From Cyclobacteriaceae bacterium (GTDB lineage Bacteria > Bacteroidota > Bacteroidia > Cytophagales > Cyclobacteriaceae), in the NCBI GenBank assembly GCA_020832375.1, contig JAFIEW010000005.1, positions 1-64,000 of the forward strand: 64,000 nt of DNA, given 5' to 3'. A model generated the notes under the pieces. The model did no database searches. It saw only the letters and a list, made by a program, of their open reading frames with translations, and had not been told where the DNA came from. The translations under genes and the position numbers were made by a program. Shown here one piece after another: positions 1 through 64,000 of the stretch (positions are counted from its first letter, which is position 1; each line of letters opens with the position of its first letter).

Positions 1-141
1 GCTATTTTGGGCAAAAAACTAGTCCTCTCTCTTTATTATTTAGGACGGTATTGAATCATCATCTTTAAAATCAAAGTATTTGCCTGCCAATATTTTTAGC
101 TCTTAGTTGAAACATGCAGTGAAGACTTTTAAAACAGGTGT

Positions 142-176
142 AAAAGCTACTTTTAACGGTAGCTTTTTTTATTTTT
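142..176. terminator. Intrinsic terminator for a gene left of the window
   Basis: The arms AAAAGCTAC (142-150) and GTAGCTTTT (159-167) pair around an 8-nt loop and are followed by a T-rich run. It lies upstream of the first gene, so it probably ends a gene lying to the left. Bases 1-141 hold no recognisable coding sequence. Confidence 0.8.
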
Positions 177-201
177 GTACCTCATCAACTGATATTCATA
201 T

Positions 202-1134
202 ATGAGCTTACTTATCGATCAAGTCCAAGCGGGAAGCTATCAGCGATTTAACATCCCCATCACTCGTTTACCTTCTCATACTTGGCTAGAAATGCCAGTC
301 TTTGTTTACAAAGGAAAGCAAGAAGGTCCTTCGCTTTTGCTCACTGCAGGTCTTCATGGCGATGAAATCAATGGTATTGAGACTTTGCGTCGTTTGATCG
401 TACAGAAAAAGCTGATGGTAGATAGAGGTCGTGTTGTCGTTGTTCCTTTGGTAAATGTCTATGGCTTCATCAACAACCTACGAACACTACCCGACGGTAG
501 AGATCTAAATCGAAGTTTCCCTGGTGGGGACACTGGCTCTTTAGCCAGAAGAATGGCGAATATCGTGATGGATGAAATTTTACCTTGGATTGACTTCGGT
601 GTCGACTTTCATACAGGCGGTTCCAGAATTACCAATTTTCCTCAAATACGGATGGACAAGGCTTATGAGCAAAATGTTGCTTTAGCTAAAGACTTCGGTG
701 CACCTGTGACCCTTCATAGTAAGTTGATTGATAAAAGTTTCCGAAAGGAAGCCCATAAAGTCGGCAAGACCATCCTCGTATATGAAGGCGGTGAAAGTTT
801 ACGTCTTGATGAACTTTCTATTCAGGAAGGAATGGACGGCATCCGCCGACTGATGGCAAAGAAGGGAATGCGTAAAAGCCAGGTGAAGCCTCAAGAATCT
901 GTATTTTACCCTCAAACACGATGGGTAAGAGCAAAAATCAGCGGACTATTCGATTCTCAAGCACAGTCGGGTGCTATAGTGAAGAAAAATGAAATCTTAG
1001 GTTCACTGCATGATCCCTATGGAGAAACCAACATTAAAATTAAAAGCCCTGTCAACGGTAGAATTATCGGCCTCAACAACATGCCGGTGGTCAACAGCGG
1101 TGAGGCATTGTTTCATATTGCTACAGAGAGTTGA
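202..1134 (+). CDS. Succinylglutamate desuccinylase/aspartoacylase family zinc hydrolase
   Basis: A 310-residue protein of the M14-like AstE/aspartoacylase family, which hydrolyses N-acyl amino acids or trims terminal residues using one zinc. The first metal motif GLHGDE is visible (His52, Glu55) and a second His lies in DFHTGG (His137). The C-terminal part (about 240-310) looks like the small beta domain of the family, with 'SPVNGRIIG' resembling a biotinyl-like turn. The ATG start is 25 bases past a terminator, so the gene is probably monocistronic, and it ends at a strong hairpin. Family members next to rimK act on glutamate tails, but no rimK is visible here, so the substrate is open. Confidence 0.85.
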   Translation: MSLLIDQVQAGSYQRFNIPITRLPSHTWLEMPVFVYKGKQEGPSLLLTAGLHGDEINGIETLRRLIVQKKLMVDRGRVVVVPLVNVYGFINNLRTLPDGRDLNRSFPGGDTGSLARRMANIVMDEILPWIDFGVDFHTGGSRITNFPQIRMDKAYEQNVALAKDFGAPVTLHSKLIDKSFRKEAHKVGKTILVYEGGESLRLDELSIQEGMDGIRRLMAKKGMRKSQVKPQESVFYPQTRWVRAKISGLFDSQAQSGAIVKKNEILGSLHDPYGETNIKIKSPVNGRIIGLNNMPVVNSGEALFHIATES

Positions 1135-1156
1135 AAAGAGGAAAAGGTTATTGTGT

Positions 1157-1199
1157 TAAAAAAACACCCATTTCAGAAGCTGAAATGGGTGTTTTTTTA
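1157..1199. terminator. Bidirectional intrinsic terminator
   Basis: A long perfect stem (ACACCCATTTCAG / CTGAAATGGGTGT) with a 3-nt loop is flanked by A-runs and T-runs. It serves both the plus-strand hydrolase gene and the convergent ABC1 kinase gene. Confidence 0.95.
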
Positions 1200-1226
1200 A
1201 CATTAAACGCCATAAGCCAAATGGAA

Positions 1227-2579
1227 TTAACTTTGAGCTTCTTCAGATTCGAGTGTATCTTCTAGCCACTCAGGCTTGGTAGTTACAACATTCGCCTGCA
1301 ATTGATTGAGCATGCTATACAAGCCAAAATATGTTCTATTGATATACAAGCCATGTTTTACACCTCTAGGCTTTTTAGAATTTCTGAATTCTTTTAGTTT
1401 CGAAACTCTTTCACCCAAGTCATAAATCTCTTTGAAGTAAGCGTCATTACTAAAGTCAAAACTATCATAGTGGAAAGGCTTACCCAAAAGAGTAATCATC
1501 TGATAAAAAATTTGCGAGAAGAAATTCTTGTCTTCATCCGAATCAGATTTATGTATAAAATCAAGCGCATAGAATATCTCTTCCATTTCTTCCGGCCTAT
1601 CCTCAAGGTTTCTTTTCAGAAGCGCAAAGTAGTTGCTGTAGAAATCCTCAGGAATTACCTTCACGCACCCAAAATCAATGATTCCCATCGTGCCATCTTC
1701 TCTCATTAAGAAGTTGCCAGGATGTGGATCTGCATGCACTTGTAATAAATTATGGATCTGATGATGATAGAAGTCCCAAAGTGCCTGTCCTATTTTATTT
1801 TTGACCTCTTGGCTAGGGTTCGTTTCCAAAAACTGATTCATATGCTTTCCATCGAGCCAATCCATCGTAATGATGCGCTTTGAGGAAAACTCTTTATAGT
1901 ACTTAGGAAAAAATAGATTGTCGATATGACTGCAGGCCGCACCAATTTCTTGAGATCGCTGCAACTCCAAATCATAGTCTGTTTCTTCTATTAGCTTATC
2001 TTCTACCTCGCCCATATATTGCTCCACCTCTTTTTCAGCAATATTGAGCAATCGCACGGCAAATGGCTTCACTAATTTAAGGTCAGAGCTTACACTATCC
2101 GCAACGCCGGGATATTGTACTTTTACTGCAAGTTTTTTATCACCCAAAGTCGCTTGATGCACCTGTCCGATAGAAGCTGCATTGACTGCATTTTTGGTAA
2201 AGCTATCAAAAATTTCATCAGGACTTTTATCGAAGTATTTTTTGAAGGTTTTTACAACCAATGGATAAGAAAGTGGAGGTGCGCTGTACTGTGCCATCAT
2301 GAATTTATCTTGATATGCTGTCGGAAGTACATTTTTATCCATACTCATCATTTGAGCTACTTTCAATGCGCTACCCTTTAGCTCACTCAAAGAATTATAG
2401 ATGTCTTCCGCATTATCTCTATCTAACTCAGAACGATCGGTATTTTTATCGACCAATTTTTTGGCGTAGTGCTTTACATAGTTGCCTCCAACTTTTGCAC
2501 CCGTACGGATGAAGCGACTTGCTCGCTGTACTTTGGATGTTGGAATGCTACTTTGCTCTTTATTTTTTTCCTCTTTCAT
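1227..2579 (-). CDS. ABC1/UbiB (AarF) family atypical kinase
   Basis: A 450-residue protein of the ABC1/UbiB protein-kinase-like family, whose members support ubiquinone or other isoprenoid-lipid metabolism through ATP-dependent activity. Visible motifs are the family's KxGQ-type loop (here ALKVAQMMS, with Ala for Gly), the A-rich loop NAASIGQVHQA, the catalytic DPHPGNF and the metal-binding IIDFG. No transmembrane helix is obvious. The ATG start is preceded by 95 bases and then the TetR-like gene on the same strand, so the two are probably co-transcribed. The KVAQ variant is, as I recall it, usual in Bacteroidota homologues. The substrate is not known. Confidence 0.85.
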   Translation of the reverse strand: MKEEKNKEQSSIPTSKVQRASRFIRTGAKVGGNYVKHYAKKLVDKNTDRSELDRDNAEDIYNSLSELKGSALKVAQMMSMDKNVLPTAYQDKFMMAQYSAPPLSYPLVVKTFKKYFDKSPDEIFDSFTKNAVNAASIGQVHQATLGDKKLAVKVQYPGVADSVSSDLKLVKPFAVRLLNIAEKEVEQYMGEVEDKLIEETDYDLELQRSQEIGAACSHIDNLFFPKYYKEFSSKRIITMDWLDGKHMNQFLETNPSQEVKNKIGQALWDFYHHQIHNLLQVHADPHPGNFLMREDGTMGIIDFGCVKVIPEDFYSNYFALLKRNLEDRPEEMEEIFYALDFIHKSDSDEDKNFFSQIFYQMITLLGKPFHYDSFDFSNDAYFKEIYDLGERVSKLKEFRNSKKPRGVKHGLYINRTYFGLYSMLNQLQANVVTTKPEWLEDTLESEEAQS

Positions 2580-2674
2580 GTTTGTGTCTTTGGATATACC
2601 TGAAAATTAAAGCTTATTTTATGGCTTTCAAGTAATCAATTGAAATCTTAAAACTTGCTAACTATCAAAAAGTT

Positions 2675-3358
2675 TTAAGAGCGGTTTTGAAATACAAACT
2701 TGGCAAAGTCAATTAAGGTATCTACAGGACTTTTACCCATCAAATCCATTGAGAGGTTGACCGCTTTTTCTATGGCAGCATCGGTCTGTTCAAATTCTGC
2801 GCTATCATCTTTACGCCAAAAGTCAACCACAAAAAGTAGCTGTAGCCACAGGCCGTCCTTGTATCGGTCGCTGATAAATGGTCTACTTACTATTTCTTCT
2901 GTATCTGTACCCATGATAATTAGATCATTGGCAAATTTCTCAAATGCAGACCTAGCAGCTTTCATTGCCTCAGGAGTTCCTTTACCTTTTGGCATGCGAC
3001 TTAGTTGATACATCACATAACTCCTATTATCATTGAGTACCTCAACTAAAGTAAAATAAAAGGCTAGTAGCCGCTCTCTGACCATATATTCCGCATAAGC
3101 GGCATCACCCTCAATGCGTTCTATCGTCTTGTCTATAAAACTCTTCCATACATGCTTTTCTAGCGACTGCAGCGAGTTGAATTCTTTGTAAAAATCAGCT
3201 TCGGTCTTTTTGAGTTCCTTCACAAACTTATACACCGATTTTGGCTTCTTTTCATGCTCAAGTACCGAGCTTATATAGGCTTCTATGAATATTTCGCGAT
3301 TGTTACTCTTGCTTGAGCTAGTTTTTTTTTCTTCTTTACTCTTGCTATTTTGTGCCAT
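2675..3358 (-). CDS. TetR-like helix-turn-helix protein
   Basis: A 227-residue, mostly helical protein. After a Lys/Ser-rich tail (residues 1-20), residues about 22-70 resemble a TetR N-terminal DNA-binding domain, with a weak recognition-helix region around TEADFYKEFNSL. The rest is an all-helical ligand or dimer domain of the type found in TetR proteins next to ABC1 kinases in Bacteroidota. It is followed by the ABC1 kinase gene on the same strand and is divergent from the coiled-coil gene at 3518, so it may regulate both. The regulatory role is inferred from context; the HTH is degenerate and DNA binding is unproven. Confidence 0.65.
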   Translation of the reverse strand: MAQNSKSKEEKKTSSSKSNNREIFIEAYISSVLEHEKKPKSVYKFVKELKKTEADFYKEFNSLQSLEKHVWKSFIDKTIERIEGDAAYAEYMVRERLLAFYFTLVEVLNDNRSYVMYQLSRMPKGKGTPEAMKAARSAFEKFANDLIIMGTDTEEIVSRPFISDRYKDGLWLQLLFVVDFWRKDDSAEFEQTDAAIEKAVNLSMDLMGKSPVDTLIDFAKFVFQNRS

Positions 3359-3517
3359 AGGTATTGTTGGATTTTATATTTCTTTCGCCTAACTATAAGC
3401 TAATATCTTGCGTAAAAGTTTTAAATTGACTGAGAAGTTTTATACAATTTACTGATATTCGATCATAATCGTACTATCAATAAAACTCAATAATTCATTC
3501 CACTAAACACAACGAAA

Positions 3518-3805
3518 ATGAACAGATCAGAGCTACAAAACCAATTGAAATCTTTCATTGACGAGCTATTTCAAAAAATCGAAGAGTTAGAACAGAAAAT
3601 CGAGAAAGCATCTGGCGAACAAAAGGCCAAGTTGAAGGTTCAATTGGATAACCTGAAGGACCAGCAATCCGATGCTAAAAAGCGCTATGAAAAAGTAAAA
3701 GATGCAAGCGAGGCATCCATTGATGAAATCAAAAAGGCTTACGAAGAGAGTAAAAAAATATTCAAGGCCACTTGGGATAGCATTTTAGCTAATTTTAAGT
3801 CCTGA
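3518..3805 (+). CDS. Small charged coiled-coil protein (phasin-like)
   Basis: A 95-residue protein, almost entirely one amphipathic helix rich in Lys and Glu with heptad-like spacing (FIDELFQKIEELEQKIEKA and onward). It has no signal peptide and no Cys. It resembles small phasin-like or stress-related coiled-coil proteins, but sequences of this type are compositionally similar without being homologous. It is divergent from the TetR-like gene, 159 bases between starts. An association with the ABC1/TetR pair is suggested only by position. No enzymatic function is expected. Confidence 0.75.
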   Translation: MNRSELQNQLKSFIDELFQKIEELEQKIEKASGEQKAKLKVQLDNLKDQQSDAKKRYEKVKDASEASIDEIKKAYEESKKIFKATWDSILANFKS

Positions 3806-3819
3806 TTTTTTTATTTTTT

Positions 3820-3832
3820 GCGTGGAATGAGG
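3820..3832 (+). repeat. GCGTGGAATGAGG dispersed motif, copy 1
   Basis: An intergenic 13-mer identical to the one at 58723-58735, preceded in both places by a T-run and followed by a loosely similar GAYTCACT..CATCAT stretch. Related copies lie at 9009, 47450, 58848, 58943, 59083 and 59136. The role is unknown. Confidence 0.6.
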
Positions 3833-3964
3833 AGGTGATTCACTCATCATTGATAAGTTAAATTGCTCAATTATGTCCAAAAAGCATGCTGTCATTTGCT
3901 ATTGGACGATTATTCCTTTAGTTTTATAACACTACAATATACCAAACTGAAAAAATACGGATAT

Positions 3965-4705
3965 ATGGATCGACGAAAATTTATTCTCAACTCAGCGAAA
4001 ACAAGCCTTGCATTGAGCTTTGGTGGTAGTTTTCTTGCTTCTTGTGCATCAGGACAAAAAGAAGAACAAATTACCGTTGCTACAGAAGAATCGGGTATCA
4101 CTTTCAAACAAAGAGACCTAGGCTATGGCTTCGATGAGCTCGAGCCTTACATAGATGCTGAAACTATGGAAATTCACTTTACCAGACATCATGCAGGCTA
4201 CGTAAATAATCTCAACAAAGCCATAGAAGAAAAAGATATCGTAGTGCAATCCTTGGAAGAGTTGTTAGGAAGCGTATCTAAATATCCAACCTCAGTTCGT
4301 AACAATGGCGGCGGACACTATAATCATGATCTTTTTTGGAGAATCATGCAGCCTGGTGGTGAAAAAGAACCCGTAGGCGATCTAAAGGAAGCGATTGATC
4401 GTAACTTTGGTTCTTTTGATGCATTCAAAGAAGAATTCGAAAAGGCAGGTATGAGCCGCTTTGGTTCAGGATGGGCATGGCTAGTAGAAAGAAATGGTAA
4501 GCTTTTAATCGGCTCTACCCCCAATCAGGACAATCCAATAATGGATGTGTCCGATTTTCAAGGTTTACCCATTATCGGTTGCGATGTATGGGAACATGCC
4601 TACTACCTTAAGTATATGAATGAAAGAAATACTTACCTATCTAATTGGTGGGATACCGTCAATTGGGATGTTGCTAATCAAATATATATCGAACAACTAG
4701 GTTAA
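3965..4705 (+). CDS. Exported Fe/Mn superoxide dismutase with Tat-lipoprotein signal
   Basis: A 246-residue Fe/Mn-type superoxide dismutase converting superoxide to peroxide and oxygen. The ATG at 3965 was chosen because it gives a clear export signal, MDRRKFILNSAKTS, with a twin-arginine motif, a hydrophobic stretch and a lipobox-like FLASC. An upstream TTG at 3863 would bury this signal. Metal ligands are visible: His in EIHFTRHHAGY, His in GGHYNHDLFW, and Asp and His in DVWEHAYYLKY; GSGWAWL is also present. Most SODs of this family are cytosolic, so a lipid-anchored periplasmic location, inferred from the N-terminus, is unusual. The gene ends at a strong hairpin. The metal (Fe or Mn) cannot be read reliably. 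Confidence 0.9.
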   Translation: MDRRKFILNSAKTSLALSFGGSFLASCASGQKEEQITVATEESGITFKQRDLGYGFDELEPYIDAETMEIHFTRHHAGYVNNLNKAIEEKDIVVQSLEELLGSVSKYPTSVRNNGGGHYNHDLFWRIMQPGGEKEPVGDLKEAIDRNFGSFDAFKEEFEKAGMSRFGSGWAWLVERNGKLLIGSTPNQDNPIMDVSDFQGLPIIGCDVWEHAYYLKYMNERNTYLSNWWDTVNWDVANQIYIEQLG

Positions 4706-4713
4706 GAGATAAT

Positions 4714-4747
4714 AAAAAAGCGAAATGATTATCATTTCGCTTTTTTT
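4714..4747. terminator. Bidirectional intrinsic terminator
   Basis: AAAAAAGCGAAATGAT pairs with ATCATTTCGCTTTTTT. It lies between the plus-strand SOD gene and the convergent inositol monophosphatase gene. Confidence 0.95.
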
Positions 4748-4794
4748 ATGCAAAAGTCAATTAGAATTACTTTTGGCAGCCTAGTAATCACCCT

Positions 4795-5592
4795 CTACCA
4801 ATACTTTTTGATGATGGTTAATAGCTCGGGATATACATTACAGCCCGCTACAATTGACCTGCCGAATAGATAATCATCTCCACCGTCAAATTCACCCACA
4901 AATCCACCCGCTTCCTTCACAATGATCGCCCCCGCTGCAATATCATAGCTATTTAAGTTGTACTCGAAATACCCTTCAAACCGCCCACAGGCAGTATAAG
5001 CGAGGTCAACCGCTGCAGAACCAAACCTTCGTAAGCCATGAGATTTTTGCATAATATCGCCCATGATATTGAAGTAGCTACCCATTTTGTCAAAATTGCT
5101 GTACGGGAAGCCTGTTGAGATTAAGGAAGTGCTGAGGTTTTTACTTTTACTCACTTGTATAGGTTTCTCATTACAGTAGGCACCGCCATTTTCCCAAGCA
5201 TAAAAGCACTCTTCACGATTAATTTCATAAACTACGCCCATTATAGGGTGCTTTCCTTTCGCTAAGGCAATACTTACCGAGTAAACAGGTAATCCATGAA
5301 TGAAATTCGTGGTACCATCTAGTGGGTCGATAATCCAATTATACGCTTCTTCTTGGCTTGCTGTACCCTCTTCAGTGATGAAGCCCGCACCAGGCAATAG
5401 GTTTTCAAGTCCTGCTACGATTATTTTTTCGGCTTCCTTGTCTACATAGGATACCATATCATTAAAGCCTTTCATTTCTACTTTTGAAAGGTCAAAATCT
5501 TTGGACTCTCTCGAAATAAAGCTTCCTGCCTCAATAGCAACTTGCTTTACATTCTCACATAAGGATGCCAGTTCCTTCTCTTCAATCTTCAT
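4795..5592 (-). CDS. suhB: Inositol monophosphatase family protein
   Basis: A 265-residue Mg-dependent phosphatase of the inositol monophosphatase/SuhB family, which releases phosphate from myo-inositol monophosphates or similar sugar phosphates. The metal and catalytic motif WIIDPLDGTTNFIHGLP is intact, the Glu of ITEEGTAS matches motif A, and the C-terminal motif SYDIAAGAIIVKEAGG (the WDxAAG equivalent) is present. Length is normal for the family. The ATG is followed by a typical helical N-terminus. The true substrate is uncertain because the family also includes CysQ-like and FBPase-like enzymes. The symbol is by family only. Confidence 0.85.
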   Translation of the reverse strand: MKIEEKELASLCENVKQVAIEAGSFISRESKDFDLSKVEMKGFNDMVSYVDKEAEKIIVAGLENLLPGAGFITEEGTASQEEAYNWIIDPLDGTTNFIHGLPVYSVSIALAKGKHPIMGVVYEINREECFYAWENGGAYCNEKPIQVSKSKNLSTSLISTGFPYSNFDKMGSYFNIMGDIMQKSHGLRRFGSAAVDLAYTACGRFEGYFEYNLNSYDIAAGAIIVKEAGGFVGEFDGGDDYLFGRSIVAGCNVYPELLTIIKKYW

Positions 5593-5703
5593 AAAGATGC
5601 TTGTTTTGTCTTTTCTAAATTATATTTGATTTTTTTACTCCAGTATTCTTAGTAAAGAAAAAGGCCGTCGCAATTGATGCAAGGCTGTATTGCTACCAAG
5701 AAT

Positions 5704-7359
5704 TTATTTTCTTGTTTGGGTTGCTTTTTTTCTATTTAGAAAATGCTTACCCATAACTGTAAAAAACAATATCACCGATACCCAGGCAGCCAATTTGCCT
5801 ATATAGTCGCCATGCTTCGCATAAAAACTCAGATCACTATTAAAATGTACTTGAGATCTAAGCGCCGTTGGTTCATAAAACGAGGATTTTGAAAGTACTT
5901 TGCCTCTTTGGTCAATAAAGCCTGATATACCCGTATTTGCCGCACGAACCACATCCCTTCTAAGCTCAATTGCTCTGAGCTTGCTGTAGGAAAAGTGCTG
6001 TTTGTATCCAGGACTATCATCCCACCAAGCATCATTAGTCATGATGAATAAAGCCTCAGCACCATTGCGGACAAATTCAGTCAAAAAGTCACTGAAAATG
6101 GATTCGTAGCAGATGGCAGGCGCAATAGCCCCACCTAGTGAGCTGTGAACAAATACTGACCGATTGGCTTGCTTCCCGAACCCGCTGCCACCACCACCAT
6201 ATCGCTCCAGTATTGGATTGAGCCAAGTAAATAGAGTAGGGTAAGGCATCGCCTCAACGCCAGGAAGTAGCTTTGATTTATGGTAGAAGCTTTGTACACC
6301 ACTCGCATCCATTTGAAACGAGGCATTGTAAACTTCATAGATATCTCCCTGCGCTGTCTTACGCATGGAAGGTAAGTGCGTTTCTGGCATTTCTTCAAAC
6401 CGCTTAAAGCTGAGCAATCCAGTTAAAAAATTGAGATGTGGGTAGCTGCTCACCCATTCTCGCATTTGATCGATAATGGGGTACTCTTCAATATATTTTT
6501 CTTCAAACGATCCTCTCAAAGCTACTTCAGGCCATACCAGAAAAGCAGTGCTGTCTGTGAGTAAGCGGTCGCTTCTTTCCATCATTTCAGGAAGCTGCCT
6601 ACTGAATGGTAGGTCTTTTGGTTCGTGTACAAATTGCTTGGTATAGGGGTTGATGTTGGGTTGTAATATCACCACTTCCTGTTGCCTTCCTTTAGGTTCA
6701 TAGTTCAAATATCCCATCCAAGATATTGCGCTGGGAATGAGGATGCCTAAAAAAACATAAAGGAATGGAAGCGGGTTCCAATATTTTTGAGAAAAAGCTT
6801 GCTTGATGATGACTAAGTAAAATAGTAAGAATGCTATTGCTAAAACCCACAAGGTACCACCAATTACGCCGGTGAAGCTATACCACTGCACGATTTGAGG
6901 CCAATCTGCAAAGGCATTACCCAATTGAAGCCATGGCCATGACAATTCCCACTGTGCGTGCAAGTACTCAAAGCCTAACCAATAAAAAAAGATGCTACCA
7001 TAGCCCCATTGAGTGCCTGCCTTCCTATTGGTGAAGTGATAAAGCAACCACGGTATGCTCATGAAGAGTGAATTGACGATAAGCATAAACGCTGCCCCTG
7101 CAATGGACGCATAGCCTACCCACCAAGTTAGTCCAGTATTCCAAAGGAAGAAAAACAGATAGGTCCATAGGAAAATTTTTCCACCTACTCGCTCATTTGG
7201 CAAAGCATGTACTCTCAATACATGTTCTAAGGCAAATGGCGTTATCATTCCAACAAAAATCAAAAGAGAAAAACTGACAGGGGGGAATGAGAGGGTCATC
7301 AAGATGGCACCACCCAGTGTAAATGCGATGATCGATTGCTGTCGTGTTTTTTGATTCAT
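5704..7359 (-). CDS. lnt: Apolipoprotein N-acyltransferase Lnt
   Basis: A polytopic inner-membrane enzyme that adds the third acyl chain to the N-terminal Cys of lipoproteins. About eight hydrophobic segments fill the first 240 residues, followed by a nitrilase-like periplasmic domain and a final membrane helix (FYAKHGDYIGKLAAWVSVILFF). The catalytic triad is visible: Glu in VWPEVAL, Lys in FYHKSKLLPGVEAMPY and Cys in AICYESIF. I chose the ATG at 7359 (MNQKTRQQ), since the 19 upstream codons add a Cys/Arg-rich tail unlike the family. The next gene upstream on the same strand is the DUF4105/Lnb-like gene, a functional rival or partner. Confidence 0.92.
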   Translation of the reverse strand: MNQKTRQQSIIAFTLGGAILMTLSFPPVSFSLLIFVGMITPFALEHVLRVHALPNERVGGKIFLWTYLFFFLWNTGLTWWVGYASIAGAAFMLIVNSLFMSIPWLLYHFTNRKAGTQWGYGSIFFYWLGFEYLHAQWELSWPWLQLGNAFADWPQIVQWYSFTGVIGGTLWVLAIAFLLFYLVIIKQAFSQKYWNPLPFLYVFLGILIPSAISWMGYLNYEPKGRQQEVVILQPNINPYTKQFVHEPKDLPFSRQLPEMMERSDRLLTDSTAFLVWPEVALRGSFEEKYIEEYPIIDQMREWVSSYPHLNFLTGLLSFKRFEEMPETHLPSMRKTAQGDIYEVYNASFQMDASGVQSFYHKSKLLPGVEAMPYPTLFTWLNPILERYGGGGSGFGKQANRSVFVHSSLGGAIAPAICYESIFSDFLTEFVRNGAEALFIMTNDAWWDDSPGYKQHFSYSKLRAIELRRDVVRAANTGISGFIDQRGKVLSKSSFYEPTALRSQVHFNSDLSFYAKHGDYIGKLAAWVSVILFFTVMGKHFLNRKKATQTRK

Positions 7360-7475
7360 TCGGATTGGATTTGAGCACCTTCGGCACGGTGAATATCTAG
7401 TCAAAGTTAAGAACATTTACTCAAAAGCCTCAAAATATTCAAACGCCTACCTACCTTCTAACATATAAGATATTT

Positions 7476-8720
7476 CTAGTCAATACTTTCGTCGGTGGCA
7501 TTCAATTCCTTGGCTGAAAGTGTGTGCCCTCTGTTCCATTTTCGCCATATCGCCCTACTTCTCACGATAGTGATGAGTATAATTGGGATGAAGTCATTAT
7601 TGAAGTCTTGGGGAATCACCGTCCAAAGTAATAGTAAAGTAATTCCTAAAATGGTACTTACAGCAAAATAGTAAGTAACAAGTCGCTCATGCTTACTATT
7701 TCGCTTGAGAAAAAAGATGATCACAAGGTGAGTGGGCAATGCCCAAAGTAAGTCTAAATTATATGCTGTAACGCTATGATCGGTAGCTGTCCATAAAAGT
7801 AACAATAGGATGCCGATGAAGCCCAAAATTCCAAAATAAACTCGATCAAAGGCCATCATGATGTGAGGCTTGTCGCGATTGAGAATGGATATGAGTCCAA
7901 TAGTGAGAAATAAGATCCAAAATAAATAAAACGGGGTGATCGTAGGTGCAGACTTATCTGGATCGGCCTCAAAAAGGACCTGTACATCTCTCACCAAAGG
8001 CAGGCGTTCGTCGCCCCTTTTGATGGTAGCACTATCAAAGGCAACATACAGAAAATCAGGTAGAAAGAGGGTTTCTCTAGGACTAGCAATCTTATCGGCA
8101 GGCAATCCTAGGCCAAGATCCATCCCAAAGTCAGCCCAAGGCTGATGTTCTGTGTAAAGATCAATCAATTCACGAAAGCTAAACTGCCCCTCTTCATCAA
8201 AATTATGAAACACCAACTGATCGCCAAGTAATTCCTCAAGAAGGTCACGAAGACGGGTGCTGCAATTATCGAAGAAGAAATCATATAGGTAATATCTATT
8301 TTCCGGTAAGTAGTTTTCCTCTAGTCGCTCGTACAGCCTTATGATCTCGTTATGTTCTAAATTTAACACCTGCCTGATTACCGATCGATTTTCAGCTCTA
8401 CCCACAGCCACCTCATATCCGATACCACTTTTTGAAAGCCTGTAATTGAGTTTTCCACGGGTGAACTTGATGTAGAAATTAGGCTCATCGAAGTCAAATG
8501 TGCCGAAGCTGTAGGTTCGATCAAAGCCAGTCTGAGGGTCGTGAAACCAAAAAACACTATGTCCAAAACTACTGTATAACTCTTCGCCAGGTGTGATGGT
8601 GATAAGGCTTACTGTAGCCTGTTCACCGAAAGGTACTTTTACATCCGCAGCCTTCAAAAAAGTTGATATAGACGTAATGATGAATAGAATGCTGAAAATG
8701 GGTATAAAAAGTTTTCTCAT
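7476..8720 (-). CDS. DUF4105 / Lnb-like lipoprotein N-acyltransferase candidate
   Basis: A 414-residue protein with a signal peptide (MRKLFIPIFSILFIITSIS), a periplasmic domain (about 25-240) and five or so C-terminal membrane helices (about 260-390). The periplasmic domain carries the DUF4105 hallmarks: a His in SSFGHSVFWFHD and a conserved Cys in FFFDNCSTRLRD, suggesting a cysteine acyltransferase or protease-like fold. From memory, this family was shown in Bacteroides to be Lnb, which N-acylates lipoproteins in species lacking Lnt. Here it sits beside an intact Lnt gene, same strand, 116 bases apart. The ATG at 8720 is favoured over an upstream start because it begins the signal peptide. 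Activity is inferred. Confidence 0.8.
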   Translation of the reverse strand: MRKLFIPIFSILFIITSISTFLKAADVKVPFGEQATVSLITITPGEELYSSFGHSVFWFHDPQTGFDRTYSFGTFDFDEPNFYIKFTRGKLNYRLSKSGIGYEVAVGRAENRSVIRQVLNLEHNEIIRLYERLEENYLPENRYYLYDFFFDNCSTRLRDLLEELLGDQLVFHNFDEEGQFSFRELIDLYTEHQPWADFGMDLGLGLPADKIASPRETLFLPDFLYVAFDSATIKRGDERLPLVRDVQVLFEADPDKSAPTITPFYLFWILFLTIGLISILNRDKPHIMMAFDRVYFGILGFIGILLLLLWTATDHSVTAYNLDLLWALPTHLVIIFFLKRNSKHERLVTYYFAVSTILGITLLLLWTVIPQDFNNDFIPIILITIVRSRAIWRKWNRGHTLSAKELNATDESID

Positions 8721-9039
8721 CTGTGTTATATAAAGTCTATCTCTGAAAGAAGCTTGACATCTTTTATTTAGCAACAATAGCGCTTGCATCTCTAAGATTG
8801 GGTCAGAAGCTGAAATTCTTTTTGGTTGGTGAGCTTTACAGAGATATGGCGACTTAATTTTACTTTATCGTTTACATATTTGATCATCAACAACATCCAT
8901 GATTCATTTACATTTTTATCTCAACCTAAAGTCAAAACAACGGAACAAATCAGGCTTTGTTTTAGACTCAAAATTACGAAAATCTAATGAGGAACATACG
9001 CTGAATGCGGGGTGGAATGATGATTTATTCGTTAAGATT
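8721..9039. other. Non-coding gap
   Basis: 319 AT-rich bases between two minus-strand genes. One GTGGAATGATG variant of the dispersed motif lies at about 9009-9022. I see no hidden gene and no convincing two-box promoter. Confidence 0.6.
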
Positions 9040-9681
9040 TTAATAGGCATTCGCTTCCACTAGCTTTTTTATATCCTCGGGATGAGGACTTAAAACCATT
9101 TCACTGCCTTCGCTATCAAATCTGATTTCAAAAGGGTGATTGAGCTGGAAAAAGTCCAATCTGTATGGCTTAGTTTTAGGGTGTGTAACACTCCAATGCT
9201 GGCTATCGACCGTGGATGCATAAAGAAAAAAATTGCGACCCACATTTCTCTCATATTGCACTTGATAGCCTTCTAATAGGCGGTAGAGTGCTTTTATTTT
9301 TGATTGGGATGCTGTGAAAAAAAGTTGCTTTTCGTTTAATTCATCTTGCTTTACTACCAATACATCATAGCCTTGGTATCCGATATAATAGGTGAAAGCA
9401 CCGCCAAAGAAGAGCAGGATACTTAACCAAGGATACTGACCGCTAGAGAAAATCATTAGTGCACCGCTTATGGCAAAAAGCGCACCCACTATTTTGCTAA
9501 AAAGATTCTCCTTTTTCTGAAGTGATAGCTTTAAGTGAGGAAGATAGATTTTTGAAGTCTCGCCTTTTCGTAATACTCGTAAGCTATGACGATGTAGCGC
9601 AACCCGAACAGGTCGCCATAAAAAGTCGCGCTCCTCGAAGGCTGCAACTTGAGGGTCTCTATAGTCCTCATCCCAATTCAA
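9040..9681 (-). CDS. Uncharacterised two-helix membrane protein
   Basis: A 213-residue protein of unknown function. Two adjacent hydrophobic segments at about 65-105 (VGALFAISGALMIFS and LSILLFFGGAFTYYIGY) form a hairpin, with hydrophilic beta-rich flanks on both sides. No catalytic motif is recognisable. No ATG opens the frame: the only upstream codon that fits is TTG at 9681, so the start is uncertain. The gene is not closely linked to neighbours, with 180 bases to hisB and 319 to the DUF4105 gene. It resembles small PH-like or YcxB-like membrane proteins in layout only. Confidence 0.6.
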   Translation of the reverse strand: MNWDEDYRDPQVAAFEERDFLWRPVRVALHRHSLRVLRKGETSKIYLPHLKLSLQKKENLFSKIVGALFAISGALMIFSSGQYPWLSILLFFGGAFTYYIGYQGYDVLVVKQDELNEKQLFFTASQSKIKALYRLLEGYQVQYERNVGRNFFLYASTVDSQHWSVTHPKTKPYRLDFFQLNHPFEIRFDSEGSEMVLSPHPEDIKKLVEANAY

Positions 9682-9824
9682 TACGAGTCGCTTTTATGGT
9701 TTTTCATTGCACTTGACTTTAAACAAGATTTATCACATGCAGTGGATGAGCCAATTATTAAAATTTTTAGCTTGCACCAAGATAATAATCAATTTTAAGC
9801 TTTTTTCCAAAGCGGATTTCATAG

Positions 9825-9862
9825 AAAAAGAGAGCTGAAGGATGATTTCAGCTCTCTTTTTT
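9825..9862. terminator. Terminator at the end of the his operon
   Basis: AAAAAGAGAGCTGAA pairs with TTCAGCTCTCTTTTT. It directly abuts the hisB stop codon and has runs suitable for either strand. Confidence 0.92.
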
Positions 9863-10959
9863 TATAGCATCCCTTTCGTTGAGGGTAGTTTCGTTAATTT
9901 ACTCTCATCTCGCTCTACCGCTACTTTGATTGCTTTGGCTAATGCCTTAAAAATACCCTCTATTTTATGATGCTCATTGTCGCCCTCTACTTTGATGTTT
10001 AGATTGCATTTTGCAGCATCGCTGAATGACTTAAAGAAGTGAAAAAACATTTCTGTTGGCATGTCACCGATCATTTCTCTTTTGAAAGTAGCATCCCAGA
10101 CGATCCATGGCCTACCGCCAAAATCGATCGCTACCTGAGCTAGTGCGTCATCCATCGGTAGGAGGAAGCCATATCTGCGGATCCCTTTTTTGTCGCCGAT
10201 GGCTTTCAAAAATGCTTCTCCCAGAGCGATGGCAGTATCTTCTATGGTGTGATGCTCATCCACCTGCAAGTCACCTTCCACTTTTACGTACAAATCACAG
10301 TCTGAATGTTTTCCAAGCTGATCTAGCATATGATCAAAAAATGGCAGTCCTGTTTTTACCGTTGTCTTTCCGCTGCCATCGAGATTCAGTTCTATGCTGA
10401 TGGCAGTCTCGTTGGTTTCTCGTTCTATCTTAGCAATGCGAGAAGGTAATGCTAGGTATTGATAAATTGATCGCCAGTCTGTGCTTGTAAAGTCAGCATT
10501 GGCGTCATTTTCCTCAGCAATGCGAATACTACGACAGCCTAAGTTTTTAGCCAAAGTGACGTCGGTAGCGCGATCACCGATCACATATGAGCGATTCATG
10601 TCAACAGAACCGTCCATATAGGCTGTCATCATGCCCGTACCAGGCTTTCTTGTAGGCTTACCTTCTGATTCGAAGCTGCGGTCGATCAACACTTCAGAAA
10701 AGGTAATGCCTTCAGCCGCAAGGATGTCCATCATTTTGTTGTGCACCGGCCAAAAGTCTGATTCAGGAAAACTATCTGTACCTAAACCATCTTGATTGGT
10801 TACCATCACCAATTCAAAATCAGTATTTTCTACTAATTTTCTAAGCTCACTGATTGCGTAAGGCAAAAAAGCAAGCTTTTTAAAACTATCTACTTGAAAA
10901 TCTGTCTTTGGCTCTTCTATGATGGTGCCGTCTCGATCAATAAATAGGATTTTTCTCAT
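9862..10959 (-). CDS. hisB: Bifunctional histidinol-phosphatase / imidazoleglycerol-phosphate dehydratase HisB
   Basis: Catalyses two steps of histidine synthesis: dehydration of imidazoleglycerol phosphate and dephosphorylation of histidinol phosphate. The N-terminal HAD phosphatase has [10 protein letters not shown] and [16 protein letters not shown]. The C-terminal dehydratase (from about residue 170) has its metal-binding signatures [26 protein letters not shown] and [14 protein letters not shown] chose ATG 10959 ([11 protein letters not shown]), as the 14 codons before it are not conserved in type. It is the last of four his genes in a hisG-D-C-B operon and abuts a terminator. hisH, A, F and I are not in the window. 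Confidence 0.95.
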
Positions 10960-11120
10960 TTTTGTGTTTTGGTAGTCATGGTATTTGACTTCGACAATCA
11001 CTCGGGTTATAATTTGCTTTGGTTGAATACAGTTTTAAACCTAAGCTTAAAATATACATTACCCTTAAGCGAGCTTATCCACGAGAGTGATTGTGTAATT
11101 GCCACCATGTAAAGATAATT

Positions 11121-12200
11121 TTATAAAACTTCGGCAAGAGCTTTCATCTCTCTCATCAGGATGTTATTTTCATACTCAGTACCGATGGTAATGCGCACGC
11201 ATCCTTCGCAATGCACTTCTTTTGAACGATTTCTGATGATGACACCTTTTTCGCGAAGTAAGATACATAGCTTATCCGCCTCACTTACCTGCACTAGTAA
11301 AAAGTTGGCATGACTTGGAAATACCTGTTTTACATAGGGAATATCCAATAATTCCTTCGCCATCTTTTGTCGCATCTTAATCACCCCTTCGGTGGTATTT
11401 CTCATTTTTTCAGGCTGAGCAAGCACTTTCAATGCCTGTTCCTGACTCAAAGAGTTGATGTTGTATGGTGGCTTGATAGTATTTAAAATTTGGATGAGCG
11501 AGGGATGAGCAAAAGCCATTCCTACCCTAATACCTGCCAAGCCCCATGCTTTGCTTAGCGTCTGCAGCACCACCATATTGGGGTAATCTTTGATGAAGTG
11601 AATCCAGCTACTATTCGGTGAGAAATCGATATAAGCTTCATCAACCACTACTAAGCCCTTGAATTGTCTCGCAATGTGTTTAATGCTTTCATCTGAGATA
11701 TTGTTGCCAGTTGGATTATTGGGTGTGCAGATAAAAATCATTTTTGTATGCTTATCTACTGCATCCAGCGCTTTTTGAGCATCCAATTCAAAGCTTCCTG
11801 CTTCTAAATTGACTCGCTTTATTTCAATGCCATTAATTTCCGCTGAGGTCTTGTACATCCCGTAAGTGGGTGGTAAAATCAAGATATTATCCGTTTTTGG
11901 CTCACAAAAGGCACGCATCAATAAGTCGATTGCTTCATCACTTCCATTACCCAGAAAAAGGTGGTCGGCAGAGATACCTTTTAAACCCGAAATGGCAGCT
12001 TTCAGCGCTTTCTGAAGCGGATCTGGGTATCGATGATAAGGGAACTGCTCGCTGTAAGGGTTCTCATTGGCGTCTAAAAATACATTGGCACTGCCAGAAA
12101 ACTCACTTCTTGCCGATGAATAGGCTTCTATAGACTTCAAGTGAGGCCTTAGCAGTTGCTCGAAGCTGAAATTTGTTGAATTAGATATTGTGGTGGCCAT
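11121..12200 (-). CDS. hisC: Histidinol-phosphate aminotransferase HisC
   Basis: A 359-residue PLP enzyme of aminotransferase fold type I that converts imidazole-acetol phosphate and glutamate to histidinol phosphate. Visible features are LGNGSDEAIDLL, the CTPNNPTGN loop, the cofactor-contacting VVDEAYIDF, and the Schiff-base lysine in TLSKAWGLAGIRVG. The C-terminal CVRITIGT carries the substrate Arg. It is the third gene of the his operon, downstream of hisD across a 142-base structured gap and upstream of hisB. Confidence 0.95.
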   Translation of the reverse strand: MATTISNSTNFSFEQLLRPHLKSIEAYSSARSEFSGSANVFLDANENPYSEQFPYHRYPDPLQKALKAAISGLKGISADHLFLGNGSDEAIDLLMRAFCEPKTDNILILPPTYGMYKTSAEINGIEIKRVNLEAGSFELDAQKALDAVDKHTKMIFICTPNNPTGNNISDESIKHIARQFKGLVVVDEAYIDFSPNSSWIHFIKDYPNMVVLQTLSKAWGLAGIRVGMAFAHPSLIQILNTIKPPYNINSLSQEQALKVLAQPEKMRNTTEGVIKMRQKMAKELLDIPYVKQVFPSHANFLLVQVSEADKLCILLREKGVIIRNRSKEVHCEGCVRITIGTEYENNILMREMKALAEVL

Positions 12201-12267
12201 AGTGGCTTAATTGTATGAATAAAAACGAAATTATAACAATTGACATTATTGAAATGCTCATCTCAAT

Positions 12268-12348
12268 AAATAGCATTGCGAATTCATCAGCTTACTTGAA
12301 AAGGCTTCGCCTTTATAAGTCAAGATTAAATGCTCAAGAATGCTATTT
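12268..12348. repeat. Nested inverted repeat between hisD and hisC
   Basis: AAATAGCATT (12268-12277) pairs with AATGCTATTT (12339-12348, overlapping the hisD stop). Inside it is a small AAAGGC-TTC-GCCTTT hairpin (about 12299-12313). There is no T-run at the stem base, so it looks less like a terminator than an mRNA-processing or stability structure. Confidence 0.5.
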
Positions 12349-13629
12349 AGCTAACTTTCTCAATCGAATGCTCACCGCCTCTTTATGAGCGTGGAGGTTT
12401 TCGGCTGCTGCCATATACTCTATCGAAGGTCCTAGATCTTTAAGTCCTTTTTTAGTAATTCGCTGAAAGGTGATTTTTTTTACAAAGCTATCTAGCGACA
12501 CCCCGCTGTATGATCGTGCATAGCCATAAGTAGGCAGGGTATGATTAGTACCAGAAGCATAATCGCCAGCAGATTCTGGTGTATAGTGCCCCACAAAAAC
12601 AGATCCTGCATTGATGATCTGATCGGCGACCTCGTCGGCATCATCGGTACTCAAGATAAGATGCTCTGCCGCATACTCATTAAGCAAATCGATGGCCTCT
12701 TCTCTACTTTTAAGATAGATCGCTCTACTGTGTGTGAGTGCTTTTGCTGCAATTTCTTTTCTTGGTAGGTCAGCAAGTTGCTTTTTTACTGCCGCTAATG
12801 TTTCATCTATTTTGGCTTTGCTAGTGCTTACTAGAATCACCTGTGAGTCAGGGCCGTGCTCCGCTTGCGATAGCAAATCCGAGGCTACAAAATCTGCATC
12901 TGAGCTGTCATCTGCGTATACAGCTACCTCAGACGGCCCCGCAGGCATGTCGATGGCGGTACCTTTTTGACTTACCATCTGCTTGGCAACAGTTACATAT
13001 TGATTACCTGGGCCGAAAATTTTATCTACCGCAGGTATGGACTCAGTACCATAGGCCATGGCTGCGATGGCTTGAGCACCACCTACTTTATAAATTTTAT
13101 CAATACCAATGAGAGAGGCACTGTATAAAATTGCTGGGTTGATGGCCGCCAAATGATCGGTAGGTGTGCAAATAATAATCTCATTACAGCCTGCAATTTT
13201 GGCAGGTATACCTAGCATAAGCACGGTAGAAAATAAAGGTGCCGTACCTCCAGGTACATATAAACCAACTTTTTGAATGGCTACACTCTTTCTTCTACAG
13301 GTTATACCCGGGCTAGTTTCTAAGATGAGCTCCGCCTGTGCTTGAGCCTCATGAAACTTTTTGATGTTGTCATAAGCTCGCTTGATCGCGTCCTTAAGTT
13401 CAGGTTTTACTTGTGATGAGGCCGCTTTAAGTTCTTCATTACTTACCGCAAGCTGCTTCAAATCTACTTGATCGTATTCTTTTGCAAATCGACGAAGCGC
13501 AGTATCTCCCTTTTTCTTGACCTGCTTAAGAATTGGTTTTACTATTTTTCTTACGGTACTCGACTTTTGAGCGGGTCTTTCAAGGATTTTAGACCATTGG
13601 TCTCTCGTCGGTTTTTGATATATTTTCAT
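12343..13629 (-). CDS. hisD: Histidinol dehydrogenase HisD
   Basis: A 428-residue zinc and NAD dependent enzyme that oxidises histidinol to histidine in two steps. Signatures visible are the glycine-rich GLYVPGGTAPLFSTVLML, KIFGPGNQYVTVAK, DMPAGPSEVAVYAD, the catalytic pair in SQAEHGPDSQ, and the C-terminal TNHTLPTYGYARSYSGVSLDSF. Length is normal. It is the second gene of the operon, 172 bases after hisG, a spacing long enough to hide a secondary promoter though none is convincing. Confidence 0.96.
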   Translation of the reverse strand: MKIYQKPTRDQWSKILERPAQKSSTVRKIVKPILKQVKKKGDTALRRFAKEYDQVDLKQLAVSNEELKAASSQVKPELKDAIKRAYDNIKKFHEAQAQAELILETSPGITCRRKSVAIQKVGLYVPGGTAPLFSTVLMLGIPAKIAGCNEIIICTPTDHLAAINPAILYSASLIGIDKIYKVGGAQAIAAMAYGTESIPAVDKIFGPGNQYVTVAKQMVSQKGTAIDMPAGPSEVAVYADDSSDADFVASDLLSQAEHGPDSQVILVSTSKAKIDETLAAVKKQLADLPRKEIAAKALTHSRAIYLKSREEAIDLLNEYAAEHLILSTDDADEVADQIINAGSVFVGHYTPESAGDYASGTNHTLPTYGYARSYSGVSLDSFVKKITFQRITKKGLKDLGPSIEYMAAAENLHAHKEAVSIRLRKLAK

Positions 13630-13801
13630 GCGCTATCTTTTGTTAAAAGGTATGCTTTATGTAAGACCTGATAAGGTATCGTCCTAATTGATCAGTTGAT
13701 GCAGATCTGATTAGCCTTTTTTTACTTTGGCTATTTCTACCAAGCGATACATCCATCATTTTCTTGACATAAAAGTATAAAAAAGCTTTCTGTGTTTGCT
13801 G

Positions 13802-14662
13802 CTATTGGATCATTTTTTCTATTGGTAAAACCAATACCCCTTCAGCACCTGCAGCTTTAATCTTTTCTATCACCTCCCAAAACCGATCTTCTTGAATGAC
13901 CGAATGCAAAGAACTCCAACCTTCTTTTGCAAGAGGCATGACAGTAGGACTGTTTACACCCGGTAAATATGCTTTTATTTCTTCTATGCTCTCATTAGGC
14001 GCATTGAGTAGGATGTACTTATAGTTGCGAGCCGATAGTACGGTGTCAATTCTGAAAAGAATTTGCTCCAGTAACTTTCGTTTTTCCGCACTCAGGCCTT
14101 TGTTTGCAATCATTACCGCTTCACTTTTTATCACCTCTTCCACTTCTTTAAGGCCATTAGTGAAAAGAGTAGAGCCACTGCTTACGATATCGCATACGCC
14201 ATCTGCAAGACCGATACCAGGTGCAATTTCCACCGATCCGCTTATTTCGTGTATGGAAGCATTAACACCTTTTGACTTGAAGTAGTCTTTTAATATTTCA
14301 GGATAGGAAGTAGCTACTCTTTTTCCTTCAAAGTAGCTTGCGTCTGAGTATTCTTTTTCCTTTGGTATGGCTAGTGAAAGCCTGCACTTTGAAAAGCCTA
14401 GTCGTTTGCTCAGTTCAACATCTGGTTTGGCCTCAAGAAGAACGTTTTCACCTACAATACCGATATCAGCCACCCCGTCGGCCACATATCCAGGTATGTC
14501 ATCATCCCTCAAAAATAAAAATTCAATAGGGAAGTTAGTAGCTGAGGACTTTAGTTTGCCCATTCCATTATTGAACTTAATGCCGCACTCTTTGATTAAT
14601 TTTCGTGAATCGTCGCTGAGACGCCCAGACTTTTGTAGAGCTAATCGAATTACATTGTCCAT
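13802..14662 (-). CDS. hisG: ATP phosphoribosyltransferase HisG (long form)
   Basis: The first and committed step of histidine synthesis, condensing ATP with PRPP. At 286 residues with a C-terminal ACT-like domain (about 215-286, with YILLNAP and VHSVIQEDRFWEVIEKIKAAGA), it is the long, self-regulated form that needs no HisZ and is inhibited by histidine. The PRPP loop is EIAPGIGLADGVCDIVSSGSTL. The ATG at 14662 follows 92 bases after the stop of a histidine-rich leader ORF, so this gene is expected to be controlled both by histidine feedback on the enzyme and by the leader. Confidence 0.95.
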   Translation of the reverse strand: MDNVIRLALQKSGRLSDDSRKLIKECGIKFNNGMGKLKSSATNFPIEFLFLRDDDIPGYVADGVADIGIVGENVLLEAKPDVELSKRLGFSKCRLSLAIPKEKEYSDASYFEGKRVATSYPEILKDYFKSKGVNASIHEISGSVEIAPGIGLADGVCDIVSSGSTLFTNGLKEVEEVIKSEAVMIANKGLSAEKRKLLEQILFRIDTVLSARNYKYILLNAPNESIEEIKAYLPGVNSPTVMPLAKEGWSSLHSVIQEDRFWEVIEKIKAAGAEGVLVLPIEKMIQ

Positions 14663-14754
14663 GATAGACTTAAGTTTTTTTTATGAAGAAAATGTTTGAA
14701 TTGCAAAAGCTAAATGATTTTGACCTCCAGAAAGAGAGCCATAAATGCCATAAA

Positions 14755-14826
14755 TTAGGCACAAAAATGATGAGCACCATGAAGATGGTGATGATGTAGA
14801 GGATTGGTATGTGATAAAAATATCAT
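14755..14826 (-). CDS. hisL: Histidine-rich leader peptide of the his operon
   Basis: A 23-codon ORF with 8 histidines, including PLHHHHLHGAHHF, read on the minus strand between a consensus promoter and hisG. Runs of codons for the pathway's end product immediately upstream of a biosynthetic operon are the classic sign of ribosome-mediated attenuation. A 6-bp stem CACCAT/ATGGTG with a CTTC loop (14775-14790) sits inside the His-codon block and is followed by CTCATCATTTTT. A second weak stem, TGCC/GGCA, covers the stop region. I do not see a strong GC-rich terminator before hisG, so the switching mechanism is unresolved. The ATG lies only 4 nt beyond the promoter's -7 box. Confidence 0.85.
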   Translation of the reverse strand: MIFLSHTNPLHHHHLHGAHHFCA

Positions 14827-14830
14827 AATG

Positions 14831-14861
14831 CAAATATACCCTGCTTGATTTATTTACCAAA
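14831..14861 (-). promoter_or_regulatory. Consensus Bacteroidota promoter of the his operon
   Basis: On the minus strand, TTTG (14861-14858), a spacer of exactly 19 nt and TATATTTG (14838-14831) match the primary sigma consensus TTTG-N19-TAnnTTTG. The expected transcription start falls at or next to the ATG of the leader ORF. Confidence 0.85.
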
Positions 14862-14964
14862 TATTTGATAACTAATTTTGAGATTGAATTAATAAAATCT
14901 GTTTGATCGGTAGATCGAGTTTTTTAACGGTCGATTTTTAAATCTTTGAACTGCTATAAAATTG

Positions 14965-14999
14965 AAAATGGGTTGAATACTTTTTACTCAACCCATTTT
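14965..14999. terminator. Terminator after the universal stress gene
   Basis: AAAATGGGTTGA pairs with TCAACCCATTTT across a 10-nt loop. It lies just beyond the stop of the minus-strand USP gene and upstream of the his promoter, insulating the two. Confidence 0.85.
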
Positions 15000-15027
15000 G
15001 TTTATTTATACGATATATTGTTTGACA

Positions 15028-15900
15028 CTATTTTTTACTCTCAAGGCTTTTTAAACTCATCGTCCAAACGGGTCTCTTTGCATGGTTGACGATATCCTCT
15101 GCTATGCTACCACTCAAGAAGTGCCATATCCCTGATCTGCCTGTCGTACCCATAGCAATCATATCCATATTGTTTTCTTTGGCGAAATCTAATATTCCCT
15201 CTTCCTCGCTCACTTCGCTAGTAATATGGACACTAGCATTTTTTAGATTGTAGGTTTTAATTAGTTCTCTGAGCTGTCCTTTTACTAATTTATCTCTTTC
15301 GAAGTTATTAGGCGTGTTTACCTTTAGAATGTGTAAGTTAGCATCAAATTCAGACTGCAAAGTACTTACCTTTTCCATCAATTTGTCCATTAGTTGCTTT
15401 TCTAAACCTAATCCAGTGGCAAATAGGATGTTCTTAATATCACTGACTTTCATTGGATTAGTAACGGTAATTACGGGACACTTAGCATACCTAACCATTT
15501 TTTCAGCATTTGAACCAATGGCAATTTCTTCAAGACCAGATGCACCTCTTGTACCCATTACCACCAAATCAATATCTGATTGATCAATGTCTTTGGCTAA
15601 AACTTGATAAGGAGAACCAGGGACTGCCCACCCTTTTGCATCAACATTGGCCATGAAGTCTTCATCAACAAGCTTTTGAAGTTGTGTTTCTGCCTGTTCT
15701 TTCATTTTTACAACCCATACATTGTCCATCGGGTCGGATTGTACTGCACCAGTAAAGGTCATCATGGTTCTTTTTGCAGGATATTCAATTACGTGAACCA
15801 GTCTTAATTCAGCACCGTGTTTTACGGCCAATTCAGCCGCAAATTTCGTAGCATTGATAGATTCTTCTGAAAAATCAACAGGGACTAAGATTTTTTTCAT
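15028..15900 (-). CDS. Tandem universal stress protein (UspA family)
   Basis: A 290-residue cytosolic protein made of two UspA domains (about 1-145 and 150-285). Each carries the ATP-binding G-2x-G-9x-G(S/T) signature: GTRGASGLEEIAIGS in the first and GTTGRSGIWHFLSGS in the second. Such two-domain proteins bind ATP and are usually raised in starvation or stress; the exact role is not assignable. The ATG start begins the first beta strand MKKILVPVDFSEES. The gene is monocistronic and followed by its own terminator. Confidence 0.93.
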   Translation of the reverse strand: MKKILVPVDFSEESINATKFAAELAVKHGAELRLVHVIEYPAKRTMMTFTGAVQSDPMDNVWVVKMKEQAETQLQKLVDEDFMANVDAKGWAVPGSPYQVLAKDIDQSDIDLVVMGTRGASGLEEIAIGSNAEKMVRYAKCPVITVTNPMKVSDIKNILFATGLGLEKQLMDKLMEKVSTLQSEFDANLHILKVNTPNNFERDKLVKGQLRELIKTYNLKNASVHITSEVSEEEGILDFAKENNMDMIAMGTTGRSGIWHFLSGSIAEDIVNHAKRPVWTMSLKSLESKK

Positions 15901-16286
15901 CGGGTTAAATGGTATATTTTAAGAAATTTTCTAAATAGGTGTACGTTTGAGTTTCAATATAGTTAAAAATACCCTTTCATATCAAAATTCATCCAAAAAT
16001 AGTGTTTTTTGTTTTGGGGATGCCTACTGTTTTTTTAGCGCAATGACCTTCTTTTTTCATTATTATTTAAGAAGGTGGACTTTCCTTCTATGCGGATTAT
16101 CGTATCTTTGAGGCCGAAATTTAGCATACGAAATCATTTTTAGATTTTTAAGTAAAATGAAGCTTGTTGAATTATCATCTAGTCAATGATACATACTGCT
16201 GGGGTAATGCTGTGCCTTATTTAGATCAAATGTTTCTTACTTAATCCCCGCAGAGTAACTTACTTTCAAAAACAGATTATTAGATA
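15901..16286 (+). promoter_or_regulatory. Intergenic region and 5' leader of metG
   Basis: 386 bases between divergent genes. A -7-like box TATCTTTG lies at 16103-16110, with a weak TTTC-type upstream element. The transcript would carry a leader of about 170 nt, in which CTGCTGGGG (16196-16204) can pair with CCCCGCAG (16246-16253), one base bulged, over a 41-nt loop. I match this to no known riboswitch class. Confidence 0.35.
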
Positions 16287-18353
16287 ATGAAAAATACAAA
16301 TCGATATACGCTCACTGCAGCCTTACCTTATGCGAATGGACCTTTGCATATTGGCCATATTGCCGGTGCTTATTTACCTGCCGATATTTTTGCTAGGTAT
16401 CAACGCTTGCAAGATAGGGATGTACTTTTTGTGTGTGGTAGCGATGAGCATGGGGCCGCTATTACTATCCGTGCAAAAAAAGAGGGTATTTCGCCTCAAG
16501 AAATTATTGATCGCTATCATCAGCAAATTAAAGATACTTTTGAGCGCTTTGGGATGAGCTTTGATATCTATCATCGCACCTCATCCCCAATACATCACGA
16601 ATTGTCGCAGGAGTTCTTTACGAATCTTTATGAGAAGGGTGAGTTCATTGAAAAGGAAACAGAGCAGTTTTATGATGCTGATTACGATCAATTTTTAGCT
16701 GATCGTTATGTGATGGGTACCTGCCCTAATTGTGGTCACGATGCAGCCTATGGAGATCAGTGCGAGGCTTGTGGTAGCTCACTACATCCTACCGATCTGA
16801 TTAATCCAAAATCTACCCTTTCAGGTAAAGCACCGGAATTAAGGTCCACTAAGCATTGGTTTTTACCCCTTGATAGCTATCAGGCATGGTTGGAAGAGTG
16901 GCTCATTGAGGGCAAAAAAGGTGAATGGAAGACCAATGTATATGGTCAGTGTAGCTCATGGCTTAAGTCAGGGCTTCAAGCTCGATCTATGACACGCGAC
17001 CTCGACTGGGGTGTAGATGTACCACTTCCAGAGGCTGAAGGAAAAAAGCTGTATGTATGGTTAGACGCTCCTATCGGTTATATCTCTGCCTCTAAACAGT
17101 GGGCTTTGGATCATGGTAAAGAGTGGGAGCCTTATTGGAAAAAGCAAGCAGATGAACAGGATAATAGTCGGCTGATTCATTTCATAGGTAAAGATAACAT
17201 CGTGTTTCATTGTATTACTTTTCCTTCAATACTGAAAGCACACGGAGAGTATATTTTGCCCGATAATGTACCTGCCAATGAGTTTCTCAATCTTGAAGGT
17301 AAGAAGATCAGTACCTCACGCAACTGGGCAGTTTGGTTGCATGAGTTTTTAGATGAGCTGCCTGGTAAGGAAGACGTACTGCGCTATGTGCTTTGTGCCA
17401 ACGCACCCGAAAATAAAGATAATGACTTCACTTGGAAAGATTTCCAGGCTCGTAATAACAATGAGCTGGTAGCTATTTATGGAAACTTTGTAAATCGTGC
17501 TTTGGTGCTAACCCAGAAATATTATGATGGTAAAGTACCTGCAGCAGGGGAGCTTACTGAGCGAGATGAAGAGCTCTTGAAAGTAATCGATCTTTATCCT
17601 GGTAAAATTGCAGCGAGCATCGAGAAATATCGATTCCGAGAGGCACTGTCTATTTTCATGGATATGGCAAGAGAGGGCAATCGCTACTTAGCAGAGGTAG
17701 AACCTTGGAAAGTAGTCAAAGAAGATCCTGAGCGAGTGAAGACCATCATGAATGTTGCGCTACAGTGTACCGCCGCTTTAGCGATTGCATCTGAACCCTT
17801 TTTACCCTTTAGCAGCAGTAAGCTCAAAGGAATGCTCAACCTGCAAGATAAAAGTTGGAGAGATTTATCTCGAGAGTTGCTTAAAAGCGGGCATCAAGTA
17901 GAGAAGCCTAGTTTGCTTTTTGAGAAAATAGAAGACGAATTGGTAGATCAACAAGTACAAAAATTGGAAAACAGTAAAAAAATGAATGAAGGAGAGGCAG
18001 CAAGCCCAGAATTGACACCTTTAAAGGAAGAAATCCAATTTGACGATTTCATGAAGATGGACATTCGAGTGGGAACCATTTTGAGTGCCGAAAAAATGAA
18101 GAAGTCAAAGAAGCTCCTCAAATTAGAAATAGATACAGGGATCGACAAGCGAACTATCTTGAGCGGTATTGCGCAGCATTTCGAACCTGAAGCAGTGGTA
18201 GGGCAGCAGGTGCTTGTTTTAGCTAATTTAGCACCAAGAGTAATGATGGGTATTGAGTCTCAAGGAATGGTACTGATGGCCGAAGATACAGAAGGCAAGT
18301 TGGTATTTGCACAGGCAGATGGAAAAATAGGTGCGGGAAGTACAATTTCTTAA
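16287..18353 (+). CDS. metG: Methionyl-tRNA synthetase
   Basis: A 688-residue class I aminoacyl-tRNA synthetase charging tRNA-Met. The nucleotide-binding HIGH is in [19 protein letters not shown], and the second signature appears as KKISTS rather than KMSKS. Paired zinc motifs CPNCG and CEACG occupy about residues 148-165. The C-terminal 110 residues (from [15 protein letters not shown]) form the tRNA-binding OB fold that dimerises the enzyme. Start and length fit the family. The gene stands alone and ends at a hairpin shared with the convergent gene. Confidence 0.96.
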
Positions 18354-18413
18354 TTGAAAATAAACTGCTTAGCCCACAAAATTCGTTTGAATAATGTAAG
18401 GCTGGGCAAAAAA

Positions 18414-18455
18414 CAAAAAAGGCAACTGAGATTTATTTCTTAGTTGCCTTTTTTG
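18414..18455. terminator. Bidirectional terminator
   Basis: AAAAAAGGCAACT pairs with AGTTGCCTTTTTT over a partly paired loop. It lies between convergent metG and the metallo-beta-lactamase/rhodanese gene. Confidence 0.88.
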
Positions 18456-18524
18456 TTTGTAATTACCTCTTAGAATCTGGTTTATTAGATGCTATACTTG
18501 CGAGATTGATGATAATCGTAATAT

Positions 18525-19970
18525 TTATTGGTTCATATACTCTTTCACGATCGTGCTCATATCGTACACCTCCCAATCAGGCTTGTGCTTTTTGATGATA
18601 CTTCGAGCAGCCGTAGAGCGATATCCACTGGCACAGTGAATTACGATTGGCTTATCGTTAGGTATTTCTTCAATGCGTTCTTTTAAGTCCGTGATAGGAA
18701 TTACCAAGGAAGCTTCAAAAATAGGATTCTCTTTAATTTCAGATTCTGATCTTACATCCACGAGGGTGTATTTTTTTGGATTTGTGTCGAATGACTTTCG
18801 ATCAAAGGCCTGTACTTGTTGGTTACCTTCACCTTCGTAAATTAATCCGCCTTTGATATGCAAGTCGTAGGCAATTTTGCTTGCTTTATAAACCACCTCA
18901 TCCAACTGCTCCTTTGAATTAGCAATAATGTAGAAAGGTTTTTCAGGTTCAATAATGCTGCCCAACCAAGTTTCAAACTTACCTCCATTCATGATGTTAA
19001 TCGCATTAGTTAAATGAGAAGCATCGAATTCATCTTTCGATCGAACGTCAATTAAGAGTATACTTTCTTCTAATGCTGATGCGCTTGGTAGCAAAGGAAT
19101 TTCATTGATACTGGCTTGTAATGCAGGAACCCCCGCTTTGTTTACTGCTACATTATAAGGGAAGTACTTTGGTATAAAGGGCTGATCTGCTAAGATGAGC
19201 TTTACGAATTCTTCTTCGCTCATTTTTTGTAAGGCGTAGTTAGTTCTTATTTCTGCACCAATCGTACTACTCGGCTGGTCGCTCAATGCCTTTCCACAAA
19301 GTGATCCTGCACCATGAGTAGGATATACCACGGTTTCTTCAGGTAGCTTCATCAGCTTTTCGCGGGAGCTATGGTACATTTGGCGAGCTAGCTTCTCTTT
19401 CTTCTCTTGAATGTTACCCGCGCTCTCACGTAAATCAGGTCGACCTACATCTCCTACAAACAAGGTGTCACCGGTAAAGACTGCTTTCACCTCACCATTT
19501 TCAACTACTAGAATGCTGATTCCATCGGGAGAATGACCGGGCGTAAACAAAGCTCTGAGTTGAATCTGATCTGATAGTGTGATTTCATCTCCCTCATCGA
19601 AAGCGATATGAGGATAGTCTGCCCCCACTTTTTCACTCACATAAATATCTGCTCCCGTAAGCTGATGGATTTCAAAGTGTCCGCTGGCGAAGTCTGCATG
19701 TGGGTGGGTCTCGATGATGCCTATAATTTGGGCATTCATCGACCTTGCATAGTCTAAGTAAGGCTGTGGATCGCGTGATGGGTCTACTAAAACCATCTGT
19801 CCAGCTACCGTGATGGCATAGCTGTAATGCGCCAAGCCTTTGTCTTCAAACTGCTTGATTACACCACCTTCCAGCTCTTTTTCTGCAATAATGCGCACTT
19901 CCTGAGCTTGGGTATTCACTAAAAAGGCAAAAATGCCGATCAATAATAGGGATAGGAATTTGATATTCAT
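18525..19970 (-). CDS. Exported metallo-beta-lactamase / double rhodanese sulfur-handling protein
   Basis: A 481-residue protein with a cleavable signal (LLIGIFAFLVNTQAQ), a persulfide-dioxygenase-like metallo-beta-lactamase domain (about 25-270) and two rhodanese domains (about 275-370 and 390-480). The metal motif is HPHADFASGH (HxHxDxxSGH), with later ligands in FTPGHSPD and FTGDTLFVGDVGRPD, as in ETHE1-type enzymes. The first rhodanese domain lacks the active Cys; the second keeps it in VIHCASGYRS. It probably oxidises persulfide or moves sulfane sulfur in the periplasm. Most ETHE1-like enzymes are cytosolic, so the signal peptide is the unusual part. The function is inferred from domains. 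Confidence 0.88.
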   Translation of the reverse strand: MNIKFLSLLLIGIFAFLVNTQAQEVRIIAEKELEGGVIKQFEDKGLAHYSYAITVAGQMVLVDPSRDPQPYLDYARSMNAQIIGIIETHPHADFASGHFEIHQLTGADIYVSEKVGADYPHIAFDEGDEITLSDQIQLRALFTPGHSPDGISILVVENGEVKAVFTGDTLFVGDVGRPDLRESAGNIQEKKEKLARQMYHSSREKLMKLPEETVVYPTHGAGSLCGKALSDQPSSTIGAEIRTNYALQKMSEEEFVKLILADQPFIPKYFPYNVAVNKAGVPALQASINEIPLLPSASALEESILLIDVRSKDEFDASHLTNAINIMNGGKFETWLGSIIEPEKPFYIIANSKEQLDEVVYKASKIAYDLHIKGGLIYEGEGNQQVQAFDRKSFDTNPKKYTLVDVRSESEIKENPIFEASLVIPITDLKERIEEIPNDKPIVIHCASGYRSTAARSIIKKHKPDWEVYDMSTIVKEYMNQ

Positions 19971-20290
19971 AGTTGTCTGTATTTTCTATAATCTGATTAT
20001 AAACGCTCCGAGCATTTATTTCGATATAAAGGTAAGTGTTTTTACTTAGCCTTATTGTGATTAAAATTACATGTGGCAACAAGCTGCTCTGAATATCAAT
20101 AATTGTATGAAAGCTTGAAAAAATTTTATTAAGATAAATGGCTATTAATTGCACTCAATGGAATTGATTTCGAATGCTATTTGGTTTGAAACCTGTATTT
20201 TGTCTTATTGCCAACAGCTAATTAACTGCACCTCCATCATTTTTTTGTAGTAAAGTGTTCGAGGGCTTGACTAAATTGAAAACGACTAAA
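19971..20290. other. Non-coding gap
   Basis: 320 AT-rich bases upstream of the MBL-rhodanese gene and downstream of the broken vapC. I see no hidden gene. The read-through frame of vapC continues to about 20219 without recognisable similarity. Confidence 0.5.
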
Positions 20291-20673
20291 TTTATCAACT
20301 CAAAAATCAGATAAGCCAACATTAGTTTAAAGTGCTTATCGAAACTGAAAAGAGAAATTCTTTCCTAAATTACCTGTTGTAGGATGATCAAATCAAGAAT
20401 ACCTACCTTATTGACCCCTTGTTGCAGATTTAAGGGTTGATATTGTTGGATGATTTGCCAATCAATTGAGAGTAGGATATTCTCTATTTCAAGAAGATTT
20501 TCCAAAATATCATATCTTCGACTGTCTTGCAAAATAGGTGATAGTCTTGTTAATATTAGCTCACTGGTGCAAACCAAATCTTCCATGATTACCCCATTAA
20601 GTAAGGGGATATTTCCCGTCTTGAAGTAATCTCTCCAAACCGAACTATCTACCAGCACCTTATATCCAGACAC
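20291..20673 (-). pseudogene. vapC: VapC-type PIN-domain toxin, broken by an in-frame stop
   Basis: Remnant of a ribonuclease toxin of the PIN/VapC family. The N-terminal KVLVDSSVWRDYF with the first catalytic Asp and GVNKVGILDLIILQQVI match the family. A TAG at 20365-20367 then interrupts the frame, and the same frame continues with the expected C-terminus FSFDKHFKLM (to about 20320). The conserved acidic residue of the ELILTEL-type motif is Arg here (ELILTRL). No ATG start survives: GTG at 20673 or 20658 is the nearest, and a TTG at 20703 lies inside the inserted element. The toxin is therefore very likely inactive. It lies just downstream of a repeat element that separates it from vapB. 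Confidence 0.85.
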
Positions 20674-20681
20674 GCTATCTA

Positions 20682-20920
20682 GGGCTTGCTTAAAAAGTCC
20701 CAAGTACAGCAGATTCGAGGCGGCAAAGCGAAGATGTATATACCTCGAGCTGAAGTCAACGAAGAAGATGCTATGCTTGGGGCTAAGCTACAAAATGTCG
20801 AACTCAGACATTTTGGTGCAAGTATTTTCACTATTTTTGTTTAAAAACCATGCACTCAGATAAATAAAGTTTAGACTTTATGATTTATTATCAACAATTT
20901 AGCTGCTTTTAAGCAGACCC
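20682..20920 (-). mobile_element. MITE-like element, copy C (internally deleted, inverted)
   Basis: A 239-bp copy of the family also seen at 26081-26390 and 43236-43542, in the opposite orientation and lacking about 70 internal bases. The termini GGGCTTGCTTAAAA and (inverted) GGGTCTGCTTAAAA are inverted repeats. It is flanked by a perfect 6-bp direct repeat TATCTA (20676-20681 and 20921-20926), the expected target duplication. It encodes no protein and lies exactly between the remnants of vapB and vapC. Confidence 0.8.
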
Positions 20921-21111
20921 TATCTATCTCTTAGGGTGTCTAGGTCGATATTTAAATCAATGGTTCCTTTAAAAGCGATTAATCGCTTCCTTTTAATCCG
21001 TGCTATATGTTCCTCTTAAACTTCCTTTATTAGTTGACTTTTTGTTTTCGCACCAGTAAGCTCCATCGCCTCCTTAATTAACTTTTCCGATATTTATAAT
21101 GTAGTCCTCAT
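20920..21111 (-). pseudogene. vapB: VapB-type antitoxin with two in-frame stops
   Basis: A 64-codon remnant of a VapB antitoxin of the MRTTL..IDLDTLRDR type. After MRTTL the frame hits TAA at codon 6 (21094-21096), continues through the DNA-binding region KEAMELTGAKTKSQLIKEV, hits a second TAA at codon 32 (21016-21018), and ends with KRKRLIAFKGTIDLNIDLD and LRDR. The reading frame is otherwise unbroken, so only point mutations have inactivated it. Its final stop codon uses the first base of the inserted element. Together with the adjacent vapC it formed a toxin-antitoxin operon. Confidence 0.85.
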
Positions 21112-21377
21112 GGTTTTTTATGTACAGCAGCATCAATTTTTATACTAATTAAGACGGATTTTTTTAAAAAACTGGTTTTCAATCTTTCATAAAAACTTAA
21201 ATCATGTATTACTTCTTATTTTTATTAGCTGATGATTTCCTTTAAACTGCTTCGTTGAATATTGTTATATCTAAAGCTTTTTTGGTGATCTTGTAGATCT
21301 ATCAATTAGATAGTTTTCGTTTTTTTAGACAGCCGCTTTTTAGATACTATCTCGCTTAGTATATTAAGTTCAAGAGC

Positions 21378-24300
21378 TTACTCCACTATCAATTTTTCTA
21401 CACCCTGAACTTCGCCGTTCTGATACCTGAGCAAGTAAATTCCTTTTCTCAAGTTGAGTTGAAGTTCCGACCGACCGTTTTCGATTCGCTGATTGGGTAG
21501 ACCCACTACTCTGCCTTGCATATCATAAATTTCAAAGCTTATTTCAGTTGAGCTATCACTATCAATTGATAAGGTAAAGTTACCATTGTTTGGATTGGGA
21601 TAAATACGGATTTTATCATTCCGACCGGCCGCAGACAGCACCTCATTTTCTTCATTTTCTTCCTCTTCTTCTTCCTCTTCTTCTTCCTCCTCCTCTTGCT
21701 CTTCCTCCTCATCGGTGAAGCTGATGATGATTTCTAGCGATTCGCTGCCTTCCCAATCGGCAATGACCCGCACCTTGCCATCAGCTATTGAATATTGCAA
21801 GGGTGCCTCCGCCTGACTACTTTGTCTCGATGCAGCTATACCGTTTACTTTTACTTCTTTGATGAATTCTTTGTCGTGAAAAATTTCCCACTGCGTCAGT
21901 CGATTTTCTGGCATAGTCGGATACCCACTTTTTATATTTCGTTGAGCTGTGAGTTGGTATCCAAAGCTTTCTTCTTGGGATGAGAATGTCCAATTCTCAT
22001 ATTTGTTTTCACTCAGCGCTTTGGGGTTGACACCATCATCCCAATAAAATTCCATTGGGTTTGCGAGGGATGCTCCACCATAGTAGGCAATCGCTAAAGT
22101 ATCGGTAGTGAAGCTCGAGTTGAGCGCTGCATGATCGCTGATCATCGGTAGGAAAGTGCCCGCTTTTACCATGACGGGTAGTTGATCAAGCGGCGCATCT
22201 ACTGTGATCAGTTGCGGACCTTGAAAGCTTTCTTTGTCATGGAAATTGAGCCATTTGCCTTCAGGAAGCCTTATTTGCTGCGATCGCTGACCTTCAGTTA
22301 CGATGGGGGCTATGATGAAGTGATCTCCCCAGAAGTATTGCTGATTATCCGTTTCCTCATCCCAACCCGCATGCGCAGCAAACGCAAAAGGACGGGCGAG
22401 AGGTGTACCATAAAGTGTGTTTTCTAGTGCCAATTTGTAGGTGTAGGGCATCATTTGGTGACGCATCATACTGTATTCTCTTAAAATTTCTTGGGTACTC
22501 GCCGAGTAGAAGATCGGTTCTGTGGGGATGTCGACACCATGTGGCCGCATGATAGGGGAGAAAGTACCCATTTGCATCCAGCGGGTGTAGAGTTCTTCAT
22601 TTTGATGTCCGCCCACAAAGCCACCAAGGTCAGCATGCATATAGGCAGATCCACTCATGCTCATGCCAAGCATGATGGCTACCTGTGAGGACAGCCCCTC
22701 GAAGGAGCGCTGCACGTCGCCCGACCACGGGAAGGTGCTAAATCGCTGCATCCCTGCAAAACCACTGCGACTCAAATTGAAAAGTCGGCGCTCGGGAAAC
22801 TCCTCTTGGTGTTTTTCATAGAGCATCTTCGACCACCTGTTTGCGAAAATATTATGTGCTCCGCGCGCGCCAAGATCCCCATGACGCATCGCATCAGGAT
22901 GGGTTTCCGGCTCGCCAAGGTCGGACCACCAGCCTGAGACGCCTTCCAAATTGCGCTCCCTGTAGAAGGGCCACATCCATTCGAGAGCATCCGGATTCAT
23001 CATGTCCATAAGCGCTGCGGGTCCGGTCCAGAAATCGCCGATGATGAAAGTTTCTCCTTCAGAATCAGTGGCCAAGAATCCTTGATCGGCCAAGGCGTTG
23101 AAATGTGTAGACTGAGTGGTAAAATAGGGCTCTGTAATGAGTACGGTTGCTAAATTGTCATTAGAAAAGTCACTCAACATCTGCTCAGGATTTGGGAATC
23201 TAGTCGCATCCCAATCTAAATTACCCATAGTGCCTTCATCGCCAAACCAATATAAATCTAGAATCAGACCGCTCATTGGGAAGCCATTATTTGTCATACT
23301 CGATACAATTTCCCTGGTTTCGGTTTCATTTTCATAGCCGTATCTGGATTGGATGTAGCCGAGTGCCCAACGTGGAGGCAGGTCTTGCTTGCCTGTAAGC
23401 TCAGTGTAGGTGTTGAGGATTTCCTTAGGGTGGTCATCCGCCCAAAAGTAAAGCCTGAGGGGTCCGCCTTCCGCTTCGTAAGTCAGGCGATCGGCTTGCG
23501 CAATGCCAATATCCATGGTGGCAGGAATGAAATTGTCATAATAAATGGCATAGTTTTCAGAACTTACAAAATAAGGCATGGTAATATTGAGTGAGTGTAC
23601 ATTGGCCGCATATCCATATTGCGGACGATTGTAGATATTGAGCCGATGCCCTCTTCTATTATGGCTTATAGCATGAAAGCCGAGGCCATAAATTTCTTCA
23701 TTTGTGCTTAAGCTGGTACTAGCACCGAGCGTAGGATTACCCGTCGGTATTAGGTTCGAAAGAGTGGTTTTTATTTGATTTTTATGAAGTAGATCCAGTT
23801 GGTTGTTTGTTTTATTATAGCTTACTGCGAGTTCATTGTATTGATATATCAATAAGTTCTCTTCTTCCGTGAAAGTGCCGAGACCAGCATCAGCACTAAT
23901 GACAACCTCCGAAGGTACATTATCTATGTGATCGGAACGATGAAGTGCTATCTTGATAGGACCTGCATCATTGGCCATGATTTGAAGGAGGTGACCTTCC
24001 GTGTCAAAAATTGAGAGAATGCCTCCCTCGAAAAGGTGGCTATCATATTCGCCTAGCTCATTGCGATTGATAGCATAAAAGATATCTCCACCGTCTGTAT
24101 TTCTGCCGACTGTTTGGCAGCCATCATTTCCTACAAAAAGCAATGCAAGTTGTAAGACTTCCTCCGATTCAGACACAGCATAAAACTCTCTAATGTTGAA
24201 ACTGATGCTAAAAAGGTTATCACCTTCCGGCTGCATTCGCAATCTCTCTGGATTTTCACACCAAGCTGACTGTACATATTGCCAATCTGATAAATTCGCA

Positions 24301-24500
24301 CTTTGGTCAGTGATCAAACCAGTGTAAAGAAAAATCTCTCCATCGAAATCTGCTAGCGCTGCGTTACCTTGAGTGGCATCGAAAAATAGCGTAATGTCAT
24401 CATCTGTCGATGGGTTCTCAGGTGAAATACGCACAAGAGATTGCGCTTGCACTCCTAAAGCAAGAAAACTAAAGGAAACAAGAAGTAGCCAATTTTTCAT
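21378..24500 (-). CDS. Secreted GH31 alpha-glucosidase/transglucosidase with type IX sorting tail
   Basis: A 1,040-residue secreted glycoside hydrolase family 31 enzyme. In order: signal peptide (MKNWLLLVSFSFLALGVQAQ); a beta-sandwich N-terminal domain (about 21-150); the GH31 N-domain and catalytic barrel, with the nucleophile Asp in GWWSDLGEPE (about 527) and acid/base Asp in PWSGDVQ (about 595); beta domains; an acidic Glu-rich linker (about 928-949); and a C-terminal type IX secretion signal beginning IRIYPNPNNGNFTL (about 965). The WSDLGEPE form recalls oligosaccharide 4-alpha-glucosyltransferases, so transglycosylation is possible. The ATG at 24500 is preferred over one 21 codons upstream because it starts the signal peptide. 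No sus-like partners are nearby. Confidence 0.92.
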   Translation of the reverse strand: MKNWLLLVSFSFLALGVQAQSLVRISPENPSTDDDITLFFDATQGNAALADFDGEIFLYTGLITDQSANLSDWQYVQSAWCENPERLRMQPEGDNLFSISFNIREFYAVSESEEVLQLALLFVGNDGCQTVGRNTDGGDIFYAINRNELGEYDSHLFEGGILSIFDTEGHLLQIMANDAGPIKIALHRSDHIDNVPSEVVISADAGLGTFTEEENLLIYQYNELAVSYNKTNNQLDLLHKNQIKTTLSNLIPTGNPTLGASTSLSTNEEIYGLGFHAISHNRRGHRLNIYNRPQYGYAANVHSLNITMPYFVSSENYAIYYDNFIPATMDIGIAQADRLTYEAEGGPLRLYFWADDHPKEILNTYTELTGKQDLPPRWALGYIQSRYGYENETETREIVSSMTNNGFPMSGLILDLYWFGDEGTMGNLDWDATRFPNPEQMLSDFSNDNLATVLITEPYFTTQSTHFNALADQGFLATDSEGETFIIGDFWTGPAALMDMMNPDALEWMWPFYRERNLEGVSGWWSDLGEPETHPDAMRHGDLGARGAHNIFANRWSKMLYEKHQEEFPERRLFNLSRSGFAGMQRFSTFPWSGDVQRSFEGLSSQVAIMLGMSMSGSAYMHADLGGFVGGHQNEELYTRWMQMGTFSPIMRPHGVDIPTEPIFYSASTQEILREYSMMRHQMMPYTYKLALENTLYGTPLARPFAFAAHAGWDEETDNQQYFWGDHFIIAPIVTEGQRSQQIRLPEGKWLNFHDKESFQGPQLITVDAPLDQLPVMVKAGTFLPMISDHAALNSSFTTDTLAIAYYGGASLANPMEFYWDDGVNPKALSENKYENWTFSSQEESFGYQLTAQRNIKSGYPTMPENRLTQWEIFHDKEFIKEVKVNGIAASRQSSQAEAPLQYSIADGKVRVIADWEGSESLEIIISFTDEEEEQEEEEEEEEEEEEENEENEVLSAAGRNDKIRIYPNPNNGNFTLSIDSDSSTEISFEIYDMQGRVVGLPNQRIENGRSELQLNLRKGIYLLRYQNGEVQGVEKLIVE

Positions 24501-24990
24501 ATAAAAGTGTTTGTTTGTTTGGAATAAAACCAGATTTTGTGGTTTTATTATTGATAGTTTCATTCATCAAATTACAAGCTATTTCACATTTTCTTCCTTA
24601 TAATCTTAAGGTTTTAGATCGGTATCGATTGTTATTTCGACTAAAATGAGTGATAGGAATTGTTGACTTGTTTAGTTTTAGATATTATTTTCATATAAAG
24701 CTTGAATATGTGGCTTGAATGTTTTTTATTTGTTAAATATCTGATAAGCAATGTAATAGTGTAAATCAATTCAAGTGTTTGTTTATTTAATAATAAGTGC
24801 TTAGTTCCTGAAAGTGTGGTGATTAGTAGAGATTAAATATCTTGTCTTAGCTTCAGATCTCATTGAATAGTTTACAAAGGGCTCAGTTGTATATTAATGT
24901 ATTTGTGCGAGTTGGCATAGTATCGGATGGTAGAATTTTGTATTTTGCTGTTTAGCACTATATTTGCTCATATTTTTGTTTTAAATAAAA
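24501..24990. other. Divergent intergenic region
   Basis: 490 AT-rich bases between the GH31 gene and the plus-strand barrel-like gene. It must hold promoters for both. Several TATTTTG and TATTTG strings occur (about 24901 and 24942) but no pair fits the consensus spacing. No gene or repeat is seen. Confidence 0.5.
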
Positions 24991-26010
24991 ATGCCTGTGA
25001 AACATATTTTTACTTTCATCTTCTTGGTGATTATTGGGTATCAATCTTTGCTTGCTCAAGGCTCACGCCGAGATAACAATACCGTAACCTACGAACAGTT
25101 GTATGATGATCCATATCAGCTAAACAAATTGTTCATCCATGTACAGCCGATGTATGGTGAATTATTTGTTGCCAATGTCAATGCAGGTTTTGGATTAGAG
25201 CTGGAATATTATCACAAAGATAAATTTCATGCTTGGGCAGCTGGAAGAACAACCTACGCTCGGTCAACCGACTTTGAGAGAAGCAACCACGCGCGTAATG
25301 GTACCTCTGTAAATACACCCTTTAACTTTTTCTATCTAGAAGCAGGAGGTGCTTATCATTTTAATGATTCTGAAACAGACGGAGAGTCTAAGATTGTTTT
25401 GTACTCTGCACGTTTCAACAAAGGCAATCGATGGGCTTCAAGTGTTCCGGACAAAATAAAAGTACCAAGTAAAGTTCGCACGATAATGGCAGCTCGTCTT
25501 TCAAGTTTCTTTTATTCTACCACTACGGATTTAGCTAGGGTTGCTGATAGAAGAGATTTTGTTTTAGTAAATCAAAATGGTGGCGAAATGCCTGAAAATG
25601 AGCGTCCTTTTCTTAACTACAACGCTTTCGGTTTTCATTTAGGAGCCTCTATGGGGTGGTTTAGAAATGTTGCTATTAAGCCTGATAGAAACTATCCTGT
25701 TCTCCTCAATGATAATATTTTCACTGTGTATGCAGACATAAGCATAGCGCCTTTTATGGAGGTACAAGATATCCGTGTTGATACCGCTTCAGGTTTAATT
25801 TATGATGTTGGTGATGTGCCAATGAATGTTTTTGGTGGTAGAGCGGGTATTCAAGGGAAATTTAATCGTGCATTGGGGTGGGGCTACAACATAGAAACAG
25901 GTTATAGGCCTGGTGTAGCATCAAGAGGTTTCTTTGCCACTCTTAGAGTGTCAATCCCTATTTTCAGCACTGATCTTGATTATACGAAAGAAGCTTTTGG
26001 AAATCGATAG
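24991..26010 (+). CDS. Probable outer-membrane beta-barrel protein, function unknown
   Basis: A 339-residue protein with a signal peptide (HIFTFIFLVIIGYQSLLAQ). The mature part alternates aromatic and polar residues in beta-strand fashion (NVNAGFGLELEYYHKDKFHAW, LNYNAFGFHLGASMGWF, GWGYNIETGYRPG) and ends in a strand-like LRVSIPIF near the C-terminus. That pattern fits an outer-membrane barrel. I do not recognise a named family. It is monocistronic and ends at a hairpin terminator. Confidence 0.7.
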   Translation: MPVKHIFTFIFLVIIGYQSLLAQGSRRDNNTVTYEQLYDDPYQLNKLFIHVQPMYGELFVANVNAGFGLELEYYHKDKFHAWAAGRTTYARSTDFERSNHARNGTSVNTPFNFFYLEAGGAYHFNDSETDGESKIVLYSARFNKGNRWASSVPDKIKVPSKVRTIMAARLSSFFYSTTTDLARVADRRDFVLVNQNGGEMPENERPFLNYNAFGFHLGASMGWFRNVAIKPDRNYPVLLNDNIFTVYADISIAPFMEVQDIRVDTASGLIYDVGDVPMNVFGGRAGIQGKFNRALGWGYNIETGYRPGVASRGFFATLRVSIPIFSTDLDYTKEAFGNR

Positions 26011-26043
26011 ATCAGTCAATTCTGGCATCTATAAAAAAAATCT

Positions 26044-26079
26044 AGGGATGAGGGCTTGGCTTCATCCCTTTTCTATTTT
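26044..26079 (+). terminator. Terminator of the barrel-like gene
   Basis: AGGGATGA pairs with TCATCCCT over a 10-nt loop, followed by a T-rich tract. The T-rich tract runs into the left target duplication of the next element. Confidence 0.75.
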
Positions 26080-26080
26080 A

Positions 26081-26390
26081 GGGCATGCTTAAAAACAGTT
26101 GAATTGTTGATAAATAAATCATAAAGTCTATACTTTATTTATTTAAGTGCACGGTTTTTAATCAAAAATAGTGAAAATGCTTGCCCGAAAATGTCTTAGA
26201 GCGACATTTTGTAGCTTACTCCCAAGCATTATCGTAATTTGTGATTCGTAAATCGTAAGTGGCATTTATTTGAAAAAGATTAAAAGTTTAAAATAAGCTT
26301 CTTGAAATAGATCACTTTTCCCATCAAATAAGATAAGCGAAGCTTGTGCCGCTTCGAATCTTTAGTATTTGGGTCTTTTTAAGCAAGCCC
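26081..26390 (+). mobile_element. MITE-like element, copy A
   Basis: 310 bp with terminal inverted repeats GGGCATGCTTAAAAA / GGGCTTGCTTAAAAA (one mismatch) and a perfect 7-bp target duplication TATTTTA (26074-26080 and 26391-26397). It has no ORF. Internal hairpins TAAAGT-CTAT-ACTTTA and AAAATGTC-N7-GACATTTT are shared with copy B. It accounts for most of the 457-base gap between the barrel-like gene and xseB. Confidence 0.85.
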
Positions 26391-26467
26391 TATTTTAGGT
26401 CTCTTCAAGAGATAAATAGTTTTTGAACGCTGCTATTTTTATTTTTAAGTGTTACAATTTTTGTGAA

Positions 26468-26677
26468 TTACTCTAGCTCACTATCTAAGTTTTGTTCATC
26501 AAGTAGCTCATCTAGCGTCTTTTCTGTTTTTCTAAGCTCTTTTTTACATTCTCTCACAAGGCTTAATGCTTTTTTTACTTCAGACGAAAGTTCATCAATA
26601 GCAATTTCTCCTTGCTCTAGCTTACTAAGGATTTCTTGAAGTTCGTGTAGATTTTCGGTGTATTTTCTTTTAGCCAT
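26468..26677 (-). CDS. xseB: Exodeoxyribonuclease VII small subunit
   Basis: A 69-residue helical protein with the XseB pattern YTENLHELQEILSKLEQGEIAIDELSSEVKKALSLVRECKKELR. It binds the large subunit XseA to form exonuclease VII, which degrades single-stranded DNA from both ends. Its ATG overlaps the end of xseA by 8 bases, indicating translational coupling. Confidence 0.93.
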   Translation of the reverse strand: MAKRKYTENLHELQEILSKLEQGEIAIDELSSEVKKALSLVRECKKELRKTEKTLDELLDEQNLDSELE

Positions 26678-27986
26678 TATTTTTAGATTTTATATCAGTT
26701 ATTTCCGATTCTATGGTATGATGATAAGACTGGGTTTTCATTTTATCTCCTTCTACTATTTTTTCAAGCAAGTGAATAGGAACACCATTCACTGTACTGA
26801 TGCTGTATCCTTGCCGAAGGAGCTTTTCGGGATCCATCAACTTCACCTTTTCTTCCATCAGTTCTAATTGACCTTTCGAACGGTCAATTTGTTTGTTTTT
26901 GTAGGTTCTTACCTGAAATACAGAGTGATTCAAATGGCTCAGTGCATCGGAGAGTAATTTTTTCGAATTACTTTTCATGTAGAAAACGGATTGGTTAATC
27001 TTATCTCTTTCCTTTACGAGTCGGTTTTGAGTTGTTTTTTGAAGGCTATGGTATATTTTCTGTAGCTCATATTTTTGTATGTGAAGCTCTTTAGCGGCTT
27101 TATCTTTTATTCTCAAAAATATTCTTTCAACTAGACTTTCATATTCTAGCATCTTATCTACGAGGAATATTGCTGCAGCTGTGGGCGTTTTTACCGAAGT
27201 ATGCGCCACCAAGTCCGAAATGGTTTCATCTCGATCATGACCTATTGCAGTAAGTATTGGTAAGGGAAACTGCGCAAGATGAGTGACTAAGTTCACATCA
27301 TCGAAGCAATCTAAGTCGAGGCCAGCACCACCACCACGCAGTATGATCGTCAGGTCATATTCTATTTCACTATTGAAAATTTTGATTAATGAATCTGTGA
27401 TAGATTCGGCAGCTTTATCACCTTGCATACTCGCCGCATAAAAATCTATATTAAAGCGATAGCCATATTCATTTTGTTCGAGTTGTCTTTTGAAGTCTCC
27501 ATAACCTGCGGCTGTAGCTGAACTGATAAGCGCTATTTTTTGACAAATCATAGGTATTTCGAGCTCACGATTCATATCGTAGATCCCTTCTTTTTTAAGC
27601 TGTTCTATGATTTGGTTTCTATTGGCTGCACGCTCTCCGAGGGTGAAATTTGGATCAATATCTAGTACATTAAGGCTTATGCCATAAACTTCATGAAAGT
27701 TAATATTGACTTTGCATAATACTTTCATACCCACAGATAACGACTTACCCGTAATGGACTCAAACCAACCCGAAATATTTCTATATTGATAAGCCCAAAT
27801 GGTAGCTCTCATTTTTGCTAAAATTTGACCCTCTTCTTTTTCCGCTAGGTCCAGATAGCAATGTCCTCGTGCGGTTTCTCGTATTTCAGCTATCTCAGCG
27901 ACTACCATATATTCAGCCTGACAATGCGCCTTTAGGATGTTTTTTATTTCTAGGTTAAGCTGTGAAAGACTGATTTCCTGCCTCAT
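26670..27986 (-). CDS. xseA: Exodeoxyribonuclease VII large subunit
   Basis: A 438-residue nuclease subunit. The N-terminal OB fold (about 1-105) is followed by the catalytic domain, with ISSATAAGYGDF, the ILRGGGAGLDLDCFDD signature and TAIGHDRDETISDLVAHTSVKTPTAAA, then a long coiled-coil region (about 275-390) that binds XseB copies. Length is normal. It lies 13 bases downstream of tamL on the same strand, so it may share its transcript. Confidence 0.95.
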   Translation of the reverse strand: MRQEISLSQLNLEIKNILKAHCQAEYMVVAEIAEIRETARGHCYLDLAEKEEGQILAKMRATIWAYQYRNISGWFESITGKSLSVGMKVLCKVNINFHEVYGISLNVLDIDPNFTLGERAANRNQIIEQLKKEGIYDMNRELEIPMICQKIALISSATAAGYGDFKRQLEQNEYGYRFNIDFYAASMQGDKAAESITDSLIKIFNSEIEYDLTIILRGGGAGLDLDCFDDVNLVTHLAQFPLPILTAIGHDRDETISDLVAHTSVKTPTAAAIFLVDKMLEYESLVERIFLRIKDKAAKELHIQKYELQKIYHSLQKTTQNRLVKERDKINQSVFYMKSNSKKLLSDALSHLNHSVFQVRTYKNKQIDRSKGQLELMEEKVKLMDPEKLLRQGYSISTVNGVPIHLLEKIVEGDKMKTQSYHHTIESEITDIKSKNNG

Positions 27987-27999
27987 ATTCTTAAGTTCA

Positions 28000-30420
28000 T
28001 TAAAATGGATAGCCTATACCGATATTGATCAGGATTTGTTCAGCCTCTCCAAAAGGTGGGTTTCTCCATAATTGAGGCAGCATAAACTTTTCTCCTGATG
28101 GTCTGGCTGGGTCGTATGCTTTTACCCCAAAGTCGAGTCTGAGCACCAAAAAGTTAAAATCTAATCTTAAGCCAAGCCCTGTACCAACAGCGATTTCATT
28201 AATTAAACTTTCTGCGGTAAACTCTGCCCCAGGTCTTGATTCTCGAAGCGAATTGGACCAAACGTTACCTGCATCGATGAAGAAAGCCCAATGAAAGAAT
28301 CCAAATAACTTAGCACGGTATTCCATACTTGCTTCAAGTAGTATTTCCCCAGGCTGCTCTAGTGAGTAATCAAAAAAGCCATCTTCAACAGGGTTTTCAT
28401 TAGGTTCTGAAGGAGGTGATGAGCCCAGACCCAGCCTACGAGGTCTCCAGGCTCTTAAACTATTTGTACCCCCAGCGAAGAAGTATTTTTCATATGGTAA
28501 TACATCTCCATTGTAAGGTCGAGCAAAACCTCCGTGTACTCGAAATGCCCAAAATTTATCTCTTGATATACGGATGTTTTTACGATAGTCTGCAAAAAAC
28601 TTAGCAAACTGAAAATATTCCAACCCTTGATTCGTGATAAAGTCTTTACCGAAAAAGTTGAGTAAGGTACCACCGCTTTCTGCATGTAATTTTAAAAAGG
28701 CGCCTGTTTCATTATTTAGACCGTAGTTATCAAAGTTAAATACCACGTTAAAAATCATACTGCTCACAAAAGAAGTACGAAAGGATTCGATCAGATTATT
28801 TCCTTGCAACTGAAACTCTTCCAGTCTATCTTGAAAGGCTGGGTCTAGTGTCGATTCAATTACCCTTAAGTCAGCTGGAGTAAAATTTATAAAGATATTG
28901 TCTTTGGCCTGCCAATTATAGGTGATCGAAGTATTTACGTTGGTTCTTACATATTCAGGTCTATTGATATAATTATAACCCATCAATAGCCTCGTCTTAG
29001 GGTTTCTTGCTCCTAGTTGATTTCTGATAGGCTCACTTAAAGGCAAGATAAACTGAGGAAAGATCAAACTTAAATTAGCTCCAAGCTCTGTACTTTGGAA
29101 TACATTGCCTACTTCTGTGGCAGATGCTACTCCCTCGATACCCGCTCTAAAGTTGAGCTCCATAATCTCAAGGCCTTGAAAAGGGTTTCTATTTTTCAGC
29201 GATAAATTATAGAATGGACCAGGAAAGCCTTGGCTCACTGTAAGGCCTGCCTCATTTGAAGTTTGGTACTTCTTCAATGGGCTTGTGATTATATTAGCAA
29301 TGAAATCACCCCCAGTTGTATCGTAGCTAATGTTTATAAACCTAAAAATATCCATATTACCCATTTGCCGCTGGGTATTTTGATGGTTTTGTATATTGTA
29401 GAGTTCGCCTTTTTGTAAAAAAACCCTTCTCCTTAAAATTTTCTCCGAATACTCTCTATTGAAGTAGCTAAAGGTTACACCACTTTCTCCCACCTGTGTT
29501 CTCTGCTCATTAGGAAGCTTAATGTGGGAGTCATAAGTTACAATGACAGAGTCAATTCTGAATTGCTTGTGTTGATCGCGATTACTAGGCTTAAGTACAT
29601 TTACTCGAACTGCAACAGCATGATCGCCTATGGTAGTATCTACTCGAAACCTTATGAACTGTTGGCTGAATTCAAAATACCCATTTTTCTTCAATAGTTC
29701 GTCGATTCTGCTTCTTTCAGCACTTAATACGTCTTGGTCAAATACGTCCCCTTTTTTTATCTTTTTCTCATTGGGGTGCGCCATGATGATTTCTAAAAGA
29801 GTACTATCACCCTGAGTATCGTAGAGAATACTATCAATTCTATGCGGACGATTTTCTTTTACTTTATAGGTGACAGTCGTTTTATTATTGCGTGTTTTAC
29901 TGCTGAGTTCTACTTCAGAGTTAATGTATCCTTTAAGTTTATAAAAGCTTCTTATCTGCTCTAAAGCTTGATAGGCTTTTGCACTATCATATACGCTCAC
30001 TTCTTCACCCCACTGCATCAGCATATTACCATCTTCGAGCTTATCCGTTTCCTTTTCTATTTTCCGCTCTTTTCTGCGCTCAAGTCGGGCCTGACGGCGG
30101 GGTCTATCCTCTGCCTTTTCTATTCTTCGACTGAACCTTCTTTCGTACTTTTCAATGTTTTTCTTGTGCTTCTCTTCATTGTAAAAGCGATCACCAATAC
30201 CATGAATATAAACATAGGGGGTAAAAGGAACGATAGGGAATTGCCTATTGGGCTTTTGACGAAAAAATCTCGCCAATCGCTCATTACTTAGGTTTCGGTT
30301 GCCTTCTATCTGTTGTTTGTATAGCACAGTTTCATCTTCTTCCAAGTATTTGACCCCAACGCAGCCAGAAAGAAGAAGCAAAAAGATAAATATTAAGTAA
30401 ATTCGCGTGTTCAAATTCAA
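28000..30420 (-). CDS. tamL: TamL-like BamA-family outer-membrane lipoprotein
   Basis: An 806-residue BamA/TamA (Omp85) protein carrying a lipoprotein signal (LIFIFLLLLSGCVG) instead of the usual signal peptide, the mark of Bacteroidota TamL. POTRA-like repeats cover roughly residues 30-400 after a basic, charged stretch (about 85-125, rich in Arg/Lys/Glu), and the 16-strand barrel fills the C-terminal half, ending IGIGYPF. It probably works with TamB in outer-membrane assembly, but tamB is not in the window. The start is a TTG; no ATG is available in frame. The divergent methyltransferase gene starts only 9 bases away. Confidence 0.85.
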   Translation of the reverse strand: MNLNTRIYLIFIFLLLLSGCVGVKYLEEDETVLYKQQIEGNRNLSNERLARFFRQKPNRQFPIVPFTPYVYIHGIGDRFYNEEKHKKNIEKYERRFSRRIEKAEDRPRRQARLERRKERKIEKETDKLEDGNMLMQWGEEVSVYDSAKAYQALEQIRSFYKLKGYINSEVELSSKTRNNKTTVTYKVKENRPHRIDSILYDTQGDSTLLEIIMAHPNEKKIKKGDVFDQDVLSAERSRIDELLKKNGYFEFSQQFIRFRVDTTIGDHAVAVRVNVLKPSNRDQHKQFRIDSVIVTYDSHIKLPNEQRTQVGESGVTFSYFNREYSEKILRRRVFLQKGELYNIQNHQNTQRQMGNMDIFRFINISYDTTGGDFIANIITSPLKKYQTSNEAGLTVSQGFPGPFYNLSLKNRNPFQGLEIMELNFRAGIEGVASATEVGNVFQSTELGANLSLIFPQFILPLSEPIRNQLGARNPKTRLLMGYNYINRPEYVRTNVNTSITYNWQAKDNIFINFTPADLRVIESTLDPAFQDRLEEFQLQGNNLIESFRTSFVSSMIFNVVFNFDNYGLNNETGAFLKLHAESGGTLLNFFGKDFITNQGLEYFQFAKFFADYRKNIRISRDKFWAFRVHGGFARPYNGDVLPYEKYFFAGGTNSLRAWRPRRLGLGSSPPSEPNENPVEDGFFDYSLEQPGEILLEASMEYRAKLFGFFHWAFFIDAGNVWSNSLRESRPGAEFTAESLINEIAVGTGLGLRLDFNFLVLRLDFGVKAYDPARPSGEKFMLPQLWRNPPFGEAEQILINIGIGYPF

Positions 30421-30429
30421 ATCGAAATT

Positions 30430-31173
30430 ATGCCTACCAACAATGATATTAAGCTTATAAAAAGTCTTTCACAAAAGAAGTACCGACAACTTGAAAGACT
30501 GTTTGTAGTTGAAGGAGAAAAATCTGTCCTTGAGGTGCTTGAGCATCCAAAGGCATTTTCTATCTTTCTTCTTTGGTGTACAGAAAACTTTGCACAAAAA
30601 TATGAAAATTTATTACCAACTTCCTATGAGATTGTTTCTTCTAAGTTACTCGAAAGGGTAGGCTCTTTTCAATCCAACGATTCTGCAGTAGTAGTCTTAG
30701 ATATTCCTCAAGATGTCAATTGCAACAACACATCCAATTTTTGTCTCTTTCTCGATCGTATCAACGACCCTGGTAATTTAGGCACACTGATTCGTTTGGC
30801 AGATTGGTACGGAGTAGACAATATTTTCTGCTCTGAAGATACTGTAGATTTTTACAATCCCAAGGTGATATCTGCGACTAAGGGTTCTTTTCTTCGAATT
30901 CAACCTCAATACGGCGATATTACCGCTTTTGTAAAATCATTTGAAGGTCAAGTTCTTGGTGCCTATCTTGAAGGTGAAAATATTCATCAGCTTGAAAGTC
31001 TAAAAACACCCTTAGGAATTGTTATTGGCAACGAAGCAGCTGGTATAAGTCCTGAATTGACGGCACTTATCGAAAGGAAAATCAGTATTCCCACTTTCGG
31101 TAATGCAGAGTCGCTCAATGCAGCCACTGCTGCCGCAGTTATTTTAGACAATTGCAGAAGACTGATGTCTTAG
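30430..31173 (+). CDS. SpoU-family RNA 2'-O-methyltransferase
   Basis: A 247-residue SPOUT enzyme that methylates ribose 2'-OH in rRNA or tRNA using S-adenosylmethionine. The N-terminal substrate-binding domain (about 5-95) precedes the knotted catalytic domain, with LDRINDPGNLGTLIRLADW, GIVIGNEAAGISPE and the C-terminal PTFGNAESLNAATAAAVILD, all diagnostic. It is related to RlmB and TrmH, but the exact target nucleotide cannot be told. It is divergent from tamL with almost no spacer and may be the first gene of the plus-strand run that continues at 31203. Confidence 0.92.
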   Translation: MPTNNDIKLIKSLSQKKYRQLERLFVVEGEKSVLEVLEHPKAFSIFLLWCTENFAQKYENLLPTSYEIVSSKLLERVGSFQSNDSAVVVLDIPQDVNCNNTSNFCLFLDRINDPGNLGTLIRLADWYGVDNIFCSEDTVDFYNPKVISATKGSFLRIQPQYGDITAFVKSFEGQVLGAYLEGENIHQLESLKTPLGIVIGNEAAGISPELTALIERKISIPTFGNAESLNAATAAAVILDNCRRLMS

Positions 31174-31202
31174 CTTTTTAAATATAACATTGAGCGTAAT
31201 TT

Positions 31203-32336
31203 ATGAATGCTAACTTTTATTTCTTTCTTGCGCTAAGTGTGCTCTTGCCGCTGATCATTCATTTGATTTCAAAAAAAAGGAACAGCAAAATATTTGTAGG
31301 ATCTGTTAAAGCCTTTGAAGAGCGTACCCCACCACAGGCGAAGAGCATCCGTCTTTCAGATCTGCCAACGCTTTTCATTCGTGTCTTTTTGCTGTCCGCC
31401 TTGAGTTTTGCGATTTTTTATGGTCATTTATTTAATGCTACACAAAGTAAGACATCGCTCTTTTTATATCCTGAAGGACAACTTGACCAGTGGACAGCCT
31501 TGCTTGAGGATAGAACGGAAGACTTTAAGCGGTACGCTTATCTACCGACCTTACACATCCTTGATTCTATTATACACGGGCTGATCGATCATGACTACGA
31601 GAGGGTACTATGGGTGGCGCCTTTTCGGCATATGCATCAGCCGCTACTTGAGCATTATCCAAAATCTATAGAGGTATTCAGCTACACACCTGATGAGGCA
31701 CTGATACATGCGGTAGCCTACGATTCACTCACCCATGTCTGGATACTTCAAAACCAACAAATTAGGCAGCTTGAGTTGCTCACTGACAGTGTCGAGTTAT
31801 CCAGTATTTATTTTCTGAAGCTCTCTTCAGAGGGAGAAGCTTTTTTATTTGCGAGGAATGAGGGTAGTCATCGGCTTGTTGATAAAGTTAAAGTGCATAG
31901 TGCCTTCCGAAGCATTCCTGTTGATAGCAGTGATGCTCAACTCAATCAGATTACTCAATTAGTCAACGAACAGCTTCCTGCGTTTTCATCCCACACAAAA
32001 AAAATAGGAAAAACGGCTCATCCTAATATTCTTTCTAAAATCACTCATGTGGAGGAAGATAGCCTTTCTATCGTCTTACCGACTTGGGAGGAAGGTTATG
32101 TTTTTGAAAATCGAGGTCAGCTTGAGCTGTTGGCTTGGTCGCAGCAGCTGGGTATGGATGTCGAAATGGCGATGAGTCAGTTCTTTTTCATGGATGAAGG
32201 CTATCAAAGGGTAGAGAGAAATACGGTCTTAGAAAATGAAGAAAAAACACCCTCTTCCTTGTTGCTGTTTTTGATTATGTTAGCAATCTTTTGGGAGTAT
32301 TTTCGGTTAAGACATCAATCTAAAAACGCTATTTAA
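31203..32336 (+). CDS. BatA-like N-terminal membrane protein
   Basis: A 377-residue membrane protein. The first 85 residues match the BatA N-terminal domain: a hydrophobic start (FFLALSVLLPLIIHLISKKR), FVGSVKAFEERTPPQAKSIRLSDLPTLFIRVFLLSALSFAIFYG with a second helix, and a final helix at about 350-366. The middle is a soluble periplasmic segment lacking a clear VWA MIDAS. It is the first of three tightly packed genes with the DUF4175 protein and another membrane protein, a common Bacteroidota cluster of unknown role possibly linked to envelope stress. Confidence 0.75.
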   Translation: MNANFYFFLALSVLLPLIIHLISKKRNSKIFVGSVKAFEERTPPQAKSIRLSDLPTLFIRVFLLSALSFAIFYGHLFNATQSKTSLFLYPEGQLDQWTALLEDRTEDFKRYAYLPTLHILDSIIHGLIDHDYERVLWVAPFRHMHQPLLEHYPKSIEVFSYTPDEALIHAVAYDSLTHVWILQNQQIRQLELLTDSVELSSIYFLKLSSEGEAFLFARNEGSHRLVDKVKVHSAFRSIPVDSSDAQLNQITQLVNEQLPAFSSHTKKIGKTAHPNILSKITHVEEDSLSIVLPTWEEGYVFENRGQLELLAWSQQLGMDVEMAMSQFFFMDEGYQRVERNTVLENEEKTPSSLLLFLIMLAIFWEYFRLRHQSKNAI

Positions 32337-32382
32337 GGGTTTGACCACCATTGAAGCAATAAAAAAAGCAAAATAGAGAGAT

Positions 32383-34560
32383 ATGGAAAAGGATTTGCTT
32401 GATATAATATTAAAAAAGTACAAAACCCGAAGACTATTACGGCTAGTGGTCATAGCCGGCTATGCGGCTTTCATTACTATTGCTTGCGGTATGATTATGT
32501 CACTAAGCCTTTGGTTTTTAGTTAGTATAGCGTCAGCATTATTTCTTTTGATATTGATATTGGGCTTATTTCGAATTCCTCAAGATCAGGATATTTTAAA
32601 AATACTTCACGAGCAAAATCCCCAGTTTAAAAATGCACTCCCTGTACTAGCTCTAAAAGAACCCAATGAACTCAATCGGCTCTTGATATCTCAATTGCGA
32701 GACAATTTAAGTGGTATTCAATATCCAATCCTTTTCTCTTCAAAAATTATTTCAATCGCTTTAGCACTAGCCATTTTACCCGTGATGAGTTGGGCATTTG
32801 CCTTCTGGGGAAAAGAAAAAGAAAGTGATATTACCGCTTTAGTGTCTCAAGAGTTACAAAGTCAAGATAAGCCTGAAAAGGAGAGAAAGGCATTGATCCA
32901 ATCACTTGAAATTGTTGTTGTACCGCCGGCATATACTCAGCGAAAGTCTTTTGAAGCACATCCTAACGAAAATAATAGGGTGCCACAGGGCAGTAAGCTT
33001 CATTTTAGACTTGCGGCTAGTAAGGAGGTCGAGCATGTAGGCTTGAGCAATCGCGCTTTTAAAGCAACTGACAAAAGTGAGTATGTTCTTGATTATACAG
33101 CAAAGCGGTCAGAGGTCTTGGTAGTTCAGGCAAAGAGTGAGCAGGGTATTCATCAAAATAAAGAAGTCGGTATTGAATTGATAACTGATCAAGCTCCCGA
33201 GATCATTCTCAGTACAACTATAGGTATGGTTTTAGCAGCAGATACTCAATCAATTCCTATTGAATTAAAAACTTCAGATGACTATGGCGTAAGCCAAGTG
33301 TTTTTCGATCTTACTCATGCACAAGGGCAAGGCGAGAGTGTGCGATTCAAATCAAAAAAATGGCAGGCTTATGATGCCAAATCCACCTTCGGTAAGCGGC
33401 CAGCATTCAGTGAAAATATCGAACTGAAGGATTTCAAATTGGAGGAAGGTGATGAAATTTATCTCTTCGCAGAAGCAACTGATTATGCCGGCAATACGGG
33501 TAGATCGGAGGTGATGCGCTTTAGAGTAGGCAATGACGATCCTATTCGGTTTGAAATGAGTGCCGATTTAGGCTTAGACGAACTTCCTGAGTATTTCCGC
33601 TCGCAGCGACAGCTTATTATTGACACTGAGGAGATGATTGCTCAAGGTTGGGATGAGCGCTCAGCAAGTGATTTAGAAAAAAGTAATCAACTGGGCATTG
33701 ATCAAAAACTTCTTAGGTTGCGTTATGGTCAGTTTTTGGGGGAGGAGTTGGAAACTATTATAGGAGCCAGTGGTGCGGTCGAATTTCACGATCACGACCA
33801 CGACCATGATCACGACCACGACCACGACCACGACCACCATGATCACCATGATCACGATCATCATGGGCATGGGCATGGGCACGACCATCACCATCATCAT
33901 CACGATGAAGAGGATGACCCTGAAGCCAAGCCAGATCTGTTAGAACCATTCATTCATGTACATGATCATGCTTCCCTCACCAGTTTTTTGGATGAGGACA
34001 TTAAAAAAACATTAAGAGAAGCACTTAAGCAGATGTGGGAGGCTGAGCTTCGCCTTCGCACGAAACGTCCAGAGGCTTCACTACCTTACCAATACAATGC
34101 ATTGGAGCTGATCAAGACCGTTCAGCGTAAGTCTAGGGTGTATTTACATAAAACAGCTGAAAGGCTACCTACCTTCAATGAGGGTGAAAAGCGGCTTAGC
34201 GGTCGCTATGAGGAAGTGAAAAACGAATTACCCAAAGGGGAAAGTAAGGTAAAAGATGAGTTCAGGCAGTATGTATTTGAGCTTTTGGCAAAAATCGCTG
34301 CACCTAGCAAGAAAGATGTAGACTTTGCGCCTCTCATCAGTGAGCTTGAGCGGCAGGTAGCTGCTGAGCCACAGTGGCTTCCTGTGCTGTCAGCCGCTTA
34401 TCGTTTACAACGATTTGAAGAAGACGCTCGACAAGAGGATAGCGATTTACTGTACCGATACCTTGTGAAAACAACTCGCGCTGATGAAATCAGTCGGACT
34501 GAACAACAGCTTACGGAACTCTATCAAGAATACCTTCACCGAATCAACCAAAAAGATTAA
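32383..34560 (+). CDS. DUF4175 membrane protein with His/Asp-repeat insert
   Basis: A 725-residue protein with two N-terminal helices (about 17-65) and another at about 115-137, then a large beta-rich extracytoplasmic part and a helical C-terminus, as in DUF4175 proteins of Bacteroidota. At residues 469-508 is a run of alternating His and Asp (HDHDHDHDHD..., then HHHHHH and DEEDD), encoded by near-repeats of GATCAC/GACCAC. Such a stretch should bind divalent metals such as Zn, Ni or Cu. Its stop and the next gene's start overlap (TAATG), so the genes are coupled. No function is established for the family. Confidence 0.8.
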   Translation: MEKDLLDIILKKYKTRRLLRLVVIAGYAAFITIACGMIMSLSLWFLVSIASALFLLILILGLFRIPQDQDILKILHEQNPQFKNALPVLALKEPNELNRLLISQLRDNLSGIQYPILFSSKIISIALALAILPVMSWAFAFWGKEKESDITALVSQELQSQDKPEKERKALIQSLEIVVVPPAYTQRKSFEAHPNENNRVPQGSKLHFRLAASKEVEHVGLSNRAFKATDKSEYVLDYTAKRSEVLVVQAKSEQGIHQNKEVGIELITDQAPEIILSTTIGMVLAADTQSIPIELKTSDDYGVSQVFFDLTHAQGQGESVRFKSKKWQAYDAKSTFGKRPAFSENIELKDFKLEEGDEIYLFAEATDYAGNTGRSEVMRFRVGNDDPIRFEMSADLGLDELPEYFRSQRQLIIDTEEMIAQGWDERSASDLEKSNQLGIDQKLLRLRYGQFLGEELETIIGASGAVEFHDHDHDHDHDHDHDHDHHDHHDHDHHGHGHGHDHHHHHHDEEDDPEAKPDLLEPFIHVHDHASLTSFLDEDIKKTLREALKQMWEAELRLRTKRPEASLPYQYNALELIKTVQRKSRVYLHKTAERLPTFNEGEKRLSGRYEEVKNELPKGESKVKDEFRQYVFELLAKIAAPSKKDVDFAPLISELERQVAAEPQWLPVLSAAYRLQRFEEDARQEDSDLLYRYLVKTTRADEISRTEQQLTELYQEYLHRINQKD
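33786..33905 (+). repeat. In-frame His/Asp codon repeat tract
   Basis: About 120 bases of CAC/CAT and GAT/GAC codons inside the DUF4175 gene. The codons are synonymously mixed rather than identical, indicating selection for the amino-acid pattern and not a recent slippage event alone. Confidence 0.85.
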
Positions 34561-36266
34561 TGGATTCAAGCTCTTCTATAGATTGGTTTCCCCACCTATA
34601 TGCTAGTTGGGATTTGGTTTTTAAGCTTGTATCTGCCGTGATTTGGCTTATGCTTGTTGGCTTTAGCTTGTGGAAAAAACAATTTTTTATCGGGGGATGC
34701 TACTTACTTTTGGGGCCATTGCTTTATTTTACCTTTTTCCCACCTGCCATCTTGAAAAGCCAAAAGGTAGAAGTGATCCGCATATTGGATGAATCCGATG
34801 AATCAGCAGAGAAGGTGTGGGTCGCGGATGAGCAATTGTATGATCGTGTTCTTGAGGCAGAAAAACCCCTCAGGCTCCAGTGGGAGTCTTGCAAAAACCC
34901 TTACGGTTTATCGCTTCACCACATAGCAGGTGTCAGACTAGAAGTAAATCAGTCAAAAAAATGCGAATCAAGAGGTGTCACGGCATTTGATTATCAGGTG
35001 AGATTGTCTTACGGTGATTCACTACCCATTTTAGTCACCAATGCTCAATCAGGCCAAATTCTTCTTCTTGATCATACTGCTGATACACTACTTTCGAGAC
35101 GCTTACTGTCGGGTAGTCATCAGTTAAAACTGGGTAATCTTCCAGTAGGTAGGCAAGCGCTTGAGCTTTTTTTTAGTGGGGATGAGGGGGTAAATGAATC
35201 CCAACGCTTTCACATCGAAGTTTTACCTTTCGAATCTTTGAGGTTTTTGTTTTTGGAAGGAAGTCCCAATGAAGAGTTAAAACGATTGCGTGCATTGCTA
35301 GGCTCCATGCAGCATGATGTTGCCGTGAGAACTTACCTTGCGCCAGAGAGGTATTTTGACCGCCTGCAAAATGACGCTATGCCTATCCAAATCAATGCTA
35401 AGCTCAAGGAACGTTATGATGTCTTAGTACTAAGCAACCAAGTCATTGCACAACTCTCATCCCAAGAAAAAAACATGATAAAGGCATTAATAGATAAAAA
35501 TGCCTTTCGTGCGGTGTTCTTTCATGGGAATGATGAGGCCCTAGGATGGATTCCTAATAGTTTACTACCAAGCTACAAAAGGGTAAATCGTAAACTCAGA
35601 CCAGAGGATTGGGTACATATGAAAAGCGATGTCAGTTGGAATGAGGAGTTTTTTATAGCGGGCGAAAAGAAAGGATCATTACCGCCTGTATTTGATGTAA
35701 AGCGAGTATCTCAGCAAAGCAATTGGGGCTTTAGTAGTGTTCAGCAAGCTTATCAAATGCAGCTCAGCGGCGAAAAGGAGCTTTACCGTAGGTTGTGGGT
35801 GCAGTTTTTCAACGATCTCATCCCGCCTAACTTTCATCAACTTCAATGGATTAGGCCAAGTGCAGCTTTATCATCTGCAAAATATATCTACGGCATAGGT
35901 AGAGATGAGAGCTTAGAGCTAATCGCTCGAAAAGCAGAAGCGAAGGAGCTGCCTATGCAACCAAAAAAAATTCCATTGGGTGATGAACGACTATATTTAT
36001 ATGCTTTAAATCAGCTTGAAGAAGGTATGGAATATGAATTGAAATCAGCTGATGGCAATGCACTATTATATCATTATGCTGATGATGACTTGTTATCTTC
36101 TTTAAAGCTGAAAAGAGACCGTGAGCGTTTTGATACCAGCTTCTCGAGTGATTTTGATAATAATCAAAAAGTGTATGAGACCTTAGACCGCAAGTATTTA
36201 TTGTTTGTCATTTTTATTCTTTTATTTGTCATTTGGATTTATCCAAGAATATTTAATGATCATTAG
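34560..36266 (+). CDS. Membrane protein of the BatA/DUF4175 cluster
   Basis: A 568-residue protein with two N-terminal helices (about 15-33 and 43-62), a soluble periplasmic part and a C-terminal helix (LLFVIFILLFVIWIYPRIF). The segment FLFLEGSPNEELKRLRALL followed by YDVLVLSNQVIAQLSSQEKNMIKALI resembles the glutamine-amidotransferase-like fold found in other proteins of Bat-type clusters, without a catalytic Cys that I can see. It starts inside the stop codon of the DUF4175 gene. The function is unknown; it probably forms an envelope complex with its two upstream neighbours. Confidence 0.7.
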   Translation: MDSSSSIDWFPHLYASWDLVFKLVSAVIWLMLVGFSLWKKQFFIGGCYLLLGPLLYFTFFPPAILKSQKVEVIRILDESDESAEKVWVADEQLYDRVLEAEKPLRLQWESCKNPYGLSLHHIAGVRLEVNQSKKCESRGVTAFDYQVRLSYGDSLPILVTNAQSGQILLLDHTADTLLSRRLLSGSHQLKLGNLPVGRQALELFFSGDEGVNESQRFHIEVLPFESLRFLFLEGSPNEELKRLRALLGSMQHDVAVRTYLAPERYFDRLQNDAMPIQINAKLKERYDVLVLSNQVIAQLSSQEKNMIKALIDKNAFRAVFFHGNDEALGWIPNSLLPSYKRVNRKLRPEDWVHMKSDVSWNEEFFIAGEKKGSLPPVFDVKRVSQQSNWGFSSVQQAYQMQLSGEKELYRRLWVQFFNDLIPPNFHQLQWIRPSAALSSAKYIYGIGRDESLELIARKAEAKELPMQPKKIPLGDERLYLYALNQLEEGMEYELKSADGNALLYHYADDDLLSSLKLKRDRERFDTSFSSDFDNNQKVYETLDRKYLLFVIFILLFVIWIYPRIFNDH

Positions 36267-37794
36267 GCAATGGGTGGATAATAAATTAAATTTGCCAATT
36301 GAAAAATCGTTTATTTTAATGCTAACAGCTCGATTCCTCCTAACATATATTTTTCTTTTTACTACCATCCATGTTGAGGCTTTCAATCCGCCTCAAAAAG
36401 AAAGCGAATCAGAACCTCAGAGCATATTTCTTGAAGATGGCGTTCAGCTCCTTAGCGATTATTTGAAATTCCCCTCAATTACAGGTAATGAAATTGAAGC
36501 GGGACAATTTTTTGAGGCCTATTGCAAAGAAAAGGGTTTACATATTACTCGTTTTCAAGAAGATACCAATAGTTATAATTTTGCAGCGTCGATTCATCCT
36601 CTTAAGGAAGGTCGTCCAAATATCATATTGATGCATCATATAGACGTGGTGCCAGCGGGAAACTGGGACAAGTGGACTCACGCGCCTTATGGAGGGGTAG
36701 TAGCCGATGATGGATATATTTATGGTCGAGGTACTATTGATGCGAAAGGACTGGGTGTGATGCAGCTCATGGCTACTTTGGAGCTGATTGAGCATCATGG
36801 AAAAGACTTTGACTATAATATCACGCTACTAGTTGTGAGCAATGAGGAGGCAGGGGGTAGGCTAGGAGCAAAGCTCGTAGTTGATGAATACTTTGATTTA
36901 CTTAATCCTGCGGTTGTGTTTGGTGAAGGTGGATCTGGCCTCAATGAGGTTTTACCCTCCAATCCCGATCGCTTTGTTTATGGGGTGAGCATTGCAGAAA
37001 AGAAAAGTTTGTGGCTAAGGCTTGAGCTAGACTTGAAGTCATATGGCCACGGAGCTGCGCCTTCTCGTCGCTATGCCAATAAAAACATGATTGAAGCACT
37101 AAGCCGACTGAATAATCGCAGTACAAAAATTCAATTTGAAACTTCTAATCGATTGATGTTTAAAGAACTAGGAAGAGCAGAGGGCGGAGCGCGTGGGTTT
37201 TTTATTAGAAATGCCAATTGGAGAGTTTTTAATCCTTTTGTGAAGCGATATATTAGAGATAATCCGCTTTTTACTTCATTACTCACCAATACGATTACCA
37301 TAACCAATATCTACAATCCACCCGGTGCACCTAATCAGAATTCAGAGCTTTCGACTGCCTATTTAGATTGTAGACTACTACCCGAAACCAATAAAGAGGA
37401 TTTTGTAAAGCAGATAAAGCGAAAGTTAAGAGAGCCAAAGATCGAAATTTCTGTATTGAACCAAAGTCCAAGTGCATTATCAAGTCCTGTAGATGGATAC
37501 TATGACTTATTTGAGGAGGCAATTTTAAAATTTGACCCTGATGTAGATATTATTCCGATTTTATTTCCTGCGACAACCGATAATAGCTATTTTAGAGAGC
37601 GAGGAGTACCCGTATATGGTATTTTCCCAGCAAAAATCTCACAACAAGACATCCAAAATGTGCATAATATTGATGAACGCTTGAGTGTCAGGGCACTCAA
37701 TAACGGAATAATGGTCTATTATTTTTTCTTTAAAAAGTTGTTGGTCGATCAAAATTACCCTAAAGAGGGAATTGTATTTAATCCTAATCGTTAA
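36256..37794 (+). CDS. M20-family zinc metallopeptidase (carboxypeptidase-like)
   Basis: A peptidase of family M20 (dapE/ArgE/CPG2 type) hydrolysing peptides or N-acyl amino acids with two zinc ions. Visible metal motifs are ILMHHIDVVPAG, GRGTIDAKG (bridging Asp), SNEEAGG (Glu pair) and a late His in QNVHNIDER. ATG 36256 overlaps the previous gene's end and is plausible. ATG 36319 gives a cleaner export signal (MLTARFLLTYIFLFTTIHVEAF), so the start is unsettled and the protein is likely periplasmic. The substrate cannot be deduced. Confidence 0.85.
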   Translation: MIIRQWVDNKLNLPIEKSFILMLTARFLLTYIFLFTTIHVEAFNPPQKESESEPQSIFLEDGVQLLSDYLKFPSITGNEIEAGQFFEAYCKEKGLHITRFQEDTNSYNFAASIHPLKEGRPNIILMHHIDVVPAGNWDKWTHAPYGGVVADDGYIYGRGTIDAKGLGVMQLMATLELIEHHGKDFDYNITLLVVSNEEAGGRLGAKLVVDEYFDLLNPAVVFGEGGSGLNEVLPSNPDRFVYGVSIAEKKSLWLRLELDLKSYGHGAAPSRRYANKNMIEALSRLNNRSTKIQFETSNRLMFKELGRAEGGARGFFIRNANWRVFNPFVKRYIRDNPLFTSLLTNTITITNIYNPPGAPNQNSELSTAYLDCRLLPETNKEDFVKQIKRKLREPKIEISVLNQSPSALSSPVDGYYDLFEEAILKFDPDVDIIPILFPATTDNSYFRERGVPVYGIFPAKISQQDIQNVHNIDERLSVRALNNGIMVYYFFFKKLLVDQNYPKEGIVFNPNR

Positions 37795-38032
37795 TACTTC
37801 CTTACGGTTTTTGATATCCTATCAATTGATGCCTGATCATCTATTCCTCATTTTATTGAGAATAAAGTTAACATTTTGATGTGTTGAGATCTCTTGAGTT
37901 TTTTTCCTTAATCTTTTAGACAAGGTTCATTACTCAAGTACACGAATGAGAAAAACAGCATTGGTGGAAAACTAGTCTTTGTATCCACGAAGCAATAGCA
38001 CCAGTTTATTTCTGAATTTTTTATAGGTTATT
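37795..38032. other. Non-coding sequence after the peptidase gene
   Basis: The left part of a 719-base gap that runs to 38513. No gene seen here. The right part, 38210-38513, shows only a TAATTTTG box at about 38391-38398 upstream of the small membrane gene, without a good partner. Confidence 0.5.
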
Positions 38033-38209
38033 GTTGAACCCGGATTATGCGTTAGGGTTCGTTATGAGAGCTAAAAAAACAAGAAAATCAAGTCTTTAAC
38101 GACTAAGGCATAGCACCGCTATGGTGAAGGCGTTAAATGCAGCGAAGCGTTTGATTTTGAAGTATTTTTAGCTCAGAATAGAAATTCGAATACATATTCC
38201 GGGTTGAAC
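38033..38209. repeat. Fold-back (MITE-like) element, full copy
   Basis: 177 bp whose ends, GTTGAACCCGGATTATG and (inverted) GTTCAACCCGGAATATG, are inverted repeats. Further inward pairs match (GAGCTAAAAA/TTTTTAGCTC, AAAATCAA/TTGATTTT, TTAACG/CGTTAA, CATAGC/GCTATG), so the whole unit can fold into one long imperfect hairpin. No ORF. I see no clear target duplication. A half copy lies at 57974-58019. Confidence 0.7.
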
Positions 38210-38513
38210 TATAAATCGGATAAATCGTAATTAATAAGCCAGTATTTTACTTTACAGGTATTTTACCCTTTAGGGAGACACTATTTATCTTCCTTGACCG
38301 AAGTGAGTTATTATTTTATTTTTGAATTTATAATTGGTGTTTTTTAGGTAAGGGAGAGTTCTCTTCTTCCTCTAATGCTAAAATTAATTTTGTACTTTTA
38401 CTAATAATTTTTCATCCAATGATTTTAGAGTGTGTGGACTTTGTGCTACTTTTAAGTTAGCATAGGAAACTCATTTTTTAATGAGGTTTTAATTACAACA
38501 AGGAAAAAATCAG

Positions 38514-38711
38514 ATGAGTCGTAATAGGAAATTATTTTTAATAGGAGCTGGAATTTTTTGTTTGATTTTAGGGATTATCGTCTATGATATGATTCAAAAA
38601 ACCACCTTTCCAAAACGAGGTGGTAACAATACAGTAGACGAAATAAAAAAAGAAGAAACCCTTCAAAATATGCCTGAAAAGGGTGATAGCATCCAAAATT
38701 CTCAAGAGTGA
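38514..38711 (+). CDS. Small single-pass membrane protein
   Basis: A 65-residue protein with one N-terminal helix (FLIGAGIFCLILGIIVYDMI) and a short charged, Gly/Lys/Glu-rich tail ending QNSQE. Its stop codon TGA overlaps the GTG start of the giant AsmA-like gene (GTGA), so the two are translationally coupled. I do not recognise a family. It may be a partner of the AsmA-like protein. Confidence 0.65.
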   Translation: MSRNRKLFLIGAGIFCLILGIIVYDMIQKTTFPKRGGNNTVDEIKKEETLQNMPEKGDSIQNSQE

Positions 38712-41700
38712 AGGAATCTAGCAATTTAGAGCCGTCTAGTAGGTGCCGATTTGTTTCCGCAATTCGTGTACGTAACCCATTTTTAAGATGGGTAGCTCGA
38801 ATTCTTTTGTTTTTCATTCTTACGGTTGGTCTCTATGTTTTTTTACCTTCATTTTTCATAAAAAAATATTTAGCCAATGTAGTCTATCGTGATAGTCAAG
38901 AGGTTTATTCGCTGAATTTCGGTTATTTGGTTTATGACCCTTTTCGCTCAGAAATTCATTTGAGTAATTTTTCATTAATACCCAATGAATCTAAATACAG
39001 AGATCGAGTTGCGGCGGGAGGTACTGAAGCCGCCTTGTATCGTTTTGAGATAGATCATTTGAAGGTGGCTCGTTTTCAATGGAGAAAATACAAAGAAGAA
39101 AAAGAGGTCGATATCGAAGCCTTAATTTTCAGAAAGCCAAGGATTCAAGTAATTAGTGGGCCTAAGGATGAGGAGGATTCTAGTGCCGATATTGATCAGT
39201 TAAGAAATGACCTTTATAAGTTTTCATCGGATTATTTCAAGCACATCGACATTAAACTCATCCAGCTCAAAAAAGGAGATGTAAGCTTGTTTACCTCTGA
39301 AGCATCTACGGAGAGTCAGCTTCAAGCCTCAGAAATTGAGATTGGGTTTAGTAATTTTTATATTGATTCTGCCGCTATTTTCAATGAAGAAAGGTTCCTT
39401 TTTTCTGAAAACTTTATTATGGGTTTCACAGATTTTAAAGTGAAGCTTGGTGATAATATCCATGAAGTTTATGCCGACTATGCTTCGGTTTCTTCATTAG
39501 ATTCTCTTATAGAGGCCAAGAATCTTGGTGTTAGGCCTATTGATATGGAGCGATTCAGGTCAATACCTGAAAATGGAGTTGAGGCTAATATCGGCGATAT
39601 TCGAATTAATGAAGCCAATATTAATCGAGCGGTATTTAGCCAAGAGCTTTTTATAGAAAAAATTGAATTGGTAGAGCCAAAAATTGCACTGCTTCAAAAG
39701 TCACACATTCCTAAAGATCCGAATAAAAATGAAGGCCTTCAAATAGAGTCTTTAGAGCCAATTAATATCCACCCGCTCATTGCTGATTTCCTTAAGCTGA
39801 TACAGCTGAATGCTTTGATCATTAGAGATGCTGATTTTAAATTGATAGACTTAAGTAATGATGGTTTAGAAAAAATTGCAGCACGTCAATTTAACATGTC
39901 ATTGTCGGAATTTTTACTTGATTCAGCTTCTTATAAAAATCCAGAGAGAATATTTTATGCCAAAGAGATGGAGATGCGCTTGGGCGATTATAAAATGTTT
40001 CTAGAGGATAGCATTCATTACCTTTCTTCAAGTGAGGTGATTATTTCTACTAGAGAAAAAAACATTCAAGCGGTGGACATCATATTTTCAGCTTTAGAAG
40101 ATTCTATTGCTCCCTTTAAGCCTAATCTCAAAAGAATTGAGATGAATATGAAAGTGGATGATCTGACGTTGGAAAATGTCAATCTGCACGAAGTATATCA
40201 TCGCAATATTCTTGATTTTGACTTATTGAGTATTGGGAATAGCTTGATTAAATTCGACCGTCTTAAAATAAAAGAAAATAATCAAAAGGAAGAAGATCCC
40301 CTGATCAACCTTACTGGTAATTATCTCAATCGGATAAGTATCAATAAGATTGAACTTGATAATAGTAGCTTGGCATATTTTGATATCAGCAATGGAGCGC
40401 AGGATCAAATTAGTGCTGAAAATATTTTTCTAGACCTGTATAATTTCCGCCTAGATAAACAGACGGTAAAAGACAAAGAACGTATTTTTTATGCCGACGA
40501 TATGGTATTCGGTTTGCAAAATTATGTTTTAAAGCTTTCAGGAAAAAGCCATCAAGTTAGCTCAGAGGAGATTTTGATAAGCACACTCGATCGTGAAATT
40601 ATAATTGAGCATTTACGTGTGTCTCCTGTTGATCATGACGACCCTATACATTTCCTTGCAAAGCATGACCAAAACACCTTGCTGAATCTACATATACCTA
40701 TGATTCAATTAGATAGCGTAGACGTATCAAGGGTTTTTATGGAAAGAATATTGGATATTGATGAGATTTGGATTCAAGAGCCAAGCTTATCGATCACTTC
40801 TTATCCATCGCTTAAGGCTGAGGAAGACGATGATGATCAAGGAGATGATAAGTTCACCTCTGGGGAGCTTTATGGTTTGATTCGGCCTTTTTTAGAGCAG
40901 ATACAGCTTGATGAACTTCACTTGATCAATGCAAGCATCTCAATAAATTCTGAAGATGATGAAAATGGAAGTTCATTTGAAATGAAAGAAAATGGCCTCG
41001 GCTTGAGTGTCTACAATTTTTTTATGGATTCTGCTTATGTAGAGCAACAGGATCGTCTATTCTTTAGTGAGTACATTGAGGTCTGTATGGATCACTATCA
41101 AGCAAAATTGATGAACAAGTCTCATGAGGTAGCGCTAAAAGATTTTTTTTACAGTACTCGCGTTGGCTTTTTACAATTTGAAGATCTTTCTATCACCTCT
41201 GTAATTGAAGCTGACAGTCTCTTTCAACTCAATGCTGAATTAGATAGATTCAGTATGAGTGGTTTTCAAATTACCGATCTGTACTATCAAAAAGTGTTAT
41301 TTTTTGAGCGGTTGGCGTTAGGAATTGGTACTATTTCTTTTCAAGAGGCACAGCTAAAACCCTCATCCCACGAAAAAGATAAAGAAGAAGAGGAGGGGGA
41401 GAGCAAAGGCTGGCCGGATGCTTTAGCTGGAGTAATGTTTGATGAAATTGATCTTGGCAGTCTAGTGATTAATTATGCTGGTGGCAATGCCGAAAAAGAT
41501 CTACAAGTTGCGGCTAGGGTGGGGGCTAAGATTGGGCCATTAAGCTTGGATGCACAAAGAATGAAGGAAGGAGACTGGCAAAAAATATTGGATCATACCC
41601 TTGTCGAGGTATGGGAGGTAGATGCTCAATTAAACGGCTTTCAGCAGCTTACCCTAGACCATATGAATGCAGACTTTTCAAATGGTAATATACTTTTTGA

Positions 41701-43174
41701 GGAAATTAAATTTCAACCTAATGAGAAAATCGATTGGAAGCAAAAAGTGAAATCAGGTGAAGAAAAGGCTGCCATTTCGTCTTACATTCCAAAGCTGGAA
41801 GTCAGGGGAGTAGAGCTGGTAAAATCTAATGACAGCCTTTTTGTAGCAATAGGAAGGATCATATCTGAAAAGAGTAATCATCATGTTTATTTGAAAGGTC
41901 AGGAAGATACTAATGATTCTTTGAGGTTGGAAAATTTGGGTATTTTCAATCAGTCAAGTTCTAAAGATCAGTTGGTATTTTTGAAAATAGAAGATATCGC
42001 ACTCGCTGATAATTCCTTTCAATTGAGTTCAATTTCTGATCAAGGTATCAATGAGATTCTATCTCTAGGAAGAATTGATCTGAACTTCGAAGAGATAGAT
42101 ACTTCTGAGGGTAGTGATGATGTGCCATTCCAAGGTTTTTTTGCCAATCAATCAACGATAGAGATTTTTGATTTTCGGCAGGCCATTGACTCTGGGATGT
42201 ACGAGTTCCAAATACAAAGAATATTTCTTGATCTGAGCAATCGAAGGATAGTGCTGGATTCGGTCGGCTTGATACCACAAATCACTAGAAAAGAATTTCC
42301 AGATTGGATTGATTGGCAAACTGATTTATTGACTATCAAGAGTAGCTCAGTAGCGATTGAAAATATTGACTATAATGCATTGCGTAGTGGTGACTTGCTA
42401 AGGGTAGGTGATCTTACCTTATCCGATTTTTACATTACGGCCTATAGAGATAAAAATGTACCCTTTAATGATGATCAGTACAAGCCTTTGCCTGTTTCAC
42501 AATTTGGCAAGATTTCCCTTCCTTTTGTGATTGAAAATTTATGGATCACCAATGGTTATATAGAATATGCCGAGCTTGCAGAAGATGGTGAAGAGTCTGG
42601 TAAAGTGTACTTTACCCAACTTGAAGGACATATTAGCAATGCGACCAATAATTGGGCACTAACCAATAAGCCTTATATGAACATGGAGGCTTCTGCCAAG
42701 CTATATGGTAGTGCTACTTTAGAAGCGTTTTTTAGATTTGACCTTGATGACCCTGACTACGGATTTGCTGTTAATGGTCATCTGTCAGACTTTGATCTTA
42801 GCTTGGTCAATCAAATGACCGTACCTGTATTACTTGTAAGTATTGATGGTGGTTATGTCCATCATTTAGACTTTAACTTCAAGAGTAATGAGGATTTTTC
42901 AAATGGTAATATGTTGTTCATGTACGAGGGACTATCAGTATCTTTGATCAATCCAAAAACAGGTAAACCGAAAGGTCTTCGATTTTTGACCTATTTGGTT
43001 AATCAGCTGGCGGTTAAAGATGATAATTATTCAGTGGATCGATTGCGGATAGCAGAAATTGATACAGAGCGTGATAAGAGACGATCGATGTTCAACTATT
43101 GGTGGAAAAGCTTAATGACGGGTCTTAAAAATTCAGTAGGTAGTCGCGTGGTACGAAGATTCGTAAACACTTGA
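38708..43174 (+). CDS. Giant AsmA-like envelope protein with four internal repeats
   Basis: A 1,488-residue protein with one N-terminal helix (about 28-52, WVARILLFFILTVGLYVFLPSFF) and a long beta-rich body typical of AsmA/DUF748 proteins, which span the periplasm and are thought to move lipids between membranes. The C-terminal segment LYGSATLEAFFRFDLDDPD resembles the conserved AsmA ending. A motif DSA.(x)..ERIFYA(x)..(x)LGDY recurs at about residues 217, 401, 579 and 772, spaced 178-193 residues apart, so the protein is built of tandem units. The GTG start overlaps the small membrane gene. It is not TamB by sequence; the lipid role is a family inference. Confidence 0.8.
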   Translation: MKESSNLEPSSRCRFVSAIRVRNPFLRWVARILLFFILTVGLYVFLPSFFIKKYLANVVYRDSQEVYSLNFGYLVYDPFRSEIHLSNFSLIPNESKYRDRVAAGGTEAALYRFEIDHLKVARFQWRKYKEEKEVDIEALIFRKPRIQVISGPKDEEDSSADIDQLRNDLYKFSSDYFKHIDIKLIQLKKGDVSLFTSEASTESQLQASEIEIGFSNFYIDSAAIFNEERFLFSENFIMGFTDFKVKLGDNIHEVYADYASVSSLDSLIEAKNLGVRPIDMERFRSIPENGVEANIGDIRINEANINRAVFSQELFIEKIELVEPKIALLQKSHIPKDPNKNEGLQIESLEPINIHPLIADFLKLIQLNALIIRDADFKLIDLSNDGLEKIAARQFNMSLSEFLLDSASYKNPERIFYAKEMEMRLGDYKMFLEDSIHYLSSSEVIISTREKNIQAVDIIFSALEDSIAPFKPNLKRIEMNMKVDDLTLENVNLHEVYHRNILDFDLLSIGNSLIKFDRLKIKENNQKEEDPLINLTGNYLNRISINKIELDNSSLAYFDISNGAQDQISAENIFLDLYNFRLDKQTVKDKERIFYADDMVFGLQNYVLKLSGKSHQVSSEEILISTLDREIIIEHLRVSPVDHDDPIHFLAKHDQNTLLNLHIPMIQLDSVDVSRVFMERILDIDEIWIQEPSLSITSYPSLKAEEDDDDQGDDKFTSGELYGLIRPFLEQIQLDELHLINASISINSEDDENGSSFEMKENGLGLSVYNFFMDSAYVEQQDRLFFSEYIEVCMDHYQAKLMNKSHEVALKDFFYSTRVGFLQFEDLSITSVIEADSLFQLNAELDRFSMSGFQITDLYYQKVLFFERLALGIGTISFQEAQLKPSSHEKDKEEEEGESKGWPDALAGVMFDEIDLGSLVINYAGGNAEKDLQVAARVGAKIGPLSLDAQRMKEGDWQKILDHTLVEVWEVDAQLNGFQQLTLDHMNADFSNGNILFEEIKFQPNEKIDWKQKVKSGEEKAAISSYIPKLEVRGVELVKSNDSLFVAIGRIISEKSNHHVYLKGQEDTNDSLRLENLGIFNQSSSKDQLVFLKIEDIALADNSFQLSSISDQGINEILSLGRIDLNFEEIDTSEGSDDVPFQGFFANQSTIEIFDFRQAIDSGMYEFQIQRIFLDLSNRRIVLDSVGLIPQITRKEFPDWIDWQTDLLTIKSSSVAIENIDYNALRSGDLLRVGDLTLSDFYITAYRDKNVPFNDDQYKPLPVSQFGKISLPFVIENLWITNGYIEYAELAEDGEESGKVYFTQLEGHISNATNNWALTNKPYMNMEASAKLYGSATLEAFFRFDLDDPDYGFAVNGHLSDFDLSLVNQMTVPVLLVSIDGGYVHHLDFNFKSNEDFSNGNMLFMYEGLSVSLINPKTGKPKGLRFLTYLVNQLAVKDDNYSVDRLRIAEIDTERDKRRSMFNYWWKSLMTGLKNSVGSRVVRRFVNT

Positions 43175-43235
43175 TTTGATGATGAGTGATCATCATTTAT
43201 TAACTAAGGCCGATATTATTGAAAGTTTTATATTA

Positions 43236-43542
43236 GGGCATGCTTTAAAACAGCTATATTGTTTATAAATAAATCATAAAGTCTATACTTTATTTAAGTT
43301 CACGGTTTTTAATCAAAAATAGTGAAAATGCTTGTACGAAAATGTCTGAGATCGACATTTTGTAGCTTAGTCCCAAGCATTATCGTAAATTGTGATTCGT
43401 AAATCTTAAGTGGTATTTATTTGAAAAAAGATTAAAAGCTTAAAATAAGCTTCTTGAAATATATCATTTTTCCGATCAAATAAGATAAGCGAAGCTTGTG
43501 CCACCTCAAATCTGCAGTACTTTGGACTTTTTAAGCAAGCTC
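43236..43542 (+). mobile_element. MITE-like element, copy B
   Basis: 307 bp closely related along its whole length to copy A at 26081, in the same orientation. Ends are GGGCATGCTTTAAAA and, inverted, GAGCTTGCTTAAAAA. The flanks TATATTA and TATTCTA resemble a decayed target duplication. It has no ORF and fills most of the 481-base gap between the AsmA-like gene and the methyltransferase gene. Confidence 0.8.
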
Positions 43543-43655
43543 TATTCTATTTGCAATTTAACTTATGACTTGAACAGCCGTTTTTCATTTCAAGCTCATT
43601 ACCCTCAGAAAGCGCATTTATTCTAAGTTTTTAGAAGAATTATTAATCTATAGAT

Positions 43656-44255
43656 ATGTTAGACAATACTTTCGATCAAAAATACTGGTCACAAAGATAT
43701 ATTGACGAAAATACAGGCTGGGACATAGGCGAAATTTCTACACCGCTTAAGACTTTTTTCGATCAAATTACTGATAAGTCGATCACCATTTTAATCCCTG
43801 GCTGTGGAAACGCCTACGAAGCGGCATACCTGTGGAAAAATGGCTTCAAAAATGTTTTCTTAATGGATTTGTCCCCCATTCCATTGAAAAAGTTTCAGGA
43901 GCAGCACCCTGACTTCCCGAAAGATCAGCTATTAGAGATGAACTTTTTTGATTGTGAACTTCAGCATCATTTTGATTTAATTGTGGAGCAGACATTTTTC
44001 TGCGCCTTACATCCGTCTTTAAGAGCTGATTATGCGAAAAAAATGAATCAACTCTTAAGTCAAAAAGGAGAGTTAGTCGGTCTATTGTTCGATGCGTCAC
44101 TTTATCAAGACCATCCGCCTTTTGGTGGTTCTAAGAAGGAGTATATTTCTATTCTAGGTCAGCATTTAGAAATAGAAAAAATGGAAGATAGTTACAATAG
44201 CATAGCCCCTCGCCAAGGACGAGAGTTGTTTTTCATAGCCAATAAAAAACAGTAA
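43656..44255 (+). CDS. TPMT-family SAM-dependent methyltransferase
   Basis: A 199-residue Rossmann-fold methyltransferase of the thiopurine/thiol S-methyltransferase (TPMT) type. Diagnostic segments are YWSQRYIDENTGWDIGEISTPL, the SAM-binding ILIPGCGNAYEAAYL, FLMDLSPIPL, and EQTFFCALHPSLR. Bacterial members methylate small thiols, selenium or tellurium compounds, or halide. The actual substrate is unknown. It is convergent with the batA-like gene, ends adjacent. Confidence 0.88.
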   Translation: MLDNTFDQKYWSQRYIDENTGWDIGEISTPLKTFFDQITDKSITILIPGCGNAYEAAYLWKNGFKNVFLMDLSPIPLKKFQEQHPDFPKDQLLEMNFFDCELQHHFDLIVEQTFFCALHPSLRADYAKKMNQLLSQKGELVGLLFDASLYQDHPPFGGSKKEYISILGQHLEIEKMEDSYNSIAPRQGRELFFIANKKQ

Positions 44256-44256
44256 G

Positions 44257-45297
44257 CTAGTCTTCCATGAAGTTGTTCATAAAGCTGGATTTACTAAGCA
44301 TCCACAAACCGAAAAAGCATAGTGCCCAATAGAGATATACTCTGTAATAATCTTTGGTGTCTTTGTAGCGGTTTTCAAAGACTTCTGTTTTCTCTAGTTC
44401 ATCCAGCTTTTGGAAGATATCTTTGAATTCGGCTTCATTGGCCGCTTGATAGAATTCACCTTTGGTGATTTGAGCGATTTCACGTAGAGTGGTTTCATCG
44501 AAGGTATTTTCTAAGTATCGTGTTCTGCCAAATATATCCTTTCCAAAAGGGACTTGTCCATCCGTGCCGATCGCTACACTATGCACTTTGATGTCAAAGG
44601 TTTTCGCTAGGTTGGCAGCTGTAATCGGGTCAACATTGCCAGCATTGTTATCACCATCGCCAAGTAAAATGACCACCTTAGAATTACTCTTGCTTTCTCT
44701 CATGCGGTTGATAGCCACTGCCAATCCACTTCCTATGGCTGTGCCAGGTACGGTGATCATCTTCGTGCTCAACTCATCAAGATAATTTAAGATCAACTGT
44801 TTATCTCCAGTAAGAGGAGCTAAAGAGTAGGCTTCGCCAGAAAAAATGACAATTCCTATTCTGTCATTTGGTCGGTTTTCTACAAAATCCATGCTGAGCG
44901 CTTTTGCTACTTCCAGCCGATTCGGCTTGAAGTCTTCGTATAGCATTGACTCAGAGATGTCGATTAATAGTATGATGTCAATACCTTCAGTCCACTGTTC
45001 TACGCGCTCATTAGTCAGTTGCGGCCGTGCGGCAGCCACCAAAAGTAAGACTAAAAAGAGCATGAAAAAACCCGTAGGAATATGGCGAAGCCATACGGTA
45101 TAGTCTTTTTTGTAATAAGCTTCAGGTAATGCTATATCTAGTTTTTTACTGAGTCGGTACCAGATAAGCCAGCGAAAGAAAAACATGAATGGCAAGGCGT
45201 AGATCAAGTAAATGATCCAAGGTTCTTGCCAACTAAATGAACGTAAAACTTCAGGATCGAACCAACGGAGGCTCAGCCATTCCCAATTATCTTTCAT
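44257..45297 (-). CDS. batA: BatA-like VWA-domain membrane protein
   Basis: A membrane protein of about 346 residues with a VWA domain. Helices at about 28-50 and 80-102 precede the VWA domain, whose MIDAS DISESM (DxSxS) and later ILLGDGDNNAGN are intact, followed by a C-terminal helix (YLYWALCFFGLWMLSKSSF). In Bat (Bacteroides aerotolerance) operons it is thought to act with a MoxR ATPase. The ATG at 45297 (MKDNWEWLSL) is chosen over the Lys-rich upstream start. It overlaps the upstream gene by 11 bases. No moxR is in the window. Confidence 0.88.
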   Translation of the reverse strand: MKDNWEWLSLRWFDPEVLRSFSWQEPWIIYLIYALPFMFFFRWLIWYRLSKKLDIALPEAYYKKDYTVWLRHIPTGFFMLFLVLLLVAAARPQLTNERVEQWTEGIDIILLIDISESMLYEDFKPNRLEVAKALSMDFVENRPNDRIGIVIFSGEAYSLAPLTGDKQLILNYLDELSTKMITVPGTAIGSGLAVAINRMRESKSNSKVVILLGDGDNNAGNVDPITAANLAKTFDIKVHSVAIGTDGQVPFGKDIFGRTRYLENTFDETTLREIAQITKGEFYQAANEAEFKDIFQKLDELEKTEVFENRYKDTKDYYRVYLYWALCFFGLWMLSKSSFMNNFMED

Positions 45298-46204
45298 CTT
45301 TAGTATCCTTGAGTTGTTTTTTGATTTCTTCTTTTTTGTCTTTTGCAAAGCTCAATAAGCCTTGGTAAGCCTGCAAAAGTTGATCGGATTTTCGATCTGC
45401 GTAGATATAAGCATCAATTACTTTGAGGTGCTCATGTAGGCTTTTGGCCTCAGGGTAGAATTGCATCATCTCCCTTGTAGACTGACCTGTAAGTGGCTTA
45501 CCTTCAAGCTTCTCTAAAAAATATTTATGTTCATAAAGCATTCTTACACCCTCTTCTTTATTGCCCGACTTTAAATCTTGTAATGCCTTTTCATAAGCTT
45601 TTTCATGCTTGCGCCATGATTGCTCTATCGCCCTCACCTTCAGGTATAAACGGATGCTACCACCAAAGAAATAATAGATCAAACCGCCAGCTATAAGAAT
45701 AATGCTAATAATAAGGATAGTTACAATCAAGTTTAGTTGTTCTCTTACTAAAGTCCATTCGCTATCTTCTTGAATTTCGGGAGCATCTACCTCAGCTACA
45801 AAAGTTCTTAAAATAGCAATTTTATCTGCTTTAGGCTCAATGATGACACTGTCTTGTTTTGATTTTAGCCAGATTACAGGAATGGCCAGCTCTTGATTTA
45901 ACTGATTGCTAAAGGTGCTCACCATAAAGATGGCGCTATCATAGCTGTAAGTATCGTCAGATTGGGTGGTAAAATACTTTTTTGAGGTGATCTCAAACTG
46001 CTTGAGGTCATATTGCTCATCTGGGAAGATGATCTCCAATGATTTTGGGTATTTGGCAGTCAACTGATAGGGTACAGGGTTGCCTACTTTTGTGCTATCA
46101 GCGAGGAACTTACCACTCACCTCAATTTCACCTTGTCCGAAGAGGTTGAAAGGAATAAGCAGCAAAATCACCCAACTGATTGATCTCAAAATTCTGTATA
46201 TCAT
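45287..46204 (-). CDS. BatD-like exported protein of the Bat cluster
   Basis: A 305-residue protein with a signal peptide (VILLLIPFNLFGQ), a beta-rich domain (about 25-150), one transmembrane helix (about 160-185, LIVTILIISIILIAGGLIYYFFGG) and a helical cytoplasmic tail. The layout of an oxygen-tolerance-type domain followed by a helix matches BatD-like proteins, but the match is only by position and shape. The ATG at 46204 is chosen because it starts the signal peptide. It is coupled to batA downstream and follows the DUF58 gene. Confidence 0.7.
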   Translation of the reverse strand: MIYRILRSISWVILLLIPFNLFGQGEIEVSGKFLADSTKVGNPVPYQLTAKYPKSLEIIFPDEQYDLKQFEITSKKYFTTQSDDTYSYDSAIFMVSTFSNQLNQELAIPVIWLKSKQDSVIIEPKADKIAILRTFVAEVDAPEIQEDSEWTLVREQLNLIVTILIISIILIAGGLIYYFFGGSIRLYLKVRAIEQSWRKHEKAYEKALQDLKSGNKEEGVRMLYEHKYFLEKLEGKPLTGQSTREMMQFYPEAKSLHEHLKVIDAYIYADRKSDQLLQAYQGLLSFAKDKKEEIKKQLKDTKDER

Positions 46205-46235
46205 AATGATAGTAGTCGTATGCAAATATTGCTGT

Positions 46236-47126
46236 TTATGCAGATGATTTAGTGGTTCTATTTCTGAGGCTAAACAATCTAATGAGTGAAGGTACAAAGT
46301 CTTCATTGGTAGGAACTTCCAGATAGTCAGCTTGATTTTTTTTGCATAGCTCTTCTATATTCTTTTTATTCTTTGTGTATATCGTTTCGATCTTATTTTT
46401 AAAAAGAACTGACGAAGTGTTCATCCATATCACCCTACCTGATTCTTTATCGCGCATAGGTACTATACCTAGTCCAGGCAACTTCTTCTCTCTTGTATCC
46501 ACCAAGTGAATCACTATCAAGTCATGATGTCTTGCCATGCTTTTTAGACTTTTTTCGTAGTCTGTATCGATAAAGTCACTGATTAAGATAATGATGCTCT
46601 TCTTCTTGATCATTCCCATAGCCGTCCTAATAAAGCTGTTTAAATTGGTACGGGGTGATTTAGGTTGCAAATTGAAAATCTCATGAATAATTCTGTACGT
46701 GTGTTGTATACCTTTTCCTGGCTTTATATATAGTTCTGTTTGGTCGGAAAAACACATCAAGCCCAAGGAGGATTGCTCTTTTCCCGCCGAAAGTGCTAAA
46801 ACTCCTGCTAACTCTTGAGCTACATCTGACTTTTTCTTGCCTTCACTTCCAATATCCTGCGATGCGCTCACATCTAAAAGTAAAAATACAGATTGCTCTT
46901 TTTCTTCCTTGTATGTTTTTACAAATGTTCCTTGCCCCTTGGCAGTTACATTCCAGTCGATCGAACGGATATCATCACCATACTGATAGGGGCGAACATC
47001 ATCAAACTCTAGTCCAGAGCCCTTAAAAACAGACTTGTAGTCGCCTTGCATATGTGAATTGATCACTTTTCGCATGCGAATCTCATACTTCCGTAGTTTA
47101 CTCGTTATCTCCTTTAGTGATGGCAT
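46236..47126 (-). CDS. DUF58 / VWA-like protein
   Basis: A 296-residue cytosolic protein of the DUF58 family, which accompanies MoxR ATPases and BatA. Signatures are YKSVFKGSGLEFDDVRPYQYGDDIRSIDWNVTAK and the VWA-like LLLDVSASQDIG. The first gene of a three-gene minus-strand run DUF58 - BatD-like - BatA. Its upstream region shows no moxR, which is normally the neighbour, so that ATPase must be encoded elsewhere or is absent. Confidence 0.88.
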   Translation of the reverse strand: MPSLKEITSKLRKYEIRMRKVINSHMQGDYKSVFKGSGLEFDDVRPYQYGDDIRSIDWNVTAKGQGTFVKTYKEEKEQSVFLLLDVSASQDIGSEGKKKSDVAQELAGVLALSAGKEQSSLGLMCFSDQTELYIKPGKGIQHTYRIIHEIFNLQPKSPRTNLNSFIRTAMGMIKKKSIIILISDFIDTDYEKSLKSMARHHDLIVIHLVDTREKKLPGLGIVPMRDKESGRVIWMNTSSVLFKNKIETIYTKNKKNIEELCKKNQADYLEVPTNEDFVPSLIRLFSLRNRTTKSSA

Positions 47127-47494
47127 AAATTTGTTTTATTTCTCTCTTCCTCTTGTGCTTGGTCATTCAGTTTATATTGCTACTTCAAATTTAATCTTTC
47201 TTTTTTACTCTAAAAACTCATTTTGAGCTTTGGTGTTGCTAATCTTGAAATTAGCCTTCCAAAAACACGTGATAAAGTGTAAGCTGTTTATTCTAACGTT
47301 TTTATGTTCATAAATTATTTATTCGCGTTTAATTTAGCATTTTTGCATTCGATTATTCAAAAGCTCGCAAAACAGATGATAGGAGGTTTTTTTAAGCTAT
47401 ACGCTCTCAAATTATCCTTTTTTTGCATCCTTTTCTATTCTTTTTTGTTGAGTGGAATGAGAACGCAGTAGTTAACCGCACGGACTATTTTAAA
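47127..47494. other. Divergent intergenic region
   Basis: 368 bases between the DUF58 gene and the DUF4296 lipoprotein gene. It contains a GAGTGGAATGAGAACGC motif at 47450-47466, a variant of the dispersed motif. No gene or clean two-box promoter seen. Confidence 0.5.
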
Positions 47495-47914
47495 ATGATA
47501 AAACTTCGATTACCCTTTTCTGTTATTCTATTGATTTCAATCATTATTGCTTGTAGTGAACAAGAAAAGATTCCTAAGGACATCATTCAGCCAAACTCAA
47601 TGGCATCCTTACTGGCTGAGCTTCACGAATTGGAAAATAGTGTCAATTTTTTCGGTTTAAAGAAGGATTCTGCAAATACACTGTACGAATATTATGAATG
47701 GAAGGTAATCCATGATAGAGGCTATGATTCTGTTCTTTTCACAAGAAGCATGAGTTGGTATTTAGCTCATTCCAAACATTTTGATAGGGTGTATAAGCAG
47801 GTAATCGACACGCTCAGCCTAAGAGAAAAGCAGCTAAAAAGAGATTTCCAACAAGCGGAAGAAGGTCAACAAGTAAATGAAGAAAGTGAAAACGAAGAGT
47901 TTGATTTTGAATAG
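47495..47914 (+). CDS. DUF4296-type lipoprotein
   Basis: A 139-residue predicted lipoprotein. ATG 47495 starts the signal MIKLRLPFSVILLISIIIAC with lipobox Cys. The mature part is helical, KDIIQPNSMASLLAELHELE and YYEWKVIHDRGYDSVLFTRSMSWYL, as in DUF4296, a Bacteroidota family without known activity. Starts upstream of 47495 spoil the signal. It lies 49 bases before mutS2 and is probably co-transcribed. Confidence 0.8.
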   Translation: MIKLRLPFSVILLISIIIACSEQEKIPKDIIQPNSMASLLAELHELENSVNFFGLKKDSANTLYEYYEWKVIHDRGYDSVLFTRSMSWYLAHSKHFDRVYKQVIDTLSLREKQLKRDFQQAEEGQQVNEESENEEFDFE

Positions 47915-47963
47915 CAGTGTTTTAATGGTAATGGCTTATAAAATTTTGAAGAGGGTATCATAA

Positions 47964-50411
47964 ATGAACAATACAGAACAAAGATCTAATTTATCGAAGC
48001 TTTATCCCTCACATATAGAAGAAAAAATAGGGTTTGATCGTATCAAAGATCTACTTATTGAACGCTGTAGCGGAAAGGGTGCTAAGGAAAAGGTAAGTCA
48101 AATTGCGTTTTCATCCCAACTAAAAAAAGTAAATAATGAGCTTTTACTTACTGACGAGTTTTTACGCATTATTCAACTGGGATTAGGTTTTCCTGAGCGA
48201 AGCCTACCAACAATCGACCATCACATGGCGAGAGTACGGCCTTTTGGCGCATGGTTGGAAGAAGATGACTTCGCTGAGATATTGGTGTTTTTGAAAAGTA
48301 TCAACGATTTTGTTGAATTTTTTTATAAGGACGATAGAGAGGAGCAATTTCCATTATTATTTGAGCTGTCATCGGCAGTTTTTTCACCCCAAAAGTTAAT
48401 GCAGTCTATTGAGCGCGTCATTGATGAGAGAGGTAAAGTGCGCTCACAAGCCAGTCCTTTGCTTTTTAAACTGCGCAATGAGATCATTTCTGAAGAGTCT
48501 AGATTAAGATCCATCACCGAGCGTATTTTGAAAGAAAGTATGCAAAAGGGACTCGTAAAGGAAGATTCTCAGCTCACCATAAGAAATGGTAGAATGGTAA
48601 TTCCCGTCCCGGCAGAAAATAAACGGCAAATCAAAGGCTTTATACATGATGAATCAGGTACAGGACAAACCTCATTTATCGAACCTGCAGAGTCTCTGGC
48701 TGCAAACAATCGAATTACTGAATTAAAAAATGAAGAACGACGAGAGGTAATACGAATTTTAACTGCTCTTTCTGATGAGCTTCGCTTAGAAACTGAAAAC
48801 TTAGCTGCTGGTGGTAAGTACCTAGCAGCTATCGATTTCATAAGAGCAAAAGCTAAGTTGGCCAATGATATTGATGCATGCCTCCCAGTGTTAACAAAAG
48901 ACCGATTACTTAGCCTAATTGATGCAAAGCACCCACTGCTGCTTTATGCTTACAAGAAAGAAAAAAAAGATGTAAAGCCACTGTCGGTACAGCTTGATAA
49001 GGAGAGTCGGATTCTGATTATATCTGGTCCTAATGCTGGTGGTAAGTCTGTGGCTATGAAAACCATGGCTTTGGTTCAATATATGCTACAGTGTGGTTTA
49101 TTAGTACCCTGCCATCCGGAATCGCAGTTTTACCTATTTGATCAGCTATTCATAGAAATGGGCGACGAGCAGTCCCTTGACAATGATCTAAGTACCTATT
49201 CATCGCACTTGAGAGATATGCGTCATTTCTTAGATTTTAGTAATCAGCGAACGCTTTTCTTTATCGATGAATTTGGTGGGGGGACAGAGCCTCAGTTTGG
49301 GGGTGCATTGGCGGCTGCCATCTTAGAGCAGCTCAATCGTCAGAAAGCCTTTGGGGTCATCACCACTCACTATGCTAGTTTAAAAAAATTGGCTGATGAA
49401 CAAAAAGGGTTTGTCAATGGAGCGATGCTATATGATACCAAACAATTACAACCGCTTTATTTGTTGAAAGTAGGTAAAGCGGGTAGTTCCTATGCTTTAG
49501 AGATTGCTACCAAAATGGGGATTTCTGAGGAGGTTCTCAATAGAGCCAAGAATCTATCCGGAAAAGGTGTCGTCAGGTTTGAAAAGTCGCTGGGTCAGTT
49601 GGATTCAGAAAAGCAGCGATTTATTAAGCAAAACCAACTGCTAGAAGAGCAAACACGAAAGCTCGAAGAGCTACAAGCTCAGTATAAAAAGCAGAAGGAA
49701 GAGCTAGAGAATCAGAGAATTGAGATATTGAAGAATGCTAAGAGAGAAGCTGCAGCTGTTATTGAGAATGCCAATAGGAAGATTGAACGTACCATCAAAG
49801 AAATACAAGAAGCCAAAGCGGAGAAGAAAAGAACCAAGGAGCTTAGAGAAAAGTTGGGTAAGCAGAAGGAGGAGATGTTGAAGTTTGGTCAAGCTAAGAC
49901 CAAGCAAAAGAAAAAGACGGTGGATCAACCTGATTATGTTATTGATGGGGACATACAAATAGGTGATAAGGTAAGAATCAAAGGACAAGAAGTAACAGGT
50001 GAAGTAACCCAATTAAGTGAATCGGAAGCGGAAGTTAGCTTTGGCTTAATTAAATCTAAAGTGAAAATCAACAGACTACAACGCCTTCAGGCAGCTGAGA
50101 AAGTTAAAAAAACCAAAAACACTTCAAAGAGCCGTAGTACTTACGACACCACTAAAAAGCTTTCGGAATTTAGTACTAATTTGGATATAAGAGGAAAGCG
50201 AGTAGAAGAAGTGATGCCAATCATTGAAAATTATATGGATACGGCCATCATGTTTGATATGAAGGAGCTTCGTATTTTGCACGGTAAGGGTACTGGAGCG
50301 CTTAAAGATTTTGTTCGGAATCTGCTAAGAGATTATAGGGAGGTAAAGTCTATTCGTGATGATCACCCTGATAGGGGAGGAGCGGGAATAAGTTTGGTAA
50401 GTCTTAAATAA
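47964..50411 (+). CDS. mutS2: MutS2 recombination/translation-rescue ATPase
   Basis: An 815-residue MutS2 protein. It has the MutS core and clamp (about 1-310), an ABC-type ATPase with Walker A ISGPNAGGKSVAMKT and Walker B LFFIDEFGGGTEP, a long coiled-coil (about 515-640), a KOW-like segment (GDKVRIKGQEVTG) and a C-terminal Smr endonuclease-like domain (LDIRGKRVEEVM, LHGKGTGALKDFVRNLL). MutS2 does not do mismatch repair; it limits recombination and, in some bacteria, splits collided ribosomes. Length is normal. It ends at a strong terminator. Confidence 0.95.
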   Translation: MNNTEQRSNLSKLYPSHIEEKIGFDRIKDLLIERCSGKGAKEKVSQIAFSSQLKKVNNELLLTDEFLRIIQLGLGFPERSLPTIDHHMARVRPFGAWLEEDDFAEILVFLKSINDFVEFFYKDDREEQFPLLFELSSAVFSPQKLMQSIERVIDERGKVRSQASPLLFKLRNEIISEESRLRSITERILKESMQKGLVKEDSQLTIRNGRMVIPVPAENKRQIKGFIHDESGTGQTSFIEPAESLAANNRITELKNEERREVIRILTALSDELRLETENLAAGGKYLAAIDFIRAKAKLANDIDACLPVLTKDRLLSLIDAKHPLLLYAYKKEKKDVKPLSVQLDKESRILIISGPNAGGKSVAMKTMALVQYMLQCGLLVPCHPESQFYLFDQLFIEMGDEQSLDNDLSTYSSHLRDMRHFLDFSNQRTLFFIDEFGGGTEPQFGGALAAAILEQLNRQKAFGVITTHYASLKKLADEQKGFVNGAMLYDTKQLQPLYLLKVGKAGSSYALEIATKMGISEEVLNRAKNLSGKGVVRFEKSLGQLDSEKQRFIKQNQLLEEQTRKLEELQAQYKKQKEELENQRIEILKNAKREAAAVIENANRKIERTIKEIQEAKAEKKRTKELREKLGKQKEEMLKFGQAKTKQKKKTVDQPDYVIDGDIQIGDKVRIKGQEVTGEVTQLSESEAEVSFGLIKSKVKINRLQRLQAAEKVKKTKNTSKSRSTYDTTKKLSEFSTNLDIRGKRVEEVMPIIENYMDTAIMFDMKELRILHGKGTGALKDFVRNLLRDYREVKSIRDDHPDRGGAGISLVSLK

Positions 50412-50444
50412 AAAAGCTGATCTTATGATCAGCTTTTTTTTAAT
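50410..50444. terminator. Bidirectional terminator
   Basis: AAAAAAGCTGATC pairs with GATCAGCTTTTTT. It lies between convergent mutS2 and the small lipoprotein gene. Confidence 0.95.
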
Positions 50445-50462
50445 ATATTTCTACTAATAAGT

Positions 50463-50864
50463 CTATTGCTTAGTAGCTGTGATATTGTATTCTACGCTCA
50501 CTTCAGTTCTTGCAGCTGTTTGAGTAAAATCACCCGTTACAGTAAAGTTAATGGTGTTTCCATCATTAGATGATCCATTAATTGAGAAAGTACCAGCTTC
50601 AGCATTAACAGCAGTTGTGAAATCACTTGAAGATATACCTGAAGGTAGTCCAGAGAAAGAAACATTTGTTTCAGTTACATTGATAGTAATGCCTTCAATA
50701 TCTGATACACTAGGTCCAGGACCATCAGCTGGAGTTTTTACGACATCTGTCACTGTCCATGTTCCTACGAAAGAAGCTAAACCATCATCATCATCGCCAC
50801 AAGAGGTAGAAAACGCTAGGAATGCTATTGCAAAAAGTGCAACTAAGTAATTGATTTTTTTCAT
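50463..50864 (-). CDS. Small lipocalin-like lipoprotein
   Basis: A 133-residue predicted lipoprotein: signal MKKINYLVALFAIAFLAFSTSC, lipobox Cys followed by an acidic GDDDDG, then a beta-rich domain starting FVGTWTVTDV, the opening typical of lipocalin-like domains of Bacteroidota. The repetition of short Thr/Ser strands is consistent with a small barrel. Function unknown. A consensus-like promoter lies 65 bases upstream. It is transcribed alone. Confidence 0.8.
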   Translation of the reverse strand: MKKINYLVALFAIAFLAFSTSCGDDDDGLASFVGTWTVTDVVKTPADGPGPSVSDIEGITINVTETNVSFSGLPSGISSSDFTTAVNAEAGTFSINGSSNDGNTINFTVTGDFTQTAARTEVSVEYNITATKQ

Positions 50865-50928
50865 AAGTAATTGAAATTAAAGTTAAATTCAGTTTAATGG
50901 TAAAGTCAGATTCCACTCATGACGCTCA

Positions 50929-50960
50929 CAAATATAAATTAGTATATAGTTAACTGCAAA
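50929..50960 (-). promoter_or_regulatory. Promoter of the small lipoprotein gene
   Basis: On the minus strand TTTG (50960-50957), a 20-nt spacer and TATATTTG (50936-50929) match the Bacteroidota primary promoter. The TTTG is itself part of another TATATTTG string, a possible second -7 box. Confidence 0.65.
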
Positions 50961-50985
50961 TATAAAAGCAGTAAATACACTGTGA

Positions 50986-51597
50986 CTACAATAAAATTTC
51001 CATTTTGATGTGGGAAGTACAAAAATCATACTCAAACTCTTCGTTTGACCCAATTAATATTAACTTTTTGTTATGTTCTTTGGTTAAAGTGTTTTTATAC
51101 CAGATTTTTGCTTCCCGATCCAAATGCATACTTGGCTCATCAAGTATTAGAATAGGTAAATCAGCATACAATGCCAGACCTAACTTTAGCTTTTGATACA
51201 TGCCAGAGCTAAGCTCCTTTACTTTAAGATTACCAGCTCTATCTAAGCCTGGTATTTCTCTGAAATTCTTCGTGGGCTCTATTTGTTTCAGTTTGAAATG
51301 GGCATCCCATAATTCACTGACTTTTAGTTCCGCTGGCATTTCTAGCAGCGGACTACAAAAACTTAATAAGGGTATGATCTCTTCCTCATTAAGGACATTA
51401 CCTTTTTGATCGATTAGCTTTCGACTTCCTTTGCTTGCCAAAATGAAACCTATAATGATCTGAAGAAAAGTAGACTTGCCGCTACCATTCGAACCAATAA
51501 TAGCAACAGCTTCGTTAGTATCTGTTTCAAAAGAAATGTTTTTAAATACCCACCTCTTAAGAAATTTTTTCCCCAAATGGTCTACTTTAAGCTTCAT
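50986..51597 (-). CDS. Small ABC transporter ATP-binding protein
   Basis: A 203-residue ABC ATPase: Walker A IGSNGSGKST, signature LSSGMYQKLKLG and Walker B plus D-loop LILDEPSMHLD. The usual switch His after the D-loop is not seen (KKLILIGSNEEFEYDF in its place). The protein is short, and no permease gene is adjacent, so its partner is encoded elsewhere or it is a stand-alone ATPase. It is upstream of the small lipoprotein gene and follows lpxA on the same strand across a 162-base gap. Confidence 0.82.
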   Translation of the reverse strand: MKLKVDHLGKKFLKRWVFKNISFETDTNEAVAIIGSNGSGKSTFLQIIIGFILASKGSRKLIDQKGNVLNEEEIIPLLSFCSPLLEMPAELKVSELWDAHFKLKQIEPTKNFREIPGLDRAGNLKVKELSSGMYQKLKLGLALYADLPILILDEPSMHLDREAKIWYKNTLTKEHNKKLILIGSNEEFEYDFCTSHIKMEILL

Positions 51598-51759
51598 TGC
51601 TTTTTTGATTGCATAGATGAAAAACGGTGCTAACTTTTGTTTTGAAATAGAGTATCAACAATATACCGTTTGGCTCAATTTTTTAATAATCAATATTAGA
51701 GCTGTTAACTGAAGAATGGATTAAATAACAATAATTTATATAGCCACAAAGCTTAAAAA

Positions 51760-52539
51760 TCATCTATCGTAGCCTTTAATTATCCCCCTATTACTACTCT
51801 CTACAAAATGTACGATATGATCTATGTTTTTACTGGATTTAAAATCATCCTTTATTTTACTGATTGCATCTGCATTATTATACCCTTTTTGAAAAAGATA
51901 TCTATAGGCGTCTTGAATCTGATTGATTTCCTCCATTTGAAAACCTCTTCTTCTCAAGCCAACGGCATTGATGCCTGAAAAGGATAACGGATCTCTGGCA
52001 GCCTGCACAAATGGAGGTACATCTTTTCTTACTAAAGATCCCCCTGACACCATAGCATGTGCACCAATTTTCACAAATTGATGTATTGCAGAAGCTCCAC
52101 CGATGATTGCCCAATCCTCTATCACCACATGACCTGCCATTTGGACGGAGTTAGCCATGATACAATGATCACCTAGGATGCAATCATGGGCAATGTGTAC
52201 ATATGCCATTAATAAGCAGTTACTTCCAATCACCGTTTCATTGCGGTCAGTTGTTCCCCTACTAATAGTCACACACTCTCTTATGGTTGTATTATCACCG
52301 ATTTTTGTAAAGGTCTTTTCACCAGCAAATTTTAAATCTTGAGGTATTCCACTTACAACTGCACCAGGAAAAATTTTGCAATTTTTACCAATTCTTGCAC
52401 CTTCCATGATGGTCACATTAGACCCTATCCACGTGCCTTCACCTATCTCAACATCTGATTCAATGGTGGTAAAGGGTCCAATAGTTACGTTCTCGGCAAT
52501 CTTAGCCTCAGGGTGTATGCTTGTATATTGATGAATCAT
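51760..52539 (-). CDS. lpxA: UDP-N-acetylglucosamine acyltransferase LpxA
   Basis: A 259-residue cytosolic acyltransferase for the first step of lipid A synthesis. The left-handed beta-helix shows hexapeptide repeats from the start (IHPEAKIAENVTIGPF), the catalytic His is in LMAYVHIAHDCILGD, and a C-terminal helical part follows (DAYRYLFQKGYNN). Length is normal. It is the last of a three-gene lipid A run, lpxD-lpxC/fabZ-lpxA, 22 bases after lpxC/fabZ. Confidence 0.96.
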   Translation of the reverse strand: MIHQYTSIHPEAKIAENVTIGPFTTIESDVEIGEGTWIGSNVTIMEGARIGKNCKIFPGAVVSGIPQDLKFAGEKTFTKIGDNTTIRECVTISRGTTDRNETVIGSNCLLMAYVHIAHDCILGDHCIMANSVQMAGHVVIEDWAIIGGASAIHQFVKIGAHAMVSGGSLVRKDVPPFVQAARDPLSFSGINAVGLRRRGFQMEEINQIQDAYRYLFQKGYNNADAISKIKDDFKSSKNIDHIVHFVESSNRGIIKGYDR

Positions 52540-52561
52540 TATAAATCTTTAAAATCAGATG

Positions 52562-53965
52562 CTATTTTTTGTCTTTTCTTACTATGCTGGCAGTCATTGT
52601 AGCTTCACAAACCAGTTGATTACCTACGTATGCTTCACCTTGCATTTTAGCAATCCCCCTTTTGATTGGTGCTAGTAAAGTACACTTGATCTTGATGGTG
52701 TCTCCAGGTAAAACCATTTTCTTAAAACGTGTTTTTTCAATTCCTAAGAAATAGGTCCAATAGTTTTCAGGATCAGGAACAGTATTTAAAACGAGAATCC
52801 CTCCAGTTTGTGCCATCGATTCAATTTGCAGAACACCTGGGAATACAGGGTTTTTATGGAAATGTCCCATGAAAAATGGCTCATTCATGGTTACATTTTT
52901 TATCCCCACCACAGTGGTGTCGTCTAAGTGAATGACTTTATCTAATAACAAAAACGGATAGGAATGAGGTAAAATTTTGCTGATTGCGTTGATGTCGTAA
53001 ATAGGTGGTTTTGTCTCGTCATAATAAGGTACCGCGCTATTTTCTTCCTTTCGCATTGCCTTTTTGAGCTTTTTTGTAAACTCTACATTGGCAGCATGCC
53101 CTGGACGTGCAGCCATGATTTGGGCTTTTATAGGTCTGCCTAGTAAAGCAACATCTCCCATAACATCCAATAATTTATGGCGCGCAGGTTCATTTTTGTA
53201 TCGGAGTTCTACATTGTTAAGAGTACCCGTATTTTCAACTTTTACCTTTGGTTTGTTTAAAATATTAGCCAAATGCTCTAGCTCAGCTTCATCAACTACT
53301 CGGTCTACAATTACCAAGGCACTGTCCAAACTTCCTCCTTTAATGAGGTTGTTTTTGTGCAAATATTCAAGCTCATGCAAAAAGCAGAAGGTTCGTGCTG
53401 GTGCAATTTCCTTCTTGAATTGATCAATTGCGGTGATGTTAGCATGTTGACTACCTAGTACAGGTGAATTATAATCTACCATAACGGTCACTCGGTAGTC
53501 ATTGAGAGGAAGTGCAACAATTTCTACGTCTTTACTCTCATCACTATATGAAATCCCCTCTTTTAGTTGAAAGAAGTTTCTGAGGGCATTTTGCTCTTCT
53601 AATCCAACAGCTTCAAGTGCCTCATAAAACTCTATGGCACTACCATCCATAATTGGGGGTTCTGGACCATCCATTTGTATGAGAATGTTGTCTAATTGTA
53701 AACCTACCAATGCAGCTAACACATGCTCAACTGTATATACCCGAGCACCATCTTTCTCTAAAGTAGTTCCTCTTGATACATCGACTACATAGTCAACATC
53801 AGCTTCAATGATGGGTTGGCCTTCTAAGTCTACTCTCTGAAACTTGATACCATGAAAGGGAGCAGCAGGAAGAAATGTTAAATTACAGCGCTCACCCGTG
53901 TGTAAACCGATGCCACTAAGAGAAACCGACTCCTTAATCGTATGCTGTTTTTCGTTGATGTTCAT
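52562..53965 (-). CDS. lpxC: Bifunctional LpxC deacetylase / FabZ dehydratase
   Basis: A 467-residue fusion, usual in Bacteroidota. Residues 1-300 form the zinc deacetylase LpxC (EHVLAALVGLQLDN, GTLNNVELRYKNEPARHKLLDVMGD), the committed step of lipid A synthesis. Residues about 315-467 form FabZ, which dehydrates beta-hydroxyacyl-ACP in fatty-acid elongation, with the hot-dog signature GHFHKNPVFPGVLQIESMAQ. Linking the two balances lipid A against phospholipid supply. It is 32 bases after lpxD and is followed by lpxA. Confidence 0.96.
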   Translation of the reverse strand: MNINEKQHTIKESVSLSGIGLHTGERCNLTFLPAAPFHGIKFQRVDLEGQPIIEADVDYVVDVSRGTTLEKDGARVYTVEHVLAALVGLQLDNILIQMDGPEPPIMDGSAIEFYEALEAVGLEEQNALRNFFQLKEGISYSDESKDVEIVALPLNDYRVTVMVDYNSPVLGSQHANITAIDQFKKEIAPARTFCFLHELEYLHKNNLIKGGSLDSALVIVDRVVDEAELEHLANILNKPKVKVENTGTLNNVELRYKNEPARHKLLDVMGDVALLGRPIKAQIMAARPGHAANVEFTKKLKKAMRKEENSAVPYYDETKPPIYDINAISKILPHSYPFLLLDKVIHLDDTTVVGIKNVTMNEPFFMGHFHKNPVFPGVLQIESMAQTGGILVLNTVPDPENYWTYFLGIEKTRFKKMVLPGDTIKIKCTLLAPIKRGIAKMQGEAYVGNQLVCEATMTASIVRKDKK

Positions 53966-53997
53966 TGGTAATTGAAAAATATTAAAGGATGTATTTT

Positions 53998-55026
53998 TTA
54001 ATTTTCTATCTCTTTTTTCAGCTCAAAAATTTCTTTTTGCATTTTAGGCAGGTTCCTGAAAAGTGCATAAGACTTCAAATAGTTTAATTTGTCAAATGCT
54101 GGACTGCCTAAAAGCGTTGTATTTTCTTTGTTGATATCTTGTCCTACACCCGCTTGTGCACCTATAGTAGTACCATCAGCTAATTTAAGATGCCCAACTA
54201 TACCCACCTGGCCAGCTATAATCGATTGCTTTCCAATTTTTGTTGAGCCAGAAATGCCCGTCTGTGCTGCAATCACCGTGTTTTTCCCAATCTCTACATT
54301 ATGGGCAATTTGAATCAAATTGTCCAACTTCACTCCTTCTCGGATAATAGTTGATGCAAAAGTAGCACAATCCACTACCGTATTTGACCCTATACTAACG
54401 TGATCTTCAATGATTACATTACCCAACTGCGGAATATTTTTATAAGTACCATCTGCTTGCGGAGCAAATCCAAATCCTTCACCGCCAATCACAGCATTAG
54501 ATTTAATGATGCAATGCTTTCCAATCTTACAATTTTTATGAATTTTCACCCCAGAATGTATGATGGTATGGTCCCCAATTTCTACACCTTCTTCTATATA
54601 GGCATGAGGATAAATTTTAACGTTATGGCCTATTTTTACCTCATTGCCGATGTAACTAAATGCCCCACGGTATACTTGTTCACCAACTTTTACATTCTCA
54701 CCTATAAAGGACGGTTCCTCAACACCCACTTTAGCAAAGCTTACCATTTTATGATACTCCTCCAAAAGACCTGTAAAAGCTAAGTATGGATCTGCAACTC
54801 TTATCAAAGTGTTTTCAACAGGGCGTGACGCTTTAAATGAATCCGAAACGATAACAGCCGTAGCTTTTGTATTGTATATGAAGGGCTCGTATTTTAGATT
54901 AGAAAGGAAGGTAATACTACCCTTTTGTGCATTTTCAATATCCTGAATGGTAAATACTTCCTCATTTGGATTACCCTCCACTTGGCCGTTTATCAATGAA
55001 GCAATTTGATCTACTGAAAATCTCAT
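53998..55026 (-). CDS. lpxD: UDP-3-O-(3-hydroxyacyl)glucosamine N-acyltransferase LpxD
   Basis: A 342-residue lipid A acyltransferase for the third step. An N-terminal uridine-binding domain (about 1-100) is followed by a beta-helix of hexapeptide repeats ([20 protein letters not shown]...), with the catalytic His in [18 protein letters not shown]. The ATG at 55026 ([12 protein letters not shown]) is chosen; an upstream start at 55086 would overlap the HD gene and add a non-family tail. It is the first of the lpxD-lpxC/fabZ-lpxA run. Confidence 0.95.
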
Positions 55027-55061
55027 TAATAGAATTCTAAATAATATTGGTTGTTTAAGCT

Positions 55062-56285
55062 TCAGATAAGCTCTTTCGGAAAGCAAATATAGTACTTTTT
55101 TACTACTTTACTCATTGCTTTAATGTTCGGTAAGTCCGATGCTTCTGCAACATCAATTAAGCTACCATCTTTACGATATATTTTAATCATTCTGTTTTCA
55201 GATACATAAGCACTATTGGTTATGGCTCCATAATCAATGAAATACTTTAATTCATCATCTCCTAACCCGTACAACTGCCTACATTTGTTTTCAAGTGAAC
55301 TTATTTGTTGTGCTGAAAAAGGCTCTTTAGAAATCATAACCTTATACAATTGTCGTTCTAAAAATTGACGGCTCAGTTTACTTAAAACAAAATCATTACA
55401 GCTTTTCCAAGACTTTATGGCTGACCAAACATCGATATCATCCATATCAGTAAATAAAGATAATATCTCACTCGATTCCATGTCCTCTTTTTTAAGTCGA
55501 TGCTTTAAAAAGTATTGCAGAGATGGAGAAACGTATTTTGTTATATCATCACTGTATATATCTCGAGCACGCTCTAATATCGCAATGAGTAATTTTTCGG
55601 CACCCACGGAAGTCTTATGGAGATAAACCTGCCAGTACATGAGTCTGCGAGCGCTCAGAAAATTTTCAATGCTGTATATCCCCTTTTCTTCAATCACCAA
55701 TTGATCATCATGCACGTAAAGCATTTGAATGATGCGCTCTGCACCTACCGTGCCCTCTAGTACCCCCGTAAAAAAACGATCCCGATTCAAGTAGTCTAAT
55801 CGATCCATGTCTAGCTGACCTGAAATTAACTCGTGAAAAAACTTTCTGTGGTAGGTATTTTCAAAAATAGCAATACATAAGTCTAATCTTCCATTCAGGC
55901 TACTATTCAGCTTTTTCATGATGAGCAAGGAGATATCCTCATGATCTACGCGCTTGAGCAGGGTATATTCTAAAGCATGAGAAAAGGGGCCATGCCCCAC
56001 ATCATGGAGCAAAATCGCAATTCTAGCTGCTTGGTATTCTTCAGCACTAATCTCAATGCCTTTTTGCCTCAATATGTCTAATGCCGAAGTCATCAGCTGC
56101 ATCGCACCAAGTGCATGATGAAAGCGGTTGTGTACCGCACCAGGATATACCAATTCTGCTAAACCTACCTGCTTGATTCTGCGTAAACGTTGAAAATCAG
56201 GATGATTAATAATGCTTCGTATAAGCGGGTCATCCACGGAAATAAATCCATAAAGAGGATCGTTGATAATAGTATTAGCGGCCAA
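55062..56285 (-). CDS. HD-domain phosphohydrolase
   Basis: A 407-residue HD-superfamily protein of the SAMHD1/dGTPase-like type. The first HD His is in [12 protein letters not shown] and the HD pair is in [29 protein letters not shown] carries a further metal ligand. Enzymes of this type hydrolyse nucleotides, but the substrate here is unknown. The start is a TTG, with no ATG in frame. It is 38 bases from the start of divergent porX and 35 bases before lpxD. Confidence 0.88.
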
Positions 56286-56323
56286 AATTTTTTCTTTAAT
56301 AACAATTACAAAGACATTTTCTT

Positions 56324-57883
56324 ATGCAAAAATACACGATTTTATGGGCAGATGATGAAATTGATCTACTAAAACCCCATATTCTTTTTCTTAATGACAA
56401 AGGTTATGATGTCACACCTGTTAATAGTGGGTATGATGCTATTGAAGAGTGTGACAATAATAATTATGACATCATTTTTTTAGATGAAAATATGCCAGGA
56501 ATGAGCGGATTAGAAGCACTGGCAAAAATAAAAGCTAAACACCCCTCATTACCAGTAGTTATGATTACTAAGAGTGAGGAGGAACACATCATGGAAGAGG
56601 CCATAGGTTCTCAAATTGCAGACTATTTGATCAAGCCACTCAATCCAAATCAAATCCTGCTTTCAGCAAAAAAAATCCTTGATAACAAACGCTTAGTCAC
56701 TGAAAAGACTAACTTAAGTTATCAACAGGATTTTAGAAATATCAGTATGGCATTTATGGATCGTATGGATCACAATGAGTGGGCAGATGTTTACAAGAAA
56801 TTGATTAGATGGGAATTGGCAATTGACCAGACCGAAACTAGAAGCATGGGAGAGGTCCTTGACAATCAAAAAGAAGAAGCTAACATCAACTTTGTGAAGT
56901 TCATTAAAGAAAATTATGAAGATTGGCTCAATGATCCAAGTGTAGATCGACCACTACTCAGTCATCAGCTATTAGATCAAAAGGTATTCCCATTACTGAA
57001 AAAAGAGCAAAAAGTATTTTTTATTGTCATCGATAATCTTCGCTATGATCAGTGGAAAACCCTTCAGCCAGCTATCAGTGAGATGTACCATGTGGAGGAG
57101 GAAGACTCTTTCTACTCCATCTTGCCTACCACAACAGCTTATAGCCGAAATGCGATTTTCTCAGGCTTAACCCCTTTAGACATGGCAAAATTTCATCCAG
57201 ATATTTGGGTAGGCGAAGATCAGCCTGACGAAGGTAAAAATAACCATGAAGATGAGTTTCTAAAAAGGCAACTTGATAAAAAGCGAATTAACGTAAAGTG
57301 GACGTATCATAAAATTAAAACCGTTCAAGACGGCAGAAATCTTTTGGATGGATTTAATAACCTTAGGCATAATGACTTCAATGTGGCAGTGATCAACTTC
57401 GTAGACATGCTTTCTCATGCACGCACTGACATGCAGATGATCCGTGAGTTGGCACCTGATGAAGCAGCTTACAGATCGCTGACAAAGTCATGGTTTGACC
57501 ACTCTTCTTTTCTTGAGCTATTAAGAAAGCTACAGTCGACAGACTTTAAGGTGATTATCACCACTGATCATGGCACGGTAAGAGTACAGAAACCCACAAA
57601 AATCATAGGGGATAGAAATACTAACACCAACCTCAGATTCAAGCAAGGCAAAAACCTTAATTGCGATGAGTCTGATGTATATATTACGAGAAATCCAGAA
57701 AAGCTGAAGTTGCCGAAAACCAATGTGTCTTCGTCTTATGTTTTTGCTGAAGGCAATAAATTTTTCGCATATCCCAATAACTTCAATTACTACGTCAATT
57801 ATTATAAAGATACCTTTCAGCACGGAGGAATATCGCTTGAGGAAATGGTGATACCCATCATCACATTAAATCCTAAGAAATAA
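56324..57883 (+). CDS. porX: PorX-type response regulator with PglZ domain
   Basis: A 519-residue two-domain protein. Residues 1-120 form a receiver with the phospho-acceptor Asp54 (IIFLDENMPG), acidic pocket ADDE and Lys in ITKSEEE. Residues about 160-519 form a PglZ domain of the alkaline phosphatase superfamily, with VIDNLRYDQWKTL, PTTTAYSRNA and TTDHGTVRV. This combination is PorX, which with the sensor PorY controls type IX secretion genes; its PglZ part is a zinc enzyme. The neighbouring lpx genes are notable because type IX cargo is anchored through lipopolysaccharide in some species. porY is not in the window. Confidence 0.95.
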   Translation: MQKYTILWADDEIDLLKPHILFLNDKGYDVTPVNSGYDAIEECDNNNYDIIFLDENMPGMSGLEALAKIKAKHPSLPVVMITKSEEEHIMEEAIGSQIADYLIKPLNPNQILLSAKKILDNKRLVTEKTNLSYQQDFRNISMAFMDRMDHNEWADVYKKLIRWELAIDQTETRSMGEVLDNQKEEANINFVKFIKENYEDWLNDPSVDRPLLSHQLLDQKVFPLLKKEQKVFFIVIDNLRYDQWKTLQPAISEMYHVEEEDSFYSILPTTTAYSRNAIFSGLTPLDMAKFHPDIWVGEDQPDEGKNNHEDEFLKRQLDKKRINVKWTYHKIKTVQDGRNLLDGFNNLRHNDFNVAVINFVDMLSHARTDMQMIRELAPDEAAYRSLTKSWFDHSSFLELLRKLQSTDFKVIITTDHGTVRVQKPTKIIGDRNTNTNLRFKQGKNLNCDESDVYITRNPEKLKLPKTNVSSSYVFAEGNKFFAYPNNFNYYVNYYKDTFQHGGISLEEMVIPIITLNPKK

Positions 57884-57921
57884 AAAAAAGGATGCTCTTT
57901 AAGTAAGAGCATCCTTTTTTC
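57884..57921. terminator. Terminator of porX
   Basis: AAAAAAGGATGCTCTT pairs with AAGAGCATCCTTTTTT across a 5-nt loop, right at the porX stop codon. Confidence 0.95.
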
Positions 57922-57973
57922 ATAAAGGCTATGATCTAGTGATTAATATTACCGATTCTTGAAGTCTAAAGAA

Positions 57974-58019
57974 ATATTTTTAGCTCGGAATAGAAATTCT
58001 AATGCATATTCCGAGTTTA
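57974..58019 (-). repeat. Half copy of the fold-back element
   Basis: The right arm of the element at 38033-38209 recurs here: AAATATTTTTAGCTCGG followed by AATAGAAATTCTAATGC and ATATTCCGAGTTT. The left arm is missing, so it is a truncated copy. Confidence 0.65.
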
Positions 58020-58031
58020 AGCGTCTGCACC

Positions 58032-58670
58032 TTATGAGTCGCTAAATAATCCGTTAATCTCGCGATTGATCAATTGCACCACATAGCTAAAGTCTTCTAC
58101 ATTATTCACGAAGTCTCGCTGATTCACATCAATGATCAGTAGCTTACCCAGATCGTAGTTTTCTATCCACTCACTATAATGATCGTTGAGGCTTTTTAAA
58201 TAGTCGATTCGAATGGCACTCTCATATTCTCGTCCTCTTTTTTCAATCTGCCCTACAAGTTTAGGAATGTCAGCTTTCAAATATATCAGAAGTTCAGGCG
58301 CCTTTAGCTCTTCCATCATAGAGTCAAAAATGCCATAATAAGTGGCATAGTCGCGCTCATTGAGAAACTTATTTTTATACAAATTCTTCGCAAAAATATA
58401 AGCATCCTCATAAATCGTACGATCCTGAATTACCGTACGCTCATCCTCGCTAATTCGCTTCACTTGGCGAAAGCGAGAATTCAAAAAATAAATTTGCAAG
58501 TGAAATGCCCACCGATGCATATCCTCGTAAAAGTCTGCTAAATACGGATTGTCTTCCACAGATTCTAGCTCCAGTTGCCAGTCAAATTGCTTAGCAAGCA
58601 TGGTTGCCAATGTAGTTTTTCCGCAGCCAATATTCCCTGCAATTGCGATATGTTTTACCTTCCTTGTCAA
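58032..58670 (-). CDS. Deoxynucleoside kinase
   Basis: A 212-residue enzyme of the deoxyadenosine/deoxyguanosine/thymidine kinase-2 family, transferring phosphate from ATP to deoxynucleosides in salvage. The P-loop is GNIGCGKTT, the DRx-type motif is VIQDRTIYEDA, and the lid is KRGREYES. The only usable start is TTG at 58670. It is 46 bases after convergent porX's terminator region and is monocistronic. Which nucleoside it prefers cannot be read. Confidence 0.9.
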   Translation of the reverse strand: MTRKVKHIAIAGNIGCGKTTLATMLAKQFDWQLELESVEDNPYLADFYEDMHRWAFHLQIYFLNSRFRQVKRISEDERTVIQDRTIYEDAYIFAKNLYKNKFLNERDYATYYGIFDSMMEELKAPELLIYLKADIPKLVGQIEKRGREYESAIRIDYLKSLNDHYSEWIENYDLGKLLIIDVNQRDFVNNVEDFSYVVQLINREINGLFSDS

Positions 58671-59422
58671 AATTTCGATTATTTATGCTTATCTCTGAGT
58701 TGATCTTTTTATTTTCTTTTTTGCGTGGAATGAGGAAACGACTCACTAGCGCATCATCACATCAGCTTCATTTTTTCGCTCATAGCGCTTAGCCTTGTTC
58801 CACTATCACCCCACATCCAACCGTTTTTTTTCTCATCTGTTTTTTCTGCGTGGAATGTGGATATGGCTCAGCATGTTTACACCAAAAAAGTGATTAGCCC
58901 ATGCGTCGACCTGCTTCCCATGGAGCATGAAATCCAGATCACCCCCTCATTCCAAGTAAAACATCGTAACGAGAGGTTAACACCAAATACCTAATCGCGC
59001 TACAGTGTGCTATCGGATAACATACTTTTCCAAAACACCTGAAATTAGGTTCATACTTTCGAGATGAAAATCTGGTCTTTTTACCCCCCTCATTCCAAGT
59101 AAAGCCTGAAAATCAGAAGTAAAAAGAACTATTCATCCTCTTCATTCCAGTTGAACTCCTCATTGAGTACAAAGCAAAATGCAAAAATGCTTGCTTTCTC
59201 TAACATTCGAAAGCATTAGCAAGCTTATTTTTTCTACCTTTTGATCTACCTCATTTTGTCAGGAATAAGCAGCTGAAATGTCTAAATGTCGCTAGCCTAA
59301 TACTACAAGGATAGTTCAACTGTCAATATGGCGTAAAATATTGAAGATCTGTTTTTGGCATATCGATTGATGAGTGTAAGGCAAATAACAAGAATTTTAA
59401 GAATTTAAACATACAATTGATC
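58671..59422. other. Long intergenic region upstream of dnaK with a cluster of motifs
   Basis: 752 bases with no gene of convincing length. It holds a cluster of the dispersed motif: GCGTGGAATGAGG (58723-58735), GCGTGGAATGTGG (58848-58860) on the plus strand, then CCCCTCATTCCAAGTAAA (58943-58960), CCCCCTCATTCCAAGTAAA (59084-59103) and a weaker CTTCATTCCAGTTGAA (59140) on the minus strand. A short 24-codon frame at 58920 has no support. Confidence 0.6.
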
Positions 59423-61357
59423 ATGGGAAAAATTATCGGAATTGACTTAGGTACTACTAACTCATGTGTTTCTGTAATGGAAGGAAACGAGCCTGTTGTA
59501 ATACCTAATAGCGAAGGAAGAAGAACAACACCCTCTATTGTTGCATTTTTGGACAATGGTAAAGGTGAAAGAAAAGTAGGAGACCCTGCGAAAAGACAGG
59601 CAATCACCAACCCTCAAAATACTATTAGCTCGGTGAAACGCTTCATGGGTAAGAAATATTCTCAGGTAACTGATGAACACAAAAATGTTTCTTACGCAGT
59701 AGAGCAAGGTGCTAATGATGGTGTGAGAGTGAAAATAGGTGACCGTCAATATACGCCACAAGAGCTTTCAGCGATGATTCTTCAAAAGATGAAGAGCACT
59801 GCCGAAGATTACTTAGGTACCGAAGTGACGCAAGCGGTAATTACTGTACCTGCATACTTCAACGATAGTGAGCGTCAAGCTACTAAAGAAGCGGGTCAAA
59901 TCGCTGGTCTCGAAGTGAAGCGTATTATCAATGAGCCGACTGCTGCGGCATTAGCTTATGGTCTTGACAAAAAAGACAGCGATATGAAAATCGCAGTTTA
60001 TGACCTTGGTGGTGGTACTTTCGATATCTCAATCCTTGAGCTAGGAGATGGCGTATTTGAAGTAAAGTCTACCAATGGTGATGTGCACTTAGGTGGCGAT
60101 GACTTTGACCAAGTAATCATCAATTGGTTGGCTGATGAGTTCAAGAACGATGAAAATATCGATTTGAAGAAAGACCCTATGGCGCTTCAGCGTTTGAAAG
60201 AGTCAGCTGAGAAAGCTAAAATCGAGCTTTCAAGTTCATCTGAAACAGAGATCAACTTGCCATATATTACTGCAGTAGATGGTGTACCTAAGCACTTGGT
60301 AAGAAAACTTACTCGCTCTAAATTTGAGCAATTGGCTGAAAGCCTAGTTGCAAGATCAATGGAGCCATGTAAAAAGGCACTTAAAGATGCTGGCCTTTCT
60401 GCTTCTGATATCGATGAAGTTATTTTGGTAGGTGGTTCTACAAGAATCCCTAGAATCCAAGAGGAAGTAGAAAAATTCTTCGGTAAGAAGCCTTCAAAGG
60501 GTGTAAACCCAGATGAGGTTGTAGCCATCGGTGCTGCCATCCAAGGAGGTGTATTGACGGGTGAGGTAAAAGATGTATTGCTACTCGATGTTACTCCACT
60601 ATCACTAGGTATCGAGACCATGGGAGGTGTGTTTACTAAGTTGATCGAATCGAACACCACCATTCCAACGAAAAAATCAGAGACATTCTCTACTGCCGCT
60701 GACAATCAGCCTTCTGTGGAAATCCACGTATTACAAGGAGAGCGCTCAATGGCGAAAGACAATAAAACGATTGGTAAATTTCACTTGGATGGCATCCCCG
60801 CTGCACCTAGAGGAGTGCCTCAAATTGAGGTGACCTTCGATATCGATGCAAATGGTATCTTGAATGTATCTGCAAAAGATAAAGGTACGGGTAAAGAGCA
60901 AAAAATCCGCATTGAAGCTACTGATGGCTTGACAGATGAGGAAATCGAGAGAATGAAAAATGAAGCCAAAGCCAACGAGGCGAAAGATAAAGAAGAAAAA
61001 GAGCGTATTGAAAAGTTGAACGCTGCAGACTCTTTGATCTTCCAAACAGAGAAGCAATTGAAAGAGTATGGCGAGAAACTATCTGATCCTAATAAGGAGA
61101 AAGTAAACGCTGGCTTAGAGAAGTTGAAAAAAGCTCACGAGGCGAAAGATATTGCCGGTATTGATGCGGCTATGGAAGAGCTCAACGCAGCATGGCAAGG
61201 AGCAGCTCAAGAAATGTATCAGGGTGGCGAAGGTCAGCCAGGTGCGGATCCTAATGCAGCCGCAGGAGATGCAGGTGCAGCCGAAGGTAATGCAAAAGGT
61301 GCTGATGATGTATCTGATGTAGAATATGAAGAAGTAGACGATAAGGACAAGAAATAA
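59423..61357 (+). CDS. dnaK: Chaperone DnaK (Hsp70)
   Basis: A 644-residue Hsp70 that folds proteins using ATP, with DnaJ and GrpE. The nucleotide-binding domain has [37 protein letters not shown] and [12 protein letters not shown]; the substrate-binding domain starts around residue 390 with [24 protein letters not shown]. The C-terminus ends in an acidic [11 protein letters not shown], normal for the family. The ATG at 59423 ([12 protein letters not shown]) is chosen, not a TTG two codons before it. grpE and dnaJ are not adjacent. Confidence 0.97.
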
Positions 61358-61386
61358 AATCCTTTGATGCTAAGTTTGATATAATG

Positions 61387-61420
61387 AAAATGGCCTCTAA
61401 TTTTGGAGGCCATTTTTTTT
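61387..61420 (+). terminator. Terminator of dnaK
   Basis: AAAATGGCCTC pairs with GAGGCCATTTT followed by a T-run. The rest of the gap to trkA (61421-61620) is AT-rich with no visible gene. Confidence 0.92.
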
Positions 61421-61620
61421 GATTTAAATAGAAATTGAAAAATATATCTTCAGTGAAATATTGAACACATTTAAAATTTTATAATTCTCGCATCTATTTT
61501 TAAGTCTAATTTAGTTTTTTGATTAAGCGGTATTTATGAAGGATAGTCTGATTTATTTCTGTCGATTAATTGATAAAGCAGTTCTCTTTACATTCATTTC
61601 TTAATCATCAATCTTCGAAC

Positions 61621-62304
61621 TTACTGTTTTAAAAAGTCTTCTAAGTCAGAGTTTTTACCATAGAGCACTAAAATATCACCATCTTCTAAGGTGGTATCTG
61701 CTGTTGCTACCTCTTGGATTTTTAACTCCTTGACTGTTTTTCCGACCTTACTTTCCTTTTGAACTTGCTTCATGGTTGTTAGTACAAGTAATCCATATTT
61801 TCCCCTAAAATCAGATTCTCTTATAGTTTTTCCATTATACTTTGATGGTAGCTCAGCTTCAATGATACTGTATTTGTCATTGAGCTCGAAAGAATCAATC
61901 ACTTTTTTGAGGCTTAATTTTTTAGCCCATCGATCCGCAGTTTCTTCTTCTGGACTGACAATGTCGTCGACTCCAATTGCTTGAAGTACTTTTTCATGAA
62001 GAGGATTAATAGCTCTAGTGATCAATCTTTTTACTTCAAGGTTTTTAAAAAGAGCGGAAGACATGATGTTAGCACCTTCATTCTCACCAATAGCTACTAT
62101 AACAATGTCAGTATCTTTCAGCGGTAATCCAGTTACGGTAGTTTCATCCGTTGCATCAAGTTGAATGGTATGTGAAATTTTTTCTTTAAAAGCATCTACT
62201 TTATCCATGTCCACATCAATGCCAATAACCTCATTTCCCAGTTTTGTTAATTTTTCTGCAAGGGAAGCACCGAAATGTCCAAGCCCAATAATGATGTATT
62301 TCAT
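61621..62304 (-). CDS. trkA: TrkA/KtrA-like potassium-uptake regulatory subunit
   Basis: A 227-residue cytosolic protein of the RCK family that gates the TrkH/KtrB channel. The N-terminal Rossmann fold has GLGHFGASLAEKL with a GVDVD-type acidic residue in VIGIDVD, and binds nucleotides such as NAD or ATP. The C-terminal RCK_C domain covers about 140-225. At this length it is a single-RCK, KtrA-like form. It lies 67 bases downstream of the channel gene on the same strand. Confidence 0.92.
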   Translation of the reverse strand: MKYIIIGLGHFGASLAEKLTKLGNEVIGIDVDMDKVDAFKEKISHTIQLDATDETTVTGLPLKDTDIVIVAIGENEGANIMSSALFKNLEVKRLITRAINPLHEKVLQAIGVDDIVSPEEETADRWAKKLSLKKVIDSFELNDKYSIIEAELPSKYNGKTIRESDFRGKYGLLVLTTMKQVQKESKVGKTVKELKIQEVATADTTLEDGDILVLYGKNSDLEDFLKQ

Positions 62305-62371
62305 AATTTAAGTTTTTTAGATCATCAGTCAATTTTTCAACTTATATGTTGTATGTAAGAGTTCATGGTAC

Positions 62372-64000
62372 TTAATTGATTGTAATCTCTTCTTTAGAGT
62401 ATCGATAATTTTTTTGTTTAATTTTCACAAAAACAGCAGTTACGAGGGTAAGCATGCTAATTCTACCGATAAACATTACTGCCACAATAATATATTTTCC
62501 AGCAGTACTGAGTTCACCAGTGACGCCTAAACTCAAGCCAACAGTGCTGTAAGCGGAGAAACATTCAAAAGCAAGATCAAGTGACTTTTTGTCAGAGTCT
62601 GTGACCATTAACAATACGAAGGCTAAAAAAATCACCCCTAGGGAGAGAGTGATGACTGCAAAAGCTCTTTTTACAGATATATCCGCGATTTCTCTTCGAA
62701 ATAGTTCTATGCGGTCTTTTCCTTTGGCGAGACTTAATACATTAAGAATAGCAACAGCGAATGTGGTAACTTTGATTCCACCACCAGTAGATTGGGCAGA
62801 TGCACCTATCCACATAAGTAAAAAAACCATCATCAAAGTGGGGAAAGCTATTTGTGCAGTATCCACTGTATTAAAACCTGCGGTTCGAGGTGTGGCAGCT
62901 CCAAAAAAGGCCGTTACTATCTTGCCCCATTCACTATGTTCAGCTAATGTATTATCATATTCTAGTAGATAAAATGCTATTACTGCAATCAAAGTAATCG
63001 ATAAAGTTGTGATGAGTGTTATTCTACTATTCAAATTGAGTAACCAAGGCCTAGAAGAATATATTGTGGGAGTCCAAAACGAGATCAACTTGATTTTAAG
63101 GAAGTTTAAAACATTGACAACGATGGGAAAACCTAAACCACCAATGATAAAGGTAAAGACGATAACCAAATGCAATGGGTAATTAAACCTAAAGTTTTTA
63201 TCATATAGACTATCGCTTAGTGTAGAGAATCCCGCATTACAAAATGCTGATATGCTATGAAAAATGGAGAAAAAGAGCATATCCAATCTACCTGTAAAAA
63301 ACTCCATATCAAGAGATAGGTATATGAGTGTCGAAGCAATCAATTCAAAACCGAATGAGATAAGTATAACATATTTTAAGGTAATGAAAACCTCACTAAG
63401 CTTAATAGATGAGTTGATGCTACTCAATACAATTTGGTTTTCGTACGTAGCACCACCTTTGAAAAAATAAGTGAAGTAACTGACGAAAGTAAGTAACCCA
63501 AGTCCACCAACTTGGATAAGAAGCATAATGATTGTTTGACCAAAGATGGTGAAATCACTACCTGTATCAAGAACAACCAGTCCTGTTACGCAGACAGCGC
63601 TTGTAGATGTAAATAGTGCGTCGGTAAAAGAAATCTCATCTACAGTAGCATTCGGTAACATCAACAGTACAGTACCTAATAAGATGACTGAAATAAAGCT
63701 GAGAATGAAAAGTTGCGCTGGGTCTAATAACTTCCTTGTAAACTTAATTTGTCTGCTTGAAAACTCTCGAACAAAGGTGAGTAGTACCGCTAGCTTCAGC
63801 CAAATCGGGTTTTCGAGTATTAAGTCTGTTTCGAAGGGTACACCTATAAAAACATACATGTATAATAGCCACAGAGCAAAGATGATCGAAATTAGATCAA
63901 AGTAAATTATTTTTCTTTTAAATAAACTCCTGTCATAATAGTACCTCATGAAAGTTGCAATTAGTCCAATCGCTACCGTGATAAAATAAAAACTATCCAA
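62372..64000 (-). CDS. trkH: TrkH/KtrB potassium channel subunit (partial, 5' end beyond window)
   Basis: At least 542 residues of a potassium-transporting membrane channel. Glycine selectivity filters typical of the family are seen in TSAVCVTGLVV, SAFCNAGFSTLSD, RTAGFNTVD and STVGLSLGVTG, with paired helices around each. The reading frame is still open at base 64000, so the start lies outside the window. Together with the adjacent TrkA it forms a sodium- or proton-coupled K+ uptake system. Confidence 0.93.
   Translation of the reverse strand: MDSFYFITVAIGLIATFMRYYYDRSLFKRKIIYFDLISIIFALWLLYMYVFIGVPFETDLILENPIWLKLAVLLTFVREFSSRQIKFTRKLLDPAQLFILSFISVILLGTVLLMLPNATVDEISFTDALFTSTSAVCVTGLVVLDTGSDFTIFGQTIIMLLIQVGGLGLLTFVSYFTYFFKGGATYENQIVLSSINSSIKLSEVFITLKYVILISFGFELIASTLIYLSLDMEFFTGRLDMLFFSIFHSISAFCNAGFSTLSDSLYDKNFRFNYPLHLVIVFTFIIGGLGFPIVVNVLNFLKIKLISFWTPTIYSSRPWLLNLNSRITLITTLSITLIAVIAFYLLEYDNTLAEHSEWGKIVTAFFGAATPRTAGFNTVDTAQIAFPTLMMVFLLMWIGASAQSTGGGIKVTTFAVAILNVLSLAKGKDRIELFRREIADISVKRAFAVITLSLGVIFLAFVLLMVTDSDKKSLDLAFECFSAYSTVGLSLGVTGELSTAGKYIIVAVMFIGRISMLTLVTAVFVKIKQKNYRYSKEEITIN

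Follow-up and report, generated by a model that had tools for sequence, protein, structure and literature searches.

How might a ribosome that reads a histidine-rich leader peptide control the operon behind it when no terminator stands between the two? That leader peptides control amino-acid operons is textbook biology, and the starvation-type examples known to us rely on an intrinsic terminator. The his locus described here lies on the minus strand of a 64,000-nt stretch of DNA, which we refer to as the window; it carries a His leader and has no terminator-like site between that leader and hisG.

Read 5' to 3', the locus begins with TTTG (14861-14858), a 19-nt spacer and TATATTTG (14838-14831), which together form a Bacteroidota-type promoter (14831-14861). 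The four nucleotides CATT separate the TATATTTG box from the leader ATG at 14826. The open reading frame that starts there (14755-14826, stop codon 14757-14755) encodes MIFLSHTNPLHHHHLHGAHHFCA, 23 codons of which eight specify histidine (codons 6, 11-14, 16, 19 and 20). The run of four (codons 11-14) occupies 14785-14796, and the terminal pair (codons 19-20; 14767-14772), the presumed stall site, lies three codons before the stop. A spacer of 92 nt without a terminator (14663-14754), our candidate Rho-sensitive region, leads to the start of hisG at 14662. This gene (ATP phosphoribosyltransferase; 13802-14662) is the first of hisGDCB, and the open reading frames of hisD (12343-13629), hisC (11121-12200) and hisB (9862-11001), identified from sequence alone, follow it on the same strand. 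The sole terminator-like site nearby (14999-14965, also minus strand) sits upstream of the his promoter, where the hairpin probably ends the preceding transcription unit. The upstream same-strand gene (15028-15900) resembles a universal-stress-type protein and is separated from the his promoter by this likely terminator. A preliminary description of the stretch had named the promoter, the 23-codon frame with its eight histidines, four of them consecutive, and the lack of a strong terminator after it; each of these is present as described, on the minus strand, which that description had left unstated.

Could so many His codons have come together by chance? The densest eight-codon window in the 250 nt before hisG holds five of them. 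None of 2000 letter shuffles of this region reached five (the maximum, four, was seen twice), and only two of 2806 tiles of 250 nt, taken from both strands of the window and its relatives, did so, in agreement with the earlier claim that the composition is unlikely to be accidental. The window belongs to the family Cyclobacteriaceae, in which 365 of 391 genomes contain hisG; we compared about 120 of their upstream regions and added a number of regions from elsewhere in the order. The nearest named relatives by HisG are members of the family (Belliella, Algoriphagus, Echinicola, Cyclobacterium, Roseivirga, Marinoscillum and others). In nearly all Cyclobacteriaceae genera a short His-rich reading frame precedes hisG, mostly at a distance of 50-140 nt; the best window upstream of hisG most often contains four to five His codons and at the highest eight, and the codons persist in relatives down to about 70% HisG identity. 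His codons are retained while their synonyms vary (208 CAT and 48 CAC in class B, defined below), and the leader peptides of one large subclade end in HH-x-HH-S-S-stop. A His-rich frame in this place in nearly all genera of the family argues for a real, conserved leader peptide, and we are highly confident that the frame in the window is a functional one. The preliminary description had looked to relatives for a conserved frame, and had taken loss of the His codons there as the sign of an error; conservation across the family is what we found. The locus also has the two general marks of ribosome-mediated amino-acid leaders, namely a short frame rich in the product amino acid directly before the biosynthetic operon (8 His in 23 codons) and regulatory codons that are kept in relatives. 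Such a leader almost certainly enables the cell to sense a shortage of histidine through a stalled ribosome, and would make expression histidine-dependent.

The leaders of the family fall into two classes. Class A comprises 16 genera with a terminator of hairpin and U-tract; class B comprises 49 genera, the window included, in which we found no intrinsic terminator between the leader frame and hisG. The class A terminator hairpin has a predicted stability of about -14 to -21 kcal/mol, and a U-tract lies between it and hisG. In most class A leaders the reading frame ends in a sequence that can pair with the 5' arm of the terminator, and the two change together (Fisher 7e-11). Class A is textbook attenuation, with a terminator and an antiterminator in the tail of the leader frame. 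Rfam held no family matching the class A examples searched (L067 and L075). Leaders with a His-rich frame and a hairpin/U-tract terminator before hisG are also common elsewhere in Bacteroidota, where several further families have them (L313, L315-L322, L324-L328). In a HisG tree, a branch supported at 100/99 sets class A apart, and the window lies on the other side of it, with class B. Because class A lies on one side of a single branch, the classes are related by essentially one switch, which the tree would allow to have run in either direction; and because each class is a single HisG clade, the genus counts given throughout are not independent events. The attenuation proposed in the preliminary description accordingly divides in two: the His leader peptide stands, and the textbook mechanism is found instead in the sister HisG clade, class A. 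Its supposition of a switch unlike that of enterobacteria is supported as well, the window being a member of the clade without terminators.

What do the class B leaders have in common? The last His codon lies exactly two codons before the stop in 35 of the 49 genera (three in the window); in class A this distance scatters between 2 and 11. A hairpin, P1, begins directly at the last His codon and mostly holds the stop codon in its loop, as in the class B example AUUCCUCC-UAA-GGAGGAAU. The 30-nt window containing P1 folds in class B with a mean of -7.06 kcal/mol, compared with -2.94 for shuffled sequences (Fisher 2e-27). At the last His codon, a stem with 6 bp or more begins in 32/49 class B genera and 1/16 class A genera (shuffles: mean 1.04, maximum 4). 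Within one loop register, 14 cells were double-changed where shuffles gave 2.1 (0/500), and a second count by register yielded 8 where shuffles gave 2.6 (0/500). Both counts come from members picked for a stem in the given register, and this choice itself makes pairing somewhat more likely. The commonest register hardly varies and hence carries no information on covariation. In a covariance-model alignment in which registers with 3-nt and 4-nt loops were mixed, pair counts were not above those of shuffles, and RNAalifold with mutual information, applied to a 31-sequence subclade, recovered P1 alone, probably because loops of unequal length misalign.

Class B leaders show weaker yet significant folding before the His cluster (P0) and downstream of P1 (P3). 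No U-tract follows P1 or P3 in this class, and folding revealed no consistent alternative partner for the 3' arm of P1. Co-varying stems, which the preliminary description had suggested looking for, do exist in class B; they do not form a terminator/antiterminator pair, and the main stem is the hairpin around the leader stop. In the window, the predicted P0 is CACCAU-CUUC-AUGGUG (14775-14790), before the terminal His pair, and the predicted P3 is UGGCUCUCUUUCUGGAGGUCA (14721-14741), without a following U-tract; both agree with a class-wide folding signal. The predicted P1, GUGCC-UAAUUUAU-GGCAU around the leader stop (14745-14762), is weak, with 5 bp and an 8-nt loop, and the P1 covariance model misses it.

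The promoter stands unusually close to the frame that it serves. Among 48 leaders with a recognisable box, 38 have the leader ATG 2-10 nt after TAnnTTTG, compared with 4 of 21 controls, and a distance this short suggests that the mRNAs are probably leaderless or nearly so. Such mRNAs are rare in Bacteroides, where about 3.7% of 5' UTRs are shorter than 10 nt (PMC7366714). A AACGTATATTGCATNC-like sequence is conserved directly before the hisG ATG in the leaders of one subclade (L004, L006-L008, L010, L012, L017, L113, L118). It resembles the -7 box (TAnnTTTG), and a second promoter that would give a leaderless hisG mRNA there is possible.

Upon examination of base composition, the two classes separate again. 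Between the leader stop and hisG, C exceeds G in 44 of 49 class B genera (means C 0.220, G 0.131) and in 6 of 16 class A genera, where both means are 0.170; in a control stretch upstream of the class B promoters it does so in 17 of 49. Over the last 95 nt before hisG, class B leaders have a mean C minus G of +0.110; the corresponding values are -0.012 for class A and +0.015 for the 112 upstream segments that served as controls (p 2e-13). The window has C 0.264 and G 0.083 in the leader frame, and C 0.174 and G 0.120 in the spacer. The His codons themselves, CAU and CAC, contain C and no G. Sites of Rho utilization (rut) are C-rich and G-poor (PMC7815308), and that of tnaC lies next to the stop codon, where an arrested ribosome blocks Rho (PMC10941005). 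Both elements of the tnaC/speFL layout recur here: C-rich, G-poor RNA lies beside the leader stop, and stall codons lie at the end of the frame, next to the putative rut site (the last His codon of the window is three codons before the stop). A stricter rut rule finds no site in the window. A rule modelled on RhoTermPredict, under which the window leader is not called, gave a weak enrichment, with calls in 10/49 class B leaders, 5/124 controls and 0/16 class A leaders. In a second, distant group, from another taxonomic class of the same phylum (family f41, L330-L334), His codons lie 0-1 codons before the stop and no terminator is evident; the three spacers counted there contain 14-19 C and 3-5 G.

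Rho itself is present in 95 of 98 relatives, and we did not find it in the 4.1-Mb draft genome from which the window comes. In two relatives whose neighbourhoods were read, rho follows recO. In the window's genome, a lipoprotein gene comes next after recO (12808-13494 on contig C50, L266), and 1.2 kb separate recO from the end of the contig. An assembly gap that hides rho is thus plausible, if unproven, and loss is also possible. Were the gene truly absent, the Rho step could not hold for the window.

C-rich, G-poor RNA at the leader stop and terminal stall codons together reproduce the layout of tnaC, and on these grounds we favor ribosome-masked, Rho-dependent attenuation of the tnaC/speFL kind, driven here by histidine starvation. 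Taken as a whole, the proposed chain has in our estimation an even chance of being right. The sequence itself suggests its opening. Transcription would start at or just before the leader ATG, to judge from the promoter motif, and give a nearly leaderless mRNA in which the His codons end the reading frame, in most of class B directly before the hairpin around the stop codon, and an untranslated stretch rich in C and poor in G extends to hisG. When histidyl-tRNA is plentiful, the ribosome would finish the peptide and leave. The G-poor run of His codons and the C-rich spacer, on either side of the stop-codon hairpin, would then be exposed to Rho, which would end transcription before hisG or early within it. 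When histidine is short, the ribosome would be held on the terminal His codons, covering the end of the frame and keeping the stop-codon hairpin open, so that Rho could not load and RNA polymerase would proceed into hisGDCB.

Other mechanisms could account for parts of this anatomy. If an intrinsic terminator has gone unrecognised, classical attenuation would apply: P3 (or P1) would halt polymerase although no clear U-tract follows, unless a stalled ribosome prevented it. Class A and other families of the phylum do use this design with clear terminators, and P3 folds better than its shuffles. The missing U-tract nevertheless disfavours intrinsic termination, since P1 and P3 of class B lack one whereas the class A terminators are canonical. 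With the 3' arm of P1 showing no consistent alternative partner on folding, and with nothing resembling a terminator in the spacer of the window, we regard this reading as improbable. Translational attenuation, in which the position of the leader ribosome opens or closes the hisG start, or in which reinitiation hands ribosomes over to hisG, is to our minds equally doubtful. It would make sense of a P1 that surrounds the leader stop, and of leader ribosomes that terminate upstream of hisG; but the hisG start folds no better than shuffles, its predicted accessibility is 0.588 with the leader free and 0.589 with the ribosome stalled (48 genera, p 0.996), and 92 nt (39-140 in most relatives) is a long gap for reinitiation. 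Sequestration of the hisG ribosome-binding site, tried as a candidate, is disfavoured by this lack of extra structure and by a predicted accessibility that does not depend on ribosome position.

A further account places control in mRNA stability or in an RNA-binding protein. Its starting point is a near-invariant ACAUAUCGCCC that follows shortly after P1 in a Belliella/Echinicola-like subclade (L003-L012, L017, L086-L126 and others), in which CAUAUC also recurs inside the leader frame in varying reading frames. Recurrence irrespective of frame is what a signal at the RNA level predicts, and we read it from the sequence as such. The hairpins and ACAUAUCGCCC would on this account be sites for a nuclease or a protein, shielded by ribosomes on the His codons. 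A scan of eight genomes detected no copy of ACAUAUCGCCC outside his leaders in a leader-like context, which counts in favour of this account; a general ACAUAUCGCCC regulon was rejected from the same scan, the non-leader copies lying mostly in coding sequence or on the opposite strand. The Rho model assigns no role to ACAUAUCGCCC. Against a stability or protein mechanism, the element is restricted to the subclade and unrecognisable after P1 in the window, and the excess of C over G is not predicted; we hold it to be rather unlikely. The last possibility is that the frame is vestigial, or that its richness in histidine has no regulatory role in the window's species. The weak P1 and the failure to find Rho in the draft genome would suit it. 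It has to contend with eight His codons, a promoter, a start codon and a position that are all intact, and with relatives at about 70% HisG identity that keep the His codons, and we consider it very improbable.

How does the ribosome-masked, Rho-dependent attenuation proposed for this locus compare with known leaders? As in the enterobacterial hisL, a short frame with a His run lies between the promoter and hisG, the first gene of the operon, and the presumed signal is starvation for His-tRNA. Unlike hisL, the window and class B have no intrinsic terminator, and no antiterminator pairing was found in them; the window has no terminator for such a pairing to oppose, and class A possesses both elements. 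Also unlike hisL, class B places its His codons at the end of the frame and a hairpin around the stop codon. The window has no match in Rfam: none reached the gathering score, and the weak matches obtained at E values up to 10 included none that was credible. Class A leaders resemble the window in gene, place, His-rich frame and a comparable distance from leader to hisG; they differ in having a terminator with an antiterminator in the tail of the frame, a His run in mid-frame, no excess of C over G and a separate HisG clade. With tnaC and speFL the window shares a putative stall site at or near the end of the frame, C-rich, G-poor RNA beside the leader stop and, as we propose, masking by the ribosome against Rho (PMC10941005, PMC7815308). 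tnaC and speFL sense free Trp or ornithine through arrest by the nascent peptide, whereas in the window starvation for charged tRNA at the His codons would stall the ribosome. The window's operon, unlike theirs, is biosynthetic.

Bacteroid-trp RNA, which is linked to the trp operon, differs from the window leader in operon and in structure, and the window shows no Rfam match to it. It is listed as a cis-regulatory RNA of Bacteroidota (RF01692; PMC2864571). The authors of a 2010 survey knew of no demonstrated leader-peptide system beyond Proteobacteria and Actinobacteria (PMC2965389). In the literature that we searched, no terminatorless his leader of Bacteroidota with a stop-codon hairpin and Rho-like composition is described. 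A comparative study by Vitreschak et al. in 2004 reportedly described attenuators in Bacteroidetes/Chlorobi. The His leader peptide is thus of a kind already known, and the terminatorless variant with a hairpin around the stop codon is one that we did not find in the literature searched.

Leader peptides have scarcely been studied in the phylum Bacteroidota. If confirmed, the nearly leaderless mRNA of this leader would offer a clear example of a regulator translated by leaderless initiation, and the prediction concerning Rho is directly testable in the culturable Algoriphagus, Belliella, Echinicola, Cyclobacterium and Roseivirga. Tentatively, and at somewhat less than even chance, we suggest that stalling upon starvation controls a biosynthetic operon whose leader His codons double as part of a Rho loading site. 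With the same reserve, the leader frame may be sensor and masked element in one, and may, in a large clade of Cytophagales, have taken the place of an attenuator with an intrinsic terminator, or have come before one. Sister clades within one family, one with a terminator and the other with a C-rich, G-poor leader without one, amount to a natural experiment on how one mode of termination is replaced by another.
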